Shown here piece after piece: positions 1 to 64,000 of a DNA stretch of 64,000 nucleotides. The stretch's first letter is position 1; every line of letters begins with the position of its first letter. The translations under genes were made by a program, and so were the position numbers. The notes beneath the pieces are model-generated. The model was given only the letters and a program-made list of their open reading frames with translations, was not told where the DNA came from and ran no database searches. Source of the DNA: Actinopolymorpha sp. NPDC004070 (GTDB lineage Bacteria > Actinomycetota > Actinomycetes > Propionibacteriales > Actinopolymorphaceae); the NCBI RefSeq assembly GCF_040610475.1, contig NZ_JBEXMJ010000009.1, positions 62,001 through 126,000 of the forward strand, read 5' to 3'.

Positions 1-2342
1 TTGAAGAAGTTCCTGTTGTACGTCGCCCGCGCGAATCCTCGGTGCAGGGGGCGGGGGAGTTGCCCGGCGGCCCACATCACCATCGCCGAGGCGGTCACCT
101 CGCCCTGCCGGGCGTGCAGGCGCGTGCCGGCGCGCACCCTCTCCGTCCGCTGGACGAGCCCGAGCGGACCCGTCGGCAGGTCGACGGCGAGGGCGCCGGT
201 CCAGTTGCCCGAGATCCGGTCGAGTTTCGGTGGCCGCAACGCCACCGGAAACATCGCCCGCAACGGCTGGCCGGGCGCCAGCAGACCGGCCGGGCGGAGC
301 AGCCGGTCGAGCGCGTCGGCCACCAGAGCGAGGATCGCCTCGTGCGGCTGGGCACCGCAGGCGGTGGCGAGGTCGCGAATCCGCTGCCACGGGACCGCCA
401 CCGTGACCAGGTCCCGCTGCCCGGTCGCGCTCACCTGGTTGAGGGGATGCCGTGGCGCGAGCCCGCGGCCGGCCAGCCGGCCCACCCCACGCAGGACCTG
501 GCCCGCTCCCACCCGGGTGGTGCGCTGCCTGGCTGCGGGGCGGCGTTCGCTCAGTCGGTCACCCGGCGAGGGGTCGAGGAGCCGGTCGAGCAGGCCGAGC
601 GCGGAGATGCCGTCGCCCTGTGCGTGGTGCAGCTTGACCGCGAAAGTGCTCCGTCCGTCCGCGTGCCCGGCCACGTGCAGCCCCCGCCAGGCCGGTGCGT
701 CGGCCGGCATCGTCGCGGACCAGAAGTCGCCGAGCGCTCCGCCGACCTCCTCCTCGTCCGCGCGGGGCCCCACCTCATGCTCCTCGACGTGGCGCCAGGC
801 GTCGACCGAGTCCCGCATCAGCCAACCGAGCGGGCGGCGGAGGAGAACGCGGCGCATCGGCGGAAGGCCCCCCGTCCTCGCCTGCATGGTCCGCCGGATC
901 TCCGTGGCGGTGACCGCCCGGCCGTTCGGCAGCGGCGCGAGTTCGAGGACCGCGCCCAGCTCCTGGGCGAAGGGGCCCGTCTCGACGTGAGCAAAGAACG
1001 CGTCGGCCGGTCGCATCGGCCAGGGCCGCGTCGGCCGGGGCTCCTCCGCAAGGCCGGCTTGACGGGCGGCAAGGGCGCCTTGACGCGTGGAGAGGATGGT
1101 GGGAGGGGCGGTCCGGAGAGCCGCGAGCGCGCGCAGGCCGGACTCGAGGTCGTACCGCTCCAGGTGCCGCAACGTCGCGGCGCGCAGCTTCCCCAGCGGC
1201 GCCCGGTCCTCGATCAGCGAGCGCACGTACGACTGGAGCATCGGGAGGTCAGGGCACAGGTCGGTGAGGCCCGCGACCACCATCAGGTTGGCGTTCGCCA
1301 CGCCGTGGGCGGCGATCGGCGAGGTCGTCACCACCGGAAGCGCGCTGGCCATCCCCTCCAGCGCGGTGGCCCCGCCCGCGTTGGTCACCAGCAGGTCCGC
1401 GGCCCGCATGAGCGTGGGCATCTGGTCGGTCCAGCCGAGGGGCAGCAGACGTTCCCGCGGCAGGCCGAGCCGTTCGAGGCGTACGCGAGTCTGCTCGTTG
1501 CGGCCGCAGGCCACCACGACGCACACCTTGTCCGAGGCGCCCAGCAACGCAGCCACCGTCGCGTCCGCGTCGCCGAAGGAGTACGAGCCACATGAGACGA
1601 GGACGACGAAGGCGTCCGCCGGGAGGTCCATCGCGCGCCGGGCCTGCGCCTTGTCGCCCGGGGCGAACGCGCGGACGACCGGCGGTGCACACACCTCGAC
1701 CTGCACGCCTGGTTCGGCCAGTTGGGCGAGGGCCACCGCGGTCTCGTGGACGACGAAGTTGGCATCGAGTTCGGGGTAGATCCAGAACGGGTGCGGTGCG
1801 AAGTCGGAGACCCAGCACCCGGTGCGTGCGCCGAGCCCGCGGTGACGCCGCAGCCAGGCCAGCCCGGAACTTCCCAGCGGGTAGGTGGAAAGCACCAGGT
1901 CGGGCTCGAACCGGTCGATCTCGGTCCGCAGCCGCCGCCCGGCCCAGGAGCCGGTGAACCGCTTGGACGCCTGGGCGAACCAGCGGTGCCGCCACTCACT
2001 GGCGTAGAAGAACTCGTACAGCCAGGGAGTGCGCTCGACGTTGGAGACGTAGATCGAGCGGAACGCCCGGCCGACGCCCGGGCCCATCACGTCCAACGTG
2101 TCGACCCGGTGGCACTCGCTTCCCGGCCACAGCCGCCGAACCGCTTCCTCGAGCGCGCAGGCGGTGGAGTTGTGGCCACCGCCCATGTCAGCCGAGACCA
2201 CGAGAACCCGATGGGGGCCTTCACCGAGCCCGGCGTCGATCCTCCGACCGGGCTCTGCTCCTGGCTCCGCACCGGTCTGGGCGGCGGTGGTCCGGGAGCC
2301 GGTGTGGGCACGACCGTTCGAACGGGCCGGTGGATGGCTCAT
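1..2342 (-). CDS. Fusion of MGDG-synthase-like glycosyltransferase and WS/DGAT acyltransferase (3' end outside window)
   Basis: The reading frame is open without a stop from the ATG at 2340-2342 to the left edge (about 780 residues). Residues about 45-400 look like an MGDG synthase/GT28 glycosyltransferase: an N-terminal SADMGGGHNS loop near residue 50 and a donor-sugar motif GGATALEGMASALPVV near residue 320. After a linker, MRPADAFF near residue 443 opens a wax ester synthase/diacylglycerol acyltransferase domain, whose catalytic HHAQGDG (HHxxxDG) lies at about 572-578. The two activities suggest glycosylation and acylation of a lipid (glycolipid or storage lipid); this is inferred. No good Shine-Dalgarno precedes the ATG, so the start could lie elsewhere, but the domains do not depend on it. 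The C-terminus of the acyltransferase is cut by the window. Confidence 0.85.
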   Translation of the reverse strand, partial: MSHPPARSNGRAHTGSRTTAAQTGAEPGAEPGRRIDAGLGEGPHRVLVVSADMGGGHNSTACALEEAVRRLWPGSECHRVDTLDVMGPGVGRAFRSIYVSNVERTPWLYEFFYASEWRHRWFAQASKRFTGSWAGRRLRTEIDRFEPDLVLSTYPLGSSGLAWLRRHRGLGARTGCWVSDFAPHPFWIYPELDANFVVHETAVALAQLAEPGVQVEVCAPPVVRAFAPGDKAQARRAMDLPADAFVVLVSCGSYSFGDADATVAALLGASDKVCVVVACGRNEQTRVRLERLGLPRERLLPLGWTDQMPTLMRAADLLVTNAGGATALEGMASALPVVTTSPIAAHGVANANLMVVAGLTDLCPDLPMLQSYVRSLIEDRAPLGKLRAATLRHLERYDLESGLRALAALRTAPPTILSTRQGALAARQAGLAEEPRPTRPWPMRPADAFFAHVETGPFAQELGAVLELAPLPNGRAVTATEIRRTMQARTGGLPPMRRVLLRRPLGWLMRDSVDAWRHVEEHEVGPRADEEEVGGALGDFWSATMPADAPAWRGLHVAGHADGRSTFAVKLHHAQGDGISALGLLDRLLDPSPGDRLSERRPAARQRTTRVGAGQVLRGVGRLAGRGLAPRHPLNQVSATGQRDLVTVAVPWQRIRDLATACGAQPHEAILALVADALDRLLRPAGLLAPGQPLRAMFPVALRPPKLDRISGNWTGALAVDLPTGPLGLVQRTERVRAGTRLHARQGEVTASAMVMWAAGQLPRPLHRGFARATYNRNFF

Positions 2343-2347
2343 TGCCG

Positions 2348-2488
2348 GTGGATACCCAAGAAGTGGGATCTGCAACATCGGCACGATTTCTGTCGTTTCG
2401 AATTGTGGCCGCCGGTGGCACCACCGCCGTGCCCAACAAGGTGGTGCAGAAGGCCGCGCTGAAGAAGGACAAGAAGAACACCCCATAG
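2348..2488 (+). CDS. Possible small lysine-rich protein, unknown
   Basis: A 46-codon frame starts at a GTG only 6 bases from the start of the divergent glycosyltransferase gene and ends in TAG. An upstream GTG at 2330 is in the same frame. The product has a hydrophobic/alanine-glycine middle and a basic tail (KKDKKNTP). No family is recognised. A strong hairpin 70 bases downstream (2559-2591) would suit as its terminator, which is the main support for it being real. It could also be a chance frame in a leader region. Confidence 0.3.
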   Translation: MDTQEVGSATSARFLSFRIVAAGGTTAVPNKVVQKAALKKDKKNTP

Positions 2489-2558
2489 GCGTCAACCCGG
2501 CGTTGCACCAGTCGGGTCGGCGGAGAGTAAAGGGCGAGTGATCGTGCTCGCCGTCGAA

Positions 2559-2591
2559 GGGCGGGGAGTCCAGAAGCGTGGCTCCCCGCCC
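2559..2591. terminator. GC-rich hairpin, probable bidirectional terminator
   Basis: A perfect 10-bp inverted repeat, GGGCGGGGAG (2559-2568) and CTCCCCGCCC (2582-2591), encloses a 13-base loop. It lies past the stop of the minus-strand MFS gene (2653) and past the small plus-strand frame. There is no clear U-tract, as is common in high-GC actinobacteria. Confidence 0.7.
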
Positions 2592-2652
2592 CTCGTCGCG
2601 TCGGTTCGTAGCGTCAAGCCGACCTTGCCCGGGCCGGCCGCCGCCGAGCCGG

Positions 2653-3984
2653 TCAGGCGATCGCTGCGATCGGCCGGCGAACGATGAACCAGTAGCAGAG
2701 CCCGGCCAGCGCGGCCACCACGCCACCGCTGTAGAAGGCCAGGGACCAGGAGTCCGTACGGTCGACGATCAGCCCGGCCACCAGCGGTGAGAAGGCTCCG
2801 CCGAAGTAGCCGCCGAAGTTCTGAATGGCACCGACCGAGGCGACCTGGTGCTGCGGCGCCACGTCACCGGGCATCGCCCACGCCGACCCGGTGATCGCCG
2901 AGACGAAGCACAGCGCGAGCGTGAAGAGGACCAGTGTCGGCGCCAGGCCGTGCGCGCTGGGAACCAGCACGACGGACGCGCCGGCCAGCAGAGCGCAGGT
3001 GAGGATGAGCATCCGGCGTACCTTCAACGGCGAGCCGACGCCCCGCGCGACCAGCCGGGCGGTGAGAAAACCGCCACCCACGTCGCCGACCACGCCGCCG
3101 AGCCACGGGATGCTCGCGTACAGGCCGAGCTTGGCCAGGTCGATGCCCTGGGTGCGGACGAGGTACAGCGGCAGGAACGCGAGGAAGATGTTCCAGATCC
3201 AGATCGTGCAGAAGAAGCCGAGGATCATGCCCCACACCGTCCGCTGCGTGAACAGCCGCGGCCAGGAGACGTGTTCGGGCTCGGGGTCCGTCTCCGATTC
3301 CGCGTCCTGCTCGTCGGCTTCGATGAGTTCGCGCTCCTCCGCGGAGAGCCGGCGGCTGCCTGCCGGGTCGCGGTAACCGACCCAGAACGCCACGACGAAG
3401 ATCAGGCCGAGTACGCCGGTCACCACGAACAGCGCCCGCCATCCCCAGTGGACCATGACCGGGACCAGCAGCAGCGGCGCCAGCGCCGGGCCCCACTTCG
3501 ACGAGGAGTCCCAGATGCCGGTCGCCGTTCCACGTTCACGTTTGGGGAACCACTTGCTGGTGATCTTGGCCGAGGCGGGGAAGCAGGGCGCCTCACCGAC
3601 CCCGAGCACGAGGCGTGCCGCGAGGAACTGCGGCAGCCGGTAGCAGAGCCCGGTCGCGAGGGTGGCGACGCTCCACAGGGTGACCGCCACGGTGTAGACG
3701 CGGCGGCTGCCCAACCGGTCGATCAGGTGCCCGGCCGGAAGCTGCATCACGGCGTACGTCCAGGAGAACACCGACGCCATCAGGCCGATGTCAGCCGCCG
3801 ACAGATGCAGCTCCTTCATCATCTGCGGCGTGGCGAGGGAGAGGTTCGCCCGGTCGAAGTAGTTGATGATGCCGCCCACGAGGAGCCAGCCGAGGACCCA
3901 CCAGCGCATGCCGAGTCGTCGTCTGCGGCCCTGTCGCCGGTCGGTGTTCGTGCTCTGCCCTACGTCGGTGCCCCTGCCAGCCAT
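2653..3984 (-). CDS. MFS transporter, ACS (anion:cation symporter) type
   Basis: A 443-residue integral membrane protein with about 12 hydrophobic segments split 6+6 by a charged loop near residues 215-245 (rich in E and D). The first helix carries NYFDRANLSLATP, typical of the ACS family of hexuronate, glucarate and galactonate symporters; a motif-A-like GHLIDRLGSRR follows helix 2. It probably imports an acidic sugar or other organic anion with protons. The first 25 residues are polar and the true start could be the internal methionine at residue 26. It stands alone between a terminator and the DUF6098 gene on the same strand, 100 bases away. The substrate cannot be told from sequence. Confidence 0.88.
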   Translation of the reverse strand: MAGRGTDVGQSTNTDRRQGRRRRLGMRWWVLGWLLVGGIINYFDRANLSLATPQMMKELHLSAADIGLMASVFSWTYAVMQLPAGHLIDRLGSRRVYTVAVTLWSVATLATGLCYRLPQFLAARLVLGVGEAPCFPASAKITSKWFPKRERGTATGIWDSSSKWGPALAPLLLVPVMVHWGWRALFVVTGVLGLIFVVAFWVGYRDPAGSRRLSAEERELIEADEQDAESETDPEPEHVSWPRLFTQRTVWGMILGFFCTIWIWNIFLAFLPLYLVRTQGIDLAKLGLYASIPWLGGVVGDVGGGFLTARLVARGVGSPLKVRRMLILTCALLAGASVVLVPSAHGLAPTLVLFTLALCFVSAITGSAWAMPGDVAPQHQVASVGAIQNFGGYFGGAFSPLVAGLIVDRTDSWSLAFYSGGVVAALAGLCYWFIVRRPIAAIA

Positions 3985-4022
3985 GCGCCACCTTCCGTGT
4001 CCCCCCTGATACAGGTCGCTGA

Positions 4023-4077
4023 CAGTTTCCGTGTGCCCTGGATCAAACGGGGGGATGGCGTCCGATTCCGGAAACTG
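4023..4077. repeat. 9-bp inverted repeat with 37-base loop
   Basis: CAGTTTCCG (4023-4031) is the exact reverse complement of CGGAAACTG (4069-4077). It lies between the DUF6098 stop (4084) and the MFS start (3984), both on the minus strand. It could be a terminator for the first or an operator for the second; the long loop makes either call weak. Confidence 0.35.
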
Positions 4078-4083
4078 GCCGGG

Positions 4084-4494
4084 TCAGGCGCTGGAGCGCC
4101 CGACGTGGAAGTACTCGGCGTACCAGCCCTGGGCCTGGTCAAGGACGTCCTTGCCGAGCCAGGCGACCGGCTCGATGTCGCTGAGGAGGGGCTCGTCGTC
4201 CGGTCCTCTGCCCACGACCTTGCCGGTCAGGATCCATCCGGTACGACTGGCGGCGCGTTCGGCGAGGTGGGCGTACTGGCAGATCTGGCGGGCGAGCCAG
4301 TCGGTGAGCGGCCGCGTCCACCACCTGGGCGGGTCGAGGCGGTTCACGGACAGCCCGGGCAGCGGCAGGCCACTCTCGTAGTCGACGCTCGCCTGCGCGG
4401 CATCGGCTTCCGGCCCCTCGGAGAACCGGACGAAGAGGCCCTGCTGCCGGTACACGAGCCGGGTCAGCTCGTCGAGGTCCTCCACTGCCCGCAT
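4084..4494 (-). CDS. DUF6098 family protein
   Basis: A 136-residue soluble protein that matches the actinobacterial DUF6098 pattern as I know it: an N-terminal LDELTRLV segment, VRFSEGPEAD, a VDYESGLPLPGLSVN stretch, then PRWWTRPLTDWLARQICQY. The function of the family is unknown. A good AAGGAG site lies about 10 bases before the ATG. There are no membrane segments or signal peptide. It is divergent from the DUF6328 gene across about 300 bases. Confidence 0.8.
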   Translation of the reverse strand: MRAVEDLDELTRLVYRQQGLFVRFSEGPEADAAQASVDYESGLPLPGLSVNRLDPPRWWTRPLTDWLARQICQYAHLAERAASRTGWILTGKVVGRGPDDEPLLSDIEPVAWLGKDVLDQAQGWYAEYFHVGRSSA

Positions 4495-4794
4495 GTCCGT
4501 CGCGCTCCTTCCGCCGGCCGGTGGTGACTCACCTCATCTCCGTACCGCAACGGCCTTGGTGTAAACGGAACCGGGTGCGGACGGAACCCGGTGCCGTATC
4601 GGATCGCGTTCGCCCTGTGTACGCAGCGTTCCGGCTCACCGCAGCAACTGCCGGACCGCCGCGACAAGGCCCCTGGCCGTGGATACTGGCCGACGCGGGA
4701 ACCGGGGTGAGGGAACGAGCGCCCGCACCGCCGGCCCCGGTCGGTGCTCACGGAGCGCTCGAACGGCGATGGTGATTCACGGTAGAGGGTGAGC
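4495..4794. other. Divergent intergenic region
   Basis: About 300 bases between the divergent DUF6098 and DUF6328 genes. It must hold both promoters, but I see no convincing dyad, riboswitch or RNA gene. Short open frames here have no ribosome site and no recognisable product. Confidence 0.5.
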
Positions 4795-5298
4795 ATGTCC
4801 GAAGAGACGACGGCGCGAGACCGCAACTGGAACGAGCTCCTCCAGGAGCTGCGAGTGGCCCAGACCGGGCTGCAGATCCTGACCGCGTTCCTGGTGTCCC
4901 TGCCCTTCCAGCAGCGGTTCAGCTCCCTCGAGCCCGGACAGGTTCGTATCTACCTCGCCGTGCTGGCCATCTCGGTGCTGGCCACCGTTCTCGTACTCGC
5001 CCCGGTCAACTACCACCGGACACTCTTCCGGCAGCAGGAGAAGGAGTGGCTGGTCCTGGTCGGCAACCGGTGCGCCAGGGCGGGCCTGGTGTTGTCCGGT
5101 CTCGCCGCCGTCGGCGTGGTGTGGCTGATCTTCGATGTCGTGGTCGGTGACGGGGCCGGCATCGTCGCGGCGATCGTCGGGCTGCTGGTCTACCTGGGGG
5201 TGTGGGGCGGCGTACCGCTGCTCAAGCAGCGCCGGGCGGCGACCGCGCCGACCCCTGACCGGTCGCCTCGCGAGCGCGACGGCGGCGACTCCGCGTAG
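4795..5298 (+). CDS. DUF6328 family membrane protein
   Basis: A 167-residue protein with a charged N-terminus (RNWNELLQELRVAQTGLQILTAFLVSLPFQ) followed by about four hydrophobic helices and a polar tail. The N-terminal LLQELRVAQTGLQILTAFL segment is characteristic of DUF6328, a family of small actinobacterial membrane proteins of unknown role. The ATG at 4795 sits 6 bases after GAGGG; a GTG at 4789 in frame would overlap that site, so the ATG is preferred. The next gene, the SCO homologue, starts 86 bases downstream on the same strand. Confidence 0.82.
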   Translation: MSEETTARDRNWNELLQELRVAQTGLQILTAFLVSLPFQQRFSSLEPGQVRIYLAVLAISVLATVLVLAPVNYHRTLFRQQEKEWLVLVGNRCARAGLVLSGLAAVGVVWLIFDVVVGDGAGIVAAIVGLLVYLGVWGGVPLLKQRRAATAPTPDRSPRERDGGDSA

Positions 5299-5384
5299 TC
5301 CGCCGCACGCTCGACGTCCGGGGCTACCAGGTTCCGGAGGTAGCATCGCCGCGCTGACGACCGCGACGAGGAAGGTCCTGTGCT

Positions 5385-6239
5385 GTGCGCCTGCGGTTGG
5401 TGACGGTCCGTCGCATCGCCGGCGTGCTCACGGCGCTCGCAGTCGCGGTGGGATGCGTCGCCGGCTGTGGTGGGGGAGCCGACTCCTCCGGCCGGGCGGG
5501 GCGTACGCCGGACAGCCGGCCCGCACCGCAGGCCGCCCGGATGGTGGCCACCGGCAACACCATGGACCAGTCGCTGCCCGCGGCCGCCGCCTCCACGCCG
5601 CTGACCGACCAGGACGGCCGGCACCTGACCCTGGGATCCCTGCGGGGCAAGGTCGTCGTGCTCGCGCCCTTGCTGACCATGTGCCAGGAGACGTGCCCGA
5701 TGACCAGCGAGAACTTCCACCAGGCGGCGCAGGCAGCCCTGGCCGCTCAGGCGGCCAAGCGTTCCGGCTCGCCGGGCAAGGTGGTCTTCGTGGAGCTGAC
5801 GGTCGACCCCGCCCGCGACACCGTACGCCGGATGCACGCCTACGCGAAGCTGTACGGCGCGCTGCCGAACTGGCTCCTGGTCACCGGCAAACCGGCACAG
5901 GTCACCGCGATGTGGAAGGCGCTCGGCGTGACCACCGAGAAGGTCCCGACCGAGGAGCCGGTACGCGACTGGCTGAGCGGCCAGAAGGTCGAGCACCCCT
6001 ACGACGTGCACCACCAGGACGTCGTGGTCATCGTCGGCCAGGACGGCCACCTGCGATGGATCACGGTCGGGCGTCCCGATGCGCGCGGTACCAGGCTGCC
6101 CACCAGCATGCAGAAGTTCCTCGACGACGAGGGGCGGGACAACCTCGCTCATCCGGCCGCCGGCGGCGCGAGTTCGTGGACCGCCCGCGACGTCGAGCAG
6201 GCGGTGGCCTACGTGCGTGGCCTGGACAGCGACGGCTGA
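5385..6239 (+). CDS. SCO1/SenC family lipoprotein, copper chaperone
   Basis: A 284-residue thioredoxin-fold protein. The N-terminus has a basic stretch, a hydrophobic helix and a lipobox ending in a cysteine (VAGC) around residue 27, so it is anchored outside the membrane. The metal-binding CQETCP motif (CxxxCP) lies near residue 105, and the histidine expected later in the fold is present in DVHHQD near residue 209. SCO proteins deliver copper to the CuA centre of cytochrome oxidase or act as thiol reductases. The GTG start has a GAGGAAGG ribosome site 8 bases upstream. Its 3' end overlaps the convergent PrsW gene by 31 bases. No oxidase gene is nearby. Confidence 0.88.
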   Translation: MRLRLVTVRRIAGVLTALAVAVGCVAGCGGGADSSGRAGRTPDSRPAPQAARMVATGNTMDQSLPAAAASTPLTDQDGRHLTLGSLRGKVVVLAPLLTMCQETCPMTSENFHQAAQAALAAQAAKRSGSPGKVVFVELTVDPARDTVRRMHAYAKLYGALPNWLLVTGKPAQVTAMWKALGVTTEKVPTEEPVRDWLSGQKVEHPYDVHHQDVVVIVGQDGHLRWITVGRPDARGTRLPTSMQKFLDDEGRDNLAHPAAGGASSWTARDVEQAVAYVRGLDSDG

Positions 6240-7129
6240 GCGCGTTCGCTTCTGCCGCTGCGCCACGTCACGGCGAGCGTGACGAGGCCGAGGACGGAGA
6301 CGAACGCCAGGCCACCGATGGACAGGATCGTGAACAGCCGGAGCTGGTCGGGGGTGGGCTGCGGCAGGTAGCCCGTCTGCATGAAGCTGCTCGCCGACAC
6401 CCCGGTCAGCACCAGCGTCAGGGCGAGTGCGATCGAGTGCATCGAGTCCCACAGGGCGTGCAGGATCGCCACCCACAGGTACACGACGGGCAGCACGCCG
6501 CGGAAGTAGTGAACGCGACCGTTGCGGGCCACGTGGAAGAGCACTCCACCGAGGATGGCGGTCCACAGCCCGTGCCCGACGGGTGCCAGGACGCCGCGCA
6601 GGAGTTCGGTCTGGACCAGGTCGGGCAGGGACAGCCCCTTCTCGGTGATCATGGCGTTGAAGGCGTACCCCGCGCTCTCGAACGCCGCGAACCCGAACCC
6701 CACGGCCGCGCCCAGCACGACGCCGTCCCTGGTGTGCCGCCGAGCCATGTGGCGGGTGACGAAGACGAGCGCGGCGAGCTTGGCTCCTTCCTCGATCAGC
6801 CCGACGCCGAGGAACAGCAGAGGCGAAGGATGCAGGACGTACGACTCCAGCAGAGACGCGCCGAACACGCCGAGCAGCCCGCCGAGAACGAACGCCGTGA
6901 CGACGAGTTCGGTGGTCACATGCTCGTCCCGCCAGCGTTCGAACGCCCACGCGACGAACGACACCGGGACCAGGAAGCTGCCGAGCAGCACGACGGTGGG
7001 GACGAGGTTGGCGTTCGACGTCAGCAGCGTCACGGCGACGGCGACCAGCCACAGCAGCAGACCGGTGAAGAAGATCCGTAGGTAGAGCCGTCGTGGCCGG
7101 CTTCGCGTGCGCGCACTTGTCGAGACCAT
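6209..7129 (-). CDS. PrsW-type intramembrane metalloprotease
   Basis: A 306-residue protein with about eight membrane helices. It has the PrsW family motifs: EEGAK (first glutamate pair), FESAGYAF, and HALWD (HxxxD), which together form the presumed metal site inside the membrane. Relatives cleave anti-sigma factors or other membrane proteins. The ATG at 7127-7129 follows a clean GGAGG; the frame stays open further upstream but without a better site. Convergent with the SCO gene. No anti-sigma factor gene is visible nearby, so the target is unknown. Confidence 0.88.
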   Translation of the reverse strand: MVSTSARTRSRPRRLYLRIFFTGLLLWLVAVAVTLLTSNANLVPTVVLLGSFLVPVSFVAWAFERWRDEHVTTELVVTAFVLGGLLGVFGASLLESYVLHPSPLLFLGVGLIEEGAKLAALVFVTRHMARRHTRDGVVLGAAVGFGFAAFESAGYAFNAMITEKGLSLPDLVQTELLRGVLAPVGHGLWTAILGGVLFHVARNGRVHYFRGVLPVVYLWVAILHALWDSMHSIALALTLVLTGVSASSFMQTGYLPQPTPDQLRLFTILSIGGLAFVSVLGLVTLAVTWRSGRSERAQPSLSRPRT

Positions 7130-7300
7130 GAACCCTCCAGCGGCATCGTCGCCTCGGCTGGTGATGCCCCACGCCGAGATCATGAAACGGTACGCCGGTG
7201 TCCACGGCGAGGGACCCTGGCCCGCGTGAGCCGCGCGACTGGTGTTCGCCACTGTGGGGACCTGGCGACACTCTCCGCTGACCGACTGCCGGCCGCCCGG

Positions 7301-9619
7301 CTACGCCCGGACGGCGAACACGCGGTCGACGTAGACGTACTGGACGGCTGAGGAGTTCGGTGGCGCGATCCAGACGTACCTCGGATTGGCGACGTCGTAC
7401 TGGTAGACACCCGGCAGTTCGAGTTCGTGGTACTCGCCGTCGGCCACCTCCGAAACCTTGATGGTTCGTTCGTTCCCGAACGGCGGGTACACCCCCGCGA
7501 CCATCGCGGCCGCATCCGGCGCGGCCGATCCGGTCTCGGCCCGGACCGTGACGTAGACCTTCCAGCTTCCGGTCGTCGGCAGGGAGTCCAGCGGAAGTTG
7601 CACGCCCCAGTCCGGCCGGTTGCCGGGCATCCGCACGGTGTACCCGTTGGACGCGCCGGCGTCGTCGAGGATCGTGGTGACCGGCGCGTACAGGCGCAAC
7701 GCGGGCTCCTGGTAGTCGGCCCAGTCCTCCGGAGGAAGGCCCGCGACGGTCGCGGGCGGGGTCGCCGGCGCGGTGGCGATCCGGAGCTGACGCAGCAGAT
7801 CTTCCGGAGTGCCGCCGCCCTCGCTGATCCTGGTGAGCCCGGCGGCGCGGATCTCCTCCTCGAGTCGGTCGAGACGGTTCCGGGTGTCCGGGTCCCAGTC
7901 GGTGCCGCGTTCGCGGGCGGTCCGCAGGAAATCCGACGTACGCAGCAGGATCACGTAGTCGACGCCGAGGCGTACGGCCTGCACGTGCTTGCGCAGGTCG
8001 GCACTGTCCCTCACCGCCGACTCCGCCTGCGCCATCAGGTCGTCGGCCGCCATCATCGTGTCGAAGTTGAGGTACGGCGAGGTCGGTGACACGCCGATGG
8101 TGAGGCGGACACCGGTGTCCTCCACCGACTGGCGCAGCAGCCGCATGTAGCGGTACACATGCGTCGCTGCCGGGCCGTAGTAGCCGTCCAGGAACTCGCC
8201 GATCAGCTTGTCCGCGTCCTGGTGCGGATCCCAGAGCAGCCGTCCCAGCACCCAGGTGCGCAGGTGGACGAACTCGCTCCCGACCGCGTTGTAGGCGTGC
8301 TCGCCGAAGTAGCCCCGGATCTGCGGGTGGTCGGCCATCGCCCGGATTCCGTCGGCCATCGCCCAGTAGTCGGGGAACGGCTGGATGTACGACGCAAAGT
8401 CGATGAGGTAGTCCCACACGACGATGTTGTTCGCGAGCCCGCACCAGGTCAGCATCTGCCGGCCGATCTCGGCGTTGTCGTCGGCGAACAGCGAGTCCGC
8501 GAAGTCCGCCTGGATCGGCGCGACAGTGAGCACCACGGCGTCGTCGACCCTGATGCCGGTCGGGGGAGCGAAGCTGAACCAGTACGCCTGCGTGCTGATG
8601 CGCGCCTGCGGGATCTTCTTCCGTACGCGGGTCACGACGTCGTTGGCCAGATCCACCACGGCGGCCGACAGCGCGCCCCCGTGCTGGTCGACAAAGGCCT
8701 TGCTGGCGGGGTCGGGCTGCCAGTCCGCGTCCTGCTGGTCGAAGCCGCTGGACGGATCGAGCCCGTCGGCGATGCGCTTGCGGATCGTGGTGACCAGGTT
8801 GTCCGCCGCCAACTGGCGGGTGCGGTCGTCCATGGCCAGGATCTGCCCGCCGGACCACAGCTCCTCGTCCGGAACCATGGTCCGCCACGTTCCGCCGAAG
8901 GGATGGGCCGGCCAGTACGTCGACCAGGTGTCGAGGGGCGCCGGGATGTCATCGTCATCCCAACCACGGTTGCCGTTCAGCAGGTTGTGGTGCCGGTACG
9001 CGGGGTCCGCCGCGTCGCCTGCGTACATCTGGCGGTAGGCGAACCGCGGCACCTGCTCCCCGTTGAGCCGAGCAACGGAGACGTCGAGCGTGCGAGCGTG
9101 GGGGATGACCGTGTAGTCGGCGGCCAGCCACCGCACCCCGAGGAGACGGTCGAGGATCCAGTAGACGCCGTAGAGGGTGCCGCGGGAGTTGGCGCCGGCG
9201 ATCAGGGCGGCCCGTCCGCGCGTACGCAGGGCGAAGCCGTCCTCTCCCAGGCCTGTCGGGTCGATGTTGCCGAAGCGGCGTACCAAGGGGTTCTCACGCC
9301 CGACGACCAGGAGCTCCGCGGTGTCCGGCGGGTCGTCGGACTGGACAACGGGAAACGTCGCCGAGGTGATGGCCTTCAGGTAGTGGGCCAGTTCGTCGGC
9401 CGCGTGCCGGGTCGTGAGGTCCTCGCCTGCGCCACAGTAGATCCGGTAACGCGTCCTGCCGTCTTCGGCGAGCCGGATCCGCCTGTCCGCCGCCGAGGCG
9501 GGCGCTGCCCAGGCGAGTCCGGAGCCACCGGCGAGTGCGGCACCAGCGACCGCCCCTCCGGCCGCGACGACGCTCCTGCGGGTGGGTCGAGGTCTGCGTG
9601 TGTCACCGTTGCCGCTCAT
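7301..9619 (-). CDS. Tat-exported DUF4838 protein, putative glycan-active enzyme
   Basis: A 772-residue protein. The start at 9619 follows GGAG; a twin-arginine signal (TRRSVVAAGGAVAGAAL) and an alanine-rich cleavage region (SAADRR) span residues about 13-45. The region after it resembles the N-terminal domain of alpha-glucuronidase/GH20-type enzymes (HAADELAHYLKAIT), followed by a DUF4838 barrel-like core (residues about 190-500) and a C-terminal beta domain of about 150 residues. DUF4838 proteins occur with polysaccharide-degrading genes, so an extracellular glycan hydrolase or binding role is inferred. It is monocistronic; no close partner gene is seen. Confidence 0.85.
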   Translation of the reverse strand: MSGNGDTRRPRPTRRSVVAAGGAVAGAALAGGSGLAWAAPASAADRRIRLAEDGRTRYRIYCGAGEDLTTRHAADELAHYLKAITSATFPVVQSDDPPDTAELLVVGRENPLVRRFGNIDPTGLGEDGFALRTRGRAALIAGANSRGTLYGVYWILDRLLGVRWLAADYTVIPHARTLDVSVARLNGEQVPRFAYRQMYAGDAADPAYRHHNLLNGNRGWDDDDIPAPLDTWSTYWPAHPFGGTWRTMVPDEELWSGGQILAMDDRTRQLAADNLVTTIRKRIADGLDPSSGFDQQDADWQPDPASKAFVDQHGGALSAAVVDLANDVVTRVRKKIPQARISTQAYWFSFAPPTGIRVDDAVVLTVAPIQADFADSLFADDNAEIGRQMLTWCGLANNIVVWDYLIDFASYIQPFPDYWAMADGIRAMADHPQIRGYFGEHAYNAVGSEFVHLRTWVLGRLLWDPHQDADKLIGEFLDGYYGPAATHVYRYMRLLRQSVEDTGVRLTIGVSPTSPYLNFDTMMAADDLMAQAESAVRDSADLRKHVQAVRLGVDYVILLRTSDFLRTARERGTDWDPDTRNRLDRLEEEIRAAGLTRISEGGGTPEDLLRQLRIATAPATPPATVAGLPPEDWADYQEPALRLYAPVTTILDDAGASNGYTVRMPGNRPDWGVQLPLDSLPTTGSWKVYVTVRAETGSAAPDAAAMVAGVYPPFGNERTIKVSEVADGEYHELELPGVYQYDVANPRYVWIAPPNSSAVQYVYVDRVFAVRA

Positions 9620-9963
9620 GGATGTCTCCAGCGATCGTGTGGAGTGAAACCGGCGGTGGAACCGTGAGAACCCTGCTGGGGCTGGTGGTTCGGGGGAAGT
9701 GCTGGTGAAGCTGAACGCGGCCACAAGCTAGGCCGGTGCTCGCGGAGTGTCAAGGAATCGTCACACTCGTGACCACGTCCACTCGCGGTCATCCGGTCGA
9801 ACCCCGACAGGGGTTTCGCCTGGCGAGCCGAGGATCACCACTACCAGCCAGTCACAAGCAACCCGTCGGGACCCGCATGCGCCTGTCAACAAGAAGTTGC
9901 TTGCGCAGCAGGGGCCCGTACTGGTCCACTGCCTTGTCGGCGTCGGGGATCCTGGGAGTGCTG
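9620..9963. other. Divergent intergenic region
   Basis: About 340 bases between the DUF4838 gene (minus) and the nucleotidyltransferase-like pair (plus). The plus-strand frame is open through most of it, but codon choice and composition do not look coding and the ribosome site GGGAG at 9954-9958 supports a start at 9964. I see no RNA gene or clear dyad. Confidence 0.5.
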
Positions 9964-10581
9964 ATGGGAGTACGTGAGGAACGAGCCGCTCGGGCGGATG
10001 CTCGCCTGGCGCAGGCTCGGCAGGTTCTGGACGAGTTGAAACTTCTCGATCGGTGGAGGACCGTCGGCGATCCGGTCGTCGTCGGCTCGGTCGCGTTGGG
10101 TGTCGTCGTACGGCCCGACGTCGACCTGGAGATCTACGCCGACAGCCCGTCGATCCGTGACGGCTTCGGTGTGGCCGCCGCGCTTGCGGAGCTTCCGAAG
10201 GTGCGGGCCATGCGGTACAAGGACGAACGCGACCGAGCCGCGGAGGGCCTGTACTGGAAACTCGAGTACGAGCTGGCTCCCCAGGAGACCTGGCACGTCG
10301 ACATGTGGCTGTTTCGTAGCGGCCTCGCCCACCGCTCCTCGACCGACCTGACCGAGGCACTGACAGCCGCACTGACCGACGGCCGGCGGGATGCGGTCCT
10401 GGCGATCAAGGAAGAGGCCGTCGGCCGGGGCACCCGAGCCCACGGATACTGGGTGTACCGCGCGGTCATCGACGAGGGTGTGAGCTCCTACGACGAGTAC
10501 CTCGACTGGCTCGGAGACAGAGATGTCTGGGAACACACCAACTGGCGACCCATGCCGCATAACGGAGGAGGGGCACGATGA
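9964..10581 (+). CDS. Nucleotidyltransferase-fold protein
   Basis: A 205-residue soluble protein. After a helical N-terminus, VVVGSVALGVVVRPDVDLEIYA (residues about 38-60) matches the GS...DxD active-site pattern of polymerase-beta-type nucleotidyltransferases; HVDMWLF may supply the third acidic residue. Such proteins modify small molecules such as aminoglycosides or lincosamides, or act on tRNA or proteins; the substrate here is unknown. It is translationally coupled (ATGA overlap) to a second nucleotidyltransferase gene, so the two probably work together. Confidence 0.72.
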   Translation: MGVREERAARADARLAQARQVLDELKLLDRWRTVGDPVVVGSVALGVVVRPDVDLEIYADSPSIRDGFGVAAALAELPKVRAMRYKDERDRAAEGLYWKLEYELAPQETWHVDMWLFRSGLAHRSSTDLTEALTAALTDGRRDAVLAIKEEAVGRGTRAHGYWVYRAVIDEGVSSYDEYLDWLGDRDVWEHTNWRPMPHNGGGAR

Positions 10582-11240
10582 ACCCGCCCGATCCGGAGGT
10601 ACCGCGGCTCGCGGGAGATCCGGGTCAGCGGCTCGCGTTCGCCGACCGGATCCGTGCCACGCTTGCCGAGGCGGTCCCGGGCTCGGTGGCCGAGCTTCGA
10701 GGGTCCCTCGCGTCCGGATCTGCCGACGTCTACAGCGACGTCGACCTGGGCTGGGTCGTGCCGGACGACCGGTTCGGCGCGGCGCTCGGTTGCGTGTCCA
10801 CCGCCCTGGCGACCGTCGGCCCGCTTGCGTCCTTCCGGTCCGACCCGGACAACCAGCGCTCGCCCCACCTGCGGCGGCTGTTCGTCCGCTTCGCCGGCGT
10901 ACCGCTGTCGTGGCGCCTCGACCTGGAGGTGTGGGCGGCGTCGGTGGCGTACGACGCTGCCGTGGCCGACGATCCCTCGATGCGAGGGGACGAGTGGTGT
11001 CCGTACGAAAGCGCGCTGATGAACGCGCTCGCCGCCATCAAACAGCTGCTCCGCGGTGGACCGGAGATCGCGCGGGACGGTCTCACCCGTGGATTCGAAC
11101 GTGTGGGAGCCGAACCGCGGCTCGACCTGTCGTCGCAGGATCGGGTGATCGAGCTGGCCCATCTGGTCGCGGCCGCTCGTCCGCACCTACGTTCCTTCGC
11201 CACCGACATCATCACGGCTGCTATTCGAGAACTCGCGTAG
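10578..11240 (+). CDS. Nucleotidyltransferase domain protein
   Basis: A 220-residue protein with the active-site pattern GSLASGSADVYSDVDLGWVV (residues about 42-61): a GS pair followed by DVDL, the metal-binding aspartates. A helical C-terminal half (CPYESALMNALAAIKQLL) resembles aminoglycoside nucleotidyltransferase-like folds. It overlaps the preceding gene by 4 bases and the 3' end of the convergent phosphotransferase by 54 bases. A decayed copy of this gene, with the tail of the phosphotransferase, lies at about 14.2-14.7 kb. Confidence 0.75.
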   Translation: MNPPDPEVPRLAGDPGQRLAFADRIRATLAEAVPGSVAELRGSLASGSADVYSDVDLGWVVPDDRFGAALGCVSTALATVGPLASFRSDPDNQRSPHLRRLFVRFAGVPLSWRLDLEVWAASVAYDAAVADDPSMRGDEWCPYESALMNALAAIKQLLRGGPEIARDGLTRGFERVGAEPRLDLSSQDRVIELAHLVAAARPHLRSFATDIITAAIRELA

Positions 11241-12239
11241 TCGGTGCAGGTCGCCGGCGACGTCCCGGAGTACGTCGATCGCCCACGGGCTGGTTCGTCC
11301 ATCGCGATCGGTGGTGAACTGGAGCTCGGAGAGTGTGCGGATGCGACTGAACCCGCCGAGTAGGTCGAAGTCCTCGGCCGGCAGTGGGCCGCCGGCTTCG
11401 AGGTAGGTCTGCCAGAACGCCAGCGGGTCGGGAGCCTGGACCGCGAGAGCGGCCTCGTACGCCAGGACGTCGACGTGGCAGGCCTCCCAGTCGATGACCG
11501 CGACGAGCCGATCCTTGTCGAAGATCAGGTTGCGCGGGTTGAAGTCGCCGTGGACCATGCCACGGCTCAACGGCCGTCCGGAACTCCGGAGACTCTCCAG
11601 CCAGCATTCGAGTTCCGCAGCCTCGGCGTCGAGGAACCGGAACAGCTCCTTCACCTCGGTGGTGTGCGGCAGGTCCTGTTGCAGAACCGGTCGCACGGTC
11701 GACCACGTAGTCGGTTGGTCGAGAACGCTGCGAACGTCGTCGGCGACCCCGAGTTCGAGGTTCGTTCCAGCGCGGTGGATCCGCGCCAGGACCGAGGCGG
11801 CCTGCTGCCAGCGGATCCCAGCCGCGACCTCAGTGCCAAGGAAGCCGTTGACGTAGGGGAAGAGCGACAGAACCTGTCCTCGGATGATCTGCAGTGTCTC
11901 GCCGTTGAGGCCCGGCAACGGGGGCACGACTTCCGGCACCTCGTAGCGGAGTAGACCAAGCGCGGCGTGCTCGTAAGCCACCTGCTCCCGGCTGAGTTCG
12001 GATCGGCTCACCCGCACCACGTACGTTCCATCGAGTGACTCGACGCGCCACGACTGGTTCATGAGCCCCTCGGTCATGAACGTCGGGCGTTGATTCACGA
12101 CGTGGCCGAAGCAGGTCCGGGTGGCGCTCGGGATCTCCGACCGCAGCAGCCACAGCGGCTCCCACTGATGGCCGTCCCACACCTTGGTGTCGTCGTCGGA
12201 CAGTTCACCGACAGCCGGCACCGACGTCTCGGCTCCCAC
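11187..12239 (-). CDS. APH/choline kinase-type phosphotransferase
   Basis: A 350-residue kinase of the aminoglycoside phosphotransferase/homoserine kinase II superfamily. The catalytic loop is MVHGDFNPRNLI near residues 228-239 and the metal-binding aspartate is in VAVIDWEA about 10 residues later; YVVRVSRSE near residue 75 holds the N-lobe region. The protein likely phosphorylates a small alcohol or amino alcohol; drug resistance is possible but not shown. Its tail overlaps the convergent nucleotidyltransferase gene by 54 bases, so the two transcripts may interfere. Confidence 0.8.
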   Translation of the reverse strand: MGAETSVPAVGELSDDDTKVWDGHQWEPLWLLRSEIPSATRTCFGHVVNQRPTFMTEGLMNQSWRVESLDGTYVVRVSRSELSREQVAYEHAALGLLRYEVPEVVPPLPGLNGETLQIIRGQVLSLFPYVNGFLGTEVAAGIRWQQAASVLARIHRAGTNLELGVADDVRSVLDQPTTWSTVRPVLQQDLPHTTEVKELFRFLDAEAAELECWLESLRSSGRPLSRGMVHGDFNPRNLIFDKDRLVAVIDWEACHVDVLAYEAALAVQAPDPLAFWQTYLEAGGPLPAEDFDLLGGFSRIRTLSELQFTTDRDGRTSPWAIDVLRDVAGDLHRLREFSNSSRDDVGGEGT

Positions 12240-12424
12240 CGCTGTTCACCTCCGGTCCGACCCACCGCCGCGCGGGTGCAAGCGTCGCTTATGTTCCCGG
12301 TGGGCCTCAACCGATTTGAGCTGCGGCTCGGCGCGGTTGCCGTGTTCACTCCTGGGAGGTTGTCCGGTCATGGACAGAAGTCGTCCTTGGATTCACCGGA
12401 GCCTGTGCCGCTAACGTCGCCGGC

Positions 12425-13294
12425 GTGCTGATGACGATGCCCGAAACGCCCTATGCGGTTGAACTTCGGAGTGCGGTCCGGTACGGATCGGTTCCGGGCC
12501 TACCCGCCTGGCAGGCAGCGCTTCACCTGGACCTGCTCGTTCCCACCCCAAGACCTGTGAGGCCGTCGCCGGCAATCGTGTACCTGCACGGAGGCGGGTG
12601 GCGGGACGGGCATCGTTCGTACGGCCTCTATCCATGGCACGGTCCGCTTCTTGCGGTGCACGGCTTCGTCGTTGCCAACGTGAGCTACCGGCTGAGCGGC
12701 CAAGCCCCGTTCCCCGCGCAGATTCACGACGTCAAGGGGGCGATCCGGTGGCTCCGTTCGAACGCGGCGGCGCACGGAATCGACCCTGATCGCATCGGGG
12801 TGTGGGGCGACTCCTCCGGCGGCCACCTCGCAGCGCTTGCCGCTACCACGGCCGAGCGGGCCGACTTGGAGGGGGAGTGCGGATCAGGCGGACGGTCCAG
12901 TGCCGTCCAGGCGGCAGTCGTGCGGTGTGCCCCGAGTAACTTCCTCACGTTTCCGCAGGGAGGCTGGCAGGACGAGGTGATGGATGCTCTCTTCGGCGGG
13001 CCGCTGTCCGCGACCGCCGAACTGCGCCAGCTGGCAAGCCCCGCAGCGCACGTGTGTGCCGGCGTTCCACCGTTTCTGATCGTCCATGGAACTGACGACG
13101 AGACCGTGCCATTCGAACAGGCCGAGACGTTGGCCCGCACGCTTCGAGCGCACGACGGGTACGTCGAGTTCAATGTCATGGAGGGCGTTCACCACAACCT
13201 TCATACGGATGTCGACCTGCCGTGGGGTTCCGAGCCATGGGCCGAACTCGGCATCCAGGCGCTGAACTTCTTCGTTCGTACTCTCAAGTCCTGA
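12425..13294 (+). CDS. Alpha/beta hydrolase (HSL/BD-FAE-like esterase)
   Basis: A 289-residue cytoplasmic esterase. YLHGGGW near residue 53 forms the oxyanion hole, GDSSGG near residue 126 holds the nucleophilic serine, HGTDDETVP the acid, and EGVHHN the histidine, so the catalytic triad is complete. The pattern fits the hormone-sensitive-lipase/carboxylesterase group acting on small esters. The start could be the GTG at 12425 or the ATGs at 12431 and 12437; no strong ribosome site decides it. No signal peptide. Stand-alone gene. Confidence 0.82.
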   Translation: MLMTMPETPYAVELRSAVRYGSVPGLPAWQAALHLDLLVPTPRPVRPSPAIVYLHGGGWRDGHRSYGLYPWHGPLLAVHGFVVANVSYRLSGQAPFPAQIHDVKGAIRWLRSNAAAHGIDPDRIGVWGDSSGGHLAALAATTAERADLEGECGSGGRSSAVQAAVVRCAPSNFLTFPQGGWQDEVMDALFGGPLSATAELRQLASPAAHVCAGVPPFLIVHGTDDETVPFEQAETLARTLRAHDGYVEFNVMEGVHHNLHTDVDLPWGSEPWAELGIQALNFFVRTLKS

Positions 13295-13431
13295 GGTTGT
13301 GCCGCGACGCGGACATTCTTTGTTAGGGTGCCGGATGTGACGTGATCTCTCGCACCGTTCTTCTTCCGGCTCAGCGTCCGCCCTTGGTGGCGAACGTCGG
13401 ACTCGGGTGAGTTCACCCTGGAGAGGTCACG

Positions 13432-14076
13432 ATGAACGATGCTGTTAATGCACGCGTCAAGGGGTCGTTGCGCACGATGGTCGACTTCGACTGTCCCGAG
13501 TGCGACGCAGATGCCCGAGTACAAGTCGTAGCCGCGGATCGCATCACCTGCCCTGAGTGCCGGGCAAGCCGGCCGTTCCGACTCGGCCGGCTTCATGTCG
13601 TCACCGGCAGTCCCGCCACGGGGAAGTCCAGCGTCGGCCGGGTCCTGGCCGCGCGTTCACCCCTTGAGCTGGTCGTGTTGGACGGCGATCTCACCGCCCG
13701 GCCTGAGCACGACAGTACGGAAGAGGCGTGGCTCGGATTCATTGACACGTGGCTTCGCACGGCGGTCGGGGTGGCGCAGGGAGGCCACAGTCTGGTTCTC
13801 GTCGGCTACTCGATGCCTCACCAATGGGAGCAGCAGGCGCTGCGGCACTTCCTCGGACCGATCACCTACATCGCCCTCGTGTGCTCCGACGGTGAGCTCG
13901 ACCGACGTCTGCGCGACCGGTCCTGGATGGGTTCGCGTCGCGAACGGGCATCGCTCATCGAGCTGAACCAGACCTTCCGTGCTCGCGCAGACATGACCGT
14001 GATCGAGACCGATCACCGTTCACCGGAAGCTGTCGCCGGACGGATCCTCTCGCTGGTGTCTCGGCATGATCCTTAA
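13432..14076 (+). CDS. P-loop kinase-like ATPase with N-terminal zinc ribbon
   Basis: A 214-residue protein. Two CPEC/CPEC knuckles (CPECDA at about residue 21 and CPECRA at about 40) form a rubredoxin-like zinc ribbon. Then LHVVTGSPATGKSSVGRVL is a Walker A loop near residue 60, followed by LVVLDGD, the usual phosphate-acceptor aspartate of nucleotide-kinase-like proteins. The C-terminal RLRDRSWMGSRRE resembles a lid region. It probably phosphorylates a nucleotide or small molecule; the target is unknown. The zinc ribbon is an unusual addition. ATG follows GGAGAGGT. Confidence 0.72.
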   Translation: MNDAVNARVKGSLRTMVDFDCPECDADARVQVVAADRITCPECRASRPFRLGRLHVVTGSPATGKSSVGRVLAARSPLELVVLDGDLTARPEHDSTEEAWLGFIDTWLRTAVGVAQGGHSLVLVGYSMPHQWEQQALRHFLGPITYIALVCSDGELDRRLRDRSWMGSRRERASLIELNQTFRARADMTVIETDHRSPEAVAGRILSLVSRHDP

Positions 14077-14117
14077 GGCTGAGGCGGAGTGCCGACCAAC
14101 CTCCATGTCACAAACGG

Positions 14118-14980
14118 AGGCATTCGAGGCTGCTGATGGTTCATGGCGCACGCCACGGCGCGTGGGCCTGGGACGAAGTGACAACCTGGCTCGAACCACA
14201 GTCACCCGGCGCGGACTCCGGAGCTCGCGGCCCGCAACGCCGACGTCTACAGCGACATCGATCTCGGCTGGGTCGTGCCGGACGAACAGTTCGGCGCGGC
14301 GCTCGGTTGCGTGTCCACAGCGCTGGCGTCCATCGCTCCGCTCCGTCGTTCCGATCCGACCCGGACAACCAGCGCTCACCTCATCTGCGACGGCTGTTCG
14401 TCCGCTTCATCGGCCTACCACTGTTCTGGCGCCTGGACCCGGAGGTGTGGGGGCGTCGTACGACTCCACGCCGGATCACGATCCGTCGACGCGGGGCGAT
14501 GAGTGGTGTCCCTACGAGAGCGCACTGATGTACGGACTGGCCGCGATCAAGCAGGTCCTTCGTGGCAGGCCGGAGGTCGCGCAGGACGTCTTGACCCGCG
14601 GATTCCAGCGCGTCGGTGCTGACGCCAACCTGGTCGCGGCGGCAGTACCGGCCGGCTCCGACGAACGGCGTTGGCCACGTCCCCGAGGATGTCGATGGCC
14701 CATGCGGTCTGGTAGAACGACACCATGCCGCGACCGCGCACCGGCAGATCCATCGGCTACTCTGATCATCTCCGGTGGTCCGAGCAGTCACATCTCTCCC
14801 GAAGTTGTGGCGGCGATGGCGGGAGCTATCCCGAGCAGCCGTCTGGTCACGATTCCGGTCGGGCACCGGGTGCACAGCACCGCCCCGGACGCGTTCTGGG
14901 CGGCGGTGCTGCCGTTTCTGAACGGACCGGACCCGGCGGCGGGGCCGGCCTCCTCGTCATCGGAGGGCCGACGGTCCTGA
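14118..14980 (+). pseudogene. Broken alpha/beta hydrolase interrupted by a duplicated segment
   Basis: The front part (about 14118-14205) encodes SRLLMVHGARHGAWAWDEV and a little more, the classic first strand and oxyanion loop of an alpha/beta hydrolase. The rear part (about 14757-14980) encodes LIISGGPSSHISPEVVAAM followed by VTIPVGHRVHST, the acid/histidine end of the same fold. The middle, including the nucleophile, is gone and replaced by the sequence at 14211-14740. No single frame spans the locus, so the enzyme cannot be made. Confidence 0.7.
14211..14740 (+). pseudogene. Decayed copy of the nucleotidyltransferase/phosphotransferase junction
   Basis: Translated in several frames, this stretch matches the gene at 10578-11240: NADVYSDIDLGWVVPDEQFG, then after a frameshift SDPDNQRSPHLRRLFVRF, then after another GDEWCPYESALMYGLAAIKQ and VLTRGFQRVGAD. 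On the minus strand near 14680-14715 it also encodes WAIDILGDVA, matching WAIDVLRDVA at the C-terminus of the phosphotransferase at 11187. So it keeps the convergent gene order of the 10.6-12.2 kb locus. At least two frameshifts and a deletion near the nucleotidyltransferase end make it non-functional. Confidence 0.75.
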
Positions 14981-15000
14981 ACCTGGCCGGGAGGCATCTC

Positions 15001-15906
15001 TTACTCGGCACGTGTTCCGGAGAAGGGGAAGGTACCGCCGCCGGAGATCGTCACCGACCCCGTGAACGTGTCGCCGTCGACCGAGCCGGTCACCACGAGG
15101 TCGAACTTCGCCGGCTCGGTCATCTCGGCCGTGAACTCCAGGTGGCCCTCGCTGTCGACCGTGCCCGACACGATCGGGGCGGTCACCTCCAGCACCGTGT
15201 CGAACATCGTCCCGGACACCGCGGCCCCCGACGTCTTCAGATCCAGGTCGATCTGCTTGCTGCCCGCCGGGTGGACGAACGTGATGCTCCATCGGCCGTC
15301 CGCACCGACCTTGCCGCTGGCCGGCCGGTCGGTGAGGACAGGTGCGTCGGGAGCCTGAGGCGGCAGCACCCGCTCACCCAGCGACGGCTGGCCGGGCTTC
15401 ACGGGAACGCCGGCGGAGTTCAGGAAGCCGGCCATCATGCGGTAGTACCCCGCGAGGAAGAGCACCTCGAGAATCTCGGCGTCGTCACGTGCCGCGCTCA
15501 GCGCCGACCAGGTGGCGTCGGAGACGTACGCGTCCGCGCACAGTTCATCCGTCGCCCGGAGCACCGCGTCGTCCTCAGGTGCCCAGGTGGCGGCGGGATC
15601 GGAAAGCGCGTTGATCTCGTCCGCGGTGGCACCGGCACCGAGCGCGGCAGGTACGTGGTTGGCCCATTCGTACGGCGCTTCGCACTGCAGTGCCACCCGG
15701 AGGATCGCGAGTTCGCGGATGCGTGGGTGCAGTTTGCCCTGACTGAGCAGATAGCCGCCGAGGGCGGAGGACGCCTTCGTCAACTCCGGGTTGCGTGCGA
15801 GCACCTGGATGACGGTGTCGGCGCCGAGCTTCGCCAGCTTGCGTTGTTCGGGCTCCAGCTCCTCGATCGGAACCGGCCGGATCCGAGGGGTGGGGGCGTG
15901 CGGCAT
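15001..15906 (-). CDS. Carboxymuconolactone decarboxylase-like protein with extra C-terminal beta domain
   Basis: A 301-residue protein. Residues about 25-165 form an all-helical AhpD/CMD-type domain (IRELAILRVALQCEAPYEWANHVPAA), with histidine and glutamate kept but only one cysteine, so peroxidase chemistry of the CxxC type is unlikely. Residues about 195-301 are a separate beta-rich domain with repeating G-x-GT/SG patterns (SGTMFDTVLEVTAP, TGSVDGDTFTGSVTISGGG), unlike ordinary CMD proteins of 130-190 residues. Start at 15906 follows AAGGAG. The upstream TetR gene is on the same strand 20 bases away and probably controls it. Confidence 0.78.
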   Translation of the reverse strand: MPHAPTPRIRPVPIEELEPEQRKLAKLGADTVIQVLARNPELTKASSALGGYLLSQGKLHPRIRELAILRVALQCEAPYEWANHVPAALGAGATADEINALSDPAATWAPEDDAVLRATDELCADAYVSDATWSALSAARDDAEILEVLFLAGYYRMMAGFLNSAGVPVKPGQPSLGERVLPPQAPDAPVLTDRPASGKVGADGRWSITFVHPAGSKQIDLDLKTSGAAVSGTMFDTVLEVTAPIVSGTVDSEGHLEFTAEMTEPAKFDLVVTGSVDGDTFTGSVTISGGGTFPFSGTRAE

Positions 15907-15925
15907 GACGGATCTCCTTGCATGC

Positions 15926-16564
15926 TTAGGATTTCTCGTGACGTTCGATGGTGTCGAGAGCCTTCTTGGCATCGTCCTTGTTGAGCAGAGGGCGGGAGTA
16001 GAGGTCGATCAGGGCACGCGCCACGAGGTTGTCGCCTTCCGGACTCATGACGTCGACCCCGATCGCGCGGGAGACGTGCTCCTGCAGCACCGTGAGGGAG
16101 AGCGCCATCGCGGTGTGCACCGCGGCGCGAACCCTGGGACTGGCGCTCGGTGGGTCCGTCTGGGCCTGGTCCAGGTCGGCGTGCCACTGCGTACCGAGGT
16201 CGACCATCTCGTCGAACACCGGCGCGGCGCCGCCCTCGACGAGAGCGCGTGCGAGGTACGCCTGATAGTGGGCACCCGCGACCCGTGCCGCGGCGACATA
16301 GCTGCCGCCCTCGGGTTCGGCGCCGCTGCGGACCTGGTCGCTCAGGCGGTGGATCACCTGCGCGAGGTGGGCGTCACAGGCCTCTCGCAAGGCCTGTTTG
16401 GAGCCGAAGTGATGCCGCACCAGGCCCAGCGAGACCCCGGCCGTCTCGGCGATGCCGCGGATCGTCGCCCGCTCGAAGCCGTAGTTCCCGAAGTGCTCCA
16501 TGGCGGCGTCGCGGATCCGTGCCCGCGCGGTGAGGTCGTCCGGATCGGGGTCGACGGGCGGCAC
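15926..16564 (-). CDS. TetR family transcriptional regulator
   Basis: A 212-residue repressor. The helix-turn-helix is ATIRGIAETAGVSLGLVRHHF (residues about 33-53), typical of TetR; the rest is a helical ligand and dimer domain. It is the first gene of a two-gene unit with the CMD-like protein 20 bases downstream. A dyad at 16587-16622, just upstream of its start, is the probable operator, so autoregulation is likely. The effector is unknown. Confidence 0.88.
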   Translation of the reverse strand: MPPVDPDPDDLTARARIRDAAMEHFGNYGFERATIRGIAETAGVSLGLVRHHFGSKQALREACDAHLAQVIHRLSDQVRSGAEPEGGSYVAAARVAGAHYQAYLARALVEGGAAPVFDEMVDLGTQWHADLDQAQTDPPSASPRVRAAVHTAMALSLTVLQEHVSRAIGVDVMSPEGDNLVARALIDLYSRPLLNKDDAKKALDTIERHEKS

Positions 16565-16586
16565 AAGGAACCTCCACGGGACTCGA

Positions 16587-16622
16587 CTGTACGTTTGTAC
16601 AGGCGACTATACACACGTACAG
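16587..16622. promoter_or_regulatory. Palindromic operator, probably for the adjacent TetR regulator
   Basis: A 36-bp dyad with outer arms CTGTACGT (16587-16594) and ACGTACAG (16615-16622) and inner arms TGTA/TACA at symmetric positions. It lies 23 bases upstream of the TetR start, between it and the divergent GNAT gene. The size and symmetry fit a TetR dimer-pair site. Confidence 0.65.
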
Positions 16623-16701
16623 CCGGTAGAGAAGTGGTAGTGCTCATGGAGCCGGCGATATTGCGATGCGGGGTTCTCGATCGACGTGATAGATCACGAC
16701 G

Positions 16702-17211
16702 ATGACCTACGTGATTCGTTCGGTCGAGTCCGAGCAGGAACTTGTCAGGTCCTTCGACGTCCTGGGGGCGCAGTTCCCGCGGCCGCTCACCCACCAGGAC
16801 CGTCGGTTCACCGACCTGGCCCGGCGGTTCCCGCAGGATCGTTCCATGATGCTGATCGCCGAGGACGAGGAGCAGGTCGTCGGTGGTGCACTCGCCTTCA
16901 GGGCAGGCGAAGGCGGCCCCAGCTGCGACGTGACCCTGCGGATCATCGCGCTCCTTCCCGAACACCGGGGAAAGGGGCTCGGGCGCCAACTTGTCGAATG
17001 CATCGAGCAGGAGGCGGCCAGGCTCGGCGTACGCGGAATCGGCCTGGGCGCCGACGAGGCCGTCGGCTTCTACCAGCACCTCGGCTATCGCGGTAAGGGC
17101 GGGATGTACAAGGCGCTGCCGCTGTCGTCGACTCACAGTGACGCTCACACCCGCCGTCGCGCACTGGAAGAACTCCGAGAACGCCGAGAGGCGCGACTGC
17201 AACAGCAGTGA
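16702..17211 (+). CDS. GNAT family N-acetyltransferase
   Basis: A 169-residue acetyltransferase. Acetyl-CoA binding motif A is LLPEHRGKGLGRQLVE (residues about 76-91); the later FYQHLGY is the usual motif-B tyrosine region. The last 25 residues are highly charged (RRRALEELRERREARLQQQ), an extension beyond the domain. It could modify a small amine, a peptide or a drug. A 14-bp perfect dyad, CGTGATAGATCACG at 16685-16698, ends 3 bases before the ATG and may be an operator or a hairpin over the start. Confidence 0.82.
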   Translation: MTYVIRSVESEQELVRSFDVLGAQFPRPLTHQDRRFTDLARRFPQDRSMMLIAEDEEQVVGGALAFRAGEGGPSCDVTLRIIALLPEHRGKGLGRQLVECIEQEAARLGVRGIGLGADEAVGFYQHLGYRGKGGMYKALPLSSTHSDAHTRRRALEELRERREARLQQQ

Positions 17212-17286
17212 ACAGCCTGCGCGACAAGAACGTGGGACGCGGCCGGCGCCTCCTGCTCACCGCGCGTGGTGCGTCTACCGTCTACC

Positions 17287-17448
17287 TCACCGGATGACAG
17301 CCTTCTCGAGTTCGGACTTGCTCATGTGGGACCGGCCCGGAACGCCCTGCCGCTCCGCGTCTGCCTGCAGCTGTGCCTTCGTACGACCGCCCGGTCCGCC
17401 GCCGGGCCGGTGACCTCCGCGGCAGCCGGAGGAGATGTCCTTGGCCAA
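17287..17448 (-). pseudogene. Remnant of a small Rho-N/SAP-like protein
   Basis: On the minus strand the frame ending with the TGA at 17287-17289 encodes TKAQLQADAERQGVPGRSHM then SKSELEKAVIR. This resembles the helix-extended-loop-helix module (Rho termination factor N-terminal type) found at the end of short actinobacterial proteins. Upstream the frame is open but lacks a good start; a TTG at 17446-17448 without a clear ribosome site is the only nearby choice. It may be a truncated gene or a real one with an odd start. Confidence 0.4.
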
Positions 17449-17610
17449 CGTCGAGCTCTTCTGTCCGGATCTCCCGAAATCACGAGGGTTCCTTTCAACG
17501 GCGCTTCGTCGGCGATGTCCGAACCAGTGCGAATGGCACGAGTGTGACCAGCCTCACCGGCCTCCCGTGCTGGTCGCACAGGCGAGCCGGATCCGGTTAG
17601 GCTCACGGAG

Positions 17611-18789
17611 ATGGACTTCGAGACCGTCGGTGTCGAGGAGGAGTTCCTGCTGGTCGACCCGGCGTCGCGGCTTCCGGTGCCGCTGTCGGTCGAGGTGCTC
17701 GACACCGCGCTGGCGGGTGGGGTGCCGACAGGCGCCAGCTTCCAGCCCGAACTCGTGCGGACGCAGGTGGAGACCGCCACCGGCGTGTGCGGCGACATGT
17801 CAACGGTGGCAGAGCATCTGCGCGCGCTGCGCGGCACTCTCGGCGCGGCGGCCCGGACCCACGACGCCCGCCTGGTCTCGGTCGGCAACCCGGTGCTGTC
17901 CGGCGGTCCGCCACCTCTCACCCCCGGTGAGCGCTTCGACCGGATTCACCGGCAGTACGCCGAGATCGTCGACTCCTACCAAGCGTGCGGGTGCCATGTC
18001 CACGTCGGGTTGCCCGATCGGGAGACCGCCGTCGCCGTACTCAACCACCTGCGGCCCTGGCTGCCGACCCTGCTGGCACTGTCTGCCAACTCCGCGTTGA
18101 CAGACGGCCGCGACACCGGGTACGCCAGCTGGCGAATGGTCACGCAGGCACGTTTTCCGGGCGCCGGCATCCCGCCGTACTTCCCTTCGGTGACGGCGTA
18201 CGACCGTGAGGTGGCGCGGCTGGTCGACTGCGGGGTGCTCGTCGACGCCGACATGACGTTCTGGCTCGCCCGGCCCTCCCCCCGCTACGCGACGCTGGAG
18301 GTGCGCGCCGCCGACACCGCCGGCACCGTCGACGACGCGCTGCTCCAGGCCGCACTGACCCGGGCACTCGTGCGCACCGCACGGGCGGACCTCGCGGCGG
18401 GCAGGGACGCGCCGGAGGTTCACGAGCAGGTGGCGGCCGCCGCGATGTGGAGCGCAGCGCGCCACGGCCTGGACGGCCCGGCCGTGGATCCCCTGCTGGG
18501 CAAGCAGGTCCCGGCGAAGGACCTGCTGCACCAGATGCTGGTCCGGGTACGCCCCGCCCTGGAGGAGACGGGCGATCTTCCTCTCGTGCGCCGGCAGGTG
18601 CACCGCGTCCTGACGGCGGGCACCAGCGCGGCCCGGCAGCGGGCGACATACGCCCAGGCCCGGGAGTGGCGGGCCGTCGTGGACATGCTGGTGGCCCAGA
18701 CCGCACAAACAACGCAGACAATCCATACGGCGCGGACCGCCGAGACCGGTGCTCTCCCGGCTCCGTTTGTGGCCGACGCGCTCGGGTAG
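17611..18789 (+). CDS. GCS2/YbdK-type carboxylate-amine ligase
   Basis: A 392-residue ATP-dependent ligase of the glutamate-cysteine ligase 2 family. The N-terminal TVGVEEEFLLVDP is the family signature (metal-binding glutamates); QVETATGVCGD and CGCHVHVGLPD are further conserved blocks, and ATLEVRAADT lies near residue 230. Members join glutamate or another acid to an amine such as cysteine; the true substrate of this copy is not evident. The last 40 residues are a low-complexity T/A-rich tail. The next gene starts 9 bases downstream, so the two form an operon. Confidence 0.85.
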   Translation: MDFETVGVEEEFLLVDPASRLPVPLSVEVLDTALAGGVPTGASFQPELVRTQVETATGVCGDMSTVAEHLRALRGTLGAAARTHDARLVSVGNPVLSGGPPPLTPGERFDRIHRQYAEIVDSYQACGCHVHVGLPDRETAVAVLNHLRPWLPTLLALSANSALTDGRDTGYASWRMVTQARFPGAGIPPYFPSVTAYDREVARLVDCGVLVDADMTFWLARPSPRYATLEVRAADTAGTVDDALLQAALTRALVRTARADLAAGRDAPEVHEQVAAAAMWSAARHGLDGPAVDPLLGKQVPAKDLLHQMLVRVRPALEETGDLPLVRRQVHRVLTAGTSAARQRATYAQAREWRAVVDMLVAQTAQTTQTIHTARTAETGALPAPFVADALG

Positions 18790-18798
18790 GCGAAATCC

Positions 18799-19863
18799 GT
18801 GAATGCCTCCGCACCCGCTACGTCGCTCCCTCGGCCGCGTGGACCCCTGTCCGCGGCCGTGGTCGAGACCCTGGCCACCGGCTCGCCGTCCGGCCTGGGT
18901 GCGCCGACCAGCCCGACCAGCCCGGCCGGCGCGGTAGATCGGACGGGCACCGACCCGGCAGGCAGCTTGGCCGCGGCGGACGTCGCCGGCACCGACCCCT
19001 ACGGCGACGATCTCCAGCTCGCGCTCTACACCTGCTACGAGCTGCACTACCGGTCGTTCGCCGGTGTGGACGGGGCGTGGGAATGGGATCCGGCCCTGCT
19101 GGGTCTTCGCAACCAGCTCGAGTCGGTCTTTCTCGCCGCGCTCCGCCGCGACGCCGTACGCCACACCGACGTCGACGAGGCGCTCGAGCCTTTGCTGGTC
19201 GAGCCGGTGGACGCCGACGGCATCTCGCACTTCCTCCGTAAGCAGGGCGAGCTGTCCCACCTGCGCGACCACATCGCGATGCGTTCGGCCTACCACCTGA
19301 AGGAGGCCGACCCGCACGCGTGGGTGATCCCGCGGCTTTCGGGCGTGGCCAAGGCGGCGCTGGTGGCGGTGGAGTTCGACGAGTTCGGCGGCGGGCACGC
19401 CGACCGCGCGCACTCGCAACTGTTCGCCGACCTCATGGACGGCCTCGGACTCGACTCCCGGTACGGCCACTATCTCGACCGGACACCCGCCGCGATGCTG
19501 GCGGTGGTCAACCTGATGTCGATGCTGGGCCTGCACAGGTCCCTGCGCGGTGCGCTGGTCGGCCACTTCGCCGCGGCGGAGATCACCACGCCGCCCAGTG
19601 CCCGGCGGATCGCCCAGGCGATGGACCGGCTCGGCACGCCCGCCGCCTGCCGCCTCTTCTACGACGAGCACATCGAGGCCGACGCCGTTCACGAGCAGGT
19701 CATGCGTAACGACGTCGTCGCCGACCTGATCTCGCGCGAGCCGGAGATGACCGAGGACGTGATCTTCGGCATCGACGCCACCGACTTCCTGGAGGAGGCC
19801 GTGGCGACGGAGGTTCTGCAGGCCTGGCGGGCCGGCCGGTCGGCGCTGCGAGAGGTGGCCTGA
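18799..19863 (+). CDS. Heme-oxygenase-like iron-containing redox enzyme
   Basis: A 354-residue, mostly helical protein. The first 70 residues are disordered and rich in A, P, S and T. The core contains YELHYRSFAGVDGAWEW, FDEFGGGHADRAHSQLF (glutamate and histidine ligands) and YDEHIEADAVHEQV, the spaced E/H residues expected of a heme-oxygenase-like diiron fold. The family is often found beside CDGSH proteins, as here. It is co-transcribed with the GCS2 ligase; a joint role in making or modifying a small metabolite is possible but unproven. Confidence 0.82.
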   Translation: MNASAPATSLPRPRGPLSAAVVETLATGSPSGLGAPTSPTSPAGAVDRTGTDPAGSLAAADVAGTDPYGDDLQLALYTCYELHYRSFAGVDGAWEWDPALLGLRNQLESVFLAALRRDAVRHTDVDEALEPLLVEPVDADGISHFLRKQGELSHLRDHIAMRSAYHLKEADPHAWVIPRLSGVAKAALVAVEFDEFGGGHADRAHSQLFADLMDGLGLDSRYGHYLDRTPAAMLAVVNLMSMLGLHRSLRGALVGHFAAAEITTPPSARRIAQAMDRLGTPAACRLFYDEHIEADAVHEQVMRNDVVADLISREPEMTEDVIFGIDATDFLEEAVATEVLQAWRAGRSALREVA

Positions 19864-19953
19864 GTTCGTGACCGCACGTCGGAAGGTCGTCCGCCGTACG
19901 TCTGTCCGCAGAGGCGGCCTACGCAGCGGAAACATCCGGCGCTCGGTCCTGCG

Positions 19954-20235
19954 TCAGTCGTCGTCCGGCTCGTCCTTCGTCCGGACCCGCTTGCGGTGGC
20001 TGGTGTCGCACAAGGGGTAGGTGTGACTGCGCCGGCAGGTGCACACCGCCACGATGAACCGATCCGACCTCACGGTCTGGCCTTCGTGGACGAGCTCGAC
20101 GGGCCCTTCGACCAGGATCGGTCCGCCCGGCACGATCCGGACCACCCGCCCGGACCGGCCTTTCCGGCACTGCTCGGGGGGTGGCTCGCAGCTTCGTTCA
20201 GCGTCTCGTTCGGGGTGTCGCTCAGCGGGTGCCAC
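19954..20235 (-). CDS. CDGSH iron-sulfur domain protein
   Basis: A 93-residue protein with the 2Fe-2S ligand pattern CTCRRSHTYPLCDTSH (C-x-C-...-P-x-C-D-x-x-H) near residues 65-80: three cysteines and one histidine, as in the CDGSH family. It probably transfers electrons. It overlaps the end of the upstream methyltransferase gene by 14 bases, so it is the second gene of that unit, and it is convergent with the heme-oxygenase-like gene, a likely redox partner. The first 30 residues are poorly conserved in type, so a later start is possible. Confidence 0.83.
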   Translation of the reverse strand: MAPAERHPERDAERSCEPPPEQCRKGRSGRVVRIVPGGPILVEGPVELVHEGQTVRSDRFIVAVCTCRRSHTYPLCDTSHRKRVRTKDEPDDD

Positions 20236-20914
20236 GGATCACGACCAGTTCTTCCTCGCGTTCGCCGGGCAGGATGTAGCCCTGCTCCTCCAGCCAGGAT
20301 GCCCGCTCCGTCATCACCGGGCCGAACGGGATCCGCGAACGTGCGCTGACCTCGGCCTTGATCCCGGCTGCCGCGAGGCGTTCGCACGTGCGGTCGTTGC
20401 CGCACATCGAGGACTGCACCAGCAGCAGCGTGCCGCCGGGTTCGAGTACCTCCGGTACGGTCGCGCACAGCTCGTCCAGATGGGAACGTCCGTCCAGACC
20501 CGCGTCCCAGGCGCCGGAACGCTGCTCGATCGTCGGTGACGCGGCGTACGGGACGTAGGGCGGGTTCGCCAGGACGAGATCGAACCGCTCGCCTCGTACC
20601 GGCTCGACCAGGCGGCCGCGAAGTACGCGGACCGGAAGCCTTCGACTCCAGGAATTGGCGCGGGCGGACCACACCGCCCGCGGATTGACGTCGACGGCCG
20701 TGACGTGGCGTGCTCCCAGCCTGGCGGCCAGGACCGCGAGCGCGCCGGTTCCGGTGCAGAGGTCCAGGACGCGTGAGATGGGGGAAAGTGGTTCCCTGCG
20801 CAGGGCCTGGGCCAGCAGCCAGGTGTCGTCCTGCGGCCTGTAGACGCCCGGAAGCCGCACGAATCGGATATCGGCCTCCGAACGTGGATTCGTGATCTGG
20901 GGGCCTTGGCGCAC
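20222..20914 (-). CDS. HemK/PrmC-like class I methyltransferase
   Basis: A 230-residue SAM-dependent methyltransferase. VLDLCTGTGALAVLAA (residues about 50-65) is motif I; TAVDVNPRAV is motif II; LVLANPPYVPY is the NPPY motif of N6-glutamine or adenine-type methyltransferases. PrmC-type enzymes modify release factors, but this short form lacks their N-terminal helical domain, so another protein or small-molecule target is equally possible. First gene of a unit with the CDGSH protein. Confidence 0.85.
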   Translation of the reverse strand: MRQGPQITNPRSEADIRFVRLPGVYRPQDDTWLLAQALRREPLSPISRVLDLCTGTGALAVLAARLGARHVTAVDVNPRAVWSARANSWSRRLPVRVLRGRLVEPVRGERFDLVLANPPYVPYAASPTIEQRSGAWDAGLDGRSHLDELCATVPEVLEPGGTLLLVQSSMCGNDRTCERLAAAGIKAEVSARSRIPFGPVMTERASWLEEQGYILPGEREEELVVIRGTR

Positions 20915-21199
20915 CTCAGATCTACCACGCGGGTTGATTCGTGCGACGGGCTTTCCCCATGGCCGCTCCGTTGTGCGATCGAGGATGACCGGTACCGTCC
21001 TTTGTCTCGGCGGAAGCGACCGTCGCTGGGCTACCGGTCAAACCTGCACCTTTTCGGCCCGCCTCGATGTCGCTGTGCTGAGAGTCAGTTACCCTCGCAC
21101 CCTCGCTGTATTAGCGATGCACGGGACCTCTTTCGTTTGCTCTGTCACCAATTGCGACCGTTCGGTTTCTCCCAGCCGTAACTCTCGCCGCGCAACGTG
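20915..21199. other. Intergenic region without recognised gene
   Basis: About 285 bases upstream of the methyltransferase and downstream of the secreted protein's terminator. Base composition drops in GC near 21080-21180. It probably holds the methyltransferase promoter. I see no RNA gene or coding frame that I would support. Confidence 0.5.
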
Positions 21200-21237
21200 G
21201 AGTCGGCGGCCTTCGCTGTTGCGAAGACCGCCGACTC
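21200..21237 (-). terminator. Long hairpin terminator after secreted repeat protein
   Basis: Arms GAGTCGGCGGCCTTCGC (21200-21216) and GCGAAGACCGCCGACTC (21221-21237) pair over 17 bp with a single mismatch around a TGTT loop. It lies 24 bases past the stop of the minus-strand gene at 21261. Confidence 0.8.
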
Positions 21238-21260
21238 GACCGGCAGGGCTGGGACTGACG

Positions 21261-21965
21261 TCAGGCAGCCGTCACAGCGCTCGTACGCCGCCGCAGTAGG
21301 ACGGTGCCGAGAGCGGCAGCCGCCGCCAGCGCACCGCTACCACCAACGGCGAGGCTGCTGTTGGTGCCGGAGGCGCCGCCGTCACCGCCGGCCACCGGAC
21401 CCCGCGGGGTCACCGCGTCGCCGCCGGCCACCGGACCCCGCGGGGTCACCGCGCCGGAGGTCTCGTCGGCGCACTGGGCAACGCGCACCGATGGGGCTCT
21501 GTCAGCGCACAGAGAGATGGACCCCGCCGCCGAAGCAGAGGCGGAGTGGTCCTGCGCCGCGGACTGGGAGACGGCCACATCGCCACAGGTGATGATGGTC
21601 GTGTTCTGGACGAGGACGTTCTTGCCGTCCTTCTTGTACTGCTTCTCGCTCTTGTAGTGCTCTTCGCCCTTGTAGTGGCCGTCGTACTCGTCGGAGCCCT
21701 TGGCGTCCTGGCGGTCGCTACGCGGCTCCGCCCAGCCGTCGTCCCCGCTGTCACGACCCAGTGTCATGGGCCGCTCGCCGTTGACGCAGATCACCTTGAG
21801 GTACTTGGACCCGCCGTGGTCGGGACCGTACCTGCCTTCCCCGTGGTCCGGCGACGCTACCGACGCCGAAGCGAGGCCCGGTGTGGCGAGCAGAAGCGCC
21901 CCACTGGCCGCCGCGACACCGGTGGCCGCTCGGACGAGGAATTTGCTCGACACGGCAACTCCCAT
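21261..21965 (-). CDS. Secreted protein with C-terminal membrane anchor
   Basis: A 234-residue exported protein of unknown function. Residues 1-34 are a signal peptide (basic start, long A/L core, ASA cleavage region). The middle is very polar, with a lysine/tyrosine-rich segment (GEEHYKSEKQYKKDGK) and four spaced cysteines (VICVNG, IITCGD, SLCADR, AQCADE) that could form two disulfides. A repeated AVTPRGPVAGGD unit precedes a hydrophobic helix and RRR, resembling a wall or membrane retention tail but with no LPXTG motif. Divergent from the collagen-like gene; both products are probably at the cell surface. Confidence 0.72.
   Translation of the reverse strand: MGVAVSSKFLVRAATGVAAASGALLLATPGLASASVASPDHGEGRYGPDHGGSKYLKVICVNGERPMTLGRDSGDDGWAEPRSDRQDAKGSDEYDGHYKGEEHYKSEKQYKKDGKNVLVQNTTIITCGDVAVSQSAAQDHSASASAAGSISLCADRAPSVRVAQCADETSGAVTPRGPVAGGDAVTPRGPVAGGDGGASGTNSSLAVGGSGALAAAAALGTVLLRRRTSAVTAA
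21385..21453. repeat. Two copies of a 36-bp-spaced repeat inside the secreted protein gene
   Basis: The 33-base block starting CCGCCGGCCACCGGACCCCG occurs at 21385-21417 and again at 21421-21453, encoding the repeated VTPRGPVAGGD. The copies look identical, so the duplication is recent or under conversion. Confidence 0.8.
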
Positions 21966-22320
21966 CGAGTGCTGGAATATCTGGAATACCTACGCACCAG
22001 TTCTCCGTAGGCGCCTCTCGGCAAACGATTGGCTTTCGCGTATGTCTGGATCCGAGAATTGTCGCGGAATTCAAGTGATTTATTCGTCCGGCCTGTATTC
22101 ACTGCACACAGTCGGCCTTGCATTGCACCATTCTTCGGGCACCGAATTCCGTCGTGCGCGGGCGGTGCCGTCGGTCATCGGTCGGCAGTTCCGGACACGC
22201 CAGGACTGAAAACTGCCGACTCGGGCAAAAGACTTGTCGAGTGTGCCGGCCCCGGTGGCCGTGGCCAGGAATTTCAGCTGCCAGAAGACGTGCGGCTGCC
22301 AGAAAGCAGGAGTCAGTCAG
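21966..22320. other. Divergent intergenic region, lower GC
   Basis: About 355 bases between two divergent surface-protein genes. The GC content is clearly lower than in the genes, especially 21975-22140. It must hold both promoters. The plus-strand gene has AGGAG at 22308-22312. I find no clear dyad or RNA gene. Confidence 0.5.
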
Positions 22321-22989
22321 ATGTTCGCCATGCTCATGCGCCGACGGTGGCTCGGCCGGGTCGCCGTGGTCACCTCAGCTGTCCTTCTCGCCGGTCTCGG
22401 GGCGGCCGCCTACGCCGCGATCCCCGACGCGGACGGCACCGTCCACGGCTGCTACCGGACCAGCCAGGGCACCCTCCGGGTCATCGACCCGTCCGCCGGT
22501 GACTCGTGCCGGCCGAGCGAGACCGCCCTCGACTGGAGCCAGACCGGTCCGCAGGGGCCGCAGGGGCCCCAGGGTCCCCAGGGTCCGCAGGGACCTCAGG
22601 GCCCGGCCGGACCCGAAGGCTCGGGCCACGCCTTCACGGCGACCTCGGGCGGCTCCGTTCCCATCGACGGGCCGACGGTGGTGGTCACGCTGAACGACCT
22701 GCCCGCGGGGACGTACCTCGTGTGGTCGCCGATCGAGGTGGTGGGCGACACCGACAGCGGCACGAACAACACCTGTCTGTTCGTGGTCAACGGCAGCACG
22801 CTGGTGGTGGGGGAGGGCGACACGTTCATGTACGACGCCAAGGACCCCGGCTTCGGACGAGCAGACAACTTCGCCATCATCACCGTGCCCACCGACGGCA
22901 GCTCCATCGCCACCCGGTGTGACGCGAACACCGACGGGGCGCGGGAGTTCGGGCGTACGACGGCCCTCAAGGTCGGCGCCGTGAACTGA
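22321..22989 (+). CDS. Secreted collagen-like repeat protein
   Basis: A 222-residue protein. A signal peptide or anchor (RRRWLGRVAVV then a hydrophobic stretch to about residue 33) is followed by a short domain with two cysteines (HGCYRTSQGTLRV, DSCRPSE), a collagen-like tract of six GPQ triplets plus GPAGPEG (residues about 76-100), and a C-terminal beta domain of about 120 residues. The architecture is common in actinobacterial surface proteins of unknown role. ATG follows AGGAG by 8 bases. Its end overlaps the convergent sulfatase gene by 23 bases. Confidence 0.8.
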   Translation: MFAMLMRRRWLGRVAVVTSAVLLAGLGAAAYAAIPDADGTVHGCYRTSQGTLRVIDPSAGDSCRPSETALDWSQTGPQGPQGPQGPQGPQGPQGPAGPEGSGHAFTATSGGSVPIDGPTVVVTLNDLPAGTYLVWSPIEVVGDTDSGTNNTCLFVVNGSTLVVGEGDTFMYDAKDPGFGRADNFAIITVPTDGSSIATRCDANTDGAREFGRTTALKVGAVN

Positions 22990-24301
22990 CGCCCGTCTCC
23001 TCACGCCACCGTGCGCAGGTGCCGGCCCAGTCCAGGAGCCGCTGCCTCATCACCGTCACGTGCCCGGGCTGGACGCCGGCCAGGTCGTGCTGCTCGCCCG
23101 GGTCGGCCGCGAGGTCGAACAGGCCCTCGCCGGCGACCACCGGGGCGGACATGCTCTCGCGGGCGTCGAGCACGAGTTTCCAGCGACCGTGCCGGGTCGC
23201 CAGTTGGCCCTCGTACTCCCAGAAGAGCCATCGATCCGCCTCGGCGTCGCGACCGCCGGGGCGCAGCCTGGTGAGCACCGACCGGCCGTCGAGGTCGGTA
23301 CGTGTGGGAGCGTGCCCGTCGACCGCCTCCAGCACGGTGGGCAGGACGTCCATCATCGCGCCGGGGCCCACCAGCTCCGTGCCCGCCGGCAGCCGAGCCG
23401 GCCAGGAGACGATGCCGGGTACGCGGATGCCGCCCTCGAACAACGACCCCTTGTGGCCGCGCAGCCCTCCGGCGGAACCACCGGTGTAGGAGACCTCCTC
23501 GCCGTTGAGCCAGTTGCGTTCCTCGACCGAGGGCCCGTTGTCGGAGGAGAAGAACACCAGGGTGTTCTCGCGCAGGCCGAGGCGTTCCAGCGTGTGCAGG
23601 ATGTGCGCGATCCCGTCGTCCATCGCCTTGATCATGGCCGCCATCAACTGCCGGTCCAGGGGCAGGTGCGCGAACGCGTTGATGTACTCCGCGGGCGCGT
23701 GCAGCGGATAGTGCGGGGCGTTGAACGGGACGTAGCAGAAGAACGGGCGATCCGCGTGCTGCTCGATGTGGTCGGCGGCCCGGTCGGCGATGACGGCGGT
23801 GAGGTACTCGCCGTTCTGCCAGACCTCCTGCTCGTCCTCCCACAGGTCGTGCAGGGGAGCGTGGTTGCCCCAGTAGTAGATGTGGGAGTAGTAGTCGACG
23901 CATCCTGCGCGGAAGCCGAAGTGCCGGTCGAAGCCACGGTGCAGCGGCCCGTAGCTCGCCTGCGCGCCCAGGTGCCACTTGCCGAAGATGCCGGTGGCGT
24001 AGCCGCGGTCGCGGAGCTCGTCGCCGAGGGTCGGCTGTGGCGGCAGGCCGGGCGTACGCCGGGATCCACCGAGGATGGCCTCGACTCCCGCGTGGGCGGG
24101 GTAGCGACCGGTCAGCAGGCTGGCCCTCGACGGTGAGCACACCGGCGAGTTGGAGTACCACTCGGGCAGCCGTACCCCGCTCGCCGCCAGCCCGTCCAGA
24201 GCGGGTGTGTCCAGGTCGTCCGCGCCGAAGCAGCCCAGGTCACCCCACCCGAGGTCGTCGGCGTACAGGATCACGATGTTGGGCGGCGCCTGGGACGTCA
24301 T
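22967..24301 (-). CDS. Sulfatase (arylsulfatase family)
   Basis: A 444-residue type I sulfatase. The active-site cysteine, to be converted to formylglycine, is C55 in CSPSRASLLTGR; metal ligands include the ADD at residues 14-16 and SSDNGPS near residue 250; GKWHLG near residue 105 is the usual lysine/histidine pair. No signal peptide, so it should act in the cytoplasm on an imported sulfate ester. It follows the MFS gene by 7 bases, so transporter and sulfatase form an operon. No formylglycine-generating enzyme is in the window. Confidence 0.9.
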   Translation of the reverse strand: MTSQAPPNIVILYADDLGWGDLGCFGADDLDTPALDGLAASGVRLPEWYSNSPVCSPSRASLLTGRYPAHAGVEAILGGSRRTPGLPPQPTLGDELRDRGYATGIFGKWHLGAQASYGPLHRGFDRHFGFRAGCVDYYSHIYYWGNHAPLHDLWEDEQEVWQNGEYLTAVIADRAADHIEQHADRPFFCYVPFNAPHYPLHAPAEYINAFAHLPLDRQLMAAMIKAMDDGIAHILHTLERLGLRENTLVFFSSDNGPSVEERNWLNGEEVSYTGGSAGGLRGHKGSLFEGGIRVPGIVSWPARLPAGTELVGPGAMMDVLPTVLEAVDGHAPTRTDLDGRSVLTRLRPGGRDAEADRWLFWEYEGQLATRHGRWKLVLDARESMSAPVVAGEGLFDLAADPGEQHDLAGVQPGHVTVMRQRLLDWAGTCARWREETGVSSRRRP

Positions 24302-24308
24302 CGCGTCC

Positions 24309-25673
24309 TCACGCTCCCGTCGGCCGGTCCGCCAGCCGGGGCGCGTTCTCCACGTCCGGCCGGAACGACGCGTACGCCGTGGCGACGATGCCGATGGCGG
24401 CGATCGCGGCGGCGTAGATGACGACCGGCCACACGCTGTCGAACGCGGCGGTGAGGGCCGTGGCGATCAGGGGCGCGAATCCGCCGCCGAGCGTGTTGGA
24501 GATCTGGTAGCCGATGTTGACGCCGGTGGTGCGCGCCTCCACGTCGAACATCTCGGCCAGCATCGTCTGCAGGGTTCCCTGCATCGCCACACCGGGAATG
24601 ACGAAGCCGACCACCATGCCCAGCCAGATGAGCACCGCCACGTCCGTCCGGTAGAGCGCGAACGCCGGGTAGATCAGCAGGGCGAAGCCGATGCACGCGC
24701 CGATGTAGGTCGTACGACGGCCGATCCGGTCCGACAGCATTCCCCACAGCGGCGCGACGAAGATCTGCAGGGCGCCGACGATCATCGTGCCAATGAAGCC
24801 GACCTGGGCCTGCGTGCCCTTGGACACCATGTAGGCAAGGCCGAAGGTCAGGATGACGTAGCCGGCGATGCTCTGCGGCAGGCCGATGAGGATGCCGAGG
24901 ATGGCGTTCTTCGGGCGCCGGAAGACCTCCTTCAGCGGAAGCTCGCGCTTCGCCTTGCTGCCCTGCCTGGTCCGCAGGGTCGCGTGCTCCTTGAACTCCT
25001 CCGACTCCTCCAGCCTGGAGCGGAGTACGACGGCGACGACGGCGAGCACGAGTGCGAAGACGAACGGGATGCGCCATCCCCAGGTCATGAAGAACTGTTC
25101 GGAGCCGATCCCGAGCGCGGCCATGAAGCCGGCCGAGGCGACGTTCGCAACCCCCGCGCCGCTGATCAGCAGGGCGCCGAACAGACCGCGCCTGCCCACC
25201 GGGGCATGCTCGACGACCAAGGACGCGGCACCGCCCATCTCACCGCCCACGAACAGGCCCTGCAGCATCCGGAAGAACAGGAGCAGGATCGGTGCCGCGA
25301 TCCCGATGCTGTCGGCGGAGGGGATGAGACCGATGGCGGCCGTCACGATGCCCATCCCGACGACCGTCATCATCAGTGCCTTCTTGCGTCCCATCCGGTC
25401 GCCCACGTGACCGAAGAGCAGCCCGCCAATCGGCCGCAGGAGGAAGCCGAAAGCGAAGGTGGCAAAGGATTCCAGCGTCCCCACCGTGGTGTTGGAGCCG
25501 GGGAAGAACACCGCGGGGAAGACGGTGGCGGAGGCGAGTCCGTAGAGGTAGTAGTCGTAGTACTCCATCAGCGTGCCGATGGCCCCGCCCGCGACCATGC
25601 GCCGCTGCCTGGGTGGCACGGCGGGGGTCCGAGTTCCGCGCTGTCGGTCGTTCGTGCGCGGGGTCGGTTCCAT
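24309..25673 (-). CDS. MFS transporter, metabolite:H+ symporter (MHS) type
   Basis: A 454-residue membrane protein with 12 helices. LMEYYDYYLYGLAS in helix 1, FGHVGDRMGRKKALM (motif A) and GLFVGGEMGGAA mark the MHS family (ShiA/ProP/KgtP-like). The first gene of an operon with a sulfatase, so it probably imports a sulfated organic compound; this is inferred from context only. A strong AAGGGAGA site precedes the ATG. Confidence 0.87.
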   Translation of the reverse strand: MEPTPRTNDRQRGTRTPAVPPRQRRMVAGGAIGTLMEYYDYYLYGLASATVFPAVFFPGSNTTVGTLESFATFAFGFLLRPIGGLLFGHVGDRMGRKKALMMTVVGMGIVTAAIGLIPSADSIGIAAPILLLFFRMLQGLFVGGEMGGAASLVVEHAPVGRRGLFGALLISGAGVANVASAGFMAALGIGSEQFFMTWGWRIPFVFALVLAVVAVVLRSRLEESEEFKEHATLRTRQGSKAKRELPLKEVFRRPKNAILGILIGLPQSIAGYVILTFGLAYMVSKGTQAQVGFIGTMIVGALQIFVAPLWGMLSDRIGRRTTYIGACIGFALLIYPAFALYRTDVAVLIWLGMVVGFVIPGVAMQGTLQTMLAEMFDVEARTTGVNIGYQISNTLGGGFAPLIATALTAAFDSVWPVVIYAAAIAAIGIVATAYASFRPDVENAPRLADRPTGA

Positions 25674-25776
25674 GAGGTCTCCCTTGTCGCGGGTGCGTGT
25701 CGCGGTCCGGTCAACTGCCAGGCGTGATCCCCTTGTGTACTCCCTCGCGCCGACAGGTGCTCACCGCACCCCGGGT

Positions 25777-25833
25777 CGGATCGGACGGGACCTCGGCTCG
25801 GATCGGACGGGACCTCGGCTCGGATCGGACGGC
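25777..25833. repeat. 22-bp tandem repeat, about 2.6 copies
   Basis: The unit CGGATCGGACGGGACCTCGG plus CT is repeated exactly at 25777-25798 and 25799-25820, with a partial third copy to about 25833. It lies between the MFS promoter region and a truncated acid phosphatase. The role is unknown; it may mark a recombination site. Confidence 0.8.
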
Positions 25834-25877
25834 GACCGGGCCGAGCGCGGGTCGGGTGGCGCTTACGACGGAGCGGG

Positions 25878-26126
25878 ATGCTGGCGACCTGGAACTACGA
25901 GATCTTCAGCAACTGGGCGTACAGCCCGGCCACCAACGCGACGTTCGTCACCGAGCAGCGCTTCCCCGCGGTCTTCGGGATGGTCGATCTCGTCCGTACG
26001 GCCGAGCGCGAGGGCTACGCCGTGTTCTACCTGACCGGACGCCCGGCCGCGCAGGAGGAGGCCACGCTCGGCAACCTCACCGCCGACGGGGTCGGGGTGG
26101 ACGCGGGCTACCCCAAAGCCCACTGA
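25878..26126 (+). pseudogene. Remnant of a class B/HAD-type acid phosphatase
   Basis: An 82-codon frame encodes LATWNYEIFSNWAYSPATNA, then FPAVFGMVDLV and GYAVFYLTGRP, which match the central part of secreted HAD-type acid phosphatases. The N-terminal signal and the DxDxT nucleophile loop that should precede LATWNYEI are absent, and the frame stops before the C-terminal catalytic residues. So it is a fragment of a protein normally of about 230 residues. It lies just after a tandem repeat. Confidence 0.65.
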
Positions 26127-26196
26127 CCCCGGCCGGGCAGCGGTGGCGCTGGAGTGCTCGGTTCCTCAGCGCCCGCCGGGACCTTGAAGTGCCGGC

Positions 26197-27885
26197 CTAC
26201 TCCACGGCCGAGCCGACGGTGCCGGGTACGGTCCATTCGACAACGGTGTGTCCGCGGTCCGCCCGGCGTGTGCAGGTGCCGCCGAGCCGGTCGGCCCTGG
26301 CCCGTAGCTCCGAGGGACAGGTCGGGTGATCAGGCTCGCGAGGCGCGGCGTCGTCGGTCACCGTGAGAGCAACGCGCGTATCCGACGCGTGGACAAGCAC
26401 CTCGACGTGTCCGGGTGAGTGGGCAGCCGCACTCGTCAACCCCTCGCGGACCGCGCAGACCAGCTCGGCTCCGAGTGTGGACGGCACGTCGTCGACGGAT
26501 CCGTACACGACCAGTCGTGGCACGAAGCCGAGGAACGCCAGGGAAGAGTCGATCTCGTGAAGCAGAGCATCGGACACCGACGACTGCGAAAGGTCGTCGT
26601 CGGCGGGGCGGGGCGCCGGGCGTTGATCGTCTACACCGAAGATCGTCGCGCGTAGTTGCTGGATCGAGTCGTCGAGCTCGCCGACCTCGTGTGTGAGACG
26701 TTGCCGGAGCTCTCCTTCGGTGGATCGTCCCTCGATACTGTGCAGCTGCGTACTGATGGAGATCATGCGTTCCATCGCTACGTCACAAAGCTTGCCGGCC
26801 AGCCGTTCGCGGTCTTCCAGCAGGCGGTTCTCCACACCGATTCGTTGTTGTTCGACGCGTTGCAGGACAGGTCCGATCTGCTCGGCAAAGATGCTGACGA
26901 GACTGTTCTCTGCCTTGGCACACTCTGCCAGCGGGGCGTCTTGGAGCCAACCGGAGAACAACACCCCGACGACGCGCTCGTGGGCGAGAAGCGGAATGAA
27001 CATCGCGGTGCCGATGGATCCGACTTCTCCGGCCCAGTCGAGCAACAGGTCCGCCCCGGGGTCGAGAACGATCTCGTCGACGATCACCGGCCGGCTTCGC
27101 TGCAGGGCCTGTTGGACCAAACCCCTGCGCGGGAGGCGAACGTGGAGGGCGCACATGTGGGACCACTCGATGATTCCCTGCAGTGGCCCGTTCGGTTCGG
27201 CCGGGTCGGTCAGGCCGATGGCGGTGCAGTCGGCACCGGCGAGTTCCCGCAGGCGCCGCGTCACCAGACGCATGGCCCGATCAAGGTCGATCTCTCCGAG
27301 AAGGAGTTGGGCGATCTCGGCCGCAATGTCCGGCCAACCTCGGCGTCGACGTTCGCTGTCGTGGATTTCGGAGTTCTCGACCGCGCTGTACGCGGCGTTG
27401 ACAAGAGCGGCTACGGCGTTCTGGTCGTGGGAGGTGAACGCTGGTTCGTCTTCCTCGGACACGACGCAGAGATATCCCCGAAGGTCGCCCGCTTTCCGGA
27501 CCGGAGTCACGAGGAGACCACGGGCCCGCGGAAGCTGGCTGCGAAGGATCCGATGGGCGGCTGGGTATCTCGACGCCTCGTCGAGGCGGATCGGACCTGT
27601 CGCGTCGCCGACGACATCGTTCAGTTGCGCCGCCAAGGGGGCGTAGTTTACGGACGGACCGCTCCGAAAGCCGCTGGTGACGACTTTGGGGACGAGTCCT
27701 CCGGTTTGCACCAGCAACAGGCCGCAGCGGCAACCGGCGAGGCGACATGCCGCCTCGATGATGCCTTCCAGAACCGGGTCGAACTTCGCCGCCGGACGCC
27801 GTGATTCGGCAGACCACCCGGATGCCTCAGACCGCGAGGAGTCCCGCGAAGGCGCCGCCGAACCGTGGCTATCGGTGTCAGCCAC
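26197..27885 (-). CDS. GAF-domain sensor histidine kinase homologue lacking the phospho-histidine
   Basis: A 562-residue protein with DevS-like layout: GAF 1 (about 40-170), GAF 2 (about 190-340), a dimerisation helix pair (about 355-420) and a GHKL-like ATPase end (about 460-555). In the dimerisation helix, where relatives have RIARDLHD, this one reads RLAGKLCDVAMERM, so the phospho-accepting histidine is Cys367 (codon TGT). The ATPase N-box is REGLTSAAAHS, with serine for the usual asparagine; the G1 box reads TVTDDAAP rather than DNG. It should not autophosphorylate in the standard way and may be a sensory scaffold. It follows kaiC by 53 bases in the same operon. No response regulator is adjacent. 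Confidence 0.82.
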   Translation of the reverse strand: MADTDSHGSAAPSRDSSRSEASGWSAESRRPAAKFDPVLEGIIEAACRLAGCRCGLLLVQTGGLVPKVVTSGFRSGPSVNYAPLAAQLNDVVGDATGPIRLDEASRYPAAHRILRSQLPRARGLLVTPVRKAGDLRGYLCVVSEEDEPAFTSHDQNAVAALVNAAYSAVENSEIHDSERRRRGWPDIAAEIAQLLLGEIDLDRAMRLVTRRLRELAGADCTAIGLTDPAEPNGPLQGIIEWSHMCALHVRLPRRGLVQQALQRSRPVIVDEIVLDPGADLLLDWAGEVGSIGTAMFIPLLAHERVVGVLFSGWLQDAPLAECAKAENSLVSIFAEQIGPVLQRVEQQRIGVENRLLEDRERLAGKLCDVAMERMISISTQLHSIEGRSTEGELRQRLTHEVGELDDSIQQLRATIFGVDDQRPAPRPADDDLSQSSVSDALLHEIDSSLAFLGFVPRLVVYGSVDDVPSTLGAELVCAVREGLTSAAAHSPGHVEVLVHASDTRVALTVTDDAAPREPDHPTCPSELRARADRLGGTCTRRADRGHTVVEWTVPGTVGSAVE

Positions 27886-27938
27886 CTGGCCATGCTACGC
27901 GCACCAGTCGGTCGATCGGCCCTGCAGATGGCGGCCGA

Positions 27939-29450
27939 TCAGGGGCCTCCGGTGGGGGGCCCAGGGGAGATGGGCCACTGCGGGTTGTCCGGAAGGCTCA
28001 TCGTGCCGCTCGGGAAAGGCGGAAGGCGATCGCCGATGTGCATGCCACCCTCGTCGATGTGGATCATTCTGATGGAGTGGTCGTGTGTGGATCCTCGGGT
28101 CTGCACGACGGCGACGGCACGTTGAATCTCTCGCTCAGGTGTTTCGACATAGCGGTAGAGGATCGTGACGTCGGTGAAGCTGGCGATCTCAGCCGAGATG
28201 GGCGGGCTGGTGCGGCCGGCCGTCCCGCTGGGGGCGGATGTCAGTAGTGCCGTGGTCTCGCCTTGCCGCAGCAGCGATCCGAGTGAGATGACGAAATCGA
28301 GTAGCGCACGCGAGGAGCCGATTCGCTCCAGTGCGGAGAGAGTGTCGACGGCGAGGCGCCGCGGACGATAGTCCCGCAAGACCGCCCACAACCGCATGAA
28401 GTGATCTTCCAGCGCCGCGGTCTCGGGGTATTCGCTGTTGACCCGCAGGAGTCCGGAGGCCTCCATCTCGTTCAGGTCGAGACCCCACCCGCTGGCATTC
28501 CGGTTGAGCTGTTCCCGGGTCTCGTCGAAGGTGTAGAGGAGACAGCGTTCGCCGGCGCGAACGCCCTCGGCGATGAACTGGAGACTGGTCAGGGTCTTTC
28601 CTGTCCCGGTGGGGCCGGTGATCAGGACGATCGCGTCCCGGAAGAACCCGCCGCCGCACATCTCGTCCAGTCCGTGTATCCCCGAACTGACCCGCGCGCT
28701 GGCCGCCTCGGGCCGGTGCACGATGTAGGCCATCGGGATGACGACCAGGCCGCGTTCGGGATCGATGGTGAAGAGCCACTCACCACTGCGGTGCTGGGCG
28801 CCGCGGAGCTTCACGATCTCGATCGTGCGGCGACGCCTCTGCTCGGACAGGTAGTTCCGCAGGATGACCACGTTGTCGACGACGAACTCCTCGACGTTGT
28901 GCCGGGACACGCCGTCGTACTCGGAGACACGTTCGGTCGTCACGACCGAGGTGACGCCCAGTTGCTCCATGCCGGCGACGATCCGGAACAACTCGTAGCG
29001 GACGACACCACCCAGTGGAAATCTGCTGAAGATGGCTCCGAGGGAGTCGATCGAGACCCGTTTGGCGTTGATCCGGCGCGTGGCGGCAGCGATCCGGGCG
29101 AGCAGTCCGCCGAAGTCGTACTCCCCGATCGTCGGTGCTTCGTCCGTGAGCTTGGCCGACGCGTCGACGAAGACCCACTTTCCCTGGGCTTCCCACTCCT
29201 CGATCGGGAAGCCGAGAGAGGCGGCATTGCGGCGGATGTCGTCGGCGGCCTCCTCGAACGTGACGAAAACTCCGGGTTCGTCGAAGTCGGCGATGCCACG
29301 GGCGAGGAACTCGACGGAGAACAGGGTCTTGCCGCTACCGGTGGTTCCGGACACGAGACAGCACCGGCCGGTGGGCAAGCCTCCGACGGCCACGGCGTCG
29401 AACCCGCTGATGCCGGTCGGAGTCCTGTCGAGTGCTGCGGCGTGTGTCAT
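27939..29450 (-). CDS. kaiC: KaiC-like tandem RecA-type ATPase
   Basis: A 503-residue double-domain KaiC homologue. CI Walker A is GTTGSGKT (residues 35-42) with catalytic EE in FVTFEEA; CII Walker A is GPTGTGKT near residue 280, with DE in YTFDETREQLNRNA where cyanobacterial KaiC has EE. The CII phosphosite region reads EIASFTDVTILYRYVE; by alignment the Ser431 position is Ala and the Thr432 position is Ser. So ATPase activity is likely and phosphorylation, if any, is reduced to one site. KaiC homologues outside cyanobacteria act in stress and timing signalling. The gene starts 4 bases inside the end of kaiB. Confidence 0.88.
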   Translation of the reverse strand: MTHAAALDRTPTGISGFDAVAVGGLPTGRCCLVSGTTGSGKTLFSVEFLARGIADFDEPGVFVTFEEAADDIRRNAASLGFPIEEWEAQGKWVFVDASAKLTDEAPTIGEYDFGGLLARIAAATRRINAKRVSIDSLGAIFSRFPLGGVVRYELFRIVAGMEQLGVTSVVTTERVSEYDGVSRHNVEEFVVDNVVILRNYLSEQRRRRTIEIVKLRGAQHRSGEWLFTIDPERGLVVIPMAYIVHRPEAASARVSSGIHGLDEMCGGGFFRDAIVLITGPTGTGKTLTSLQFIAEGVRAGERCLLYTFDETREQLNRNASGWGLDLNEMEASGLLRVNSEYPETAALEDHFMRLWAVLRDYRPRRLAVDTLSALERIGSSRALLDFVISLGSLLRQGETTALLTSAPSGTAGRTSPPISAEIASFTDVTILYRYVETPEREIQRAVAVVQTRGSTHDHSIRMIHIDEGGMHIGDRLPPFPSGTMSLPDNPQWPISPGPPTGGP

Positions 29451-29755
29451 GTCTCCGTGTCCGCCTCTGCGGGCACGTCAGCATCGGGTAGGCCCAGAGC
29501 CAGCGCTGCCCGCTGATGGTCGGAGAGGACTCCTATGACCCGCCGCGGTGGCGGAGGGTCGGTTCTGATCACGGTTGGAGTCATCAGAATTCGTGCTTCC
29601 TCAGCCATCTCCGGTCGACTGCCCAGATCGATCACCTCCACCATGTACCGCCCGGCAACCCGCGACTCGCACACATGTCGCAGGTTCCACAAAGCGGTCT
29701 CCGACCGCTCTGCGTGCTGGTCGGCGACGTATAGCCTGAAGGTGTAAACAGTCAA
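29447..29755 (-). CDS. kaiB: KaiB-like thioredoxin-fold protein
   Basis: About 102 residues. TVYTFRLYVADQHAERSETA at the N-terminus and ILMTPTVI with RRVIGVLSD later match KaiB, the partner that binds the KaiC CI ring. A TTG at 29753-29755 gives a KaiB-like N-terminus, and its first bases overlap the TGA of the truncated P450 frame (TTGA), implying translational coupling; an upstream TTG at 29771-29773 is also in frame. Neither has a clear ribosome site. It overlaps kaiC by 4 bases. No kaiA gene is seen, as expected outside cyanobacteria. Confidence 0.85.
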   Translation of the reverse strand: MTVYTFRLYVADQHAERSETALWNLRHVCESRVAGRYMVEVIDLGSRPEMAEEARILMTPTVIRTDPPPPRRVIGVLSDHQRAALALGLPDADVPAEADTET

Positions 29756-30663
29756 GACGGGGCGGTTGTCCAATCAGTGCTGAAGGTCAGGATGTCCGCC
29801 ACGGACAGGTAGCGCAGGAGCTCCTCGACGGCGCCGGGCAGCAGGTCCGGGTCGGCGCGCAGCTCGGCGCGCTGGTCCGGATGCTCCAGGAGCGCGAAGG
29901 TGCCGAGCGCCAGCAGGTTGGCGGTGGTCTCGTGGCCCGCGAGCAGCAGCAGGAAGGCCACCCCGACCAGTTCCTCGATGCTCAGGTCCTCATCGCGAGC
30001 CAGGTCGGACAGGATGTCGTCGCCGGGCTCGGCGCGCTTGCGGGTGACGAGCTCGGCGAGGTAGCCGGTCATCGCGCCGTACGCCGCCATCTTCTCCTCG
30101 AGCGTCTGGTCCCTGACCAGGAACTGCGCGGAGTTGACCTGGAAGTTGGCCCGGTCCGCGTAGGGGACGCCAAGCAACTCGCAGATCACCAGCGAGGGCA
30201 CCGGGAGCGCGAACTCCTTCACCAGGTCGACCGGCGGGGTCCGCCGGGCCAGCTCGTCCAGTTGCCGCTCGGCGATGCCGACGATCTGCTCCTCGAGCAT
30301 CCGCATGCGCCTGACCGTGAAGGCGCCGACGAGCTTGCGCCGCAGCCGGGTGTGGTCGGGCGGGTCCATGGCGATGAACAGCCCGGGGACCTGTGGGGAC
30401 GGCTCGGTGGCGACAGGCACGCCCGGGCTCTCGAACGGCACGTGCACGATGCCGAGATCCTGCCGGGAGCTGAACCGCCTGTCGGCCATGAGCGTGCGTA
30501 CCGCCTCGTAGCCGGTGACCAGCCAGCCCCGGTGACCATCGGGGAAGATCATCGGGCTGACCGGGCGTGCGTCGCGCAGCCGGGTGATCTCGCGGGGCGG
30601 GTCGAACGGGCCCGCGTTCCGCTCCATGGGCAGGCCGTGCGGGATGGAAACCGTCTGACTCAT
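29752..30663 (-). pseudogene. Cytochrome P450 truncated before the heme-cysteine loop
   Basis: About 303 residues of a bacterial P450 of normal quality: MDPPDHTRLRRKLVGAF in helix C, AGHETTANLLALG in the oxygen-binding I-helix, and EELLRYL (ExxR) in the K-helix. The frame then ends SVADILTFSTDW and stops. The last 90-100 residues, including the FGxGxHxCxG heme-ligand loop, are missing, so it cannot bind heme normally. Full-length relatives are about 400 residues. The break falls at the start of kaiB. The ATG at 30663 follows AAGGGA, and a SARP-type repeat lies upstream. Confidence 0.82.
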
Positions 30664-30737
30664 CGGGATGTCCCTTTCGTGGTTTCGGATCGTGGCGTCC
30701 GCTCGGGGCGTCGGTGGGACCACGGTCTCCGGCGGAC

Positions 30738-30766
30738 CTGACACGCACCTGACACGGTTCTGACAC
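30738..30766. promoter_or_regulatory. Three CTGACAC heptamers at 11-bp spacing (SARP/AfsR-type site)
   Basis: CTGACAC occurs at 30738-30744, 30749-30755 and 30760-30766, each separated by 4 bases. Heptamer direct repeats with 11-bp period are the known target layout of SARP/AfsR/OmpR-fold activators. The site lies between the divergent P450 and BTAD-regulator genes, 36 bases before the latter's start. Confidence 0.78.
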
Positions 30767-30801
30767 CGGCCTCATCCGTTGCTCATGGCAAAATCAGCCG
30801 G

Positions 30802-33800
30802 GTGCAGGTCGGGATACTCGGACCGTTCGAGGTTCGTACGAGCGACGGCGCCCTGGCCGACGTGCCGGGCGCCCGGTTGCGCGCGCTGTTGGTCGCCCTC
30901 GCCCTCGAGCCGGGCCGCGCGGTCCCGAAGGCCACCCTCGTGGACTGGATCTGGGGTGAGCACCCGCCCGCGGACGCGGCGAACGCCCTGCAGCGGTTGG
31001 CGTCCCGGCTGCGGAAGGCGCTGCCGGCGGGGTCGGTCGAAGGGCAGCCGGACGGCTACCGGCTGAACGTCGATCCCGACGCCGTCGACGCCGTACGGTT
31101 CGAACGTCTCCTCGCCGGTGCCCGCGCCGAGGAGGACCCGCGGCGGCTGCGCGAGGCGCTCGCACTGTGGCGCGGCGCGGCCATGCAGGACGTCGTTCTG
31201 CCCGAGAGCATGGCGTTCGACGCGGCGGCCACCCGGCTGGAAGGGTTGCGGCTGGCGGCTATGGAGGACCACTTCGACGCGGAGATCGGCCTCGGCCACG
31301 GCGCGGAGGTGGTCACCGAGCTCACCGACCTGGTAGCCGCGAACCCGGTGCGAGAGCGCCTGGTCGCCGCGCTGATGCGTGCCCTCGTCGCGACCGGACG
31401 GGACACCGAGGCGCTGCGAGTCTTCGAGCGTACGAGAGAAGCACTGGCCGACGAGCTCGGCGCCGACCCGTCACCGGAGCTGTCCGCGGTGCACGTCGCC
31501 GTCCTGCGAGGTGAGCTGGGAGGGCGGGAGCCGGCGCGACGGGAGCAGCCCGTCAAGACCAACCTGCGTGCGGAGCTGACCAGCTACGTGGGCAAGGACA
31601 CCGACGTCACTGCCGTCCGCGACCTCATCGCCGAGCACCGGCTCACCACGTTGATCGGTCCGGGCGGCTCGGGCAAGACCAGGTTGGCCACCGAGACAGC
31701 GCGCACCGTGGTTGGTGAGGCGCCGGACGGAGTCTGGCTGGTCGAACTCGCGGCCGTCGGCGCCGACGGAGACGTGGCGCAAGCAACGCTTGACGCATTG
31801 AGACTGCGGGACGCGCTGCTCGGCGAGCCGTCGGACGCGGAGCCGGCGGATCGGGTGGTCACCGCGCTCCGCGAGCGGTCGATGGTGCTGGTGCTGGACA
31901 ACTGCGAGCACGTGATCGAGTCCGCGGCGACGTTCGCACATCGGGTGCTGGGGGAGTGCCGGCGGGTGCGCATCCTCGCGACCAGCAGGGAGCCCCTCGG
32001 CATCACCGGCGAGGCACTGTGGCCGGTCGCGCCACTGCTGCTGCCCGCGGAGGACGCCGACGCGCGCGAGATCGAGTCCGCGCCGGCGATCCGGCTGTTG
32101 CGGGACCGGGCCGGCGCGGTGCGCACGGACCTTGCGGCCGGCTCCACCGACGCCCACACGTGGGCGACCCTGGCGCGCGTGTGCCGGGCTCTGGACGGGA
32201 TGCCGCTGGCGATCGAACTCGCCGCGGCCAGGTTGCGCACCATGTCCCTGGACCAGCTCGCCGACCGGCTCGACGACCGGTTCCGCCTGCTGACCGGCGG
32301 CAGCCGGACCGCGCTGCCCCGGCACCGGACGCTGCGCGCGGTGGTCGACTGGAGCTGGGACCTGCTGTCCGACGGCGAACGCGTGGTTCTGCGCAGGCTC
32401 TCGGTGTTCTCCGGTGGCGCCGGTCTGGAGGCGGCCGAGGGAGTCTGTGCCGGCGCCACGAGCGAGGCGGGTGCAGCCGTCCAGGCGGGCCAGGTCCTCG
32501 AGTTGCTGACCGCGCTGGTCGAGAAGTCGCTGGTGGTCGCCGAGGGCGAGGGGGCCCTGCGCTACCGCATGCTTGGCACGATCAAGGAGTACGCGGAGCA
32601 GCGGCTCGCGGAGGCGGGGGAGACGGAGCTGACCCGCCGCGCGCATCTGGCGTACTTCACCGAACTCGCCGAGACCGCCGAGCCGCATCTGCGCCGCCCC
32701 GAGCAGGTGGAATGGCTGGCGGTTCTGGAGGCCGAGCACGACAACATCGCCGCCGCGATGCGTGCCGCACTCGCGGTCGGCGAGGCGTACGGAGCGATGC
32801 GGCTCACCGCCGCTGCCGGGTGGTACTGGATGCTCGGTGGGCACCGGGCCGAAGGCATCGAGCTGTCCACCGCTGCCGCCGGGCTGTCCGGGGAGGTCCC
32901 CGACGACATCCAGGCGACGGCGTACGCGTTCGCCGCGTACTTCGTCACCGCTGGGCAGGCCTCCGAGCACCACGCGCAGGAGTGGATCCACCAGGCGTAC
33001 GAGATCAGCCAGCGGGTTCGGCGCCCCCACCCGGCGCTGGGGTTCGTCGCGGTGCTGGAACGCATGCTGCGGGAGCCGGACGACTTCCTGCCCGCGTTCG
33101 AACCACTGCTCGTCGCCGACGACCCGTGGACGCGCGCGAACGCCCGCCTGACCCGTGGTCGGATGCGCATCCTGCTCGGCCGTGACGAACGCGAGGCGGA
33201 CGCGGACATCGAGACCGCGCTCGCGGAGTTCCGCGCGCTCGGCGAACGCTGGGGTGCGGGCTTCGCGCTGGCCGCCCTGGCCGACCGGCTGGCCACGCGA
33301 GGGGAGTTCGACCGCGCGTGCCGGCTCTACGAGCAGGCGGTCGAGGCCGTCAGCGAGGTCGGCGCGATCGAGGATGTGCTCCGAATCCGGGCGCAGCAGG
33401 CGCAGGTGTACTGGCTGTCCGGCGACGATCGGTCGAGCGCCTCCGCCATGGACGAGGCGCAGCGGTGCGCGGACCGGATCGTCTGGCCGGACGCGCTGGC
33501 CCAGCTCGCGCTGGCGAAGGCGGAGCTCGCACGCTGGCGGGGCGACTCCGACGAGGCGCTCCGCGAGGTGGCCCGGGCCAGGGCAGTGCTGGCGGACGGC
33601 GAGGAGTACAGCAGGGGAGTGACGTACGACCTGCTCGGCTACCTCGCCGAGGATCTCGACCAGTCCCGCGAACACCGGATCGCGGTCTTCCACGCGGTGT
33701 CCAGGGAGGGGAACGCACCCCTGATCGCGCGGGCACTCGTCGGGATCGCGGACCTGGCGCTGCGCCGCGAGCAGTACGACCAGGCCGCGCGGTTGCTCGC

Positions 33801-33966
33801 GGCGAGCACCCGCGTGCGCGGGCTGGCGGATCGCTCCCTGCCGGACGTGGCCCGGATCGAGCGCGCCGCCCGGCGTCACCTCGGTGACACGGTGTTCACC
33901 GAGGCGACGCAGGAGGGTGAGCGGACGGACTGGCGAGAGCTCGCCGCCGTCACGCTCGCCTGCTGA
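30802..33966 (+). CDS. AfsR-like regulator: OmpR-type HTH, BTAD, NB-ARC ATPase, TPR
   Basis: A 1054-residue regulator. Residues 1-90 are an OmpR-type winged helix (VGILGPFEVRTSDG; TLVDWIWGEHPPADAAN); 95-240 the BTAD helices (RLVAALMRALVATGRDTEAL); from about 260 an NB-ARC-type ATPase with Walker A GPGGSGKTR near residue 286 and MVLVLDNCEH as Walker B; the C-terminal 400 residues are TPR-like helical repeats. Such proteins activate secondary-metabolite or transport genes. The same heptamer repeats stand before it and before the DrrAB pair, supporting autoregulation and control of the exporter. Its end overlaps the convergent permease by 17 bases. Confidence 0.9.
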   Translation: MQVGILGPFEVRTSDGALADVPGARLRALLVALALEPGRAVPKATLVDWIWGEHPPADAANALQRLASRLRKALPAGSVEGQPDGYRLNVDPDAVDAVRFERLLAGARAEEDPRRLREALALWRGAAMQDVVLPESMAFDAAATRLEGLRLAAMEDHFDAEIGLGHGAEVVTELTDLVAANPVRERLVAALMRALVATGRDTEALRVFERTREALADELGADPSPELSAVHVAVLRGELGGREPARREQPVKTNLRAELTSYVGKDTDVTAVRDLIAEHRLTTLIGPGGSGKTRLATETARTVVGEAPDGVWLVELAAVGADGDVAQATLDALRLRDALLGEPSDAEPADRVVTALRERSMVLVLDNCEHVIESAATFAHRVLGECRRVRILATSREPLGITGEALWPVAPLLLPAEDADAREIESAPAIRLLRDRAGAVRTDLAAGSTDAHTWATLARVCRALDGMPLAIELAAARLRTMSLDQLADRLDDRFRLLTGGSRTALPRHRTLRAVVDWSWDLLSDGERVVLRRLSVFSGGAGLEAAEGVCAGATSEAGAAVQAGQVLELLTALVEKSLVVAEGEGALRYRMLGTIKEYAEQRLAEAGETELTRRAHLAYFTELAETAEPHLRRPEQVEWLAVLEAEHDNIAAAMRAALAVGEAYGAMRLTAAAGWYWMLGGHRAEGIELSTAAAGLSGEVPDDIQATAYAFAAYFVTAGQASEHHAQEWIHQAYEISQRVRRPHPALGFVAVLERMLREPDDFLPAFEPLLVADDPWTRANARLTRGRMRILLGRDEREADADIETALAEFRALGERWGAGFALAALADRLATRGEFDRACRLYEQAVEAVSEVGAIEDVLRIRAQQAQVYWLSGDDRSSASAMDEAQRCADRIVWPDALAQLALAKAELARWRGDSDEALREVARARAVLADGEEYSRGVTYDLLGYLAEDLDQSREHRIAVFHAVSREGNAPLIARALVGIADLALRREQYDQAARLLAASTRVRGLADRSLPDVARIERAARRHLGDTVFTEATQEGERTDWRELAAVTLAC

Positions 33967-34693
33967 ACGTCGTACGCGCCCAGACGTAGCCGACGAGCCC
34001 GATCCCGGCGCACCAGGCGATGGCGACGATCGCGGTGCCGGACGACGGTGCGCCGTTCAGCAACCCCCGCAGGGTCTCGATGATCGGCGTGAACGGTTGG
34101 TACTCCGCGAACTGCCGTACGCCCGGCCCCATCTTCTCCGCCGGCACGATCGCGCTGCTGAAGAACGGCAGCATCACCAGCGGTACCGACGCGAGGCCGG
34201 CCGTCTCCGGCGACCTCGCCGCCAGTCCCAGGGCGATCGTGAGCCAGCCGGCCGCGAGCCCAAGCAGTACGACGAGTCCCACCGCGCCGAGCCAGTCGAG
34301 CAGTCCCGCCGAGGGGCTGAACCCCAGCGCGAAGGCCACCCCGACGAGGGCGCCGACGGCGACCAGGTTGGTGAGCACGCTGGCGACGACGTGACCGGTC
34401 AGGACGGCACCGCGGGAGACGTCCATGACCTTGAACCGGTTGATGATTCCCTTCGTCATGTCGGCGTTGACAGCCGTCGCCACCGACCCCAGCCCGTAGC
34501 AGACGGCCAGCAGCATCAGGCCCGGCGTCGCGTAGTCGACATAGTCCACACCGACGCTGAACGCGTCTCCGAGCATGTAGACGAACATCAGCATCACCAC
34601 GACCGGCATCAGGACCGCGTTGAACACGGTCATCGGGTTCCGGGCGATGTGCTTGAAGTTGCGGCGCAACATCACCATCGAATGGGACTTCAT
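33950..34693 (-). CDS. ABC-2 type permease, DrrB-like
   Basis: A 247-residue membrane protein with six hydrophobic helices and the ABC-2 arrangement of daunorubicin-resistance-type permeases (FKHIARNPMTVFNAVLMPVV at the N-terminus; GIINRFKVMDVSRGAVLTGH mid-protein). It pairs with the ATPase encoded just upstream with a 4-base overlap. Likely exports a hydrophobic small molecule or drug; the substrate is unknown. Confidence 0.88.
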   Translation of the reverse strand: MKSHSMVMLRRNFKHIARNPMTVFNAVLMPVVVMLMFVYMLGDAFSVGVDYVDYATPGLMLLAVCYGLGSVATAVNADMTKGIINRFKVMDVSRGAVLTGHVVASVLTNLVAVGALVGVAFALGFSPSAGLLDWLGAVGLVVLLGLAAGWLTIALGLAARSPETAGLASVPLVMLPFFSSAIVPAEKMGPGVRQFAEYQPFTPIIETLRGLLNGAPSSGTAIVAIAWCAGIGLVGYVWARTTFSRRA

Positions 34694-35631
34694 TTCGCTG
34701 CCACCTCCGTGGTCTGGCCCGTCAGGGCGAGGAAAACGTCGTCGAGGTCGGGAGTGTGGACGGAGAACTCCTCGGCACCGATCGCATACTCGTCGAGCCG
34801 GTCAAGCAGGGACCGCAGCGACTTCGTACCGCCGTCGCTCGGTACCCGCAGGGCCAGTGCCTCCTCGTCCCGCGTCGCGTCGGTGAGGACCAGCGCGGCC
34901 GCGTCGAGCTCGGCGGCGGTGGCGAACCGGAGCCGGACGTGAGTCCCGGGCAGTCGGCGCTTGAGCTCGTCGGGGGTGCCCTGGGCGACGATGCGGCCCC
35001 GGTCGAGGACCGCGATCCGGTCGGCGAGCTGGTCGGCCTCGTCGAGGTACTGCGTGGTGAGGAAGATCGTCACGCCGTCGGCGACCAGCTCCCGGATGAT
35101 CGTCCACATTGTGCGCCGGCTGCGCGGGTCGAGACCCGTCGTCGGCTCGTCGAGGAAGATGATCCGCGGGGTGCCGACGAGCGTCATCGCCAAGTCGAGC
35201 TTGCGGCGCATGCCTCCGGAGTACGTCAAGACCGGCTTTCGTGCGGCCTCGACGAGATCGAAGCGCTCCAGCAGATCGGCGACGATCCGCCTGCCCTCCC
35301 TGGCTCGGATCGGGGCCAGGTCCACCATCAGCTGAAGGTTCTCCTGTCCGGTCAGCAGCTCGTCCACCGCCGCGAACTGACCGGTGACCCCGATCGCGGC
35401 GCGTACCGCCCTGGCCTCGGCCGCGACATCGTGTCCGGCGACGCGGACCGTTCCGCTGTCGGCGCTTGTCAGCGTCGTCAGGACGTTCACCGTCGTCGTC
35501 TTCCCGGCGCCGTTCGGGCCGAGGAGGGAGAAGATCGTTCCCGCGGGGACGTCAAGATCGATCCCGTCGAGCACGGTCTTGTCCTTGTATGCCTTCCGCA
35601 GTCCTGTGACCGCGATCGCTGAACTTGTCAT
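34690..35631 (-). CDS. ABC transporter ATPase, DrrA-like
   Basis: A 313-residue ATPase. Walker A GPNGAGKTT, signature YSGGMRRKLDLA and Walker B IIFLDEPTTGLD are intact, and the C-terminal DrrA-type extension (TPDLDDVFLALTG) is present. The start at 35631 is chosen because the protein then begins with the usual domain (MTSSAIAVTGLRKAYKDK). First gene of the exporter operon; SARP-type heptamers lie 23-51 bases upstream. Confidence 0.9.
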   Translation of the reverse strand: MTSSAIAVTGLRKAYKDKTVLDGIDLDVPAGTIFSLLGPNGAGKTTTVNVLTTLTSADSGTVRVAGHDVAAEARAVRAAIGVTGQFAAVDELLTGQENLQLMVDLAPIRAREGRRIVADLLERFDLVEAARKPVLTYSGGMRRKLDLAMTLVGTPRIIFLDEPTTGLDPRSRRTMWTIIRELVADGVTIFLTTQYLDEADQLADRIAVLDRGRIVAQGTPDELKRRLPGTHVRLRFATAAELDAAALVLTDATRDEEALALRVPSDGGTKSLRSLLDRLDEYAIGAEEFSVHTPDLDDVFLALTGQTTEVAAK

Positions 35632-35653
35632 GCGGTGACTCTCGCCGGGCGCG

Positions 35654-35682
35654 CTGACACGGACCTGACCTCGCCCTGACAC
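35654..35682. promoter_or_regulatory. Second set of SARP/AfsR-type heptamers, before drrAB-like genes
   Basis: CTGACAC at 35654-35660, CTGACCT at 35665-35671 and CTGACAC at 35676-35682, again 4 bases apart (11-bp period). It is the same sequence as at 30738-30766 and lies just upstream of the DrrA-like start. Confidence 0.78.
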
Positions 35683-35769
35683 GGCCCGTCCGAGGCTGTG
35701 ACGGCAGGGTGGCCGGAACTGGAAGCGACAACTGTCGAAAACCAGCAGAAATCATCTTTATTCTTCTCG

Positions 35770-35780
35770 TCACCGGGTGA
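35770..35780. promoter_or_regulatory. TCACC/GGTGA dyad upstream of first solute-binding protein
   Basis: TCACCGGGTGA, within the longer block TATTCTTCTCGTCACC that also precedes the second solute-binding protein gene (dyad TCACCCCGGTGA at 38255-38266). Conservation of this block between tandem paralogues suggests an operator or 5' UTR hairpin rather than chance, though common ancestry alone could explain it. Confidence 0.5.
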
Positions 35781-35833
35781 GACCCAGTCGGCACGCAGGG
35801 TTCACCGGCTTCGGTTGGTTGCGAGGAGATCGG

Positions 35834-38008
35834 GTGGTGATACGCATGGTGCGTCGACCGGCGACCCACGACAGTGCAGTCGAGAACCAACGGGAAGGGC
35901 TGACCCGCCGTGCGCTCCTGCACCGGTCTGGAGTTGCGGCGGCGGTCTTCTGCGTCGCGGCCTGCAACTCCGACTCGGGCGGTCCGGCGGGACGAAAGAA
36001 TGAGCCAACTCCGTCCGGAAGGCCGAACCGCAAAGGATCGGCGCGCAAGCCGCTCGCGCCCCCTGCGTCGTTCAAGGAGGCTCCTGTGCTCGCCGCACAG
36101 GTGAAGCAGGGCACGCTGCCACCGGTGGAGAAACGACTTCCGGAAAGCCCCTACGTCGTGCCGCACAACTGGCTCGAGCCGGGCAACTACGGCGGCACCC
36201 TGAGGATGATGCTGCCGGCCACGGACAACCCGCAGATGAAGCAGTACATGTACGGCCACTCACCATTGCGGTGGCTCAACGACGGCCTCGACATCGGCCC
36301 GGGCCTGGTCGAGAGCTGGGAGTCCAACCCGGACGCGTCGGAGTGGACGCTGCACTTCCGCAAGGGACTGAAGTGGTCCGACGGCCGGCCGTGGACCACC
36401 GCGGACGTGATGTTCTGGTGGGAGGACATGGTCCTCAACGAGGACCACCCCGAGGTGCCGCCGGACGAGGCGAAGTCGGGCAAGGGGACGCTGATGCAGA
36501 TGAGCGCACCCGACGACTTCACGATCGTGATGAAGTTCGATGCGCCCGCACCGCTGACCGCCGACCGCCTCGCCATGCGGGTCAAACGGGGGAGCGGACC
36601 CAGCTGGATGGAGCCGAAGCACTACCTCAAGCAGTTCCACCCGCGTTACAACAAGTCCGTCGCGAAGAACTGGGCCAGCGCCGACGGCGAGTTCGAGAAG
36701 AAGCGCAACTGGCAGTTGAATCCCGTCAACCCGACCATGACAGGCTGGCGGCTGAAGTCGTACAAGGAAGGCCGTCAGCTCACCTGGGAACGCAACCCCT
36801 ACTACTGGTGTGTCGACCGGCAGGGCAACCAGCTTCCCTACATCGACACCCTCACGGTCGCAGCAGTGCAGAACCCTGAGGTCGCCAAGCTGCAGATCCA
36901 GCAGGGCAAGCTCGACTACCTCATCGGCTCGTTCATGGGCGTGGTACTCGGCGACATCTCGGGCCTGAAGGCGGCGCAGTCGAAGAGCAAGGTCGAACCC
37001 ATCCTGTGGGACACCGGCGACGGCACGGGTGCGGCGGTCTTCTTCAACTACGACTACTACGAGGAGAACCTCCGCAAGCTCATCCGCAACCCGAAGTTCC
37101 GTCAGGCTCTCTCACACGCCTTCAACCGCGCCGACGCACAGAAGTCCATCTACTTCAACACCGGCCAGAAGACCACCGGAACGATGAGCGTCAAGGCCAT
37201 CGAGTACCACGTCTCCGATGAGGGCAGACAGGTCTACCAGCAGTGGCGCGACAGCTATGTGAAGTACGACCCGGAGAAGGCGAAGGCGTTGCTCGACGAG
37301 ATCGGCGTGGTGGACAAGGACGGCGACGGCAAGCGGGAGGCGCCGGACGGCAGCAAGCTGATCGTTCGCCTGCAGTACGTCTCCGACGTCGGCAGCAACT
37401 ACAGGAAGGCGACCGATCTGCTGGAGCGGGACTGGAAGGCGATCGGGCTCGACGCCCGTCAGTTCCCGATCGCGCCGGAGGCGTACAGCACGGAGTGGAA
37501 CGCCGGCAAACTCATGTCCAACTCCGGCTGGGGCGTCGGTGACGGCCCGAACTGCCTGGTCTACCCCCAGTGGCTCGTCCCGTTGGAGCCGAGCCGGTGG
37601 GCGCCCCTGGAAGGGCAGTACTACAACGTGCGGGGCACTCCGGAAGAAGGCAAGGAAGAAGACGTCGATCCCTTCAAGCGGACGCCGCCCCGGATGGCGC
37701 CCGAGCCGGGCGGACCGGTCGAGCGGCTCTGGAAGCTCTACGACCACAGCAGGACCGAGGCCGACGAGCTGGCTCGGCACCGCCTCGTGTGGGAGATCAC
37801 GAAGATCCACATCAAGGAGGGGCCGTTCTTCCAGGGCTCGGTCTCGAACGCACCCGAGATCGTGCTCGTACACCAGGACCTGAAGAACGTCCCCCGCCGG
37901 AACAACCTTGCCCAGGGCGGGTTCACCGCTCCCTGGATCCACCCCACACCGGCGGTCTACGACCCCGAGGTGATGTTCTGGTCCGCTCCGGAGCAGCACA
38001 AGGGCTGA
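35834..38008 (+). CDS. Family 5 extracellular solute-binding lipoprotein (paralogue 1)
   Basis: A 724-residue ABC importer binding protein. A twin-arginine-like LTRRALLHRS, a hydrophobic core and the lipobox VAAC give an exported lipoprotein. The core fits SBP family 5 (peptide/nickel/oligosaccharide): WTLHFRKGLKWSDGRPWTTADV, RNPYYWCVDRQGNQLPYIDT, and NPKFRQALSHAFNRADAQ. Family members of about 700 residues often bind oligosaccharides. The GTG at 35834 aligns with the start of the next paralogue and follows GAGGAGA. No permease or ATPase follows it; the next gene is a close paralogue. Confidence 0.88.
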   Translation: MVIRMVRRPATHDSAVENQREGLTRRALLHRSGVAAAVFCVAACNSDSGGPAGRKNEPTPSGRPNRKGSARKPLAPPASFKEAPVLAAQVKQGTLPPVEKRLPESPYVVPHNWLEPGNYGGTLRMMLPATDNPQMKQYMYGHSPLRWLNDGLDIGPGLVESWESNPDASEWTLHFRKGLKWSDGRPWTTADVMFWWEDMVLNEDHPEVPPDEAKSGKGTLMQMSAPDDFTIVMKFDAPAPLTADRLAMRVKRGSGPSWMEPKHYLKQFHPRYNKSVAKNWASADGEFEKKRNWQLNPVNPTMTGWRLKSYKEGRQLTWERNPYYWCVDRQGNQLPYIDTLTVAAVQNPEVAKLQIQQGKLDYLIGSFMGVVLGDISGLKAAQSKSKVEPILWDTGDGTGAAVFFNYDYYEENLRKLIRNPKFRQALSHAFNRADAQKSIYFNTGQKTTGTMSVKAIEYHVSDEGRQVYQQWRDSYVKYDPEKAKALLDEIGVVDKDGDGKREAPDGSKLIVRLQYVSDVGSNYRKATDLLERDWKAIGLDARQFPIAPEAYSTEWNAGKLMSNSGWGVGDGPNCLVYPQWLVPLEPSRWAPLEGQYYNVRGTPEEGKEEDVDPFKRTPPRMAPEPGGPVERLWKLYDHSRTEADELARHRLVWEITKIHIKEGPFFQGSVSNAPEIVLVHQDLKNVPRRNNLAQGGFTAPWIHPTPAVYDPEVMFWSAPEQHKG

Positions 38009-38318
38009 TTCGCTCGGTCGCTCTTCTGCCTCGGCCATGTGCCAACGAGAGCTTGCGTGCGCGACGCTGCCGGTGGGAACAGCCCGCGCTGACAACTCCT
38101 GACATGGGGCTCCAGCGCGTGATCAAGCTTGTGCTCACGGTCACGGAACACCGTCCGAAATCCATTGCACACAGCCGGTCGGCGTTATGCCGTTGTTAGC
38201 TGGCCGAAATCGGAAAACCTACGGCAAACCAAGGTGGCGTACCTATTCTTCTCGTCACCCCGGTGAAGATCGGCCAGTACGGCGGCCTCACCGCTCGTAG
38301 CCGCAGCGTTGGGATTCG
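38009..38318. promoter_or_regulatory. Promoter region between tandem solute-binding protein genes
   Basis: A 310-base gap containing the block CTATTCTTCTCGTCACC and dyad TCACCCCGGTGA (38255-38266), like that before the upstream paralogue. Each copy therefore seems to have its own promoter and the duplication included it. No gene is visible. Confidence 0.5.
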
Positions 38319-40493
38319 GTGGTGAAACGTATGGTCCGTCGAACAACGACCAGCAACCCCGCAGGCGAGAACCAGCAGAAAGGGCTGACGCGTCGGAGTC
38401 TCCTGTACGGGTCCGCGGTCGCGGCCGCGGCCCTTTCCCTGGCCGGCTGTAACTCCAGCTCCGGCGGGCAGGAAGGCAGTAAGAAGACCGCGGCGAAGTC
38501 CGGAAGCGCCAACCGGAAGGGGTCGGCACGCAAGCCGCTCGCGCCCCCGTCGTCCTTCAAGGAAGCTCCCACGCTCGCCGCGCAGGTGAAGGCCGGGAAG
38601 CTGCCACCGGTGGAGAAGCGACTCCCGGACAAGCCGTACGTCGTTCCGCACAACTGGCTGGAGCCAGGCACCTACGGCGGCAACGTGCGGATCATGATCC
38701 CTGCCACCGACGACGGTCAGCTCAAGGAGTACATGTACGGCCACTCACCATTGCGGTGGCTCAACGACGGCCTGGACATCGGGCCGGGACTGGTCGAGAG
38801 CTGGTCGTCCAACGCCGATGCGTCGGAGTGGACCCTGCACTTCCGCAAGGGGCTGAAGTGGTCCGACGGCCGGCCGTGGACCACCGCGGACGTGATGTTC
38901 TGGTGGGAGGACATGGTCCTCAACGAACAGCACTCCGAGGTTCCACCCGACGAGGCCAAGTCGGGCAAGGGCACGGTCATGAAGATGACCGCACCGGACG
39001 ACTACACGCTCGTGATGAAGTTCGACGCGCCCGCGCCGCTCACCGCCGACCGGCTCGCCATGTGGGTCAACCGGGGCATCGGACCCGGCTGGATGGAGCC
39101 GAAGCACTACCTCAAGCAGTTCCACCCGCGCTACAACAAGTCGGTCCCCAAGGACTGGGCCAGCGCCGACGGTGAGTTCGAGAAGAAGCGGAACTGGCAG
39201 ATCAACCCGGACAGCCCGACCATGACCGGCTGGCGGCTGAAGTCGTACAAGGAAGGCCGCCAGAGCACCTGGGAACGAAACCCCTACTACTGGTGCGTCG
39301 ACCGGAAGGGCAACCAGCTTCCCTACGTCGACACGCTCACGGCCGCCGCCGTACAGAACCAGGAAGTCGCCAAACTCCAGATCCAGCAGGGCAAGATCGA
39401 CTTCCTGGTCGGCGGCTTCATGGGCGTTTCGCTGAGCGACGTGTCGGGACTGAAGGCGGCGCAGAAGTCGAGCAAGACCGTACCCATCCTCTGGGACGCC
39501 GGCGACGGCACCGGGGCCGCGTTCTTCTTCAACTACGACTACTACGAGGAGAACCTCCGCAAGCTGATCCGGGAGCCGAAGTTCCGGCAGGCACTGTCGT
39601 TGGCGTTCAACCGCGACGACGCCCAGAAGACGATCTACTTCAACACCGGTGAGAAGACCACCGGAACGATGAGCACCAAGGCCATCGAGTACCACGTCGA
39701 CGACCAGGGCAAGCAGGTCTACAAGCAGTGGCGTGACAGCTACGTGAACCACGACCCCGAGAGGGCGAAGAAGATCCTCGACGAGCTCGGGGTGGTGGAC
39801 AAGAATGGCGACGGCAAGCGGGAGGCGCCCGACGGCAGCAAGCTGATCATCCGGCTGCAGTACGCCTCCAACGTCGGCAACGACTACAAGAAGCTGAACG
39901 ACCTGCTGGTGCGCGACTGGAAGGCGATCGGACTCGACGCCCGTCAGTTCCCCATCGCACCGGATGCGTACGGCACCGAGTGGAACACCGGCAAGCTCAT
40001 GTCCAACTCGGGCTGGGGTGTCGGCGACGGTCCGAACTGCCTGGTCTACCCGCAGTGGCTCGTCCCGTTGGAGCCGAGCAGGTGGGCTCCGCTGGAGGGG
40101 CAGTTCTACAACGTGCGTGGCACCCCGGACGAGCACAAGCAGAAGAACGTCGACCCCTACAAGCGGACACCACCCCGGATGGAGCCGGAGCCGGGCGGCC
40201 CGGTCGCGCGACTGTGGAAGCTGTACGACAAGAGCAAGACCGAGGTCGACGAGATGGGCCGGCACCGGCTGGTGTGGGAGATGACGAAGATCCACATCGA
40301 GGAAGGCCCGTTCTTCCAGGGTTCGGTGTCGAACGCGCCCTCCGTCATTCTCGCGCACCAGGAGCTGAAGAACGTTCCCCGGAAGGAGAACCTCGCCCAG
40401 GGTGGCTTCACCGCTCCGTGGATCCACCCGACACCCGCGGTCTACGACCCCGAGACGGTGTTCTGGGCGAATCCTGAGCAGCACAAGGGCTGA
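38319..40493 (+). CDS. Family 5 extracellular solute-binding lipoprotein (paralogue 2)
   Basis: A 724-residue protein that is colinear with paralogue 1 over its whole length and very similar (shared WTLHFRKGLKWSDGRPWTTADV and YPQWLVPLEPSRWAPLEGQ). LTRRSLLYGS and lipobox LAGC mark it as a Tat-type lipoprotein. Tandem duplication of a binding protein usually widens substrate range for one importer, but no importer membrane genes are in the window. Convergent with the lectin-like secreted gene. Confidence 0.88.
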   Translation: MVKRMVRRTTTSNPAGENQQKGLTRRSLLYGSAVAAAALSLAGCNSSSGGQEGSKKTAAKSGSANRKGSARKPLAPPSSFKEAPTLAAQVKAGKLPPVEKRLPDKPYVVPHNWLEPGTYGGNVRIMIPATDDGQLKEYMYGHSPLRWLNDGLDIGPGLVESWSSNADASEWTLHFRKGLKWSDGRPWTTADVMFWWEDMVLNEQHSEVPPDEAKSGKGTVMKMTAPDDYTLVMKFDAPAPLTADRLAMWVNRGIGPGWMEPKHYLKQFHPRYNKSVPKDWASADGEFEKKRNWQINPDSPTMTGWRLKSYKEGRQSTWERNPYYWCVDRKGNQLPYVDTLTAAAVQNQEVAKLQIQQGKIDFLVGGFMGVSLSDVSGLKAAQKSSKTVPILWDAGDGTGAAFFFNYDYYEENLRKLIREPKFRQALSLAFNRDDAQKTIYFNTGEKTTGTMSTKAIEYHVDDQGKQVYKQWRDSYVNHDPERAKKILDELGVVDKNGDGKREAPDGSKLIIRLQYASNVGNDYKKLNDLLVRDWKAIGLDARQFPIAPDAYGTEWNTGKLMSNSGWGVGDGPNCLVYPQWLVPLEPSRWAPLEGQFYNVRGTPDEHKQKNVDPYKRTPPRMEPEPGGPVARLWKLYDKSKTEVDEMGRHRLVWEMTKIHIEEGPFFQGSVSNAPSVILAHQELKNVPRKENLAQGGFTAPWIHPTPAVYDPETVFWANPEQHKG

Positions 40494-40613
40494 CCACCGT
40501 TCGCCGGGATGGCCGAGGTCGCTGACAACCTGACCTTGCGCCTCGGCCATTCCGGCGAAGCTGCTCATGGTCCGCCGATGTCGGCGGTGCAGGTAAGAGA
40601 CGGTCCGCGGACG

Positions 40614-41519
40614 TCAGGCGTGTCGCAGGCGGGACAGCTGCGGATCCTTGTACTGCGTCGTCCACCGGGTGACGATCGGGTCGTTGCCCGGCCACGCGTT
40701 CTCGGACTCCGCACTGAGGATCAGCGTCAGGTCAGGACCCCAGTCCGGGTGGTGGATCGAGGCGAGCGGAAGGCCGGTCAGTGGATGCCACCGGCCGTCG
40801 ACAGCGATGCCGACATAGGTCCGCCGGGCGAGGTCGGCCATCACCTCGAACCGGTGCCAGCTCGTGTCCGGCGGAAGGATGATCCCCGTATCGTGGGCCG
40901 TGAGGTTCCCGTCCGCCATCGTGTAGGCGAAGATCTTGCCGAAGTTCGGGTCCCAGGGATTCAGCTTCCAGAACGTCGCCGCTTCCAGCGTGTGCTGGTC
41001 TGCGTTCCAGAGTCGGTTGGAACCATCCCAGAACTGAATCATCTGGTGGGTCTGCTCCGGCAGCTCCGGCGCGGTGCTCGGGGACGGCACCAGCGGCAGC
41101 CGGATCGAGTAGGCGTAGTGGTACGTCGCCAGGCTGATCGGACGGTGGTCAGGGGTGGTGTCGGAGAACTTGATCCGGCCGATCGCGTTGACGAACGTCG
41201 TGATGCCTCGCGGGTTGGCGGTGACCTCGCTGTAGTGCGCCGTGGAGGTGATGCTGACGTCCCCGGCCCCACACGGCAGACTGCTCGTACCGCCGGGATT
41301 GCACTCAGGGTCGACGCCGTAACCGGCGAGCGGGCCCCAGGCGCGCCAGACCAGGGTTTCGTCGGTGCCCGGCCCCCTGGTGGGTCGGGCGTTCACCTGG
41401 CGGGCGGTCGCCGGATTCGCGGTGCCGAGCGCACCAGCACCTGAGGCGAGGATCAGGCCGCCGGCGGTGAGAACTGTGCGCCGGGAGAACCCTCTTGAGA
41501 CCGACTCTGGTGGACGCAT
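40614..41519 (-). CDS. Tat-exported protein, concanavalin/polysaccharide-lyase-like
   Basis: A 301-residue exported protein. A twin-arginine signal (SRRTVLTAGGLILASGAGA) lies at residues about 12-40. The mature part is beta-rich with aromatic residues (TYHYAYSIRLPLVP, QMIQFWDGSNRLWNA, ATFWKLNPWDPNFGKIFAYT, SWHRFEVMADLARR), resembling concanavalin-type polysaccharide-binding or lyase folds; no catalytic set is clear. Only two cysteines, close together near the N-terminus. ATG at 41519 follows GAGGGGG. It is close to the solute-binding genes, so a carbohydrate role is plausible but inferred. Confidence 0.68.
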   Translation of the reverse strand: MRPPESVSRGFSRRTVLTAGGLILASGAGALGTANPATARQVNARPTRGPGTDETLVWRAWGPLAGYGVDPECNPGGTSSLPCGAGDVSITSTAHYSEVTANPRGITTFVNAIGRIKFSDTTPDHRPISLATYHYAYSIRLPLVPSPSTAPELPEQTHQMIQFWDGSNRLWNADQHTLEAATFWKLNPWDPNFGKIFAYTMADGNLTAHDTGIILPPDTSWHRFEVMADLARRTYVGIAVDGRWHPLTGLPLASIHHPDWGPDLTLILSAESENAWPGNDPIVTRWTTQYKDPQLSRLRHA

Positions 41520-42096
41520 GTGCTGCCCCCTCACGATCCGATGCGACCGTCGCGGGATCTTCCGCCGCATCTCGCGCGCAACAGTCGCGGCGCCCGCAGA
41601 CGGTTCGACGACGCCGCAGCCTACTTCGGGCGTGTGTCCGGCCGAGCGTCACGCGTCCGCGATTGCCCTGCCAAGACCGGTCATCGGCGTGGGGCTTGAG
41701 TCAGCCCGGAACTTCGGTAGGCCGATGAGGGGATCCTCGAAGCACTCGTGCTCGAAGTCGACCCACCCGGTCAGGCCGTCGTCGTCCGCGAGCACGTTCA
41801 GCGCCTCACCTCCTGTGCAAATCTACGTATATCTTCCTGGTCGGCCAGGATGTGTCCCTGTAGTCAGGATCGCTCGCGAGACGGACACGGCGTCGACCCG
41901 TGACCGCAGCAGTGGTCACAGGCGCTCCCGGGCCCTTTCCCTCCGGACCGGGGTCCGACGGGTGAGGTACGACGTCCGTGACCGCACCTAGCCTGCGCGT
42001 AACGGCCTCCGATCGTGCCGGGAGTGGCGGTGCACCGAGCCGCGTCCAGGAGTACGACTGCCTGGCCGCCTCGTCTTCGAGTGACTGGGGGACTGG
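41520..42096. other. Intergenic region with a gene relic
   Basis: About 580 bases between the lectin-like gene and the DESDR-repeat gene. It contains the minus-strand fragment at 41649-41795 and an A/T-richer patch near 41815-41835 (AATCTACGTATATC) that could be a promoter. The rest is unremarkable. Confidence 0.5.
41649..41795 (-). pseudogene. Fragment resembling a phosphotransferase catalytic tail
   Basis: A 48-codon frame with GTG start encodes LADDDGLTGWVDFEHECFED and then PLIGLPKF. This looks like the segment of APH-type kinases that follows the HGD loop (NVL-ADDDGLTG-x-x-DFEH-x-x-x-DP-L). The catalytic HGD loop and the rest of the fold are missing. AGGAGG lies 13 bases upstream of the GTG. 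It may instead be a small unknown gene. Confidence 0.35.
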
Positions 42097-42849
42097 ATGA
42101 ACGACAGCGACTCCGGCCGTCGGAGTGGCCTGGAGGACGCGAGTGCGCAGGACTGGCTGGGCTCGAACCAGGATCCCGACGTCCTGCTGAGCGTCCCCGA
42201 CCTCGGCGTGGACAAGATCACCCTGACGGTCGAGGATCTCCAGGCGGACGTCGACCTTCACGCGCGGGTCCTGCAGGTCGTCGACCTGCACGTGGGTGCC
42301 CACGCGTCACTGGGAAAGGTCGACCTCGAGATCGACAACGTGCACGCGCAGGCCATGCTCAAGGTCAAGCTGGACAAGGTGGCCGAAGTCGTGGACCGGG
42401 TGCTCCAGACTATCGACAACAACCCCGAGATAATCACCAGCCTGACGGCACCCATCGGCCGGGGCGTCGAGGAACTAGGTCGCGGAGCGGGCGAGGGCGT
42501 GCGCGCTATCGGCCAAGGGGCCTCCTCAGATACGGAAGAGGCCGAGTCGGGCGAGCCCTCGGTGGAGGAGCCTGCATCGGTGGAGACCGACTATGACGTC
42601 GACTACGACGAGTCCGACCGCGACGAGTCCGACCGTGATGAGTCCGACCGTGATGAGTCCGACCGTGATGAGTCCGACCGCCACCGCGGAGACGGCGACG
42701 AGGGTGAGCCGCGCACCGTGCACCGGAGGAGAAGTGCCCACCAGACGGGCCGGACGGAGCGGGACCGCCGACGTGAGGGGGAGCGGGACAGGAGAGACCG
42801 CGACGACATCCGTGCTCGAAGGCGGCGCAGGGAGTCCGAGAGGCGTTAG
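42097..42849 (+). CDS. Conserved actinobacterial protein with acidic DESDR repeats and basic tail
   Basis: A 250-residue soluble protein. Residues about 25-115 form an amphipathic domain of alternating strands (VPDLGVDKITLTVEDLQADV, VDLHVGAHASLGKVDLEIDN) ending KVAEVVDRVLQTIDNNPEII; I believe similar domains occur in other actinobacteria but know no name for it. Then come an acidic linker, five DESDR units (about 171-195), and a basic R/E/D-rich tail ending RRRRRESERR. The charge-block layout suggests binding to nucleic acid or a partner protein. No operon partner. Confidence 0.7.
   Translation: MNDSDSGRRSGLEDASAQDWLGSNQDPDVLLSVPDLGVDKITLTVEDLQADVDLHARVLQVVDLHVGAHASLGKVDLEIDNVHAQAMLKVKLDKVAEVVDRVLQTIDNNPEIITSLTAPIGRGVEELGRGAGEGVRAIGQGASSDTEEAESGEPSVEEPASVETDYDVDYDESDRDESDRDESDRDESDRDESDRHRGDGDEGEPRTVHRRRSAHQTGRTERDRRREGERDRRDRDDIRARRRRRESERR
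42607..42681. repeat. Five 15-bp tandem repeats coding for DESDR
   Basis: GACGAGTCCGACCGC and close variants (GATGAGTCCGACCGT) repeat five times in frame. Copies differ only by third-position or terminal changes, so length variation between strains is likely. Confidence 0.88.
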
Positions 42850-42911
42850 CATCCACCCACCCCTCGTGCAGCTCGAACGGACTGCGCTATCCGTGCACGT
42901 GCTGATGCGAC

Positions 42912-44963
42912 TCAGGACGTGACGAAGTACTGCTCCGGCGCGGTCGGGCCTGGGGTCGGGTAGCGCCAGGACGCGATCATCGACTTCGGCACGTTGTGGA
43001 AGTTCCTGCGTTTGATGCCGAACGTCCCGACCGGAAGGACGGTGCCCAGCACCCAGAACTCCTCCGCCGCGATCCGCAGGATCTCCATGAACAGCTCGCG
43101 TCGGCGGGTCTCGTCGACGGTCTCACCGATCTGGTCGTACAGCTTCATCTGGCGCAGCGCGGGCTCGGGCGGCTTCTCACCGCTCCGTCCGCGGCTGGTG
43201 TACCAGGTCGCCCACTGGAGTGCGAAGTTCGACTCGTTGTTGGCCGGGAAGTACCACCGCGGATCGACGATCCCGTCCCGCAGGCCGCCGTCGCCGGTCC
43301 ACACGCTGGCATCGTGCTTGTTGGCGTCCTTGCGTGTGTAGTACAGCGAACGGTCGATCGAGTAGAGGTTCATCTTCACCCCGACGCGTTCCCAGTAGCC
43401 GCGGACGAGTTGGAGGGCGTCGATCTGGGTCGGCTCCTCGGTGATCACATCGACGTTGAACGTCAGCCGCTTTCCGTCCGGGCGGAGCCTGAAGCCCTGA
43501 GGATCGCGGCGGGTGTAGCCGGCCTTGTCCAGGTGCTGGTCGGCCAGCTTGGGGTCGTATGTCGTGTACTGCATGGCAAGGCGTTCGAGGTAGAACTCCG
43601 ACTCCTTGCGCGGGGCCGCCTGCCAGGGTTCACCCTGCCGTTGGTAAACCGCCGCGATGATCTCCTTCCGGTTGATCGCGTGGGACAGGCCGATCCGGAA
43701 GTCGCGGTTCTGGAAGACCTCGCGCAGCTTGCGGTCGGGGTGGTTGAGGTTGAACGCGATGACCGTCTTGTTCATCGTCGAGTCGAGCCCCTCGACGAAC
43801 TCGTACCCGCCGCGGTCCCGGTTCGACGCCAGCACCGGCTTGTTCTTCGGCGTACCGAGGTTGGGGTTGTAGAACGTCGGGCAGAGGAACTCGAACTCCC
43901 CGTCCATCGCCCGCAGCAGTGCGGCTTCCTGGTCGCTGATCACGTGCCGGACGATGCGGTCGAGGTAGGGGAGCTGACGGCCCTGCGGGTCGGTCTTCCA
44001 GTAGTACGGATTGCGTTCGAGAATCATGCGGGTGCCCTGCTGGGTGACGCTGGTCGTGTGCCACGCCGTCAGCAGCGGAACCTGCGGTTGCCAGATGTTG
44101 CCGATCCACCCCTGCGAGCCGCCCTTCTGGGCGAAGAGCTGGTACCAGTGGTCGGTCTTCTCCTTCTTCAGCAGTTCACCGATGTTCTTGTTGTACTTGG
44201 GATGGAACTGGCTGAAGTAGTGCTTGGGGCAGATCGTCAGCACGTGCGCACCGTTGGAGGCCAGCTGCTCGAGGAACAGGCCGTTCGGCATGGTGAATAC
44301 GAACCGGAACGAGTGTTCGTCCAGCACTTCGAGCCGAGCCGGTTGGTCGGCGGTGACGAAGAAGGACGGCGGTGCGGAGAACAGCTCCTTGTTGAGCACC
44401 ACATCCTCGTAGGCGAAGGCGATGTCCTCGGTGGTGAACGGCTTTCCGTCCGACCACTTCATGCCTCTGCGCAGGTGGAAGGTGTACTGCCGCCCTGCGC
44501 CTTCGATCTCCCAGGAGCGAACGACGTTGGGGATCACCTTCTTCCAGTCCGCACTCCACCGGACCAGCCACTCGTAGTAGACCTCTGCACCGCCGGCGGC
44601 AGGGGGACTGTCGCCGAACAGGTCCCACTGCCCTCCGTAGGTGCCGATCCGCTCCTGCGGCGTGACCACCAAGGGATCGGTGGGCAGGCGTTGCTTCAGT
44701 GGTGGGAGGTCGCCGGCCTTGACCCGCCGGGACAGCTCCGGCGCTTCCTTGGCGGCCGCCGAGACGCCACCCTCCCCGTCGGCGGCACCACGCTTCGCCT
44801 GGGGTTTGGTGGACAGCATGTCGCAGCCGGCCGTGAAGACGGCGGTGACCGCGATCCCGCCGGCACGCATCAGCTGCCGCCGTGACGGGTTACGCAGGCC
44901 CGAGAGGTCTTGCTCGTGCTCCGGGGTCCGTTCGACAGCGTCGTCCGAGCGATCTCCGCGCAT
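42912..44963 (-). CDS. Family 5 extracellular solute-binding lipoprotein (third)
   Basis: A 683-residue binding protein. Signal RRQLMRAGGIAVTAVFTAGC gives a Tat-type lipoprotein with cysteine at residue about 47. SBP family 5 features include FHLRRGMKWSDGKPFTTEDI, RNPYYWKTDPQGRQLPYLDR and NRDFRIGLSHAINRKEII. The mature N-terminus shares the pattern K-x-APEL-x-x-RVKAGDLPPL with the other three. It is clearly diverged from the tandem pair and closer to the one at 52463. Start at 44963 is upstream of the signal and after AAGGA. No importer genes follow. Confidence 0.88.
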   Translation of the reverse strand: MRGDRSDDAVERTPEHEQDLSGLRNPSRRQLMRAGGIAVTAVFTAGCDMLSTKPQAKRGAADGEGGVSAAAKEAPELSRRVKAGDLPPLKQRLPTDPLVVTPQERIGTYGGQWDLFGDSPPAAGGAEVYYEWLVRWSADWKKVIPNVVRSWEIEGAGRQYTFHLRRGMKWSDGKPFTTEDIAFAYEDVVLNKELFSAPPSFFVTADQPARLEVLDEHSFRFVFTMPNGLFLEQLASNGAHVLTICPKHYFSQFHPKYNKNIGELLKKEKTDHWYQLFAQKGGSQGWIGNIWQPQVPLLTAWHTTSVTQQGTRMILERNPYYWKTDPQGRQLPYLDRIVRHVISDQEAALLRAMDGEFEFLCPTFYNPNLGTPKNKPVLASNRDRGGYEFVEGLDSTMNKTVIAFNLNHPDRKLREVFQNRDFRIGLSHAINRKEIIAAVYQRQGEPWQAAPRKESEFYLERLAMQYTTYDPKLADQHLDKAGYTRRDPQGFRLRPDGKRLTFNVDVITEEPTQIDALQLVRGYWERVGVKMNLYSIDRSLYYTRKDANKHDASVWTGDGGLRDGIVDPRWYFPANNESNFALQWATWYTSRGRSGEKPPEPALRQMKLYDQIGETVDETRRRELFMEILRIAAEEFWVLGTVLPVGTFGIKRRNFHNVPKSMIASWRYPTPGPTAPEQYFVTS

Positions 44964-45060
44964 GGGAACCGCCTTCCTTTTCAGGGAGGCTAGGTGGTTC
45001 AGAGGATCTCGTACACGGCTCGGTGCGACCACCTTCGGACGGTGAGTCGCGATTTCGGTG

Positions 45061-45077
45061 TCACCGGGGAGAGGTGA
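45061..45077. promoter_or_regulatory. TCACC-N7-GGTGA dyad upstream of third solute-binding protein
   Basis: TCACC (45061-45065) and GGTGA (45073-45077) repeat the half-sites seen before the tandem paralogues, with a longer spacer. It lies about 100 bases upstream of the start at 44963 and about 150 bases upstream of the divergent ABC exporter. Half-sites are short, so chance is possible. Confidence 0.35.
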
Positions 45078-45133
45078 AAGCCGTCATGACTCGGCGCGCA
45101 GCAGAGTGGCTGCGCCTTTCGCGGCAGTGTTAA
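45074..45133 (+). CDS. Possible leader peptide of 19 residues ending in cysteine
   Basis: GTG at 45074 after GGGGAGA opens a 19-codon frame ending RRAAEWLRLSRQC-stop; an internal ATG at 45086 would give 15 residues. It precedes the ABC exporter start (45226) by about 90 bases. Short actinobacterial upstream peptides rich in arginine and ending in cysteine are known as attenuators; that role here is inferred. Confidence 0.3.
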   Translation: MKAVMTRRAAEWLRLSRQC

Positions 45134-45157
45134 TTCCATCACGCGCGAAGGACTGAG

Positions 45158-45170
45158 AACAAGACTTGTT
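45158..45170. promoter_or_regulatory. AACAAG-A-CTTGTT dyad before ABC exporter
   Basis: A perfect 6-bp inverted repeat around one base, 55 bases upstream of the exporter start at 45226. Its A/T-rich arms stand out in this GC-rich DNA and suggest an operator. No regulator is adjacent. Confidence 0.4.
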
Positions 45171-45225
45171 CTTGACGTCCCGTACGCCCAGACTGGCTCG
45201 GCGTCCAGGACGAGGTGGCGGGGGC

Positions 45226-47085
45226 ATGCGAGCAACTCAACGGTGGATCGCACGACGACTGCACGCCTGGTCGGCTCTTCTGGGCCTGCTGTGGCGCGCG
45301 GACCGTACGGCCGCATCAGTGCTTGCCGGCCTGGCGGCCGCCGTGGGCCTCCTGCCGCTCGTCGTCATCCTGGCCACAGGTGCGCTGATCGACGCGGTGC
45401 CGGATGCCGTGGCCCACGGACTGGGATCGGCGGACGGCCGTAACGCCGCGCTGCTGACCTTCGTGGTGGTCGGCACGTTCGCGGCAAGCTCGGTGGCAGG
45501 CAAGGCGTCGGCGTACTTCCAGCGCGCGTTGGAGAGCAGCTTCGGCCTGACCGTCCACGAGACGGTCGCCCGGTCGGTCCTGTCGGGTCCGGGTCTGGCG
45601 TCCGTGGAGGATCCCCGCGTCGCCGACGACCTGGCGAGGCTGGAAGAAGCGGACAAGCGTGGTCTCTTCCACGCTGCCGTCAGCAGCCTGTTCGTCGTCG
45701 TGTCCAGTCGGGTGACGGGTCTGGCGGCGTTCGTCGTTCTGCTCAGGTTCCGCTGGTGGGCGCCGTTCGTGCTGGCAGCCGCATGGTGGCTCACCGGCTG
45801 GTCCTACACGAAGGTGAGCACGAACGGCGTCACGGTGGGCAGGAGCGCCGGCGGAGAACGTCTTCGGAGAGCGGAATACCTTCGTGGCCTTGCGGTCGAC
45901 GCCCCGGCAGCGAAGGAAGTGCGGATCTTCGGGCTCGCGGAGTGGGTCGTCGGTCACTACGCCAGAACGCAGTCGGCCGTACTCGCAGAGATCTGGCACA
46001 GCCGGCGTGGCAACCGTTGGCTCACCGCGGCCGTGGTCGCGTCCATCGTGGCGTCCCACGCCGTCGTACTGGGTGTCCTCGGCTGGTCGGCGAGCAACGG
46101 CGAGGCGAGCGCGAGCGCTGTGGTCGTCTTCAGCCAGGCCGCACTGGCGACGTCGAGCCTGGGGATGCTGGGCGACGTGCCGTGGTGGCTCGCTCGTTCA
46201 CTGGAGGTGGCCGCGCTGGTGGAAGGTGTTCGGGCCAGGCTCGAGCACACCTCCGGAGTCCACCAGAAGAAGGGGCCGAGTGAGTACGCGGAGGAGGAGT
46301 CGGCGCGGTCCGGAGCAATGAGCATCGATCTCCGCTCGGTGCGGTTCACCTACCCGGGCCGTGACCGGCCGGTGCTCGACGAGCTGAACCTTCAGGTTAA
46401 CGCCGGGCAGTCGTTGGCGATCGTCGGGTCGAACGGTGCCGGGAAGTCGACGCTGATCAAGCTTCTGTGCGGGATGTACGAACCGGACGCGGGCCGCATC
46501 GTCCTCGACCGTTCCCTGGACCCGGTGTCGGCGCGGGGACGGGTCGGAGTGATCTTCCAGGACTTCGTCAAGTACGAGTTGACGCTGCGGGACAACGTGG
46601 CTTTCGGCAGTCGTCGCCCTCGTGGTGGCGATCGCGAACTCGAACGGTGTCTGAACGCGGCGGGCGGCGGCCAGTTGCTGGCCGACCTTCCCCGAGGCTG
46701 GGACACGGTCCTCGCCGGAGGTTACGAAGGCGGTGTGAACCTGTCCGGCGGACAGTGGCAGCGGGTTGCGCTGGCGCGGGCGCTGGTCTCGGTCCGTGCG
46801 GGTGCCGGGCTGCTGATCCTCGACGAACCCACCGCGAACCTCGACGTACGGGCCGAGACCGAACTCTTCGACCGGTTCCTCGAGCTCACCGCCGGCGTGA
46901 CGACGATCCTGGTGTCCCACCGCCTGTCGAGCGTCAGGCACGCGGACCGGATCGTCGTTCTCCATGACGGCCGAGTTGCCGAGGCCGGCACCCACGAGGA
47001 CCTGGTGGCCACCGGCGGGAGATACGCGCGGATGTACGCCCTGCAGGCGCAGCGGTTCACCTCGGAGGTGCACGGCGGTGCGTGA
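45226..47085 (+). CDS. ABC exporter half-transporter A (TMD-NBD)
   Basis: A 619-residue type IV ABC exporter: six membrane helices (about 30-310) followed by an ATPase. Walker A GSNGAGKST, Q-loop IFQDF, signature LSGGQWQR, Walker B LLILDEP and H-loop LVSHRLS are all intact. The start at 45226 follows GAGG. It overlaps the next gene by 8 bases, so the two make a heterodimer. Such pairs in actinobacteria export peptides or lipids; no precursor peptide gene or maturation enzyme is adjacent. Confidence 0.88.
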   Translation: MRATQRWIARRLHAWSALLGLLWRADRTAASVLAGLAAAVGLLPLVVILATGALIDAVPDAVAHGLGSADGRNAALLTFVVVGTFAASSVAGKASAYFQRALESSFGLTVHETVARSVLSGPGLASVEDPRVADDLARLEEADKRGLFHAAVSSLFVVVSSRVTGLAAFVVLLRFRWWAPFVLAAAWWLTGWSYTKVSTNGVTVGRSAGGERLRRAEYLRGLAVDAPAAKEVRIFGLAEWVVGHYARTQSAVLAEIWHSRRGNRWLTAAVVASIVASHAVVLGVLGWSASNGEASASAVVVFSQAALATSSLGMLGDVPWWLARSLEVAALVEGVRARLEHTSGVHQKKGPSEYAEEESARSGAMSIDLRSVRFTYPGRDRPVLDELNLQVNAGQSLAIVGSNGAGKSTLIKLLCGMYEPDAGRIVLDRSLDPVSARGRVGVIFQDFVKYELTLRDNVAFGSRRPRGGDRELERCLNAAGGGQLLADLPRGWDTVLAGGYEGGVNLSGGQWQRVALARALVSVRAGAGLLILDEPTANLDVRAETELFDRFLELTAGVTTILVSHRLSSVRHADRIVVLHDGRVAEAGTHEDLVATGGRYARMYALQAQRFTSEVHGGA

Positions 47086-48856
47086 CCAGTGGCGTGGGCT
47101 TCTCCTGTTGCTGGGGGTGGCTCTGAAGACCGATCGACAGCGCGTCCTCGGACTGGTGATCGAGCCGTTGGGGATGGTGGCCGCCCCTGTCGTGGCGTAC
47201 TGCCTGAAGTTGCTGGTCGACGGCGTGGCCGGCTCCGACGGACGTCTCGTCCTTGCCGGAGTTTCGGGCATCGCGGTGATGCGCGGGCTGTGGTTCGTCG
47301 GCACGTGGACGGGCTCGTGGATCCGGGTACGGCTGATGGAGGAGGTCGGGTTCGCCCTGGACAAGGAGATCGCCACCCTGTCCGCGGCGCTTCCCGGGCT
47401 GGATCACCACGAGCGGGCCGATTTCCAGGACCGGCTCGAACTCCTGCGGCAGAGCCAGGGCCGGCTCGGATACTCCCTGAACTCACTGATCTGGACGGCG
47501 CACGCGGCCGTCTCCGGCGTCGTGGCGATCGTCGTCCTGGCAGTGGTGAGCCCCTGGGTGGTGGTCGTCGCGTTGTTCGCTCTGCCGGCCATACCGGTCG
47601 CGGCCCTGCGGCAACGCTGGTCCAAGCCGGCCGAGGAGGTCTCTGCCGCGCCCAGCCGTCTGGCGCGTCACCTCCGCGGGCTGCCGATGGACCGGAACGC
47701 CGGCATGGAGCTTCGGGTCTTCGGGCTGACCGAGGAGGTGGTGGACCGGTTCCGTACGGCATGGCTGGACGCCCGCCGTCCGTTGCTGCGGGTCGAGCGG
47801 CGGGCCGCGCTCCTCGGCATCGCCCAGGACGTGCTGTTCGCAGCGGCGCTCTGCGGTGCGGTGATCTTCGTTCTGTGGCGCGCCGGTCGTGGCGAAGCGA
47901 CCGTGGGCGACGTCGTGATGGCGGTGTACCTGAGCCAGCGGATCCAGCGGCAGGTCGTCGCACCCATCCAGGCCATGTCGGGCGTTGCCGGCGACCTGCG
48001 CGCGGCCGGCCGGATGGTGTGGCTGCGGGAGTACGCGGCCGAGGCGACGCGCGGACCGAAGGACGGCCCGGTGCCTGACGCTCTCGTGGGTGGAGTCACC
48101 TTCGAGAACGTGTCGTTCCGCTACCCCGGCACCGACAGGTGGGTCGTACGCGACTTCTCCCTGCACATCCCGGCCGGCACGGTGGTTGCCGTGGTCGGTG
48201 AGAACGGTTCGGGCAAGACGACGCTGGTCAAGTTGCTGAGCCGGATGTACGAACCCACCCGTGGCCGCATCCTCGTCGACGGGACCGACCTGCGCACCAT
48301 CGACCCGGCTGCCTGGCGGCTACGACTGTCCGCCGCGTGCCAGGACTTCGCCCGCCTCGAGCTCACCGCCCAGCACACGGTGGGTGTCGGCCGTCTACCC
48401 GTCCTTGACGACCGCGCCGCTGTGGGGCGAGCGCTGGAAAACGCCGGAGCCTCCGACGTGGTGGCCACCCTGCCGGGAGGGATCGACTCCCAGCTGGGCA
48501 CCACCTGGGACGAGGGTGTGGACCTGTCGACCGGTCAGTGGCAGAAGTTCGCGCTGGCACGAGCGTTCATGAGAACGAAGCCACTTGTGCTCGTCCTCGA
48601 CGAGCCGACCGCGAGCCTGGACGCCCAGACCGAGCACGACCTGTTCGCTCGCTACACGGCCGCGGGACAGGCAAGGACAGCTTGCGGTGCCGTGACCATC
48701 CTTGTCTCCCACCGCTTCTCGACCGTGCGCAGCGCCGATCTCATCGCTGTCGTCGACCGTGGCCGGCTCGCCGAGGTCGGCACCCACGACCAGTTGATGG
48801 CCTGGGCAGGCGTGTACGCCGACCTGTACACCCTGCAGGCACGTTCCTACACGTAG
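47078..48856 (+). CDS. ABC exporter half-transporter B (TMD-NBD)
   Basis: A 592-residue partner of the preceding half-transporter. GTG at 47078 follows GGAGG. Walker A GENGSGKTT, Q-loop ACQDF, Walker B LVLVLDEP and H-loop LVSHRFS are present, but the signature reads LSTGQWQK, with threonine for the second-position glycine. One altered signature beside one canonical signature suggests an asymmetric heterodimer. Confidence 0.88.
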   Translation: MRDQWRGLLLLLGVALKTDRQRVLGLVIEPLGMVAAPVVAYCLKLLVDGVAGSDGRLVLAGVSGIAVMRGLWFVGTWTGSWIRVRLMEEVGFALDKEIATLSAALPGLDHHERADFQDRLELLRQSQGRLGYSLNSLIWTAHAAVSGVVAIVVLAVVSPWVVVVALFALPAIPVAALRQRWSKPAEEVSAAPSRLARHLRGLPMDRNAGMELRVFGLTEEVVDRFRTAWLDARRPLLRVERRAALLGIAQDVLFAAALCGAVIFVLWRAGRGEATVGDVVMAVYLSQRIQRQVVAPIQAMSGVAGDLRAAGRMVWLREYAAEATRGPKDGPVPDALVGGVTFENVSFRYPGTDRWVVRDFSLHIPAGTVVAVVGENGSGKTTLVKLLSRMYEPTRGRILVDGTDLRTIDPAAWRLRLSAACQDFARLELTAQHTVGVGRLPVLDDRAAVGRALENAGASDVVATLPGGIDSQLGTTWDEGVDLSTGQWQKFALARAFMRTKPLVLVLDEPTASLDAQTEHDLFARYTAAGQARTACGAVTILVSHRFSTVRSADLIAVVDRGRLAEVGTHDQLMAWAGVYADLYTLQARSYT

Positions 48857-48976
48857 GTGCGCGGAGATCGCGGACACTCCTTGGGGCTTTGCTCACGGGG
48901 ACCCCTGGCCGTGGAGGAGTGGCCAGGCATGGTGGAGAGTGGGTTGAAAGCTCCTGACACAGAAGGGAGTACGCCC

Positions 48977-49498
48977 ATGAAGATCAACCGATCTTCGTTC
49001 GCCGGGATCCTCGCGTCGGGCGTGGCCGTGGTGGCACTCACGACCGGCGGCGTCGCGGCAGCCGGCAGCTCGACTGTGGCGGGCAATGCCACACAGGAGT
49101 CCCAGATCGCGCGGACAGCGCAGTCGCTACAGGTCGGGGCGCGCGACGACATGCACGGCATGGGTGGCATGCACGGCATGTTCGAACGCGTGCTGCACGG
49201 CGAGTTCGTGATGGCGAAGCCAGGTGGCGGTCACCAGACCGTGCTGATCCAGCGGGGCGCGGTGCAGAGCGTGAGCTCCAGCAAGATCACGTTGCGCAGC
49301 AGCGACGGCTTCCGCGGAAACTACACCGTCGGCGCCGACGCCATGGTCAGCGCCGGCCCGAACGGCATGGGCTCCATCAAGGACGGACAGCAGGTGGTCG
49401 TGGTCGCAACCGGTAGCACGCAGAATGCGACCGCGGTGCATGTGTTCGACGTCTCGCTGATGAAGTCCCATCACGGCAAGGAGCAGATGCCCCGCTGA
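48977..49498 (+). CDS. Secreted protein with Met/His-rich segment
   Basis: A 173-residue exported protein. Signal peptide at residues 1-35 (NRSSFAGILASGVAVVALTT, AAAGSS cleavage). The mature protein begins with a polar stretch, then DDMHGMGGMHGM (residues about 57-68), a Met/His cluster able to bind copper or other metals, and a beta-rich domain (VLIQRGAVQSVSSSKITLRS; TVGADAMVSAG) like actinobacterial DUF5666-type modules. ATG follows AGAAGGGAG. Function unknown; metal sensing or storage at the surface is possible. Confidence 0.7.
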   Translation: MKINRSSFAGILASGVAVVALTTGGVAAAGSSTVAGNATQESQIARTAQSLQVGARDDMHGMGGMHGMFERVLHGEFVMAKPGGGHQTVLIQRGAVQSVSSSKITLRSSDGFRGNYTVGADAMVSAGPNGMGSIKDGQQVVVVATGSTQNATAVHVFDVSLMKSHHGKEQMPR

Positions 49499-49592
49499 CC
49501 CCGATGTGAGCACCTCGCCTTCGCCCTCGTGCCGGCCGGCCCGAACCTGATCTTCCGACGTTGTCCTCCTTCGCTCATGGGCGGACTGGAAG

Positions 49593-50504
49593 TCATCCGA
49601 GCCGGGTGATGGCTGCCCGGATGACGGCCTCGACCTGACCGGCCGTGGAGTGGTGGTCCACCGGCGCGGACCGCGGGACCTGTTCGGAGGCGAACCCCAA
49701 CCAGCTCGGGCCGAACGCGAGCAGCCCTCTGAGGTCGGCGCCGGGATCCACGCGTATGCCCGACTCGTGTTCGTACCAACGCAGGAAGTCCTCGGCGGCA
49801 TCGGCGCCCAGCAACACGGCCAGCCCGAGCCTGCACAGCCCCACATCCGTCTCGCGGCGGCCGCTGCCCGCCATTGCCCAGTCGACGACGCCCGACAGTG
49901 CACGATCTCGCCACAGCATGTTCAACGGCTGGAAGTCACCGTGCACGAGGACCGGCGGGCAGGCCGATTCCTGGGCGGCAGCGACGGCCTCGTTCGCGGC
50001 CTTGGCCAGCCCAAGATCGGGGGTCCACCCATGGACTGTGCGCTCGTCGAACCCGTGCGGGTCCGTCGCCGCGAGCCTCTCTGCCGGGACACGGTGAACG
50101 AGGCTCAGGACGGTGGCAATCTGGCGTACGCCATCAGCGATGTCCGTCGGGCTGCGTGCCGGGTGACCAGGTAGAGCTGTCATCAGCAGCGCCGGTACGC
50201 CGGTCTGTGCACTCGAGCTGTCAGCCGCCAGGAGACGCGGGACCGGCAGGCCGTGGTCCGCCAGTGCCTGGAGCCCAGCCGCTTCACGGTCGACGAGTCC
50301 TGGGCCCCAGTCCTGCCACTGGTCGCCCGCCCATCGACGCAGTACGACATCGAACTCACGGCCGCCGGCGACCACGCTCAGCCTGTCCATGGCGGCGGTC
50401 AGCCCGCCCGTCAGTCTCGTAACCCGCACCACCTGTGCGTTCGTACCGACGGCAGCCTCGGCCCACCTCAGGATCTGCCCAGACGGGGGGTTGTAGCCGG
50501 ACAT
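49593..50504 (-). CDS. APH-type phosphotransferase
   Basis: A 303-residue kinase-fold enzyme. LVHGDFQPLNMLWRD (residues about 190-204) is the catalytic loop, followed by GVVDWAMAG with the metal aspartate. The N-lobe has VTRLTGGLTAAMDRLSV. Its start touches the stop of the upstream acetyltransferase (TGATG), so both come from one transcript; an APH plus GNAT pair resembles a drug-modification unit, though targets are not known. Confidence 0.82.
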   Translation of the reverse strand: MSGYNPPSGQILRWAEAAVGTNAQVVRVTRLTGGLTAAMDRLSVVAGGREFDVVLRRWAGDQWQDWGPGLVDREAAGLQALADHGLPVPRLLAADSSSAQTGVPALLMTALPGHPARSPTDIADGVRQIATVLSLVHRVPAERLAATDPHGFDERTVHGWTPDLGLAKAANEAVAAAQESACPPVLVHGDFQPLNMLWRDRALSGVVDWAMAGSGRRETDVGLCRLGLAVLLGADAAEDFLRWYEHESGIRVDPGADLRGLLAFGPSWLGFASEQVPRSAPVDHHSTAGQVEAVIRAAITRLG

Positions 50505-51073
50505 CAGGAAGACTCGACGGAACCGAGGGAGTGGCGCGCGGCGTACTCCTCGATCGTCATGCCCATCAGCACGACGTCGTGGTACTCCCCGGCGAAGTAC
50601 TGCCCCCTTCGGCGCCGGCCCTCCTCGACGAAGCCGAGCTTCTCGTGCAGCTTCAGCGAGGCCGTGTTGTAGGCGTAGATCTCGACGTCACACTTCTGAA
50701 AGCGCCGTTCGCCGAACATGTAGCGCAGCAGCAGGATGATCGTCTCGCCGGCGTAGCCACGCCGCTGAAAGTCAGTGCCGATCGCGATGCCGTAGGAGAA
50801 GACCCCGGAGTTCTTGTCGATCTTGTTCGTTCCGAACCAGCCGACCAGACGTCCCTCGGCGAGTGACTCGATGCCGGCGCCGAACTCGTCGTCCTTCGGG
50901 GTGCCGATGCCGGACTCGAGGTACGTGCGGTAGCCGGCCTTCGATCGCGGCGGGTGGAGGTGGTCGTTGTTGCGCATGAACGTGGAGTCCTGGTCGAACT
51001 CCATCAGCAGCAGGGACTCCTCGGGCTCGATGCCGCGCACCCGTACCCGTTCGCCCACCCAGATCGAGTCCAC
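50504..51073 (-). CDS. GNAT acetyltransferase (RimJ/RimL-like)
   Basis: A 189-residue acetyltransferase. GIAIGTDFQRRGYAGETIIL (residues about 96-115) is motif A, and VEIYAYNTASLKLHEKLGFV is the RimJ/RimL-type motif B. Members acetylate protein N-termini, spermidine or antibiotics. First gene of a two-gene unit with an APH-type kinase. Confidence 0.84.
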   Translation of the reverse strand: MDSIWVGERVRVRGIEPEESLLLMEFDQDSTFMRNNDHLHPPRSKAGYRTYLESGIGTPKDDEFGAGIESLAEGRLVGWFGTNKIDKNSGVFSYGIAIGTDFQRRGYAGETIILLLRYMFGERRFQKCDVEIYAYNTASLKLHEKLGFVEEGRRRRGQYFAGEYHDVVLMGMTIEEYAARHSLGSVESS

Positions 51074-51171
51074 GTGCCGGACCGTAGCAGGGGTTCAGCC
51101 GCCGGGGCGACCTGAATTCAGGGGAGTCACCGTCGTGTGCCGAATGCGGCGCCTGGCCCACGCTGCGACGG

Positions 51172-51799
51172 GTGAACGAGGCAACGGAGACAGATCCACG
51201 GCTGCGGCTGTGGAAGGAACGTCTGGCGGCGCGGTCGGAGGAGGCCCTCGATGCCCTGAGCGCTGTGCCCGGAGTGGTCGGTCTCGTGCTCGGCGGCAGC
51301 TTCGGACGCGGACAGCACTGGCCGCTCAGCGACGCATGGACGACAGCCGGTGGCTGCACGGGCTGGAGGCTTCGACCCGGCTGTTGTCGGGCGCCGGATC
51401 CAGGCGTGGTTGGCCATCGCGCGGCAGCTGCTCGTCGACGCCGAACGCTGGGGGGAGCGGGCCGGCTCCTTCGGCAGGTACTGGACGCACTTCGAGGCCA
51501 GGGCTGATCGACACGGCGGCGCCGCGTTCGCCGAACGGCTCCTCATCGCGGCAAGCGCGAAGCCACACCCGGCTGCAGGCGTCCCCGAGTGGCTCGCGGA
51601 CCGCATCGCGCTGTCGTACCAGGCTCGGCTGCTCGTAGGGGAAAGTGTCACGCCGGAGCAGAACGCCCGCGACAACCTGCTGGCCTATCCGGGGATGTAT
51701 CGCGCGCGGTTCCCGACCTCGGCGTACGCCTGGATGGCACCGCAAGCCGACGTTGACGTACGCGCCGCGATCTCCACTCTTCAGACCATGATCGGCTAG
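51172..51799 (+). pseudogene. Frameshifted nucleotidyltransferase
   Basis: The first frame (51172 on) encodes a normal start and GLVLGGSFGRGQHWPLSD, the GS motif of a nucleotidyltransferase, but the DxD that should follow is gone. A short second-frame piece (DDSRWLHGLEA) and then a third frame (from about 51358) encode the helical C-terminal half to the stop at 51797-51799. So an internal deletion and frameshifts removed the catalytic aspartates. Confidence 0.7.
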
Positions 51800-51956
51800 C
51801 CCGGCACGCGCGCTCGATCCGATGGTGATGCGGCGCTACTGGGCGTGCTGCGCACTCCATCGGTTGCACTGGACCATCACCTTCGACGACGCGGAGCGGG
51901 AGGGATTCGACCGGTCGTGCGTTGATCGGGGCGCTGAACGCCGTAGTCTGCGAGCT

Positions 51957-52184
51957 GTGGGCCCAAGTGGTGATGTGCGTGCTCAGCTCCGACGGCTGTA
52001 TGTGCTCGCCGCGGGGCAGGTGGCGGTCGCGGGAGTCGCGGTCACGTTGCAGCTGATCGACCCGGAGTGGTGGTGGCTGGCGGTGACCACGGTGTCGCTG
52101 CTCATAGCCGCATGGACGGTCCATTCGGTGCTGGTGTTGCGTCGGATGGTGCGTCCTGACGAGGGTGACGACACGAGCCGTTAG
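51957..52184 (+). CDS. Small two-helix membrane protein
   Basis: About 75 residues with two hydrophobic helices (YVLAAGQVAVAGVAVTLQLI and WWLAVTTVSLLIAAWTVHSV) and a charged tail. The GTG at 51957 gives a compact protein; the frame is open back to 51822 but that part does not look membrane-related. No ribosome site, so it may be leaderless (TAGTCT just upstream). Function unknown. Confidence 0.5.
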   Translation: MGPSGDVRAQLRRLYVLAAGQVAVAGVAVTLQLIDPEWWWLAVTTVSLLIAAWTVHSVLVLRRMVRPDEGDDTSR

Positions 52185-52290
52185 CGGCGCCGGTCGAAAA
52201 GTCACGCCGGGGACGGTCTTGTGAACGTCACGGCGTAACCGTCGATGGTGAGGGCGGCACTGAGCACGACTCACGACACTAGCCGGATGT

Positions 52291-52380
52291 GCCGGAGCGG
52301 TGCGCGACGGCGAGCCGGAGCCCGCCGACGCCCGGAACACGCTCGACCAGATCTTCGCCGAGTACCAGCAGCCGAGCTGA
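52291..52380 (+). pseudogene. Possible C-terminal relic of a sugar oxidoreductase
   Basis: A frame ending at the TGA 52378-52380 reads AGAVRDGEPEPADARNTLDQ then IFAEYQQPS, like the last helix of Gfo/Idh/MocA enzymes. No start or upstream domain is present. The 280-base gap around it (52185-52462) holds nothing else I recognise. Confidence 0.3.
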
Positions 52381-52462
52381 CGCTTGCGCCGGGTGCCCCA
52401 TCCCAAGGAGGCGCGGAGCGTTCCGTGACTCCCTTGGCCCTGCGGCCCCTGGGGCCCCTGCG

Positions 52463-54508
52463 TCAGCGCGGCCTCGTGGTGAAGAACTGCTCGGGATTGG
52501 ACGGCGCCGGGTTCGGATAGATGTAGGAGTTCGGCATCGACGCAGGAACGTTGTGGAAGTCGTTCCGTACGATGCCGTAGCCGTCGACGGGAACGCTCAC
52601 GCCCAGGACGTAGAACTGCTCGGCGGCGATCTGCAGGATCTCGTCCATGAGTTGCTTGCGACGATCGGGTGCGACCGTGAGGGTCAGTTGGTCGTACAAC
52701 TTCATCTGTCGCCGAACCTGCTCCGGCGGTGTCTCCAGCGGTCCGCTCGGCTCCTCCCCGGGCAGCCGGCGATACCAGGCCGCCCAGGCCGAGGCATACA
52801 CGGAGTTTCCGTCGAACGGGAAGTAGTAGCGCGGATCCAGGATCACGGCCTCGCTGACGCCGCCGCCGAACCGGTGGATCGTGGCGTCGAAGTCGGCGTT
52901 GGTACGTACGCGCTCCTCCCACAGCGACCGGTCCATGGCGGTGACGTGGACCTCGACACCGACGGCCTTCCAGTGCGCCTGGATGAGCTGAGCCATGTCG
53001 ACGAAGATGGGGCGCCCGTTGTCCAGGTCGATCCCGATCGTGACCCGCTTGCCGTCCGGACCGAGCCGGAAGCCTGCTCGGTCCCGTCGGGTGAGGCCCG
53101 CCCGGTCGAGGTGGTCGTTGGCCTTCGCGACGTCGTGGTCGAGGTACTGCGTCGCCAGCTTTTCGTTGTAGTACTCCGAGCCCGGCAGCGGGGCCACCTG
53201 ATACGGCTTGCCCTGCCGCAGCAGCACGATGTCGATGATCTCCTGACGATTCAGGGCGTACGACAGGCCGATGCGGAAGTCCTTGTTGCCGAAGACCTTC
53301 CGCTTGGCCGGGTCCTTGTGGGTCAGGTTGAGCTGGATGGCTCCGACGTTCGGCTCAACCGGGGTCGTGGTGTAGAAGCGGTAGTTGCCCTTCTCCCGTC
53401 CTCTGGCGAGGACGGGCTTGTTCTCCGGAACGGCGAAGAACTGGTCCTCCATGTCGATCTCGCCGTTGACCGCGATGAGGGTCAACGTGTCGGTGCTGTC
53501 CCCCTCGAGGAAGCGGTACTCCAGCCGGTCGAGGTAGGGAAGTTGCCGGCCGTCGGGGTCGACCTTCCAGTAGTAGGGGTTGCGCTCGGCGATCGCGCGG
53601 CCCGAGGCGCCACCTGGAACCTTGGTGAAGATCCACGGGTGCAACAACGGCTGGTTGGCGACGGCGTAGCGCACGCTGTCGTCGTCGATCCCGCCCATGC
53701 TCTGGAAGAGATGCACCCAGTCCGGAGCGCCATGTTTCCTGGCGAGCTCGTTGACGTTGTCGTTGTACTTCTTGTGGAACCTGCTCAGGTAGTGCCTGGC
53801 GTACCTCACCGGGGCGTCCGCACCGGGCTGGGCGAGCTTCTGCAGGAACAGCCCGTGTGGCTTGGGAAACCGGAACGTCACCGTGTGCTGGTCGACCTTC
53901 ACCACCTTGCCGATCTGGTTCTCGATCAGCATCCACGACGGTGGGACAGGAGTCAGTTCCTTGTCGAGGATCACGTCCTCGTACCAGAACATCACGTCGT
54001 CGGCGGTGAACGGCTTCCCGTCGGACCAGCGCATCCCGGAACGAAGTTTGAAGGTGTACGAGCGGCCACCGTCGCCGACCTCGAAGGACTCGGCCACGTT
54101 GGGGACCGGTGTCGCCTTCCAGTCGTGGGTCCAGCGAACCAGACCCTCGTACCCCTGGAAGCGGGTCAGCTGGGAGAAGGAGCCGGAGCCGCCGGTCACG
54201 CCCATCCGCCAGGATCCACCGTAGGTGCCGGCCTTCTCGACCGGCTTCACCACCATCGGCGTGCTCGGCAGGCGTTCCGCGACGGGCGGCAGGTCGCCGC
54301 TCTTCACCCTGGCGGCAAGCATGGGAGCTTCCTTGCCGCCTCGCGCACCCGGGCCATCGTTGCCACCGCCCTTCTGGTTGGGCTTGGTGGACAGCGCCTC
54401 GCAGGCCGTGGTGGACGTCCAGGTGAGCAGGCCCAACGCTCCGGCGCCGACGAAACGGCGCCGACTGACGAGGGAGAGGGGACTGCCACTGTTCGGTTTG
54501 TCGCTCAC
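52463..54508 (-). CDS. Family 5 extracellular solute-binding lipoprotein (fourth)
   Basis: A 681-residue binding protein. The GTG at 54506-54508 follows AGGAG; the open frame extends further but without a site. A twin-arginine signal (SRRRFVGAGALGLLTW) ends in lipobox TTAC. Family 5 features: FKLRSGMRWSDGKPFTADDV, RNPYYWKVDPDGRQLPYLDR, NKDFRIGLSYALNRQEII. Divergent from a GntR regulator, with a dyad between them, and next to a beta-galactosidase and an oxidoreductase, so an oligosaccharide ligand is likely. No permease or ATPase genes. Confidence 0.9.
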   Translation of the reverse strand: MSDKPNSGSPLSLVSRRRFVGAGALGLLTWTSTTACEALSTKPNQKGGGNDGPGARGGKEAPMLAARVKSGDLPPVAERLPSTPMVVKPVEKAGTYGGSWRMGVTGGSGSFSQLTRFQGYEGLVRWTHDWKATPVPNVAESFEVGDGGRSYTFKLRSGMRWSDGKPFTADDVMFWYEDVILDKELTPVPPSWMLIENQIGKVVKVDQHTVTFRFPKPHGLFLQKLAQPGADAPVRYARHYLSRFHKKYNDNVNELARKHGAPDWVHLFQSMGGIDDDSVRYAVANQPLLHPWIFTKVPGGASGRAIAERNPYYWKVDPDGRQLPYLDRLEYRFLEGDSTDTLTLIAVNGEIDMEDQFFAVPENKPVLARGREKGNYRFYTTTPVEPNVGAIQLNLTHKDPAKRKVFGNKDFRIGLSYALNRQEIIDIVLLRQGKPYQVAPLPGSEYYNEKLATQYLDHDVAKANDHLDRAGLTRRDRAGFRLGPDGKRVTIGIDLDNGRPIFVDMAQLIQAHWKAVGVEVHVTAMDRSLWEERVRTNADFDATIHRFGGGVSEAVILDPRYYFPFDGNSVYASAWAAWYRRLPGEEPSGPLETPPEQVRRQMKLYDQLTLTVAPDRRKQLMDEILQIAAEQFYVLGVSVPVDGYGIVRNDFHNVPASMPNSYIYPNPAPSNPEQFFTTRPR

Positions 54509-54557
54509 GTCGTGGCTCCTGACTCTCCGACAGCGCGAAAACCCAAGATCGATTCGG

Positions 54558-54576
54558 AACGTACTGCGCGTACGTT
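54558..54576. promoter_or_regulatory. Palindromic operator, probably for the GntR regulator
   Basis: AACGTAC-TGCGC-GTACGTT is a perfect 7-bp dyad, centred between the divergent solute-binding protein and GntR genes (50 bases upstream of the former). Two TTTGTCA direct repeats (54575-54581 and 54587-54593) adjoin it. Position and symmetry fit a FadR-type site controlling both genes. Confidence 0.65.
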
Positions 54577-54677
54577 TGTCAGTCAATTTGTCATGTCTGG
54601 CAATCTGCGGACATCGTCGACCCGTAGCGGCGATCCTTCTGCGACCATGGATCGGCGCGCACAAGCGGGAGGAACGT

Positions 54678-55343
54678 ATGCGAGAGACGCTGCGAACCGT
54701 GTCGATGGTCGACGCTGTGTGCGACGCCCTACGCGAACGCATCCTCGGCGGACAGCTGGATCCTGAGGAAGTCATCTACGAGCAGGCGACCGCCGACCTC
54801 TACGGCGTCTCGCGACCGACTGCGAAGGCGGCCATCGACCGACTGGTGAGCAGCGGTCTGCTCCGCCGGTCCGCCAACAAGTCGGCGCGGGTACCCAGGC
54901 TCACCGAGGACGACGTCCACGACCTCTACCTGAGCCGCCTGATGATCGAGGGCCAGGCGGTCGCCCACCTGGCCGAACGCCGGCTGGACCCGGCACCGGC
55001 GAAGAAGGCGCTGGCGGAGTTCGACCTGGCCGTGAAGGAAGGGTCGGTTCAGGGGATAGTGCGCTCCGACATCGCCTTCCACTACGCCTTCGTCGAACGG
55101 CTCGGCAGCCCACGGGTGCTCAGGATGTACGACTCGATCATCGGCGAGGCGCACCTGTGCATGGTGGTGAAGCAGACCCGCCACCTGATCAATCCCAAGG
55201 GCATAGCAAAGGAGCACCGCGAGATCTACCGCGCGGTCGTGGAAGGTGAAGCCGGGACAGCGCAGACGAAGCTGGCGCAACACCTGAACCGTTCGGAGAA
55301 CGTGATCCGCTCCTACTTCCGGGAGACCGACTCCTCGAGGTGA
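54678..55343 (+). CDS. GntR family regulator with FCD-type ligand domain
   Basis: A 221-residue regulator. The winged helix spans residues about 8-75 (VCDALRERILGGQLDPEEVI; YEQATADLYGVSRPTAKAAI) and an all-helical FCD-type domain follows, with spaced acidic and histidine residues (DIAFHYAFVERLG; KEHREIYRAVVEGE) that usually bind a metal and an organic acid. ATG follows GGGAGGAA. It is directly upstream of the beta-galactosidase gene and divergent from a solute-binding protein gene, so it probably regulates this sugar cluster. Confidence 0.88.
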   Translation: MRETLRTVSMVDAVCDALRERILGGQLDPEEVIYEQATADLYGVSRPTAKAAIDRLVSSGLLRRSANKSARVPRLTEDDVHDLYLSRLMIEGQAVAHLAERRLDPAPAKKALAEFDLAVKEGSVQGIVRSDIAFHYAFVERLGSPRVLRMYDSIIGEAHLCMVVKQTRHLINPKGIAKEHREIYRAVVEGEAGTAQTKLAQHLNRSENVIRSYFRETDSSR

Positions 55344-55418
55344 TCCATTCGTCAGCGCCGTGGAGGGTCCGGGGGCCGTGTGGAGTCACGGCCCCAGAAC
55401 TCAGCGGTGCGGAGAGAG

Positions 55419-57557
55419 GTGAGCGCGTTGCCATCCAGGACACTTCCGCCCTTTCCCTACGGGGCCGTCTACTTCCGCAAGACCAACCCTCCCCGTGAGG
55501 ACTGGGACCGCGACTACAAGACCGCGGCCGATGACGGGCACAACGCCTTCCGGCACTGGTTCTTGTGGTCCGCGGTCGAGGTGGCGCCGGGGGAGTTCGA
55601 CTGGTCCGACTACGACCGTCAACTCGATCTTGCCGCCGACAACGGCATTCGGACGATCATCGCCGAGATGATGACGTCCGCGCCGGAGTGGGCGTTCCGG
55701 ACCCTGGCCCACGCGAGGTACGAGCGCCGCGACGGGACTCCCGTGCGGTCCTCGATCAGCCCGAGCTGTGCCGTCGGTGGGTTCCCCGGACTCTGTCTGG
55801 ACAACGCCGACGCGCGCGAGCGGGCCGGTGCGTTCCTCACCGCCCTGGTGGCGCGCTACCGCGAACATCCCGGCCTCGGCGGCTACGACATCTGGAACGA
55901 GTGCGGGTACGCGGAGGACACCTGCTACTGCCCGGCGACCGCGGCGGCGTTCCGTTCGTGGCTACGGGAGCGCTACAGCGACCTTCGAACGATCGGCCAG
56001 GCGTGGGGGCGCTACAGCTACGCCGAGTGGGACGAAATCGAACCGCCGCGGACGGTCGAGCCGTACGCGGACGTGCTGGACTGGCTGACATTCCGGCAGG
56101 ACAACGCCTACCGGCTGATGCGGTGGCGCGCCGACCTGATCCGCGAACTCGACCGGGACCATCCGATCACTGCCCACGGCATCGCCGGCAGCCTCACCCT
56201 CGCCGCGCCGCGCGGAACCGACGACTGGAGAGCCGCCGCGGAGGTCGACTCCTACGGACTCACGTGGGGATCGAGCCGGCACGGAGACGAGCCGTGGAAG
56301 CAGTTGCATGCCATGGATCTCGTACGTTCGGCCGGCCGGGGCAAGCCGTTCTGGCACGCGGAGGCGTACGCGGGTCCGCTCTGGATGCAGCCGCAGGTGG
56401 TGGGCAAGCCTCGTGACGAGGGCCGGATCGCGTCGGTGGAGGACATCCGCTACTGGAACCTCGCCAGCTTCGCCGCCGGCGCCTCGGGGCTCTTCTACCT
56501 GCGCTGGCGGCCCCTGCTCGACGGCCCGTTGTTCGGCGCGTTCGGGGCGTACGGCATGGACGGCTCGCGCACGCCGCGCTCCGACACGGTGTCCGAGCTG
56601 GCCCGCTGGGCCACGGCGCCCGAGCAGGAGGAGCTCTGGCGTTCGCGGCCGGTGCCTGCCGACGTGGGCATCGTCTACAGTCCGGAGACGCAGATCTTCA
56701 CCTACGCCCAGCAGCGCAGTACCGACTTCTACGCTCGCGCCGTCCAGGGTGCCTACCAGGGCTTCTTCGCCAACAACATCCAGGCTTCCTTCGTCCACAT
56801 CGACGACGTTGCTCCGGCTGCCGGCGACGGCGGCGACCCTGCGGGCGGGCCGCGACTGCTCTACCTGCCCTACCCCGTCCAGCTGAGCCGGCAGGCGAGC
56901 GAACGCATGATCGCCTGGGTGGAGGCAGGTGGTGTTCTCGTGGCCGAAGGCTGCCCGGGCTACTTCGCCGACCACGGGCGGGTGGGGACGTCGCAGCCGG
57001 GCAACGGGCTGGACAAGCTGTTCGGAGCTCAGGAGAGCTACGTCGAGTTCACTCCCGATCTGCTGGACGACCTGAGCTTCTCCGTCGACGGCTCGACGGT
57101 GCACGGCGGAATCTTCCAGCAGGCGTACGAACCCACCACCGGGACGCCCGTCGGATGGTACGCCGACGGTCGTGTCGCGGCGGTGGACCACCGGCTCGGC
57201 GCCGGGCGTACTCGCCTGATCGGCACGTTCCCCGGTGTGGGCTACGGGCTTCACCATGACCAGGGAACGCGGAGCTACTTCGCCCGCCTGTTGGAATGGG
57301 CAGGCATCCGCCAGACCGTACGGGTCAGTGATCCGCGGGTGATCGCACGGATGCACGACGGCGACGGTGGCCGTCACCTCTGGCTGCTCAATCCCAGCCG
57401 CGAGCCGGTCCGGGTCTCCGCGACCCTGGCACCGCAGTCACCCGCGGCGAGCGGGCTCCGGGTGCGCTGGGGTGACCCGGCCCAGGTCCTGCTCGTGGAC
57501 GGACGATCGGTCGACGCCACGATCGGTGCCCGCGACGCCGTCCTCTGTGAGCTGTAG
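55419..57557 (+). CDS. Beta-galactosidase, GH42 type
   Basis: A 712-residue glycoside hydrolase. The N-terminal TIM barrel carries the acid/base glutamate in YDIWNECGY near residue 161 and the nucleophile glutamate in FWHAEAYAG near residue 315, the GH42 arrangement. A trimerisation-type domain (GIVYSPETQIF; AGGVLVAEGCPGY) and a C-terminal beta domain follow. Cysteines near the acid/base (CGYAEDTCYC) resemble the zinc site of some GH42 enzymes. No signal peptide, so it cleaves imported galactosides. GTG at 55419 and TTG at 55428 are both possible starts after GGAGAGAG. Likely co-transcribed with the regulator 75 bases upstream. Confidence 0.87.
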   Translation: MSALPSRTLPPFPYGAVYFRKTNPPREDWDRDYKTAADDGHNAFRHWFLWSAVEVAPGEFDWSDYDRQLDLAADNGIRTIIAEMMTSAPEWAFRTLAHARYERRDGTPVRSSISPSCAVGGFPGLCLDNADARERAGAFLTALVARYREHPGLGGYDIWNECGYAEDTCYCPATAAAFRSWLRERYSDLRTIGQAWGRYSYAEWDEIEPPRTVEPYADVLDWLTFRQDNAYRLMRWRADLIRELDRDHPITAHGIAGSLTLAAPRGTDDWRAAAEVDSYGLTWGSSRHGDEPWKQLHAMDLVRSAGRGKPFWHAEAYAGPLWMQPQVVGKPRDEGRIASVEDIRYWNLASFAAGASGLFYLRWRPLLDGPLFGAFGAYGMDGSRTPRSDTVSELARWATAPEQEELWRSRPVPADVGIVYSPETQIFTYAQQRSTDFYARAVQGAYQGFFANNIQASFVHIDDVAPAAGDGGDPAGGPRLLYLPYPVQLSRQASERMIAWVEAGGVLVAEGCPGYFADHGRVGTSQPGNGLDKLFGAQESYVEFTPDLLDDLSFSVDGSTVHGGIFQQAYEPTTGTPVGWYADGRVAAVDHRLGAGRTRLIGTFPGVGYGLHHDQGTRSYFARLLEWAGIRQTVRVSDPRVIARMHDGDGGRHLWLLNPSREPVRVSATLAPQSPAASGLRVRWGDPAQVLLVDGRSVDATIGARDAVLCEL

Positions 57558-57657
57558 CCAGCGCGCGACCAGGCCCGCCTCGCGCTGCTCGTGGCGGGCC
57601 CGGCAACCGCCACCGGCCCCTGGACCTCTTCCATGCCCTCGCTGCTACCGTCCGGGC

Positions 57658-58698
57658 ATGGCTGATTCGCCGATCAGGGTTGGTTTCGTCGGTGCCGGTG
57701 CCAACACCCGCCTCCGTCACATCCCAGGATTTCAGGCGCTGCCGGGAGTCGAACTTGTCGCGGTGGCCAACCGGACCCGCGAGTCCGGTGCCAGGATCGC
57801 CGACGACTACGGCATCCAGCGCGTGGAGGACAACTGGCGTCACCTCGTCGAGGCGCCCGACATCGATGCGGTCTGCGTCGGCACCTGGCCGAACATGCAC
57901 CGTGACGTCACGGTCGCGGCGCTCGAGGCCGGCAAGCACGTGCTGTGCGAGGCACGGATGGCGAGGAACGCCGACGAGGGTCGCGAGATGCTGGCCGCCT
58001 CGCGGAAGGCGCCGCACCTCGTCGCCCAGGTGGTGCCGTCGCCGTTCACCTTGGAGTACGACTCCACGCTGGCAGCGATGGTGCGTGGCGGCCGGCTGGG
58101 CGACATCCTGGCCGTCGAGGTCCACGTGGGACAGTCCTTCGTCGACAAGACGGCGCCCCTGCACTGGCGCCAGGATGCCGATGTCAGTGGCAACAACATC
58201 CTGACCATGGGCATCTGGTACGAGGCGATGATGCGGTGGCTCGGCACCGCCAGGCGCGTCACGGCGATGGCCACGACCGTCGTTCCCCGACGCAGGGACG
58301 ACGACGGGAACTGGCACGAGGTCAAGGTCCCTGACCACGTCGACATCCTCGCGACGCTGGGCGGCGGCGGGATCGCTCATCTGCGTTTCAGCAGCGTGAC
58401 CGGACTCGCCCCGCAGACCGAACTGTGGATCTTCGGATCCGAGGGCACCCTGCGCTTCGAGCCGGACGCCGGACGGCTTACGGCGGGCGGGCGGGGCGAC
58501 CAGGAGTTGAGCGAGGTCGCGGTGCCGGCCGAGGAGCGTGTCGGGTGGCGGGTGGAGGAGGAGTTCGTCAACGCCATCCGCGGCCGCGAGGAGGTCACGC
58601 GTACGACCTTCGAGGACGGTGTTCGCTACATGGAGTTCACCGACGCGGTCAGCCGAAGCGCGGTGACGGGCCAGACCGTCGACGTCGCCGAACTCTGA
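57658..58698 (+). CDS. Gfo/Idh/MocA family oxidoreductase
   Basis: A 346-residue NAD(P)-dependent sugar dehydrogenase-like protein. The Rossmann start is VGFVGAGANTRLRHIPG; the central beta-sheet domain holds TMGIWYEAMMRWLG and LWIFGSEGTLRFEPD. Where the family has the catalytic EKP, this one has CEARMARN, so the usual lysine is lost; an actinobacterial subgroup shares this, and its chemistry may differ. It follows the beta-galactosidase by 100 bases on the same strand and may process the released sugar. Confidence 0.87.
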   Translation: MADSPIRVGFVGAGANTRLRHIPGFQALPGVELVAVANRTRESGARIADDYGIQRVEDNWRHLVEAPDIDAVCVGTWPNMHRDVTVAALEAGKHVLCEARMARNADEGREMLAASRKAPHLVAQVVPSPFTLEYDSTLAAMVRGGRLGDILAVEVHVGQSFVDKTAPLHWRQDADVSGNNILTMGIWYEAMMRWLGTARRVTAMATTVVPRRRDDDGNWHEVKVPDHVDILATLGGGGIAHLRFSSVTGLAPQTELWIFGSEGTLRFEPDAGRLTAGGRGDQELSEVAVPAEERVGWRVEEEFVNAIRGREEVTRTTFEDGVRYMEFTDAVSRSAVTGQTVDVAEL

Positions 58699-58767
58699 CA
58701 GCGGCAGACGACCGTGGCAGCCGCCAGGCGGTCGCGACCGTCGAACCGGCCGGTCCTACGGGCCCGA

Positions 58768-59841
58768 TCACGAGGGGCGGGCTCCGTCGAGGGTGACGAC
58801 GTGCGGCGCGCCGACCACCCTCACCGAGACCCGCGACCCGACCGGCGGCGCCTCGTCACCCAGTACGCGTGCCCACACCTCGGCGGAGTCCCCGCGAGGG
58901 TCGTCCAGGCACAGCTCGACGAGGGCGTCGTGGCCGTAGAACACCGTACGAGTCACCACAGCCACGCACGCATCGGTCGCCGTCGGGCCGGCAGGGTCGC
59001 CGAGGCGTAGCTGTTCTGGGCGGACGAGCACCTCGCACGCGCCAGAGCCCTGCACGCCGGGCACCGGCAACTCTCCAAGGGCACAGGTCACGATGCCGTT
59101 GTCCACATCGCCGGCCAGGAAGCAGGCTTCGCCGAGCGACACCGCCGAGCGGCGGTCGGACGGCGACCGGTAGACGTCGGCGGGCGGACCGACCTGTGTC
59201 AGCCGACCGTCGTGCATGATCGCCACCTGGTCGGCGAACGACAGCGCCTCTGCCCGGTCGTGCGTCACGAGCACGACGGTGGCCCGCTCGTGTGCGAGCG
59301 CCGAGGCGACCGCCTCACGGGTTGCCACCCGGAGTTCGGGGTCGAGGGCCGAGAACGGCTCGTCGAGTAGGACGATCCGCGGCCGACGCGCGAGGGCCCG
59401 GGCGAGTGCGACGCGCTGCTGTTGGCCCCCGGACAGCTGGTCCGGGCGCCGGTGCGCGAGGTCGCCCGACAGGCCGACGAGCTCGAGCAGATCACCCACA
59501 CCTGCTCTGGTACGGCGCTCCCGGCGCGGCAGGCCGTAGGAGATGTTGGCGGCGACGTCGAGGTGCGGAAAGAGGTTGCCCTCCTGTGCGACGTAGCCGA
59601 AGCCGCGCTTCTCCGGCGCCACCCACGCACCGGGGCCGGCCACGACTTCGTTCCCGACCCGCACCTCGCCGGCGTCTGGACGCATGAAGCCGGCTACGAC
59701 GCGCAGCAGGGTCGTCTTGCCGCACCCGGAGGGCCCGAGCACCGCCGTCGTGGTGCCGGCTTGGACCTCGAGGTCGATGCCGTGGAGTACGGGGGTCCCG
59801 GAGTGCGACGCGGTGATTCCGGAGAGCTGGAGAGTCCTCAC
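58768..59841 (-). CDS. fbpC: Ferric iron ABC transporter ATPase, FbpC-like
   Basis: A 357-residue importer ATPase. Walker [10 protein letters not shown], signature LSGGQQQR and Walker [15 protein letters not shown] are intact. The C-terminal 120 residues form the TOBE-like regulatory domain of the iron/polyamine group. It overlaps the permease by 4 bases and is the last gene of the operon. Confidence 0.9.
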
Positions 59842-61424
59842 GTGCGGGATTCCTCGTTCCTACCGTGGAGCAGCAAGTAGGTCAGCGGTGCGGAGAGCAC
59901 GACGAGCGCTGCGGCGTACGGCGCGGCGGCAGCGTAGTCGAGCGAGGCGCTCGCGTGCCAGAAGGCCGTCGCCAGGGTGCGGGTGCCGGTGGGGGCGAGC
60001 AGAAGTGTCGCCGTCAGCTCGGTGGTGACGGCGATGAACACCAGCGCGAACCCCGCCATGGTGCCACGGAACATGAGCGGCAACTGCACGCGCCAGAACG
60101 CGCGGACGGGGCTGTCGCCGAGCGTGCGGGCGGCGTCGGCGAGCTCGGGCGGCACCGCCGCGATGGCGGCGCGCGTGGCGACCATGGCGCGGGGGAGGAA
60201 GAGAATCGCGTACGCGATCACGAGGACCGTGGTGGTCTGGTAGAGCGGGCGTACGAAACCGATCGTCAGCGTGATGAGCGCGAGCGCCACGACGACACCC
60301 GGAAGCGACGCCGCGACGTAGGTGACGCGCTCGACGGCCACCGCGAACCACGACCGGCTCCGGGCGATGAGCCACGCGGCCGGGACCGTCGCCACCGTCG
60401 TGACGGCCGCGGCGACGAGGCCCAGGCTCAGGGTCGACCACAGCGTGGGGCCGAGGTTGGCCGGCTCGGTCGCCTGGTCGGCCCGGGAGAGCCACGTGCC
60501 GAGGCTCCAGGCCGGGACCCCGAGGGCGAGAGCGGTGAGGACGGTCAGCCCGAGGAGGGCGAACGGCGTGGCCCGGCCGAGCCGTCCCCGCGTGGCCCGG
60601 CGGACCGTCCCCGAGCCGACGCGCGCGTGTCGCACCCGGCCCCGGGCGAGCAGTTCCAGCGTGAGGACCGTTCCCGCGATGCCCATCAGGACGACGGCGA
60701 GGACGCTGCCCGATCGGCTGTCGAAGGCCACCTCGAACTGGTCGAGGATCGCTGTCGTGAACGTGGGGAACCGAAGCATCTCGAGGGCGCCGTACTCCGC
60801 GAGGAGGTGGAGGGCGACGAGCAGCACACCACCGAGCAGGGCAGGGCGGACCTGTGCGAGCCCGACGCGCGCGAAGGTACGCCACGGACCGTGCCCGAGG
60901 GCCCGCGCGGCGTCCTCGAGGCCCTGGTCGAGGGTACGCAGGAGCGCTGCGACAGGTAGGAACACGAACGGGAAGTACGACAGGGAGGTCACGATGACTG
61001 CACCGGCGAGGCCCTCGAACCCCGGCACGAGCGCGGACCAGGCGAAGCTGTTGACGAAGGAGGGCACGGCGAGTGGCGCCACGAGTGCGATGCGCCAGAA
61101 ACTCGTGCCCGGCAGCGACGTGCGCTCGATGAGCCACGCGGAACCGACCCCGAGCACGATCGAGATGACACAGGTCAGCACGAGCAGCGACACCGTGTTG
61201 ACGAGGAGTTCGGCGATCCTTGGGCGCCAGACGAGCGCGAACGCGTCCCCCGGCCCGGACTCGAACGCCTTGAGTACGACGACGACGAGCGGCAGCGCGC
61301 ACACGAGCGCGACGACGAGCGCGGCCGCGCGGAGCGGCAGCGAGTCGCCGGCGGCCCGACGCCCGGTCCGGGCCGGGGGCGGTCCGCCGGACGGCGGTGC
61401 GGAGCGCGTCTGCGTGGTCGTCAC
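59838..61424 (-). CDS. fbpB: Ferric iron ABC transporter permease, FbpB-like (fused)
   Basis: A 528-residue permease with about 12 helices and two transport domains in one chain, as in FbpB/SfuB. EAA-type loops are visible: LEDAARALGHGPWRTFARV in the first half and LADAARTLGDSPVRAFWRV in the second. Starts with a GTG directly after the binding protein's stop codon. Moves iron across the membrane with FbpA and FbpC. Confidence 0.9.
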   Translation of the reverse strand: MTTTQTRSAPPSGGPPPARTGRRAAGDSLPLRAAALVVALVCALPLVVVVLKAFESGPGDAFALVWRPRIAELLVNTVSLLVLTCVISIVLGVGSAWLIERTSLPGTSFWRIALVAPLAVPSFVNSFAWSALVPGFEGLAGAVIVTSLSYFPFVFLPVAALLRTLDQGLEDAARALGHGPWRTFARVGLAQVRPALLGGVLLVALHLLAEYGALEMLRFPTFTTAILDQFEVAFDSRSGSVLAVVLMGIAGTVLTLELLARGRVRHARVGSGTVRRATRGRLGRATPFALLGLTVLTALALGVPAWSLGTWLSRADQATEPANLGPTLWSTLSLGLVAAAVTTVATVPAAWLIARSRSWFAVAVERVTYVAASLPGVVVALALITLTIGFVRPLYQTTTVLVIAYAILFLPRAMVATRAAIAAVPPELADAARTLGDSPVRAFWRVQLPLMFRGTMAGFALVFIAVTTELTATLLLAPTGTRTLATAFWHASASLDYAAAAPYAAALVVLSAPLTYLLLHGRNEESRT

Positions 61425-62459
61425 CTAGAGGATCCCGGCCTTCGTCATGAGGTCGATGACCCTGGGCCCGTTGAGCTTGAACGGGTCGACCTTCGGCGCC
61501 TGGAGCGAGTCGAGCGGCGGGAGCTTCGGGTCGGACGGGGCGCCCTTGCCGACGGCGTACTCCTTGGAGTCCGTCGTTCCGAGCGCCTTCTGGCCTTCCT
61601 TGCTGGTGATGAACGCGAGGAACTTCTGCGCGTCGGCCGCGTGCTTGCTGCTCTTGAGGACGGCACCACCGGAGAGGCTGACGAAAGCGCCCGGGTCCTC
61701 GTTCCTGAAATAGTGCAGCCTGGTGTTGCCGCTGCTCGCCTTGTCAAGGGCCTGGTCTCGGTACCAGTAGTAGTGGTAGATGACGCCCATCGCTGACTGG
61801 CCGGCGTTGACAGCCTTCATCGTCGCGATGTTGTTCTGGTAGATCTTCGCGCCCGACTTCAGACCGCGGAGCCACTCGGAGGTCCTGGCCTCTCCCTCGG
61901 TGGCGAGCATGGCGGAGACGATCGCCTGGAAGTCGGCGCCGCCCGCGGCCGCTCCCCACTTACCGGCGTACTCCGGCTTGGCGAGGTCCATCAGGGACTT
62001 CGGCAGCTGCGCCTGCGAGATCTTGCTCGGGTTGTAGACGAGAACAGTGGAGCGGGCCGCGATGCCGACCCAGTTCTTCGAGGACGGGTGGTACCGGTCG
62101 CCGACCTGGGCCAGGGTGGCGGCGTCGACGGGTGCGAGCAGGCCGGCGTTCTGGAGCGTCGTAATCGCGGGGGAGTTCTCGGTGAGGAAGACGTCGGCCG
62201 GCGAGCCGGATCCCTCCTGGACGATCTGTGCGCCCATCGAAGAGTCGTCGCCGTAGCGGATCTGGACCTGGATCCCGGTCTTGTCCTGGAACTCCCGCCC
62301 CCACTCCTCGGTGAGGTTCTCGTGCTGGGCGCTGTAGATCGTCAACTTCGACTTGTCGAGCTCTCCGGTGGCTTCGAGGCTCCTGCTGCATGCCGACAGG
62401 CCGAGGGTGGTCGCGGCCGCCACGACAGCGGCGAGGATCATGGTGCGTCGGCGCGTCAC
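61425..62459 (-). CDS. fbpA: Ferric iron-binding lipoprotein, FbpA-like
   Basis: A 344-residue binding protein of the Fe3+ family. The GTG at 62457-62459 follows AGGAG; signal and lipobox (TRRRTMILAAVVAAATTLGL then SAC) give an extracellular lipoprotein. LTIYSAQHENLTEEWGREF opens the fold and the paired tyrosines of YHYYWYRD are the expected iron ligands. First gene of fbpABC, with iron boxes upstream. Confidence 0.9.
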   Translation of the reverse strand: MTRRRTMILAAVVAAATTLGLSACSRSLEATGELDKSKLTIYSAQHENLTEEWGREFQDKTGIQVQIRYGDDSSMGAQIVQEGSGSPADVFLTENSPAITTLQNAGLLAPVDAATLAQVGDRYHPSSKNWVGIAARSTVLVYNPSKISQAQLPKSLMDLAKPEYAGKWGAAAGGADFQAIVSAMLATEGEARTSEWLRGLKSGAKIYQNNIATMKAVNAGQSAMGVIYHYYWYRDQALDKASSGNTRLHYFRNEDPGAFVSLSGGAVLKSSKHAADAQKFLAFITSKEGQKALGTTDSKEYAVGKGAPSDPKLPPLDSLQAPKVDPFKLNGPRVIDLMTKAGIL

Positions 62460-62563
62460 GAGGAAACTCCTGGTGGCTCGAACGTTGGGCGGCGCGGCCC
62501 GGGGCGTGCAGCCGGTCGTGGGTGGGTGGTCACGGGTGGGTGGTCTCGACTGCGATGGCAAGC

Positions 62564-62582
62564 CCAGGAAAGGCTAACCTGG
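62564..62582. promoter_or_regulatory. DtxR/IdeR-like iron box (fbpA side)
   Basis: CCAGGAAAGGCTAACCTGG matches the 19-bp consensus TTAGGTTAGGCTAACCTAA at about 13 positions, including the core AGGCTAACCT. It lies about 105 bases upstream of the FbpA start. A further GGTTAACC palindrome is at 62592-62599. Confidence 0.6.
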
Positions 62583-62640
62583 CTGAAGCGAGGTTAACCG
62601 AGACGACCCGAGGTGGCCGCACTCGGCCCCGGGATTTGAT

Positions 62641-62659
62641 TTAGGGTTGCCTACCCTAT
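62641..62659. promoter_or_regulatory. DtxR/IdeR-like iron box (ligase side)
   Basis: TTAGGGTTGCCTACCCTAT matches the consensus at about 14 of 19 positions and has symmetric TAGGGT/ACCCTA arms. It ends 12 bases before the GTG of the AMP-ligase gene, so it overlaps the promoter of a nearly leaderless transcript. Confidence 0.7.
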
Positions 62660-62671
62660 TTACTACCTCGC

Positions 62672-64000
62672 GTGACAGCGAGCGCCGTACCTCTGGCCCC
62701 GTCACCGACCCTGCCCTGGGTGTCTCGGCTCGGGACCCACGGCTCCCGCCCGGCGCTGCGCACCTCCGTGGGCACGGCGGAGGGCCCCGTCACGTACGCC
62801 GACCTCGCCCGCCGGGTCGACGACTTCGCCGCGCGTCTCGCCGGACCGCGCCGCCTCGTCCAGGTCGAGGGACGCTCCACGGTGGACACCGTCGTCGGCT
62901 ACCTCGCGGCTCAGACCGCGGGCCACGTGGTGCTGCTGGTCGCGCCCGGCGAGCCCGCCGCCCGGCTGCGGGAGACTTACCGCCCCGACATCGTGCTGGA
63001 TCCTGCCGGAGGGGTCGAGGTCGTCCGCGAGACGTCCGATCACCAGCTGCACCCCGACCTCGCTCTCCTGCTCAGTACGAGTGGCTCGACGGGTTCGGCC
63101 AAGCTCGTACGCCTGTCCGCGGCCAACCTGGCCGCCAACGCCGAGCAGATCACCGCTGCCCTCGGAGTCCGCCCCGACGACTGTGCGGCGCTCACTCTGC
63201 CGATCACGTACTGTTACGGCCTGTCGGTGCTGCACACCCACCTCGCCGCGGGGGCGAGCCTGCTGCTCACCGACCTCTCCGTCGTCGACGACTGCTTCTG
63301 GCGGCTCTTCCACGCGGCCGGGGCCACGACCTTCCCCGGCGTTCCGCACACCTTCGAACTCCTCGAGCGCAGCGGCTTCGCCGAGCGGGACCTGCCGAGT
63401 CTGAGGTACGTGACCCAGGCCGGCGGCCGGATGGAGCCCGAGCGCGTCCGGCGGTTCGCCGAACTCGGCCGCACGCGCGGCTGGGATCTCGTCGTCATGT
63501 ACGGCCAGGCCGAGGCGACGGCCCGAATGACCTGCCTGCCGCCCGATCTTGCCGCCGAGCACCCCGACACCGTCGGTGTCCCCGTACCCGGCGCGACGAT
63601 CGACGTGGTGGACGGCGAGATCGTGTTCCGCGGGCCCAACGTCATGCTCGGGTACGCGGAGGAGCCGGCCGACCTCGCGCTCGGCCGCACCGTCTTCGAG
63701 CTGCGCACCGGCGACCTCGGTGAGCTGACTGACGACGGGCTCGTACGCGTCGTCGGCCGGCGCGCGCGCTTCGTCAAGGTGCTCGGGCACCGCATCGACC
63801 TCGACGCCCTCGAAGGCCGCCTCCGCTCGCAGGGACACGACGTACGGACCACCGGACGTGACGGGCTGGTCGTCGTCGCGTGCGATGTCGCGTCCGCGCC
63901 CGCTCGGGAGTCGCTGCGGCGCGCGGCCATGCGCGCATGCGGCGTACCACGCGAGGCGCTGCGGGTCGTCTTCGTCCGGGACCAGCCGCTGCTCGTGTCG
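62672..64000 (+). CDS. AMP-dependent acyl/aryl ligase, iron-regulated (3' end outside window)
   Basis: 443 codons of an ANL-family adenylating enzyme starting at the GTG 62672. LLLSTSGSTGSAKLVRLSAA is the AMP-binding motif (about residue 135), VMYGQAEATARMTCLPP the adenine-binding stretch, and ELRTGDLGELTDDGLVRVVG the hinge aspartate region; LGHRIDLDALEGRLR follows in the C-terminal lid. It is shorter than acyl-CoA synthetases before the hinge. An iron box at its promoter and the divergent fbpABC operon point to siderophore or iron-scavenging metabolism. The gene is cut by the right edge. Confidence 0.85.
   Translation, partial: MTASAVPLAPSPTLPWVSRLGTHGSRPALRTSVGTAEGPVTYADLARRVDDFAARLAGPRRLVQVEGRSTVDTVVGYLAAQTAGHVVLLVAPGEPAARLRETYRPDIVLDPAGGVEVVRETSDHQLHPDLALLLSTSGSTGSAKLVRLSAANLAANAEQITAALGVRPDDCAALTLPITYCYGLSVLHTHLAAGASLLLTDLSVVDDCFWRLFHAAGATTFPGVPHTFELLERSGFAERDLPSLRYVTQAGGRMEPERVRRFAELGRTRGWDLVVMYGQAEATARMTCLPPDLAAEHPDTVGVPVPGATIDVVDGEIVFRGPNVMLGYAEEPADLALGRTVFELRTGDLGELTDDGLVRVVGRRARFVKVLGHRIDLDALEGRLRSQGHDVRTTGRDGLVVVACDVASAPARESLRRAAMRACGVPREALRVVFVRDQPLLVS

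Follow-up and report, generated by a model that had tools for sequence, protein, structure and literature searches.

An apparently non-catalytic kinase homologue conserved and co-inherited with kaiBC in Actinopolymorpha

Our results support the presence, in an actinomycete kaiBC operon, of a third gene encoding a real and conserved kinase homologue, apparently non-catalytic by its sequence motifs, that was inherited with this kaiBC. With much of the phosphorylation machinery of the linked KaiC lost as well, this Kai system may signal by protein binding instead of phosphate transfer. With slightly better than even confidence, we favor a reading in which the product of this gene, a conserved pseudo-histidine kinase, signals by binding.

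The operon and its third protein

The operon is on the reverse strand of the window (the whole stretch of 64,000 nucleotides that was analysed), in the genome of Actinopolymorpha, a soil actinomycete. The kaiB gene (29447..29755; Pfam PF07689, 6.7e-20; best match to a PDB KaiB, 8e-16) has a reading frame open from 29773, and its start was set at the TTG at 29755, which aligns with an ATG in A. rutila. It overlaps kaiC by the four bases ATGA at 29447-29450, in line with the original prediction. The two-domain kaiC (27939..29450; Pfam KaiC, 8.2e-105; NCBIfam PRK09302, 7.5e-164) was aligned to solved KaiC chains, which places CI at about residues 1-240 and CII at about residues 250-475; the Walker A motif in both domains and the adjoining KaiB gene identify the pair as KaiBC. 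No KaiA is annotated at this locus. The second kaiBC of the same genome, on contig C2, is without a third gene.

The third gene (26197..27885) begins 53 bases downstream of the kaiC stop and encodes a GAF-GAF-DHp-HATPase pseudo-histidine kinase of 562 residues, as supported by Pfam, motif alignment, omega values and phylogeny. It is the two-GAF kinase homologue that had been placed next in the operon: GAF1 (residues 34-178, 27352..27786) and GAF2 (residues 190-345, 26851..27318) both exceed the Pfam cut-offs, whereas HisKA_3 (17.5 bits, cut-off 24) and HATPase_c_2 (14.5 bits, cut-off 27.4) fall below theirs. The DHp-like helical hairpin (residues 346-417, 26635..26850) carries Cys367 (codon 26785..26787) in the phosphoacceptor column (KLCDVAMER vs DLHDLVIQR), and the eroded HATPase domain (residues 439-556, 26218..26571) has Ser in place of the N-box Asn and has lost the glycines of G1 and G2. 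The earlier claim that the linked kinase lacks the usual means of autophosphorylation therefore probably holds. An AlphaFold model (mean pLDDT 78.5, pTM 0.47) has DHp helices at 327-387 and 391-416; its 50 listed Foldseek matches were mostly phytochrome or PDE GAF chains with low TM (0.17-0.40 to the query), and we thus used the model for architecture alone.

The protein shares domain order and sequence family with DevS/DosT-type GAF-GAF-HisKA_3 kinases, but these retain intact H, N, G1 and G2 motifs in 23 of 26 relatives from other loci, and the 26 short loci around these yielded neither KaiB nor KaiC. The His is present in 25 of the 26 and missing from all four kai-linked pseudokinases of the genus, which have Cys (three proteins) or Tyr (A. 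alba). The proteins of the window, A. rutila and a third genome (G011) lack the N-box Asn as well as the glycines of G1 and G2; that of A. alba keeps the Asn and one G1 glycine and has lost the G1 Asp and the G2 glycines.

The two GAF domains might suggest that the protein acts on input, sensing a ligand or redox state and setting the switch through its binding to KaiC or KaiB. There is a precedent in cyanobacteria, where CikA also acts on input. Yet GAF1 is poorly conserved, and haem sensing by this domain was discarded: its sole PDB sequence match is 2vzw, and in that alignment what we take to be the His that binds haem in the GAF of DosT is unmatched. We therefore regard an input role as unlikely, even if the part of PMC5520375 available to us suggests a redox input for the kaiBC operon kinase of R. 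sphaeroides.

Erosion of CII in the linked KaiC

The residue set of a phospho-clock is incomplete in the CII domain of the window KaiC. In the alignment to 7dy1/4o0m, D309 (28524..28526) stands at the position of the catalytic E318 and is followed by E310; I418 is at the T426 position, and A423-S424 (28179..28184) match phosphosites S431-T432 in the alignment to solved chains and clade sequences, leaving a single Ser, S424 at T432. Among 38 KaiCs of the actinomycete clade, E318D is found in 37 and K457Q in 36, T426 is kept in at most one, and both phosphosites lack a hydroxyl in 14. A Streptosporangiaceae KaiC carries Ala-Gly at these two sites. This set comprises 28 initial sequences and 10 new ones from Streptosporangiales, with 8 repeat-locus sequences not recounted and three of another KaiC type excluded (G971, and G940 twice). 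Column 318 holds Asp in 27 of the 28, against Glu in all 66 other KaiCs. The 28, defined by taxonomy and gene order, form a single branch (support 100/99, in a tree that also included 20 of those 66), and the sister KaiC, from an Actinomycetota MAG, has kept EE and Ser-Thr. The erosion is not absolute, since a Saccharopolyspora member retains E318 and K457, and phosphosite loss is not restricted to the clade (Ala-Ser in two and Ser-Ala in one of the 66 others).

The CI domain has a different fate. The window KaiC has the catalytic E66 E67 and the KaiB-docking Y111 D112, at what we take to be the docking residues F/Y122 and D123 of KaiC. Across the 28 sequences, EE is present in 27 and D123 in 23; E77 is Asp in four of the 38. 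Judged by these residues, the KaiC of the clade is eroded in its CII kinase and has mostly kept the CI catalytic and KaiB-docking positions. CII nevertheless evolves under strong constraint (omega 0.08-0.10) although its sites are lost.

Might this KaiC still be a phospho-clock, through Ser424 or a new site? All four pseudokinase-linked KaiCs, themselves one clade (100/99, tree of 48), have Ser at the T432 position, and cyanobacterial KaiC2 homologs display two serines according to the part of PMC5520375 available. Against this, E318D, K457Q and the loss of T426 co-occur in the same clade, where hydroxyl-free pairs are also found, and we find a retained phospho-clock improbable. E318D could leave some activity, and a Ser at T432 would still allow single-site phosphorylation. 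The four KaiCs also have in common an LPxNPxWP tail motif, to which, coming from one genus, we gave no evidential weight.

Inheritance, selection and replacement

The original prediction proposed gene order in other actinobacteria as a check, and the order kaiB-kaiC-pseudokinase is indeed kept in four of eight family genomes: the window's, A. rutila (G022), G011 and A. alba (G018). In the remaining four, neither the pseudokinase nor its type of KaiC was found, in searches of which one scored three candidates per genome. The four kai-linked pseudokinases form one clade (99/98, tree of 28 sequences), which led us to reject the idea that the A. alba protein is a false ortholog, despite 40% identity to the window protein against 41% for an A. 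alba paralog. All four orthologs lie within one genus. Gene calls in the loci came from our own GC3-based caller and were checked by profiles; of 444 relatives, the best 80 were retained.

The pseudokinase is under purifying selection, with whole-protein omega of 0.32-0.40 in three pairs. It is lowest in the DHp (0.14-0.18) and GAF2 (0.15-0.25), higher in the HATPase (0.39-0.52) and GAF1 (0.44-0.70), and reaches 0.94-1.61 in the linker, the N-tail being fast-evolving too; these are Nei-Gojobori point estimates from three sequences, obtained with our own script and without confidence intervals. The conserved order, the single clade and the selection together argue that the operon is more than a chance association, and a constrained DHp beside a relaxed ATPase fits output by binding. 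The fast evolution of GAF1, HATPase, linker and N-tail could also stem from weak function.

A DHp that is the most constrained domain would also be expected if the pseudokinase paired with another GAF kinase of the genome and tuned it, the partner doing the chemistry, and the genus has many DevS-like paralogs. But the His is also absent from 11 of 18 other aligned paralogs of the genus, a tandem pair in the window's genome has no recognisable ATPase motifs, and no clear active partner was seen among them, making such a hetero-dimer quite unlikely. Private decay, in which a dying kinase happens to persist in the operon, would account for the relaxed GAF1 and HATPase (omega up to 0.70) and for the protein search that returned no close relative outside Actinopolymorpha (7994 candidates scored, a weak silence since the A. 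alba protein was missed too), but is very improbable given a frame open in four species and always after kaiC, the selection on it and its single clade.

The occupants of the same slot in other actinomycetes give a mixed answer. A canonical kinase there had been put forward as a sign of private decay, and outside the genus the gene after kaiC does encode a kinase with intact motifs (24 of 24 aligned). It is, however, of another class, PAS-HisKA, so the pseudokinase is a replacement kept across species and not the decayed kinase of its neighbors. In four Streptomyces the slot holds a PAS-SpoIIE protein; neither this phosphatase nor the erosion of CII was part of the original prediction. The A. 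alba pseudokinase still has the kai-linked PAS (142 bits to the kai-PAS profile) at the position of GAF1, from which we infer that the output domain was swapped, while GAF replaces PAS in the remaining three; in the window protein the profile has no match and GAF1 occupies its place. This PAS module is directly downstream of kaiC in 17 of the 19 loci from actinomycetes and in 25 of the 61 remaining loci, the first figure being partly circular, unlike the second, because the profile was built from 15 of 16 actinomycete third genes (the start of the PAS is missing from the L063 frame). The background of 54 non-Kai loci, which is not PAS-rich, gave one match, at 22.8 bits. The response regulator that flanks kaiB in other actinomycetes has no clear ortholog in the family (best 43% identity); the Sphaerisporangium receiver-GerE protein (Pfam) adjoining kaiB matched just generic relatives, at 13-36 per genome, and was rejected as a retained regulator.

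Signalling by binding and related systems

The best reading of the third protein is an exchangeable adaptor, here non-catalytic, with putative partners and binding. KaiBC would work as a nucleotide-driven switch, through the CI ATPase and KaiB binding, and not as a CII phosphorylation clock. Its state would be read where the third protein carries its PAS or GAF domains, and the DHp dimer of the Actinopolymorpha protein might relay it by docking either an active kinase or a response regulator. More tentatively, and at somewhat less than even confidence, the whole actinomycete branch may run KaiBC without KaiC phosphorylation, on a CI ATPase set by ATP/ADP and KaiB binding, with a KaiC-docking PAS/GAF module to which interchangeable outputs are joined, whether an active kinase, a SpoIIE phosphatase or a binding-only pseudokinase.

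Histidine-kinase-related readers of KaiC/KaiB state are known in Synechococcus, SasA and CikA, both of them enzymes. SasA has a KaiB-like docking domain, which a Pfam search did not find in the pseudokinase. A precedent for the proposed output is Caulobacter DivL, which has a histidine-kinase fold with the His replaced by Tyr, as in A. alba, and acts through a docking surface without kinase activity, as described in the available part of PMC4211667. DivL differs in keeping its N, G1, F and G2 boxes, in its PAS domains and in not being Kai-linked, and the motif losses of the pseudokinase are wider. Motif loss and DHp constraint are observed here; a DivL-like binding of a regulator is putative.

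The nearest operons are the kaiC-kaiB-PAS/HK ones of Rhodopseudomonas palustris and Rhodobacter sphaeroides, with KaiB, a two-domain KaiC and a PAS-linked histidine kinase; the parts of PMC4794148 and PMC10076222 available report no KaiA, and none is annotated here either. Their KaiCs keep the catalytic EE and the phosphosites TSS (R. palustris) or Ser-Ser (R. sphaeroides), in contrast with the apparently dead GAF kinase and eroded CII of Actinopolymorpha. A literature search covering titles and opening parts of abstracts found no paper describing these features. The word Actinobacteria is absent from PMC5520375 and PMC10076222; in the parts available, PMC8591293 reports its two freshwater strains to be without Kai homologs, and the mentions of Actinobacteria in PMC10173096 and PMC8874327 concern other matters. 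Two papers on Saccharopolyspora matched through an author's name alone.

KaiB/KaiC signalling without a CII phosphorylation cycle would bear on the origin of Kai timekeeping and on its dissection, for which the natural KaiBC pairs of this clade that are hydroxyl-free at both CII phosphosites provide wild-type proteins for testing. Finally, a single Kai-linked PAS module is followed by interchangeable outputs (kinase, phosphatase or pseudokinase), which marks this module as a possible site of KaiC-state readout.

Operon layout and flanking sequence

The window holds kaiB (29755-29447), kaiC (29450-27939) and a third gene for a 562-residue protein (27885-26197), all on the minus strand, with an ATGA overlap between kaiB and kaiC and 53 bases from the kaiC stop to the third-gene start. 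The KaiB and KaiC assignments are firm; in the third protein the GAF domains clear the Pfam cut-off, and the HisKA_3 and HATPase remnants score below theirs. This bears out the overlap and the adjacent GAF kinase homologue of the original prediction. In the AlphaFold model of this pseudokinase (mean pLDDT 78.5, pTM 0.47), two GAF domains are followed by an extended helical hairpin and a domain resembling HATPase.

A second kaiBC, on another contig of this Actinopolymorpha genome (C2), has no third gene. Third-position GC is lower in the operon (0.71-0.83 over 26197-29773) than in four neighbours (0.91-0.92), making a horizontal origin possible; on C2 it is 0.91 in kaiC and 0.81 in kaiB. Immediately upstream of kaiB lies a shortened cytochrome P450 gene (29752-30744, minus strand), which aligns only with residues 1-292 of a 408-residue A. 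rutila relative (88% identity) and thus lacks its C-terminal part. No long match to the ~145-base P450-kaiB spacer of A. rutila was found in the window, which may have cost kaiBC its own promoter here.

Degeneration and constraint of the pseudokinase

The pseudokinases of the window, A. rutila and genome G011 have the H-box LC(D/N)VAMER and an N-box Ser for Asn; that of A. alba has LYGSVLQR and retains the Asn. The G1 and G2 glycines are gone from all four, save one G1 glycine in A. alba. Among 26 aligned relatives from other loci, 25 have the His and 23 have all four motifs intact, as read from the alignment; neither KaiB nor KaiC was found in their short loci. Degenerate kin are common within the genus, the His being missing (Arg, Ser, Asp or Cys) in 11 of 18 other aligned rows. 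Four Actinopolymorpha also keep tandem degenerate DevS-like kinases (L181 1186-4780, on G000:C13, with kin in L178, L180 and L182), one with Asp for His, the other with His and without recognisable ATPase motifs.

The four kai-linked pseudokinases form one clade (99/98) in a tree of 28 rows. With 7994 candidates scored at E up to 1e-30, a database of 5.8 billion proteins gave six hits: the window's own, those of A. rutila and A. cephalotaxi, and three others, at no more than 231 bits, in which HisKA_3 and HATPase_c domains are present. The A. alba protein did not come up. The A. cephalotaxi protein matches the window's pseudokinase at 69% identity, the same figure as for the G011 protein, so the G011 genome may belong to A. 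cephalotaxi.

The original prediction named private decay as its refutation. Instead, four of the eight family genomes hold the pseudokinase together with the KaiC type that belongs to it, and whole-protein omega over three sequence pairs is 0.32-0.40; by this measure the third gene is not decaying. KaiB is present in 7/8 genomes; neither the pseudokinase nor its KaiC type was found in G004, G008, G015 and G026, and kaiBC stands without a third gene in G004, G008 and G026. Over the same pairs, omega is lowest in DHp (0.14-0.18) and GAF2 (0.15-0.25), higher in HATPase (0.39-0.52) and GAF1 (0.44-0.70), and highest in the DHp-HATPase linker (0.94-1.61): the putative partner-docking part is retained, and the putative ATP-burning part is under looser constraint.

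KaiC residues and phylogeny

Aligned to solved chains, window KaiC D309, I418, A423, S424 and Q450 correspond to E318, T426, S431, T432 and K457. Among the first 28 actinomycete KaiCs, 27 have D318, 26 Q457, one T426 (an alignment-dependent row) and three S431 (Ala in 20); position 432 is never Thr (Ser 19, Gly 7, Asn 1, Ala 1). Saccharopolyspora L065 is the exception, retaining E318 and K457. D318, A431 and Q457 recur in each of ten additional Streptosporangiales rows, and T426 is absent from them. The 66 KaiCs outside this clade have E318 and K457 throughout, T426 in 61, S431 in 64 and T432 in 49 (Ser in 16), with Ala-Ser phosphosites in two and Ser-Ala in one. Neither phosphosite bears a hydroxyl in 14 of the 38 clade rows. 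In CI, E78, K224 and R226 are retained in 38/38 and D123 in 33/38, and E77 is Asp in 4/38. Omega in the window group (CII 0.08-0.10, CI 0.13-0.18) leaves CII at least as constrained as CI.

The 28 clade rows share one branch (100/99), sister to L079, an Actinomycetota MAG whose KaiC retains EE and Ser-Thr. Pseudokinase-linked KaiCs form one clade (100/99), as do SpoIIE-linked ones (98/92). The four pseudokinase-linked KaiCs (window, L042, L047, L048) share an LPxNPxWP C-terminal tail, not seen in the C2 KaiC.

Variation of the gene after kaiC

Among the best 80 of 444 relatives, the 19 actinomycete loci (L047-L065) have after kaiC a pseudokinase in 2, PAS-HisKA-HATPase in 12, PAS-SpoIIE in 4 and none in 1 (Pfam was run on nine of these proteins). 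In the order of genome G540, KaiB occurs in 20 of 297 genomes (E up to 1e-12), 18 of which have a PAS histidine kinase after kaiC. His, Asn, G1 and G2 are intact in all 24 aligned PAS kinases. The gene order described in the original prediction holds in 4/8 family genomes; other actinomycetes mostly carry a canonical PAS kinase instead.

The same PAS is present in the A. alba pseudokinase (142 bits). On this distribution the older arrangement was probably a PAS-kinase, whose output Actinopolymorpha would have replaced, three of its species having replaced the sensor as well. In 61 other loci, a kai-PAS profile built from actinomycete third genes matches the immediate downstream neighbour of kaiC 25 times; counting any gene of the fetched stretch, 38 of these loci give a match. 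This agrees with purple bacteria, where PAS/HK operons are known (PMC4794148). In Streptomyces (L054, L062, L063, L064), kaiBC is followed by a PAS-SpoIIE phosphatase gene, its PAS portion split over two frames in L063. A divergent gene adjoins kaiB upstream in several loci, with receiver and GerE domains by Pfam in L049, L050 and L173; in L051, L052, L055, L057 and L061 its start is receiver-like.

Loss, linkage and constraint can be read from the sequences; binding, partners and signal we infer. A histidine-kinase fold can function through docking alone, as PMC4211667 describes for DivL. On the simplest account, KaiBC in the window would be a CI-driven binding switch, whose state would be read by an exchangeable adaptor.
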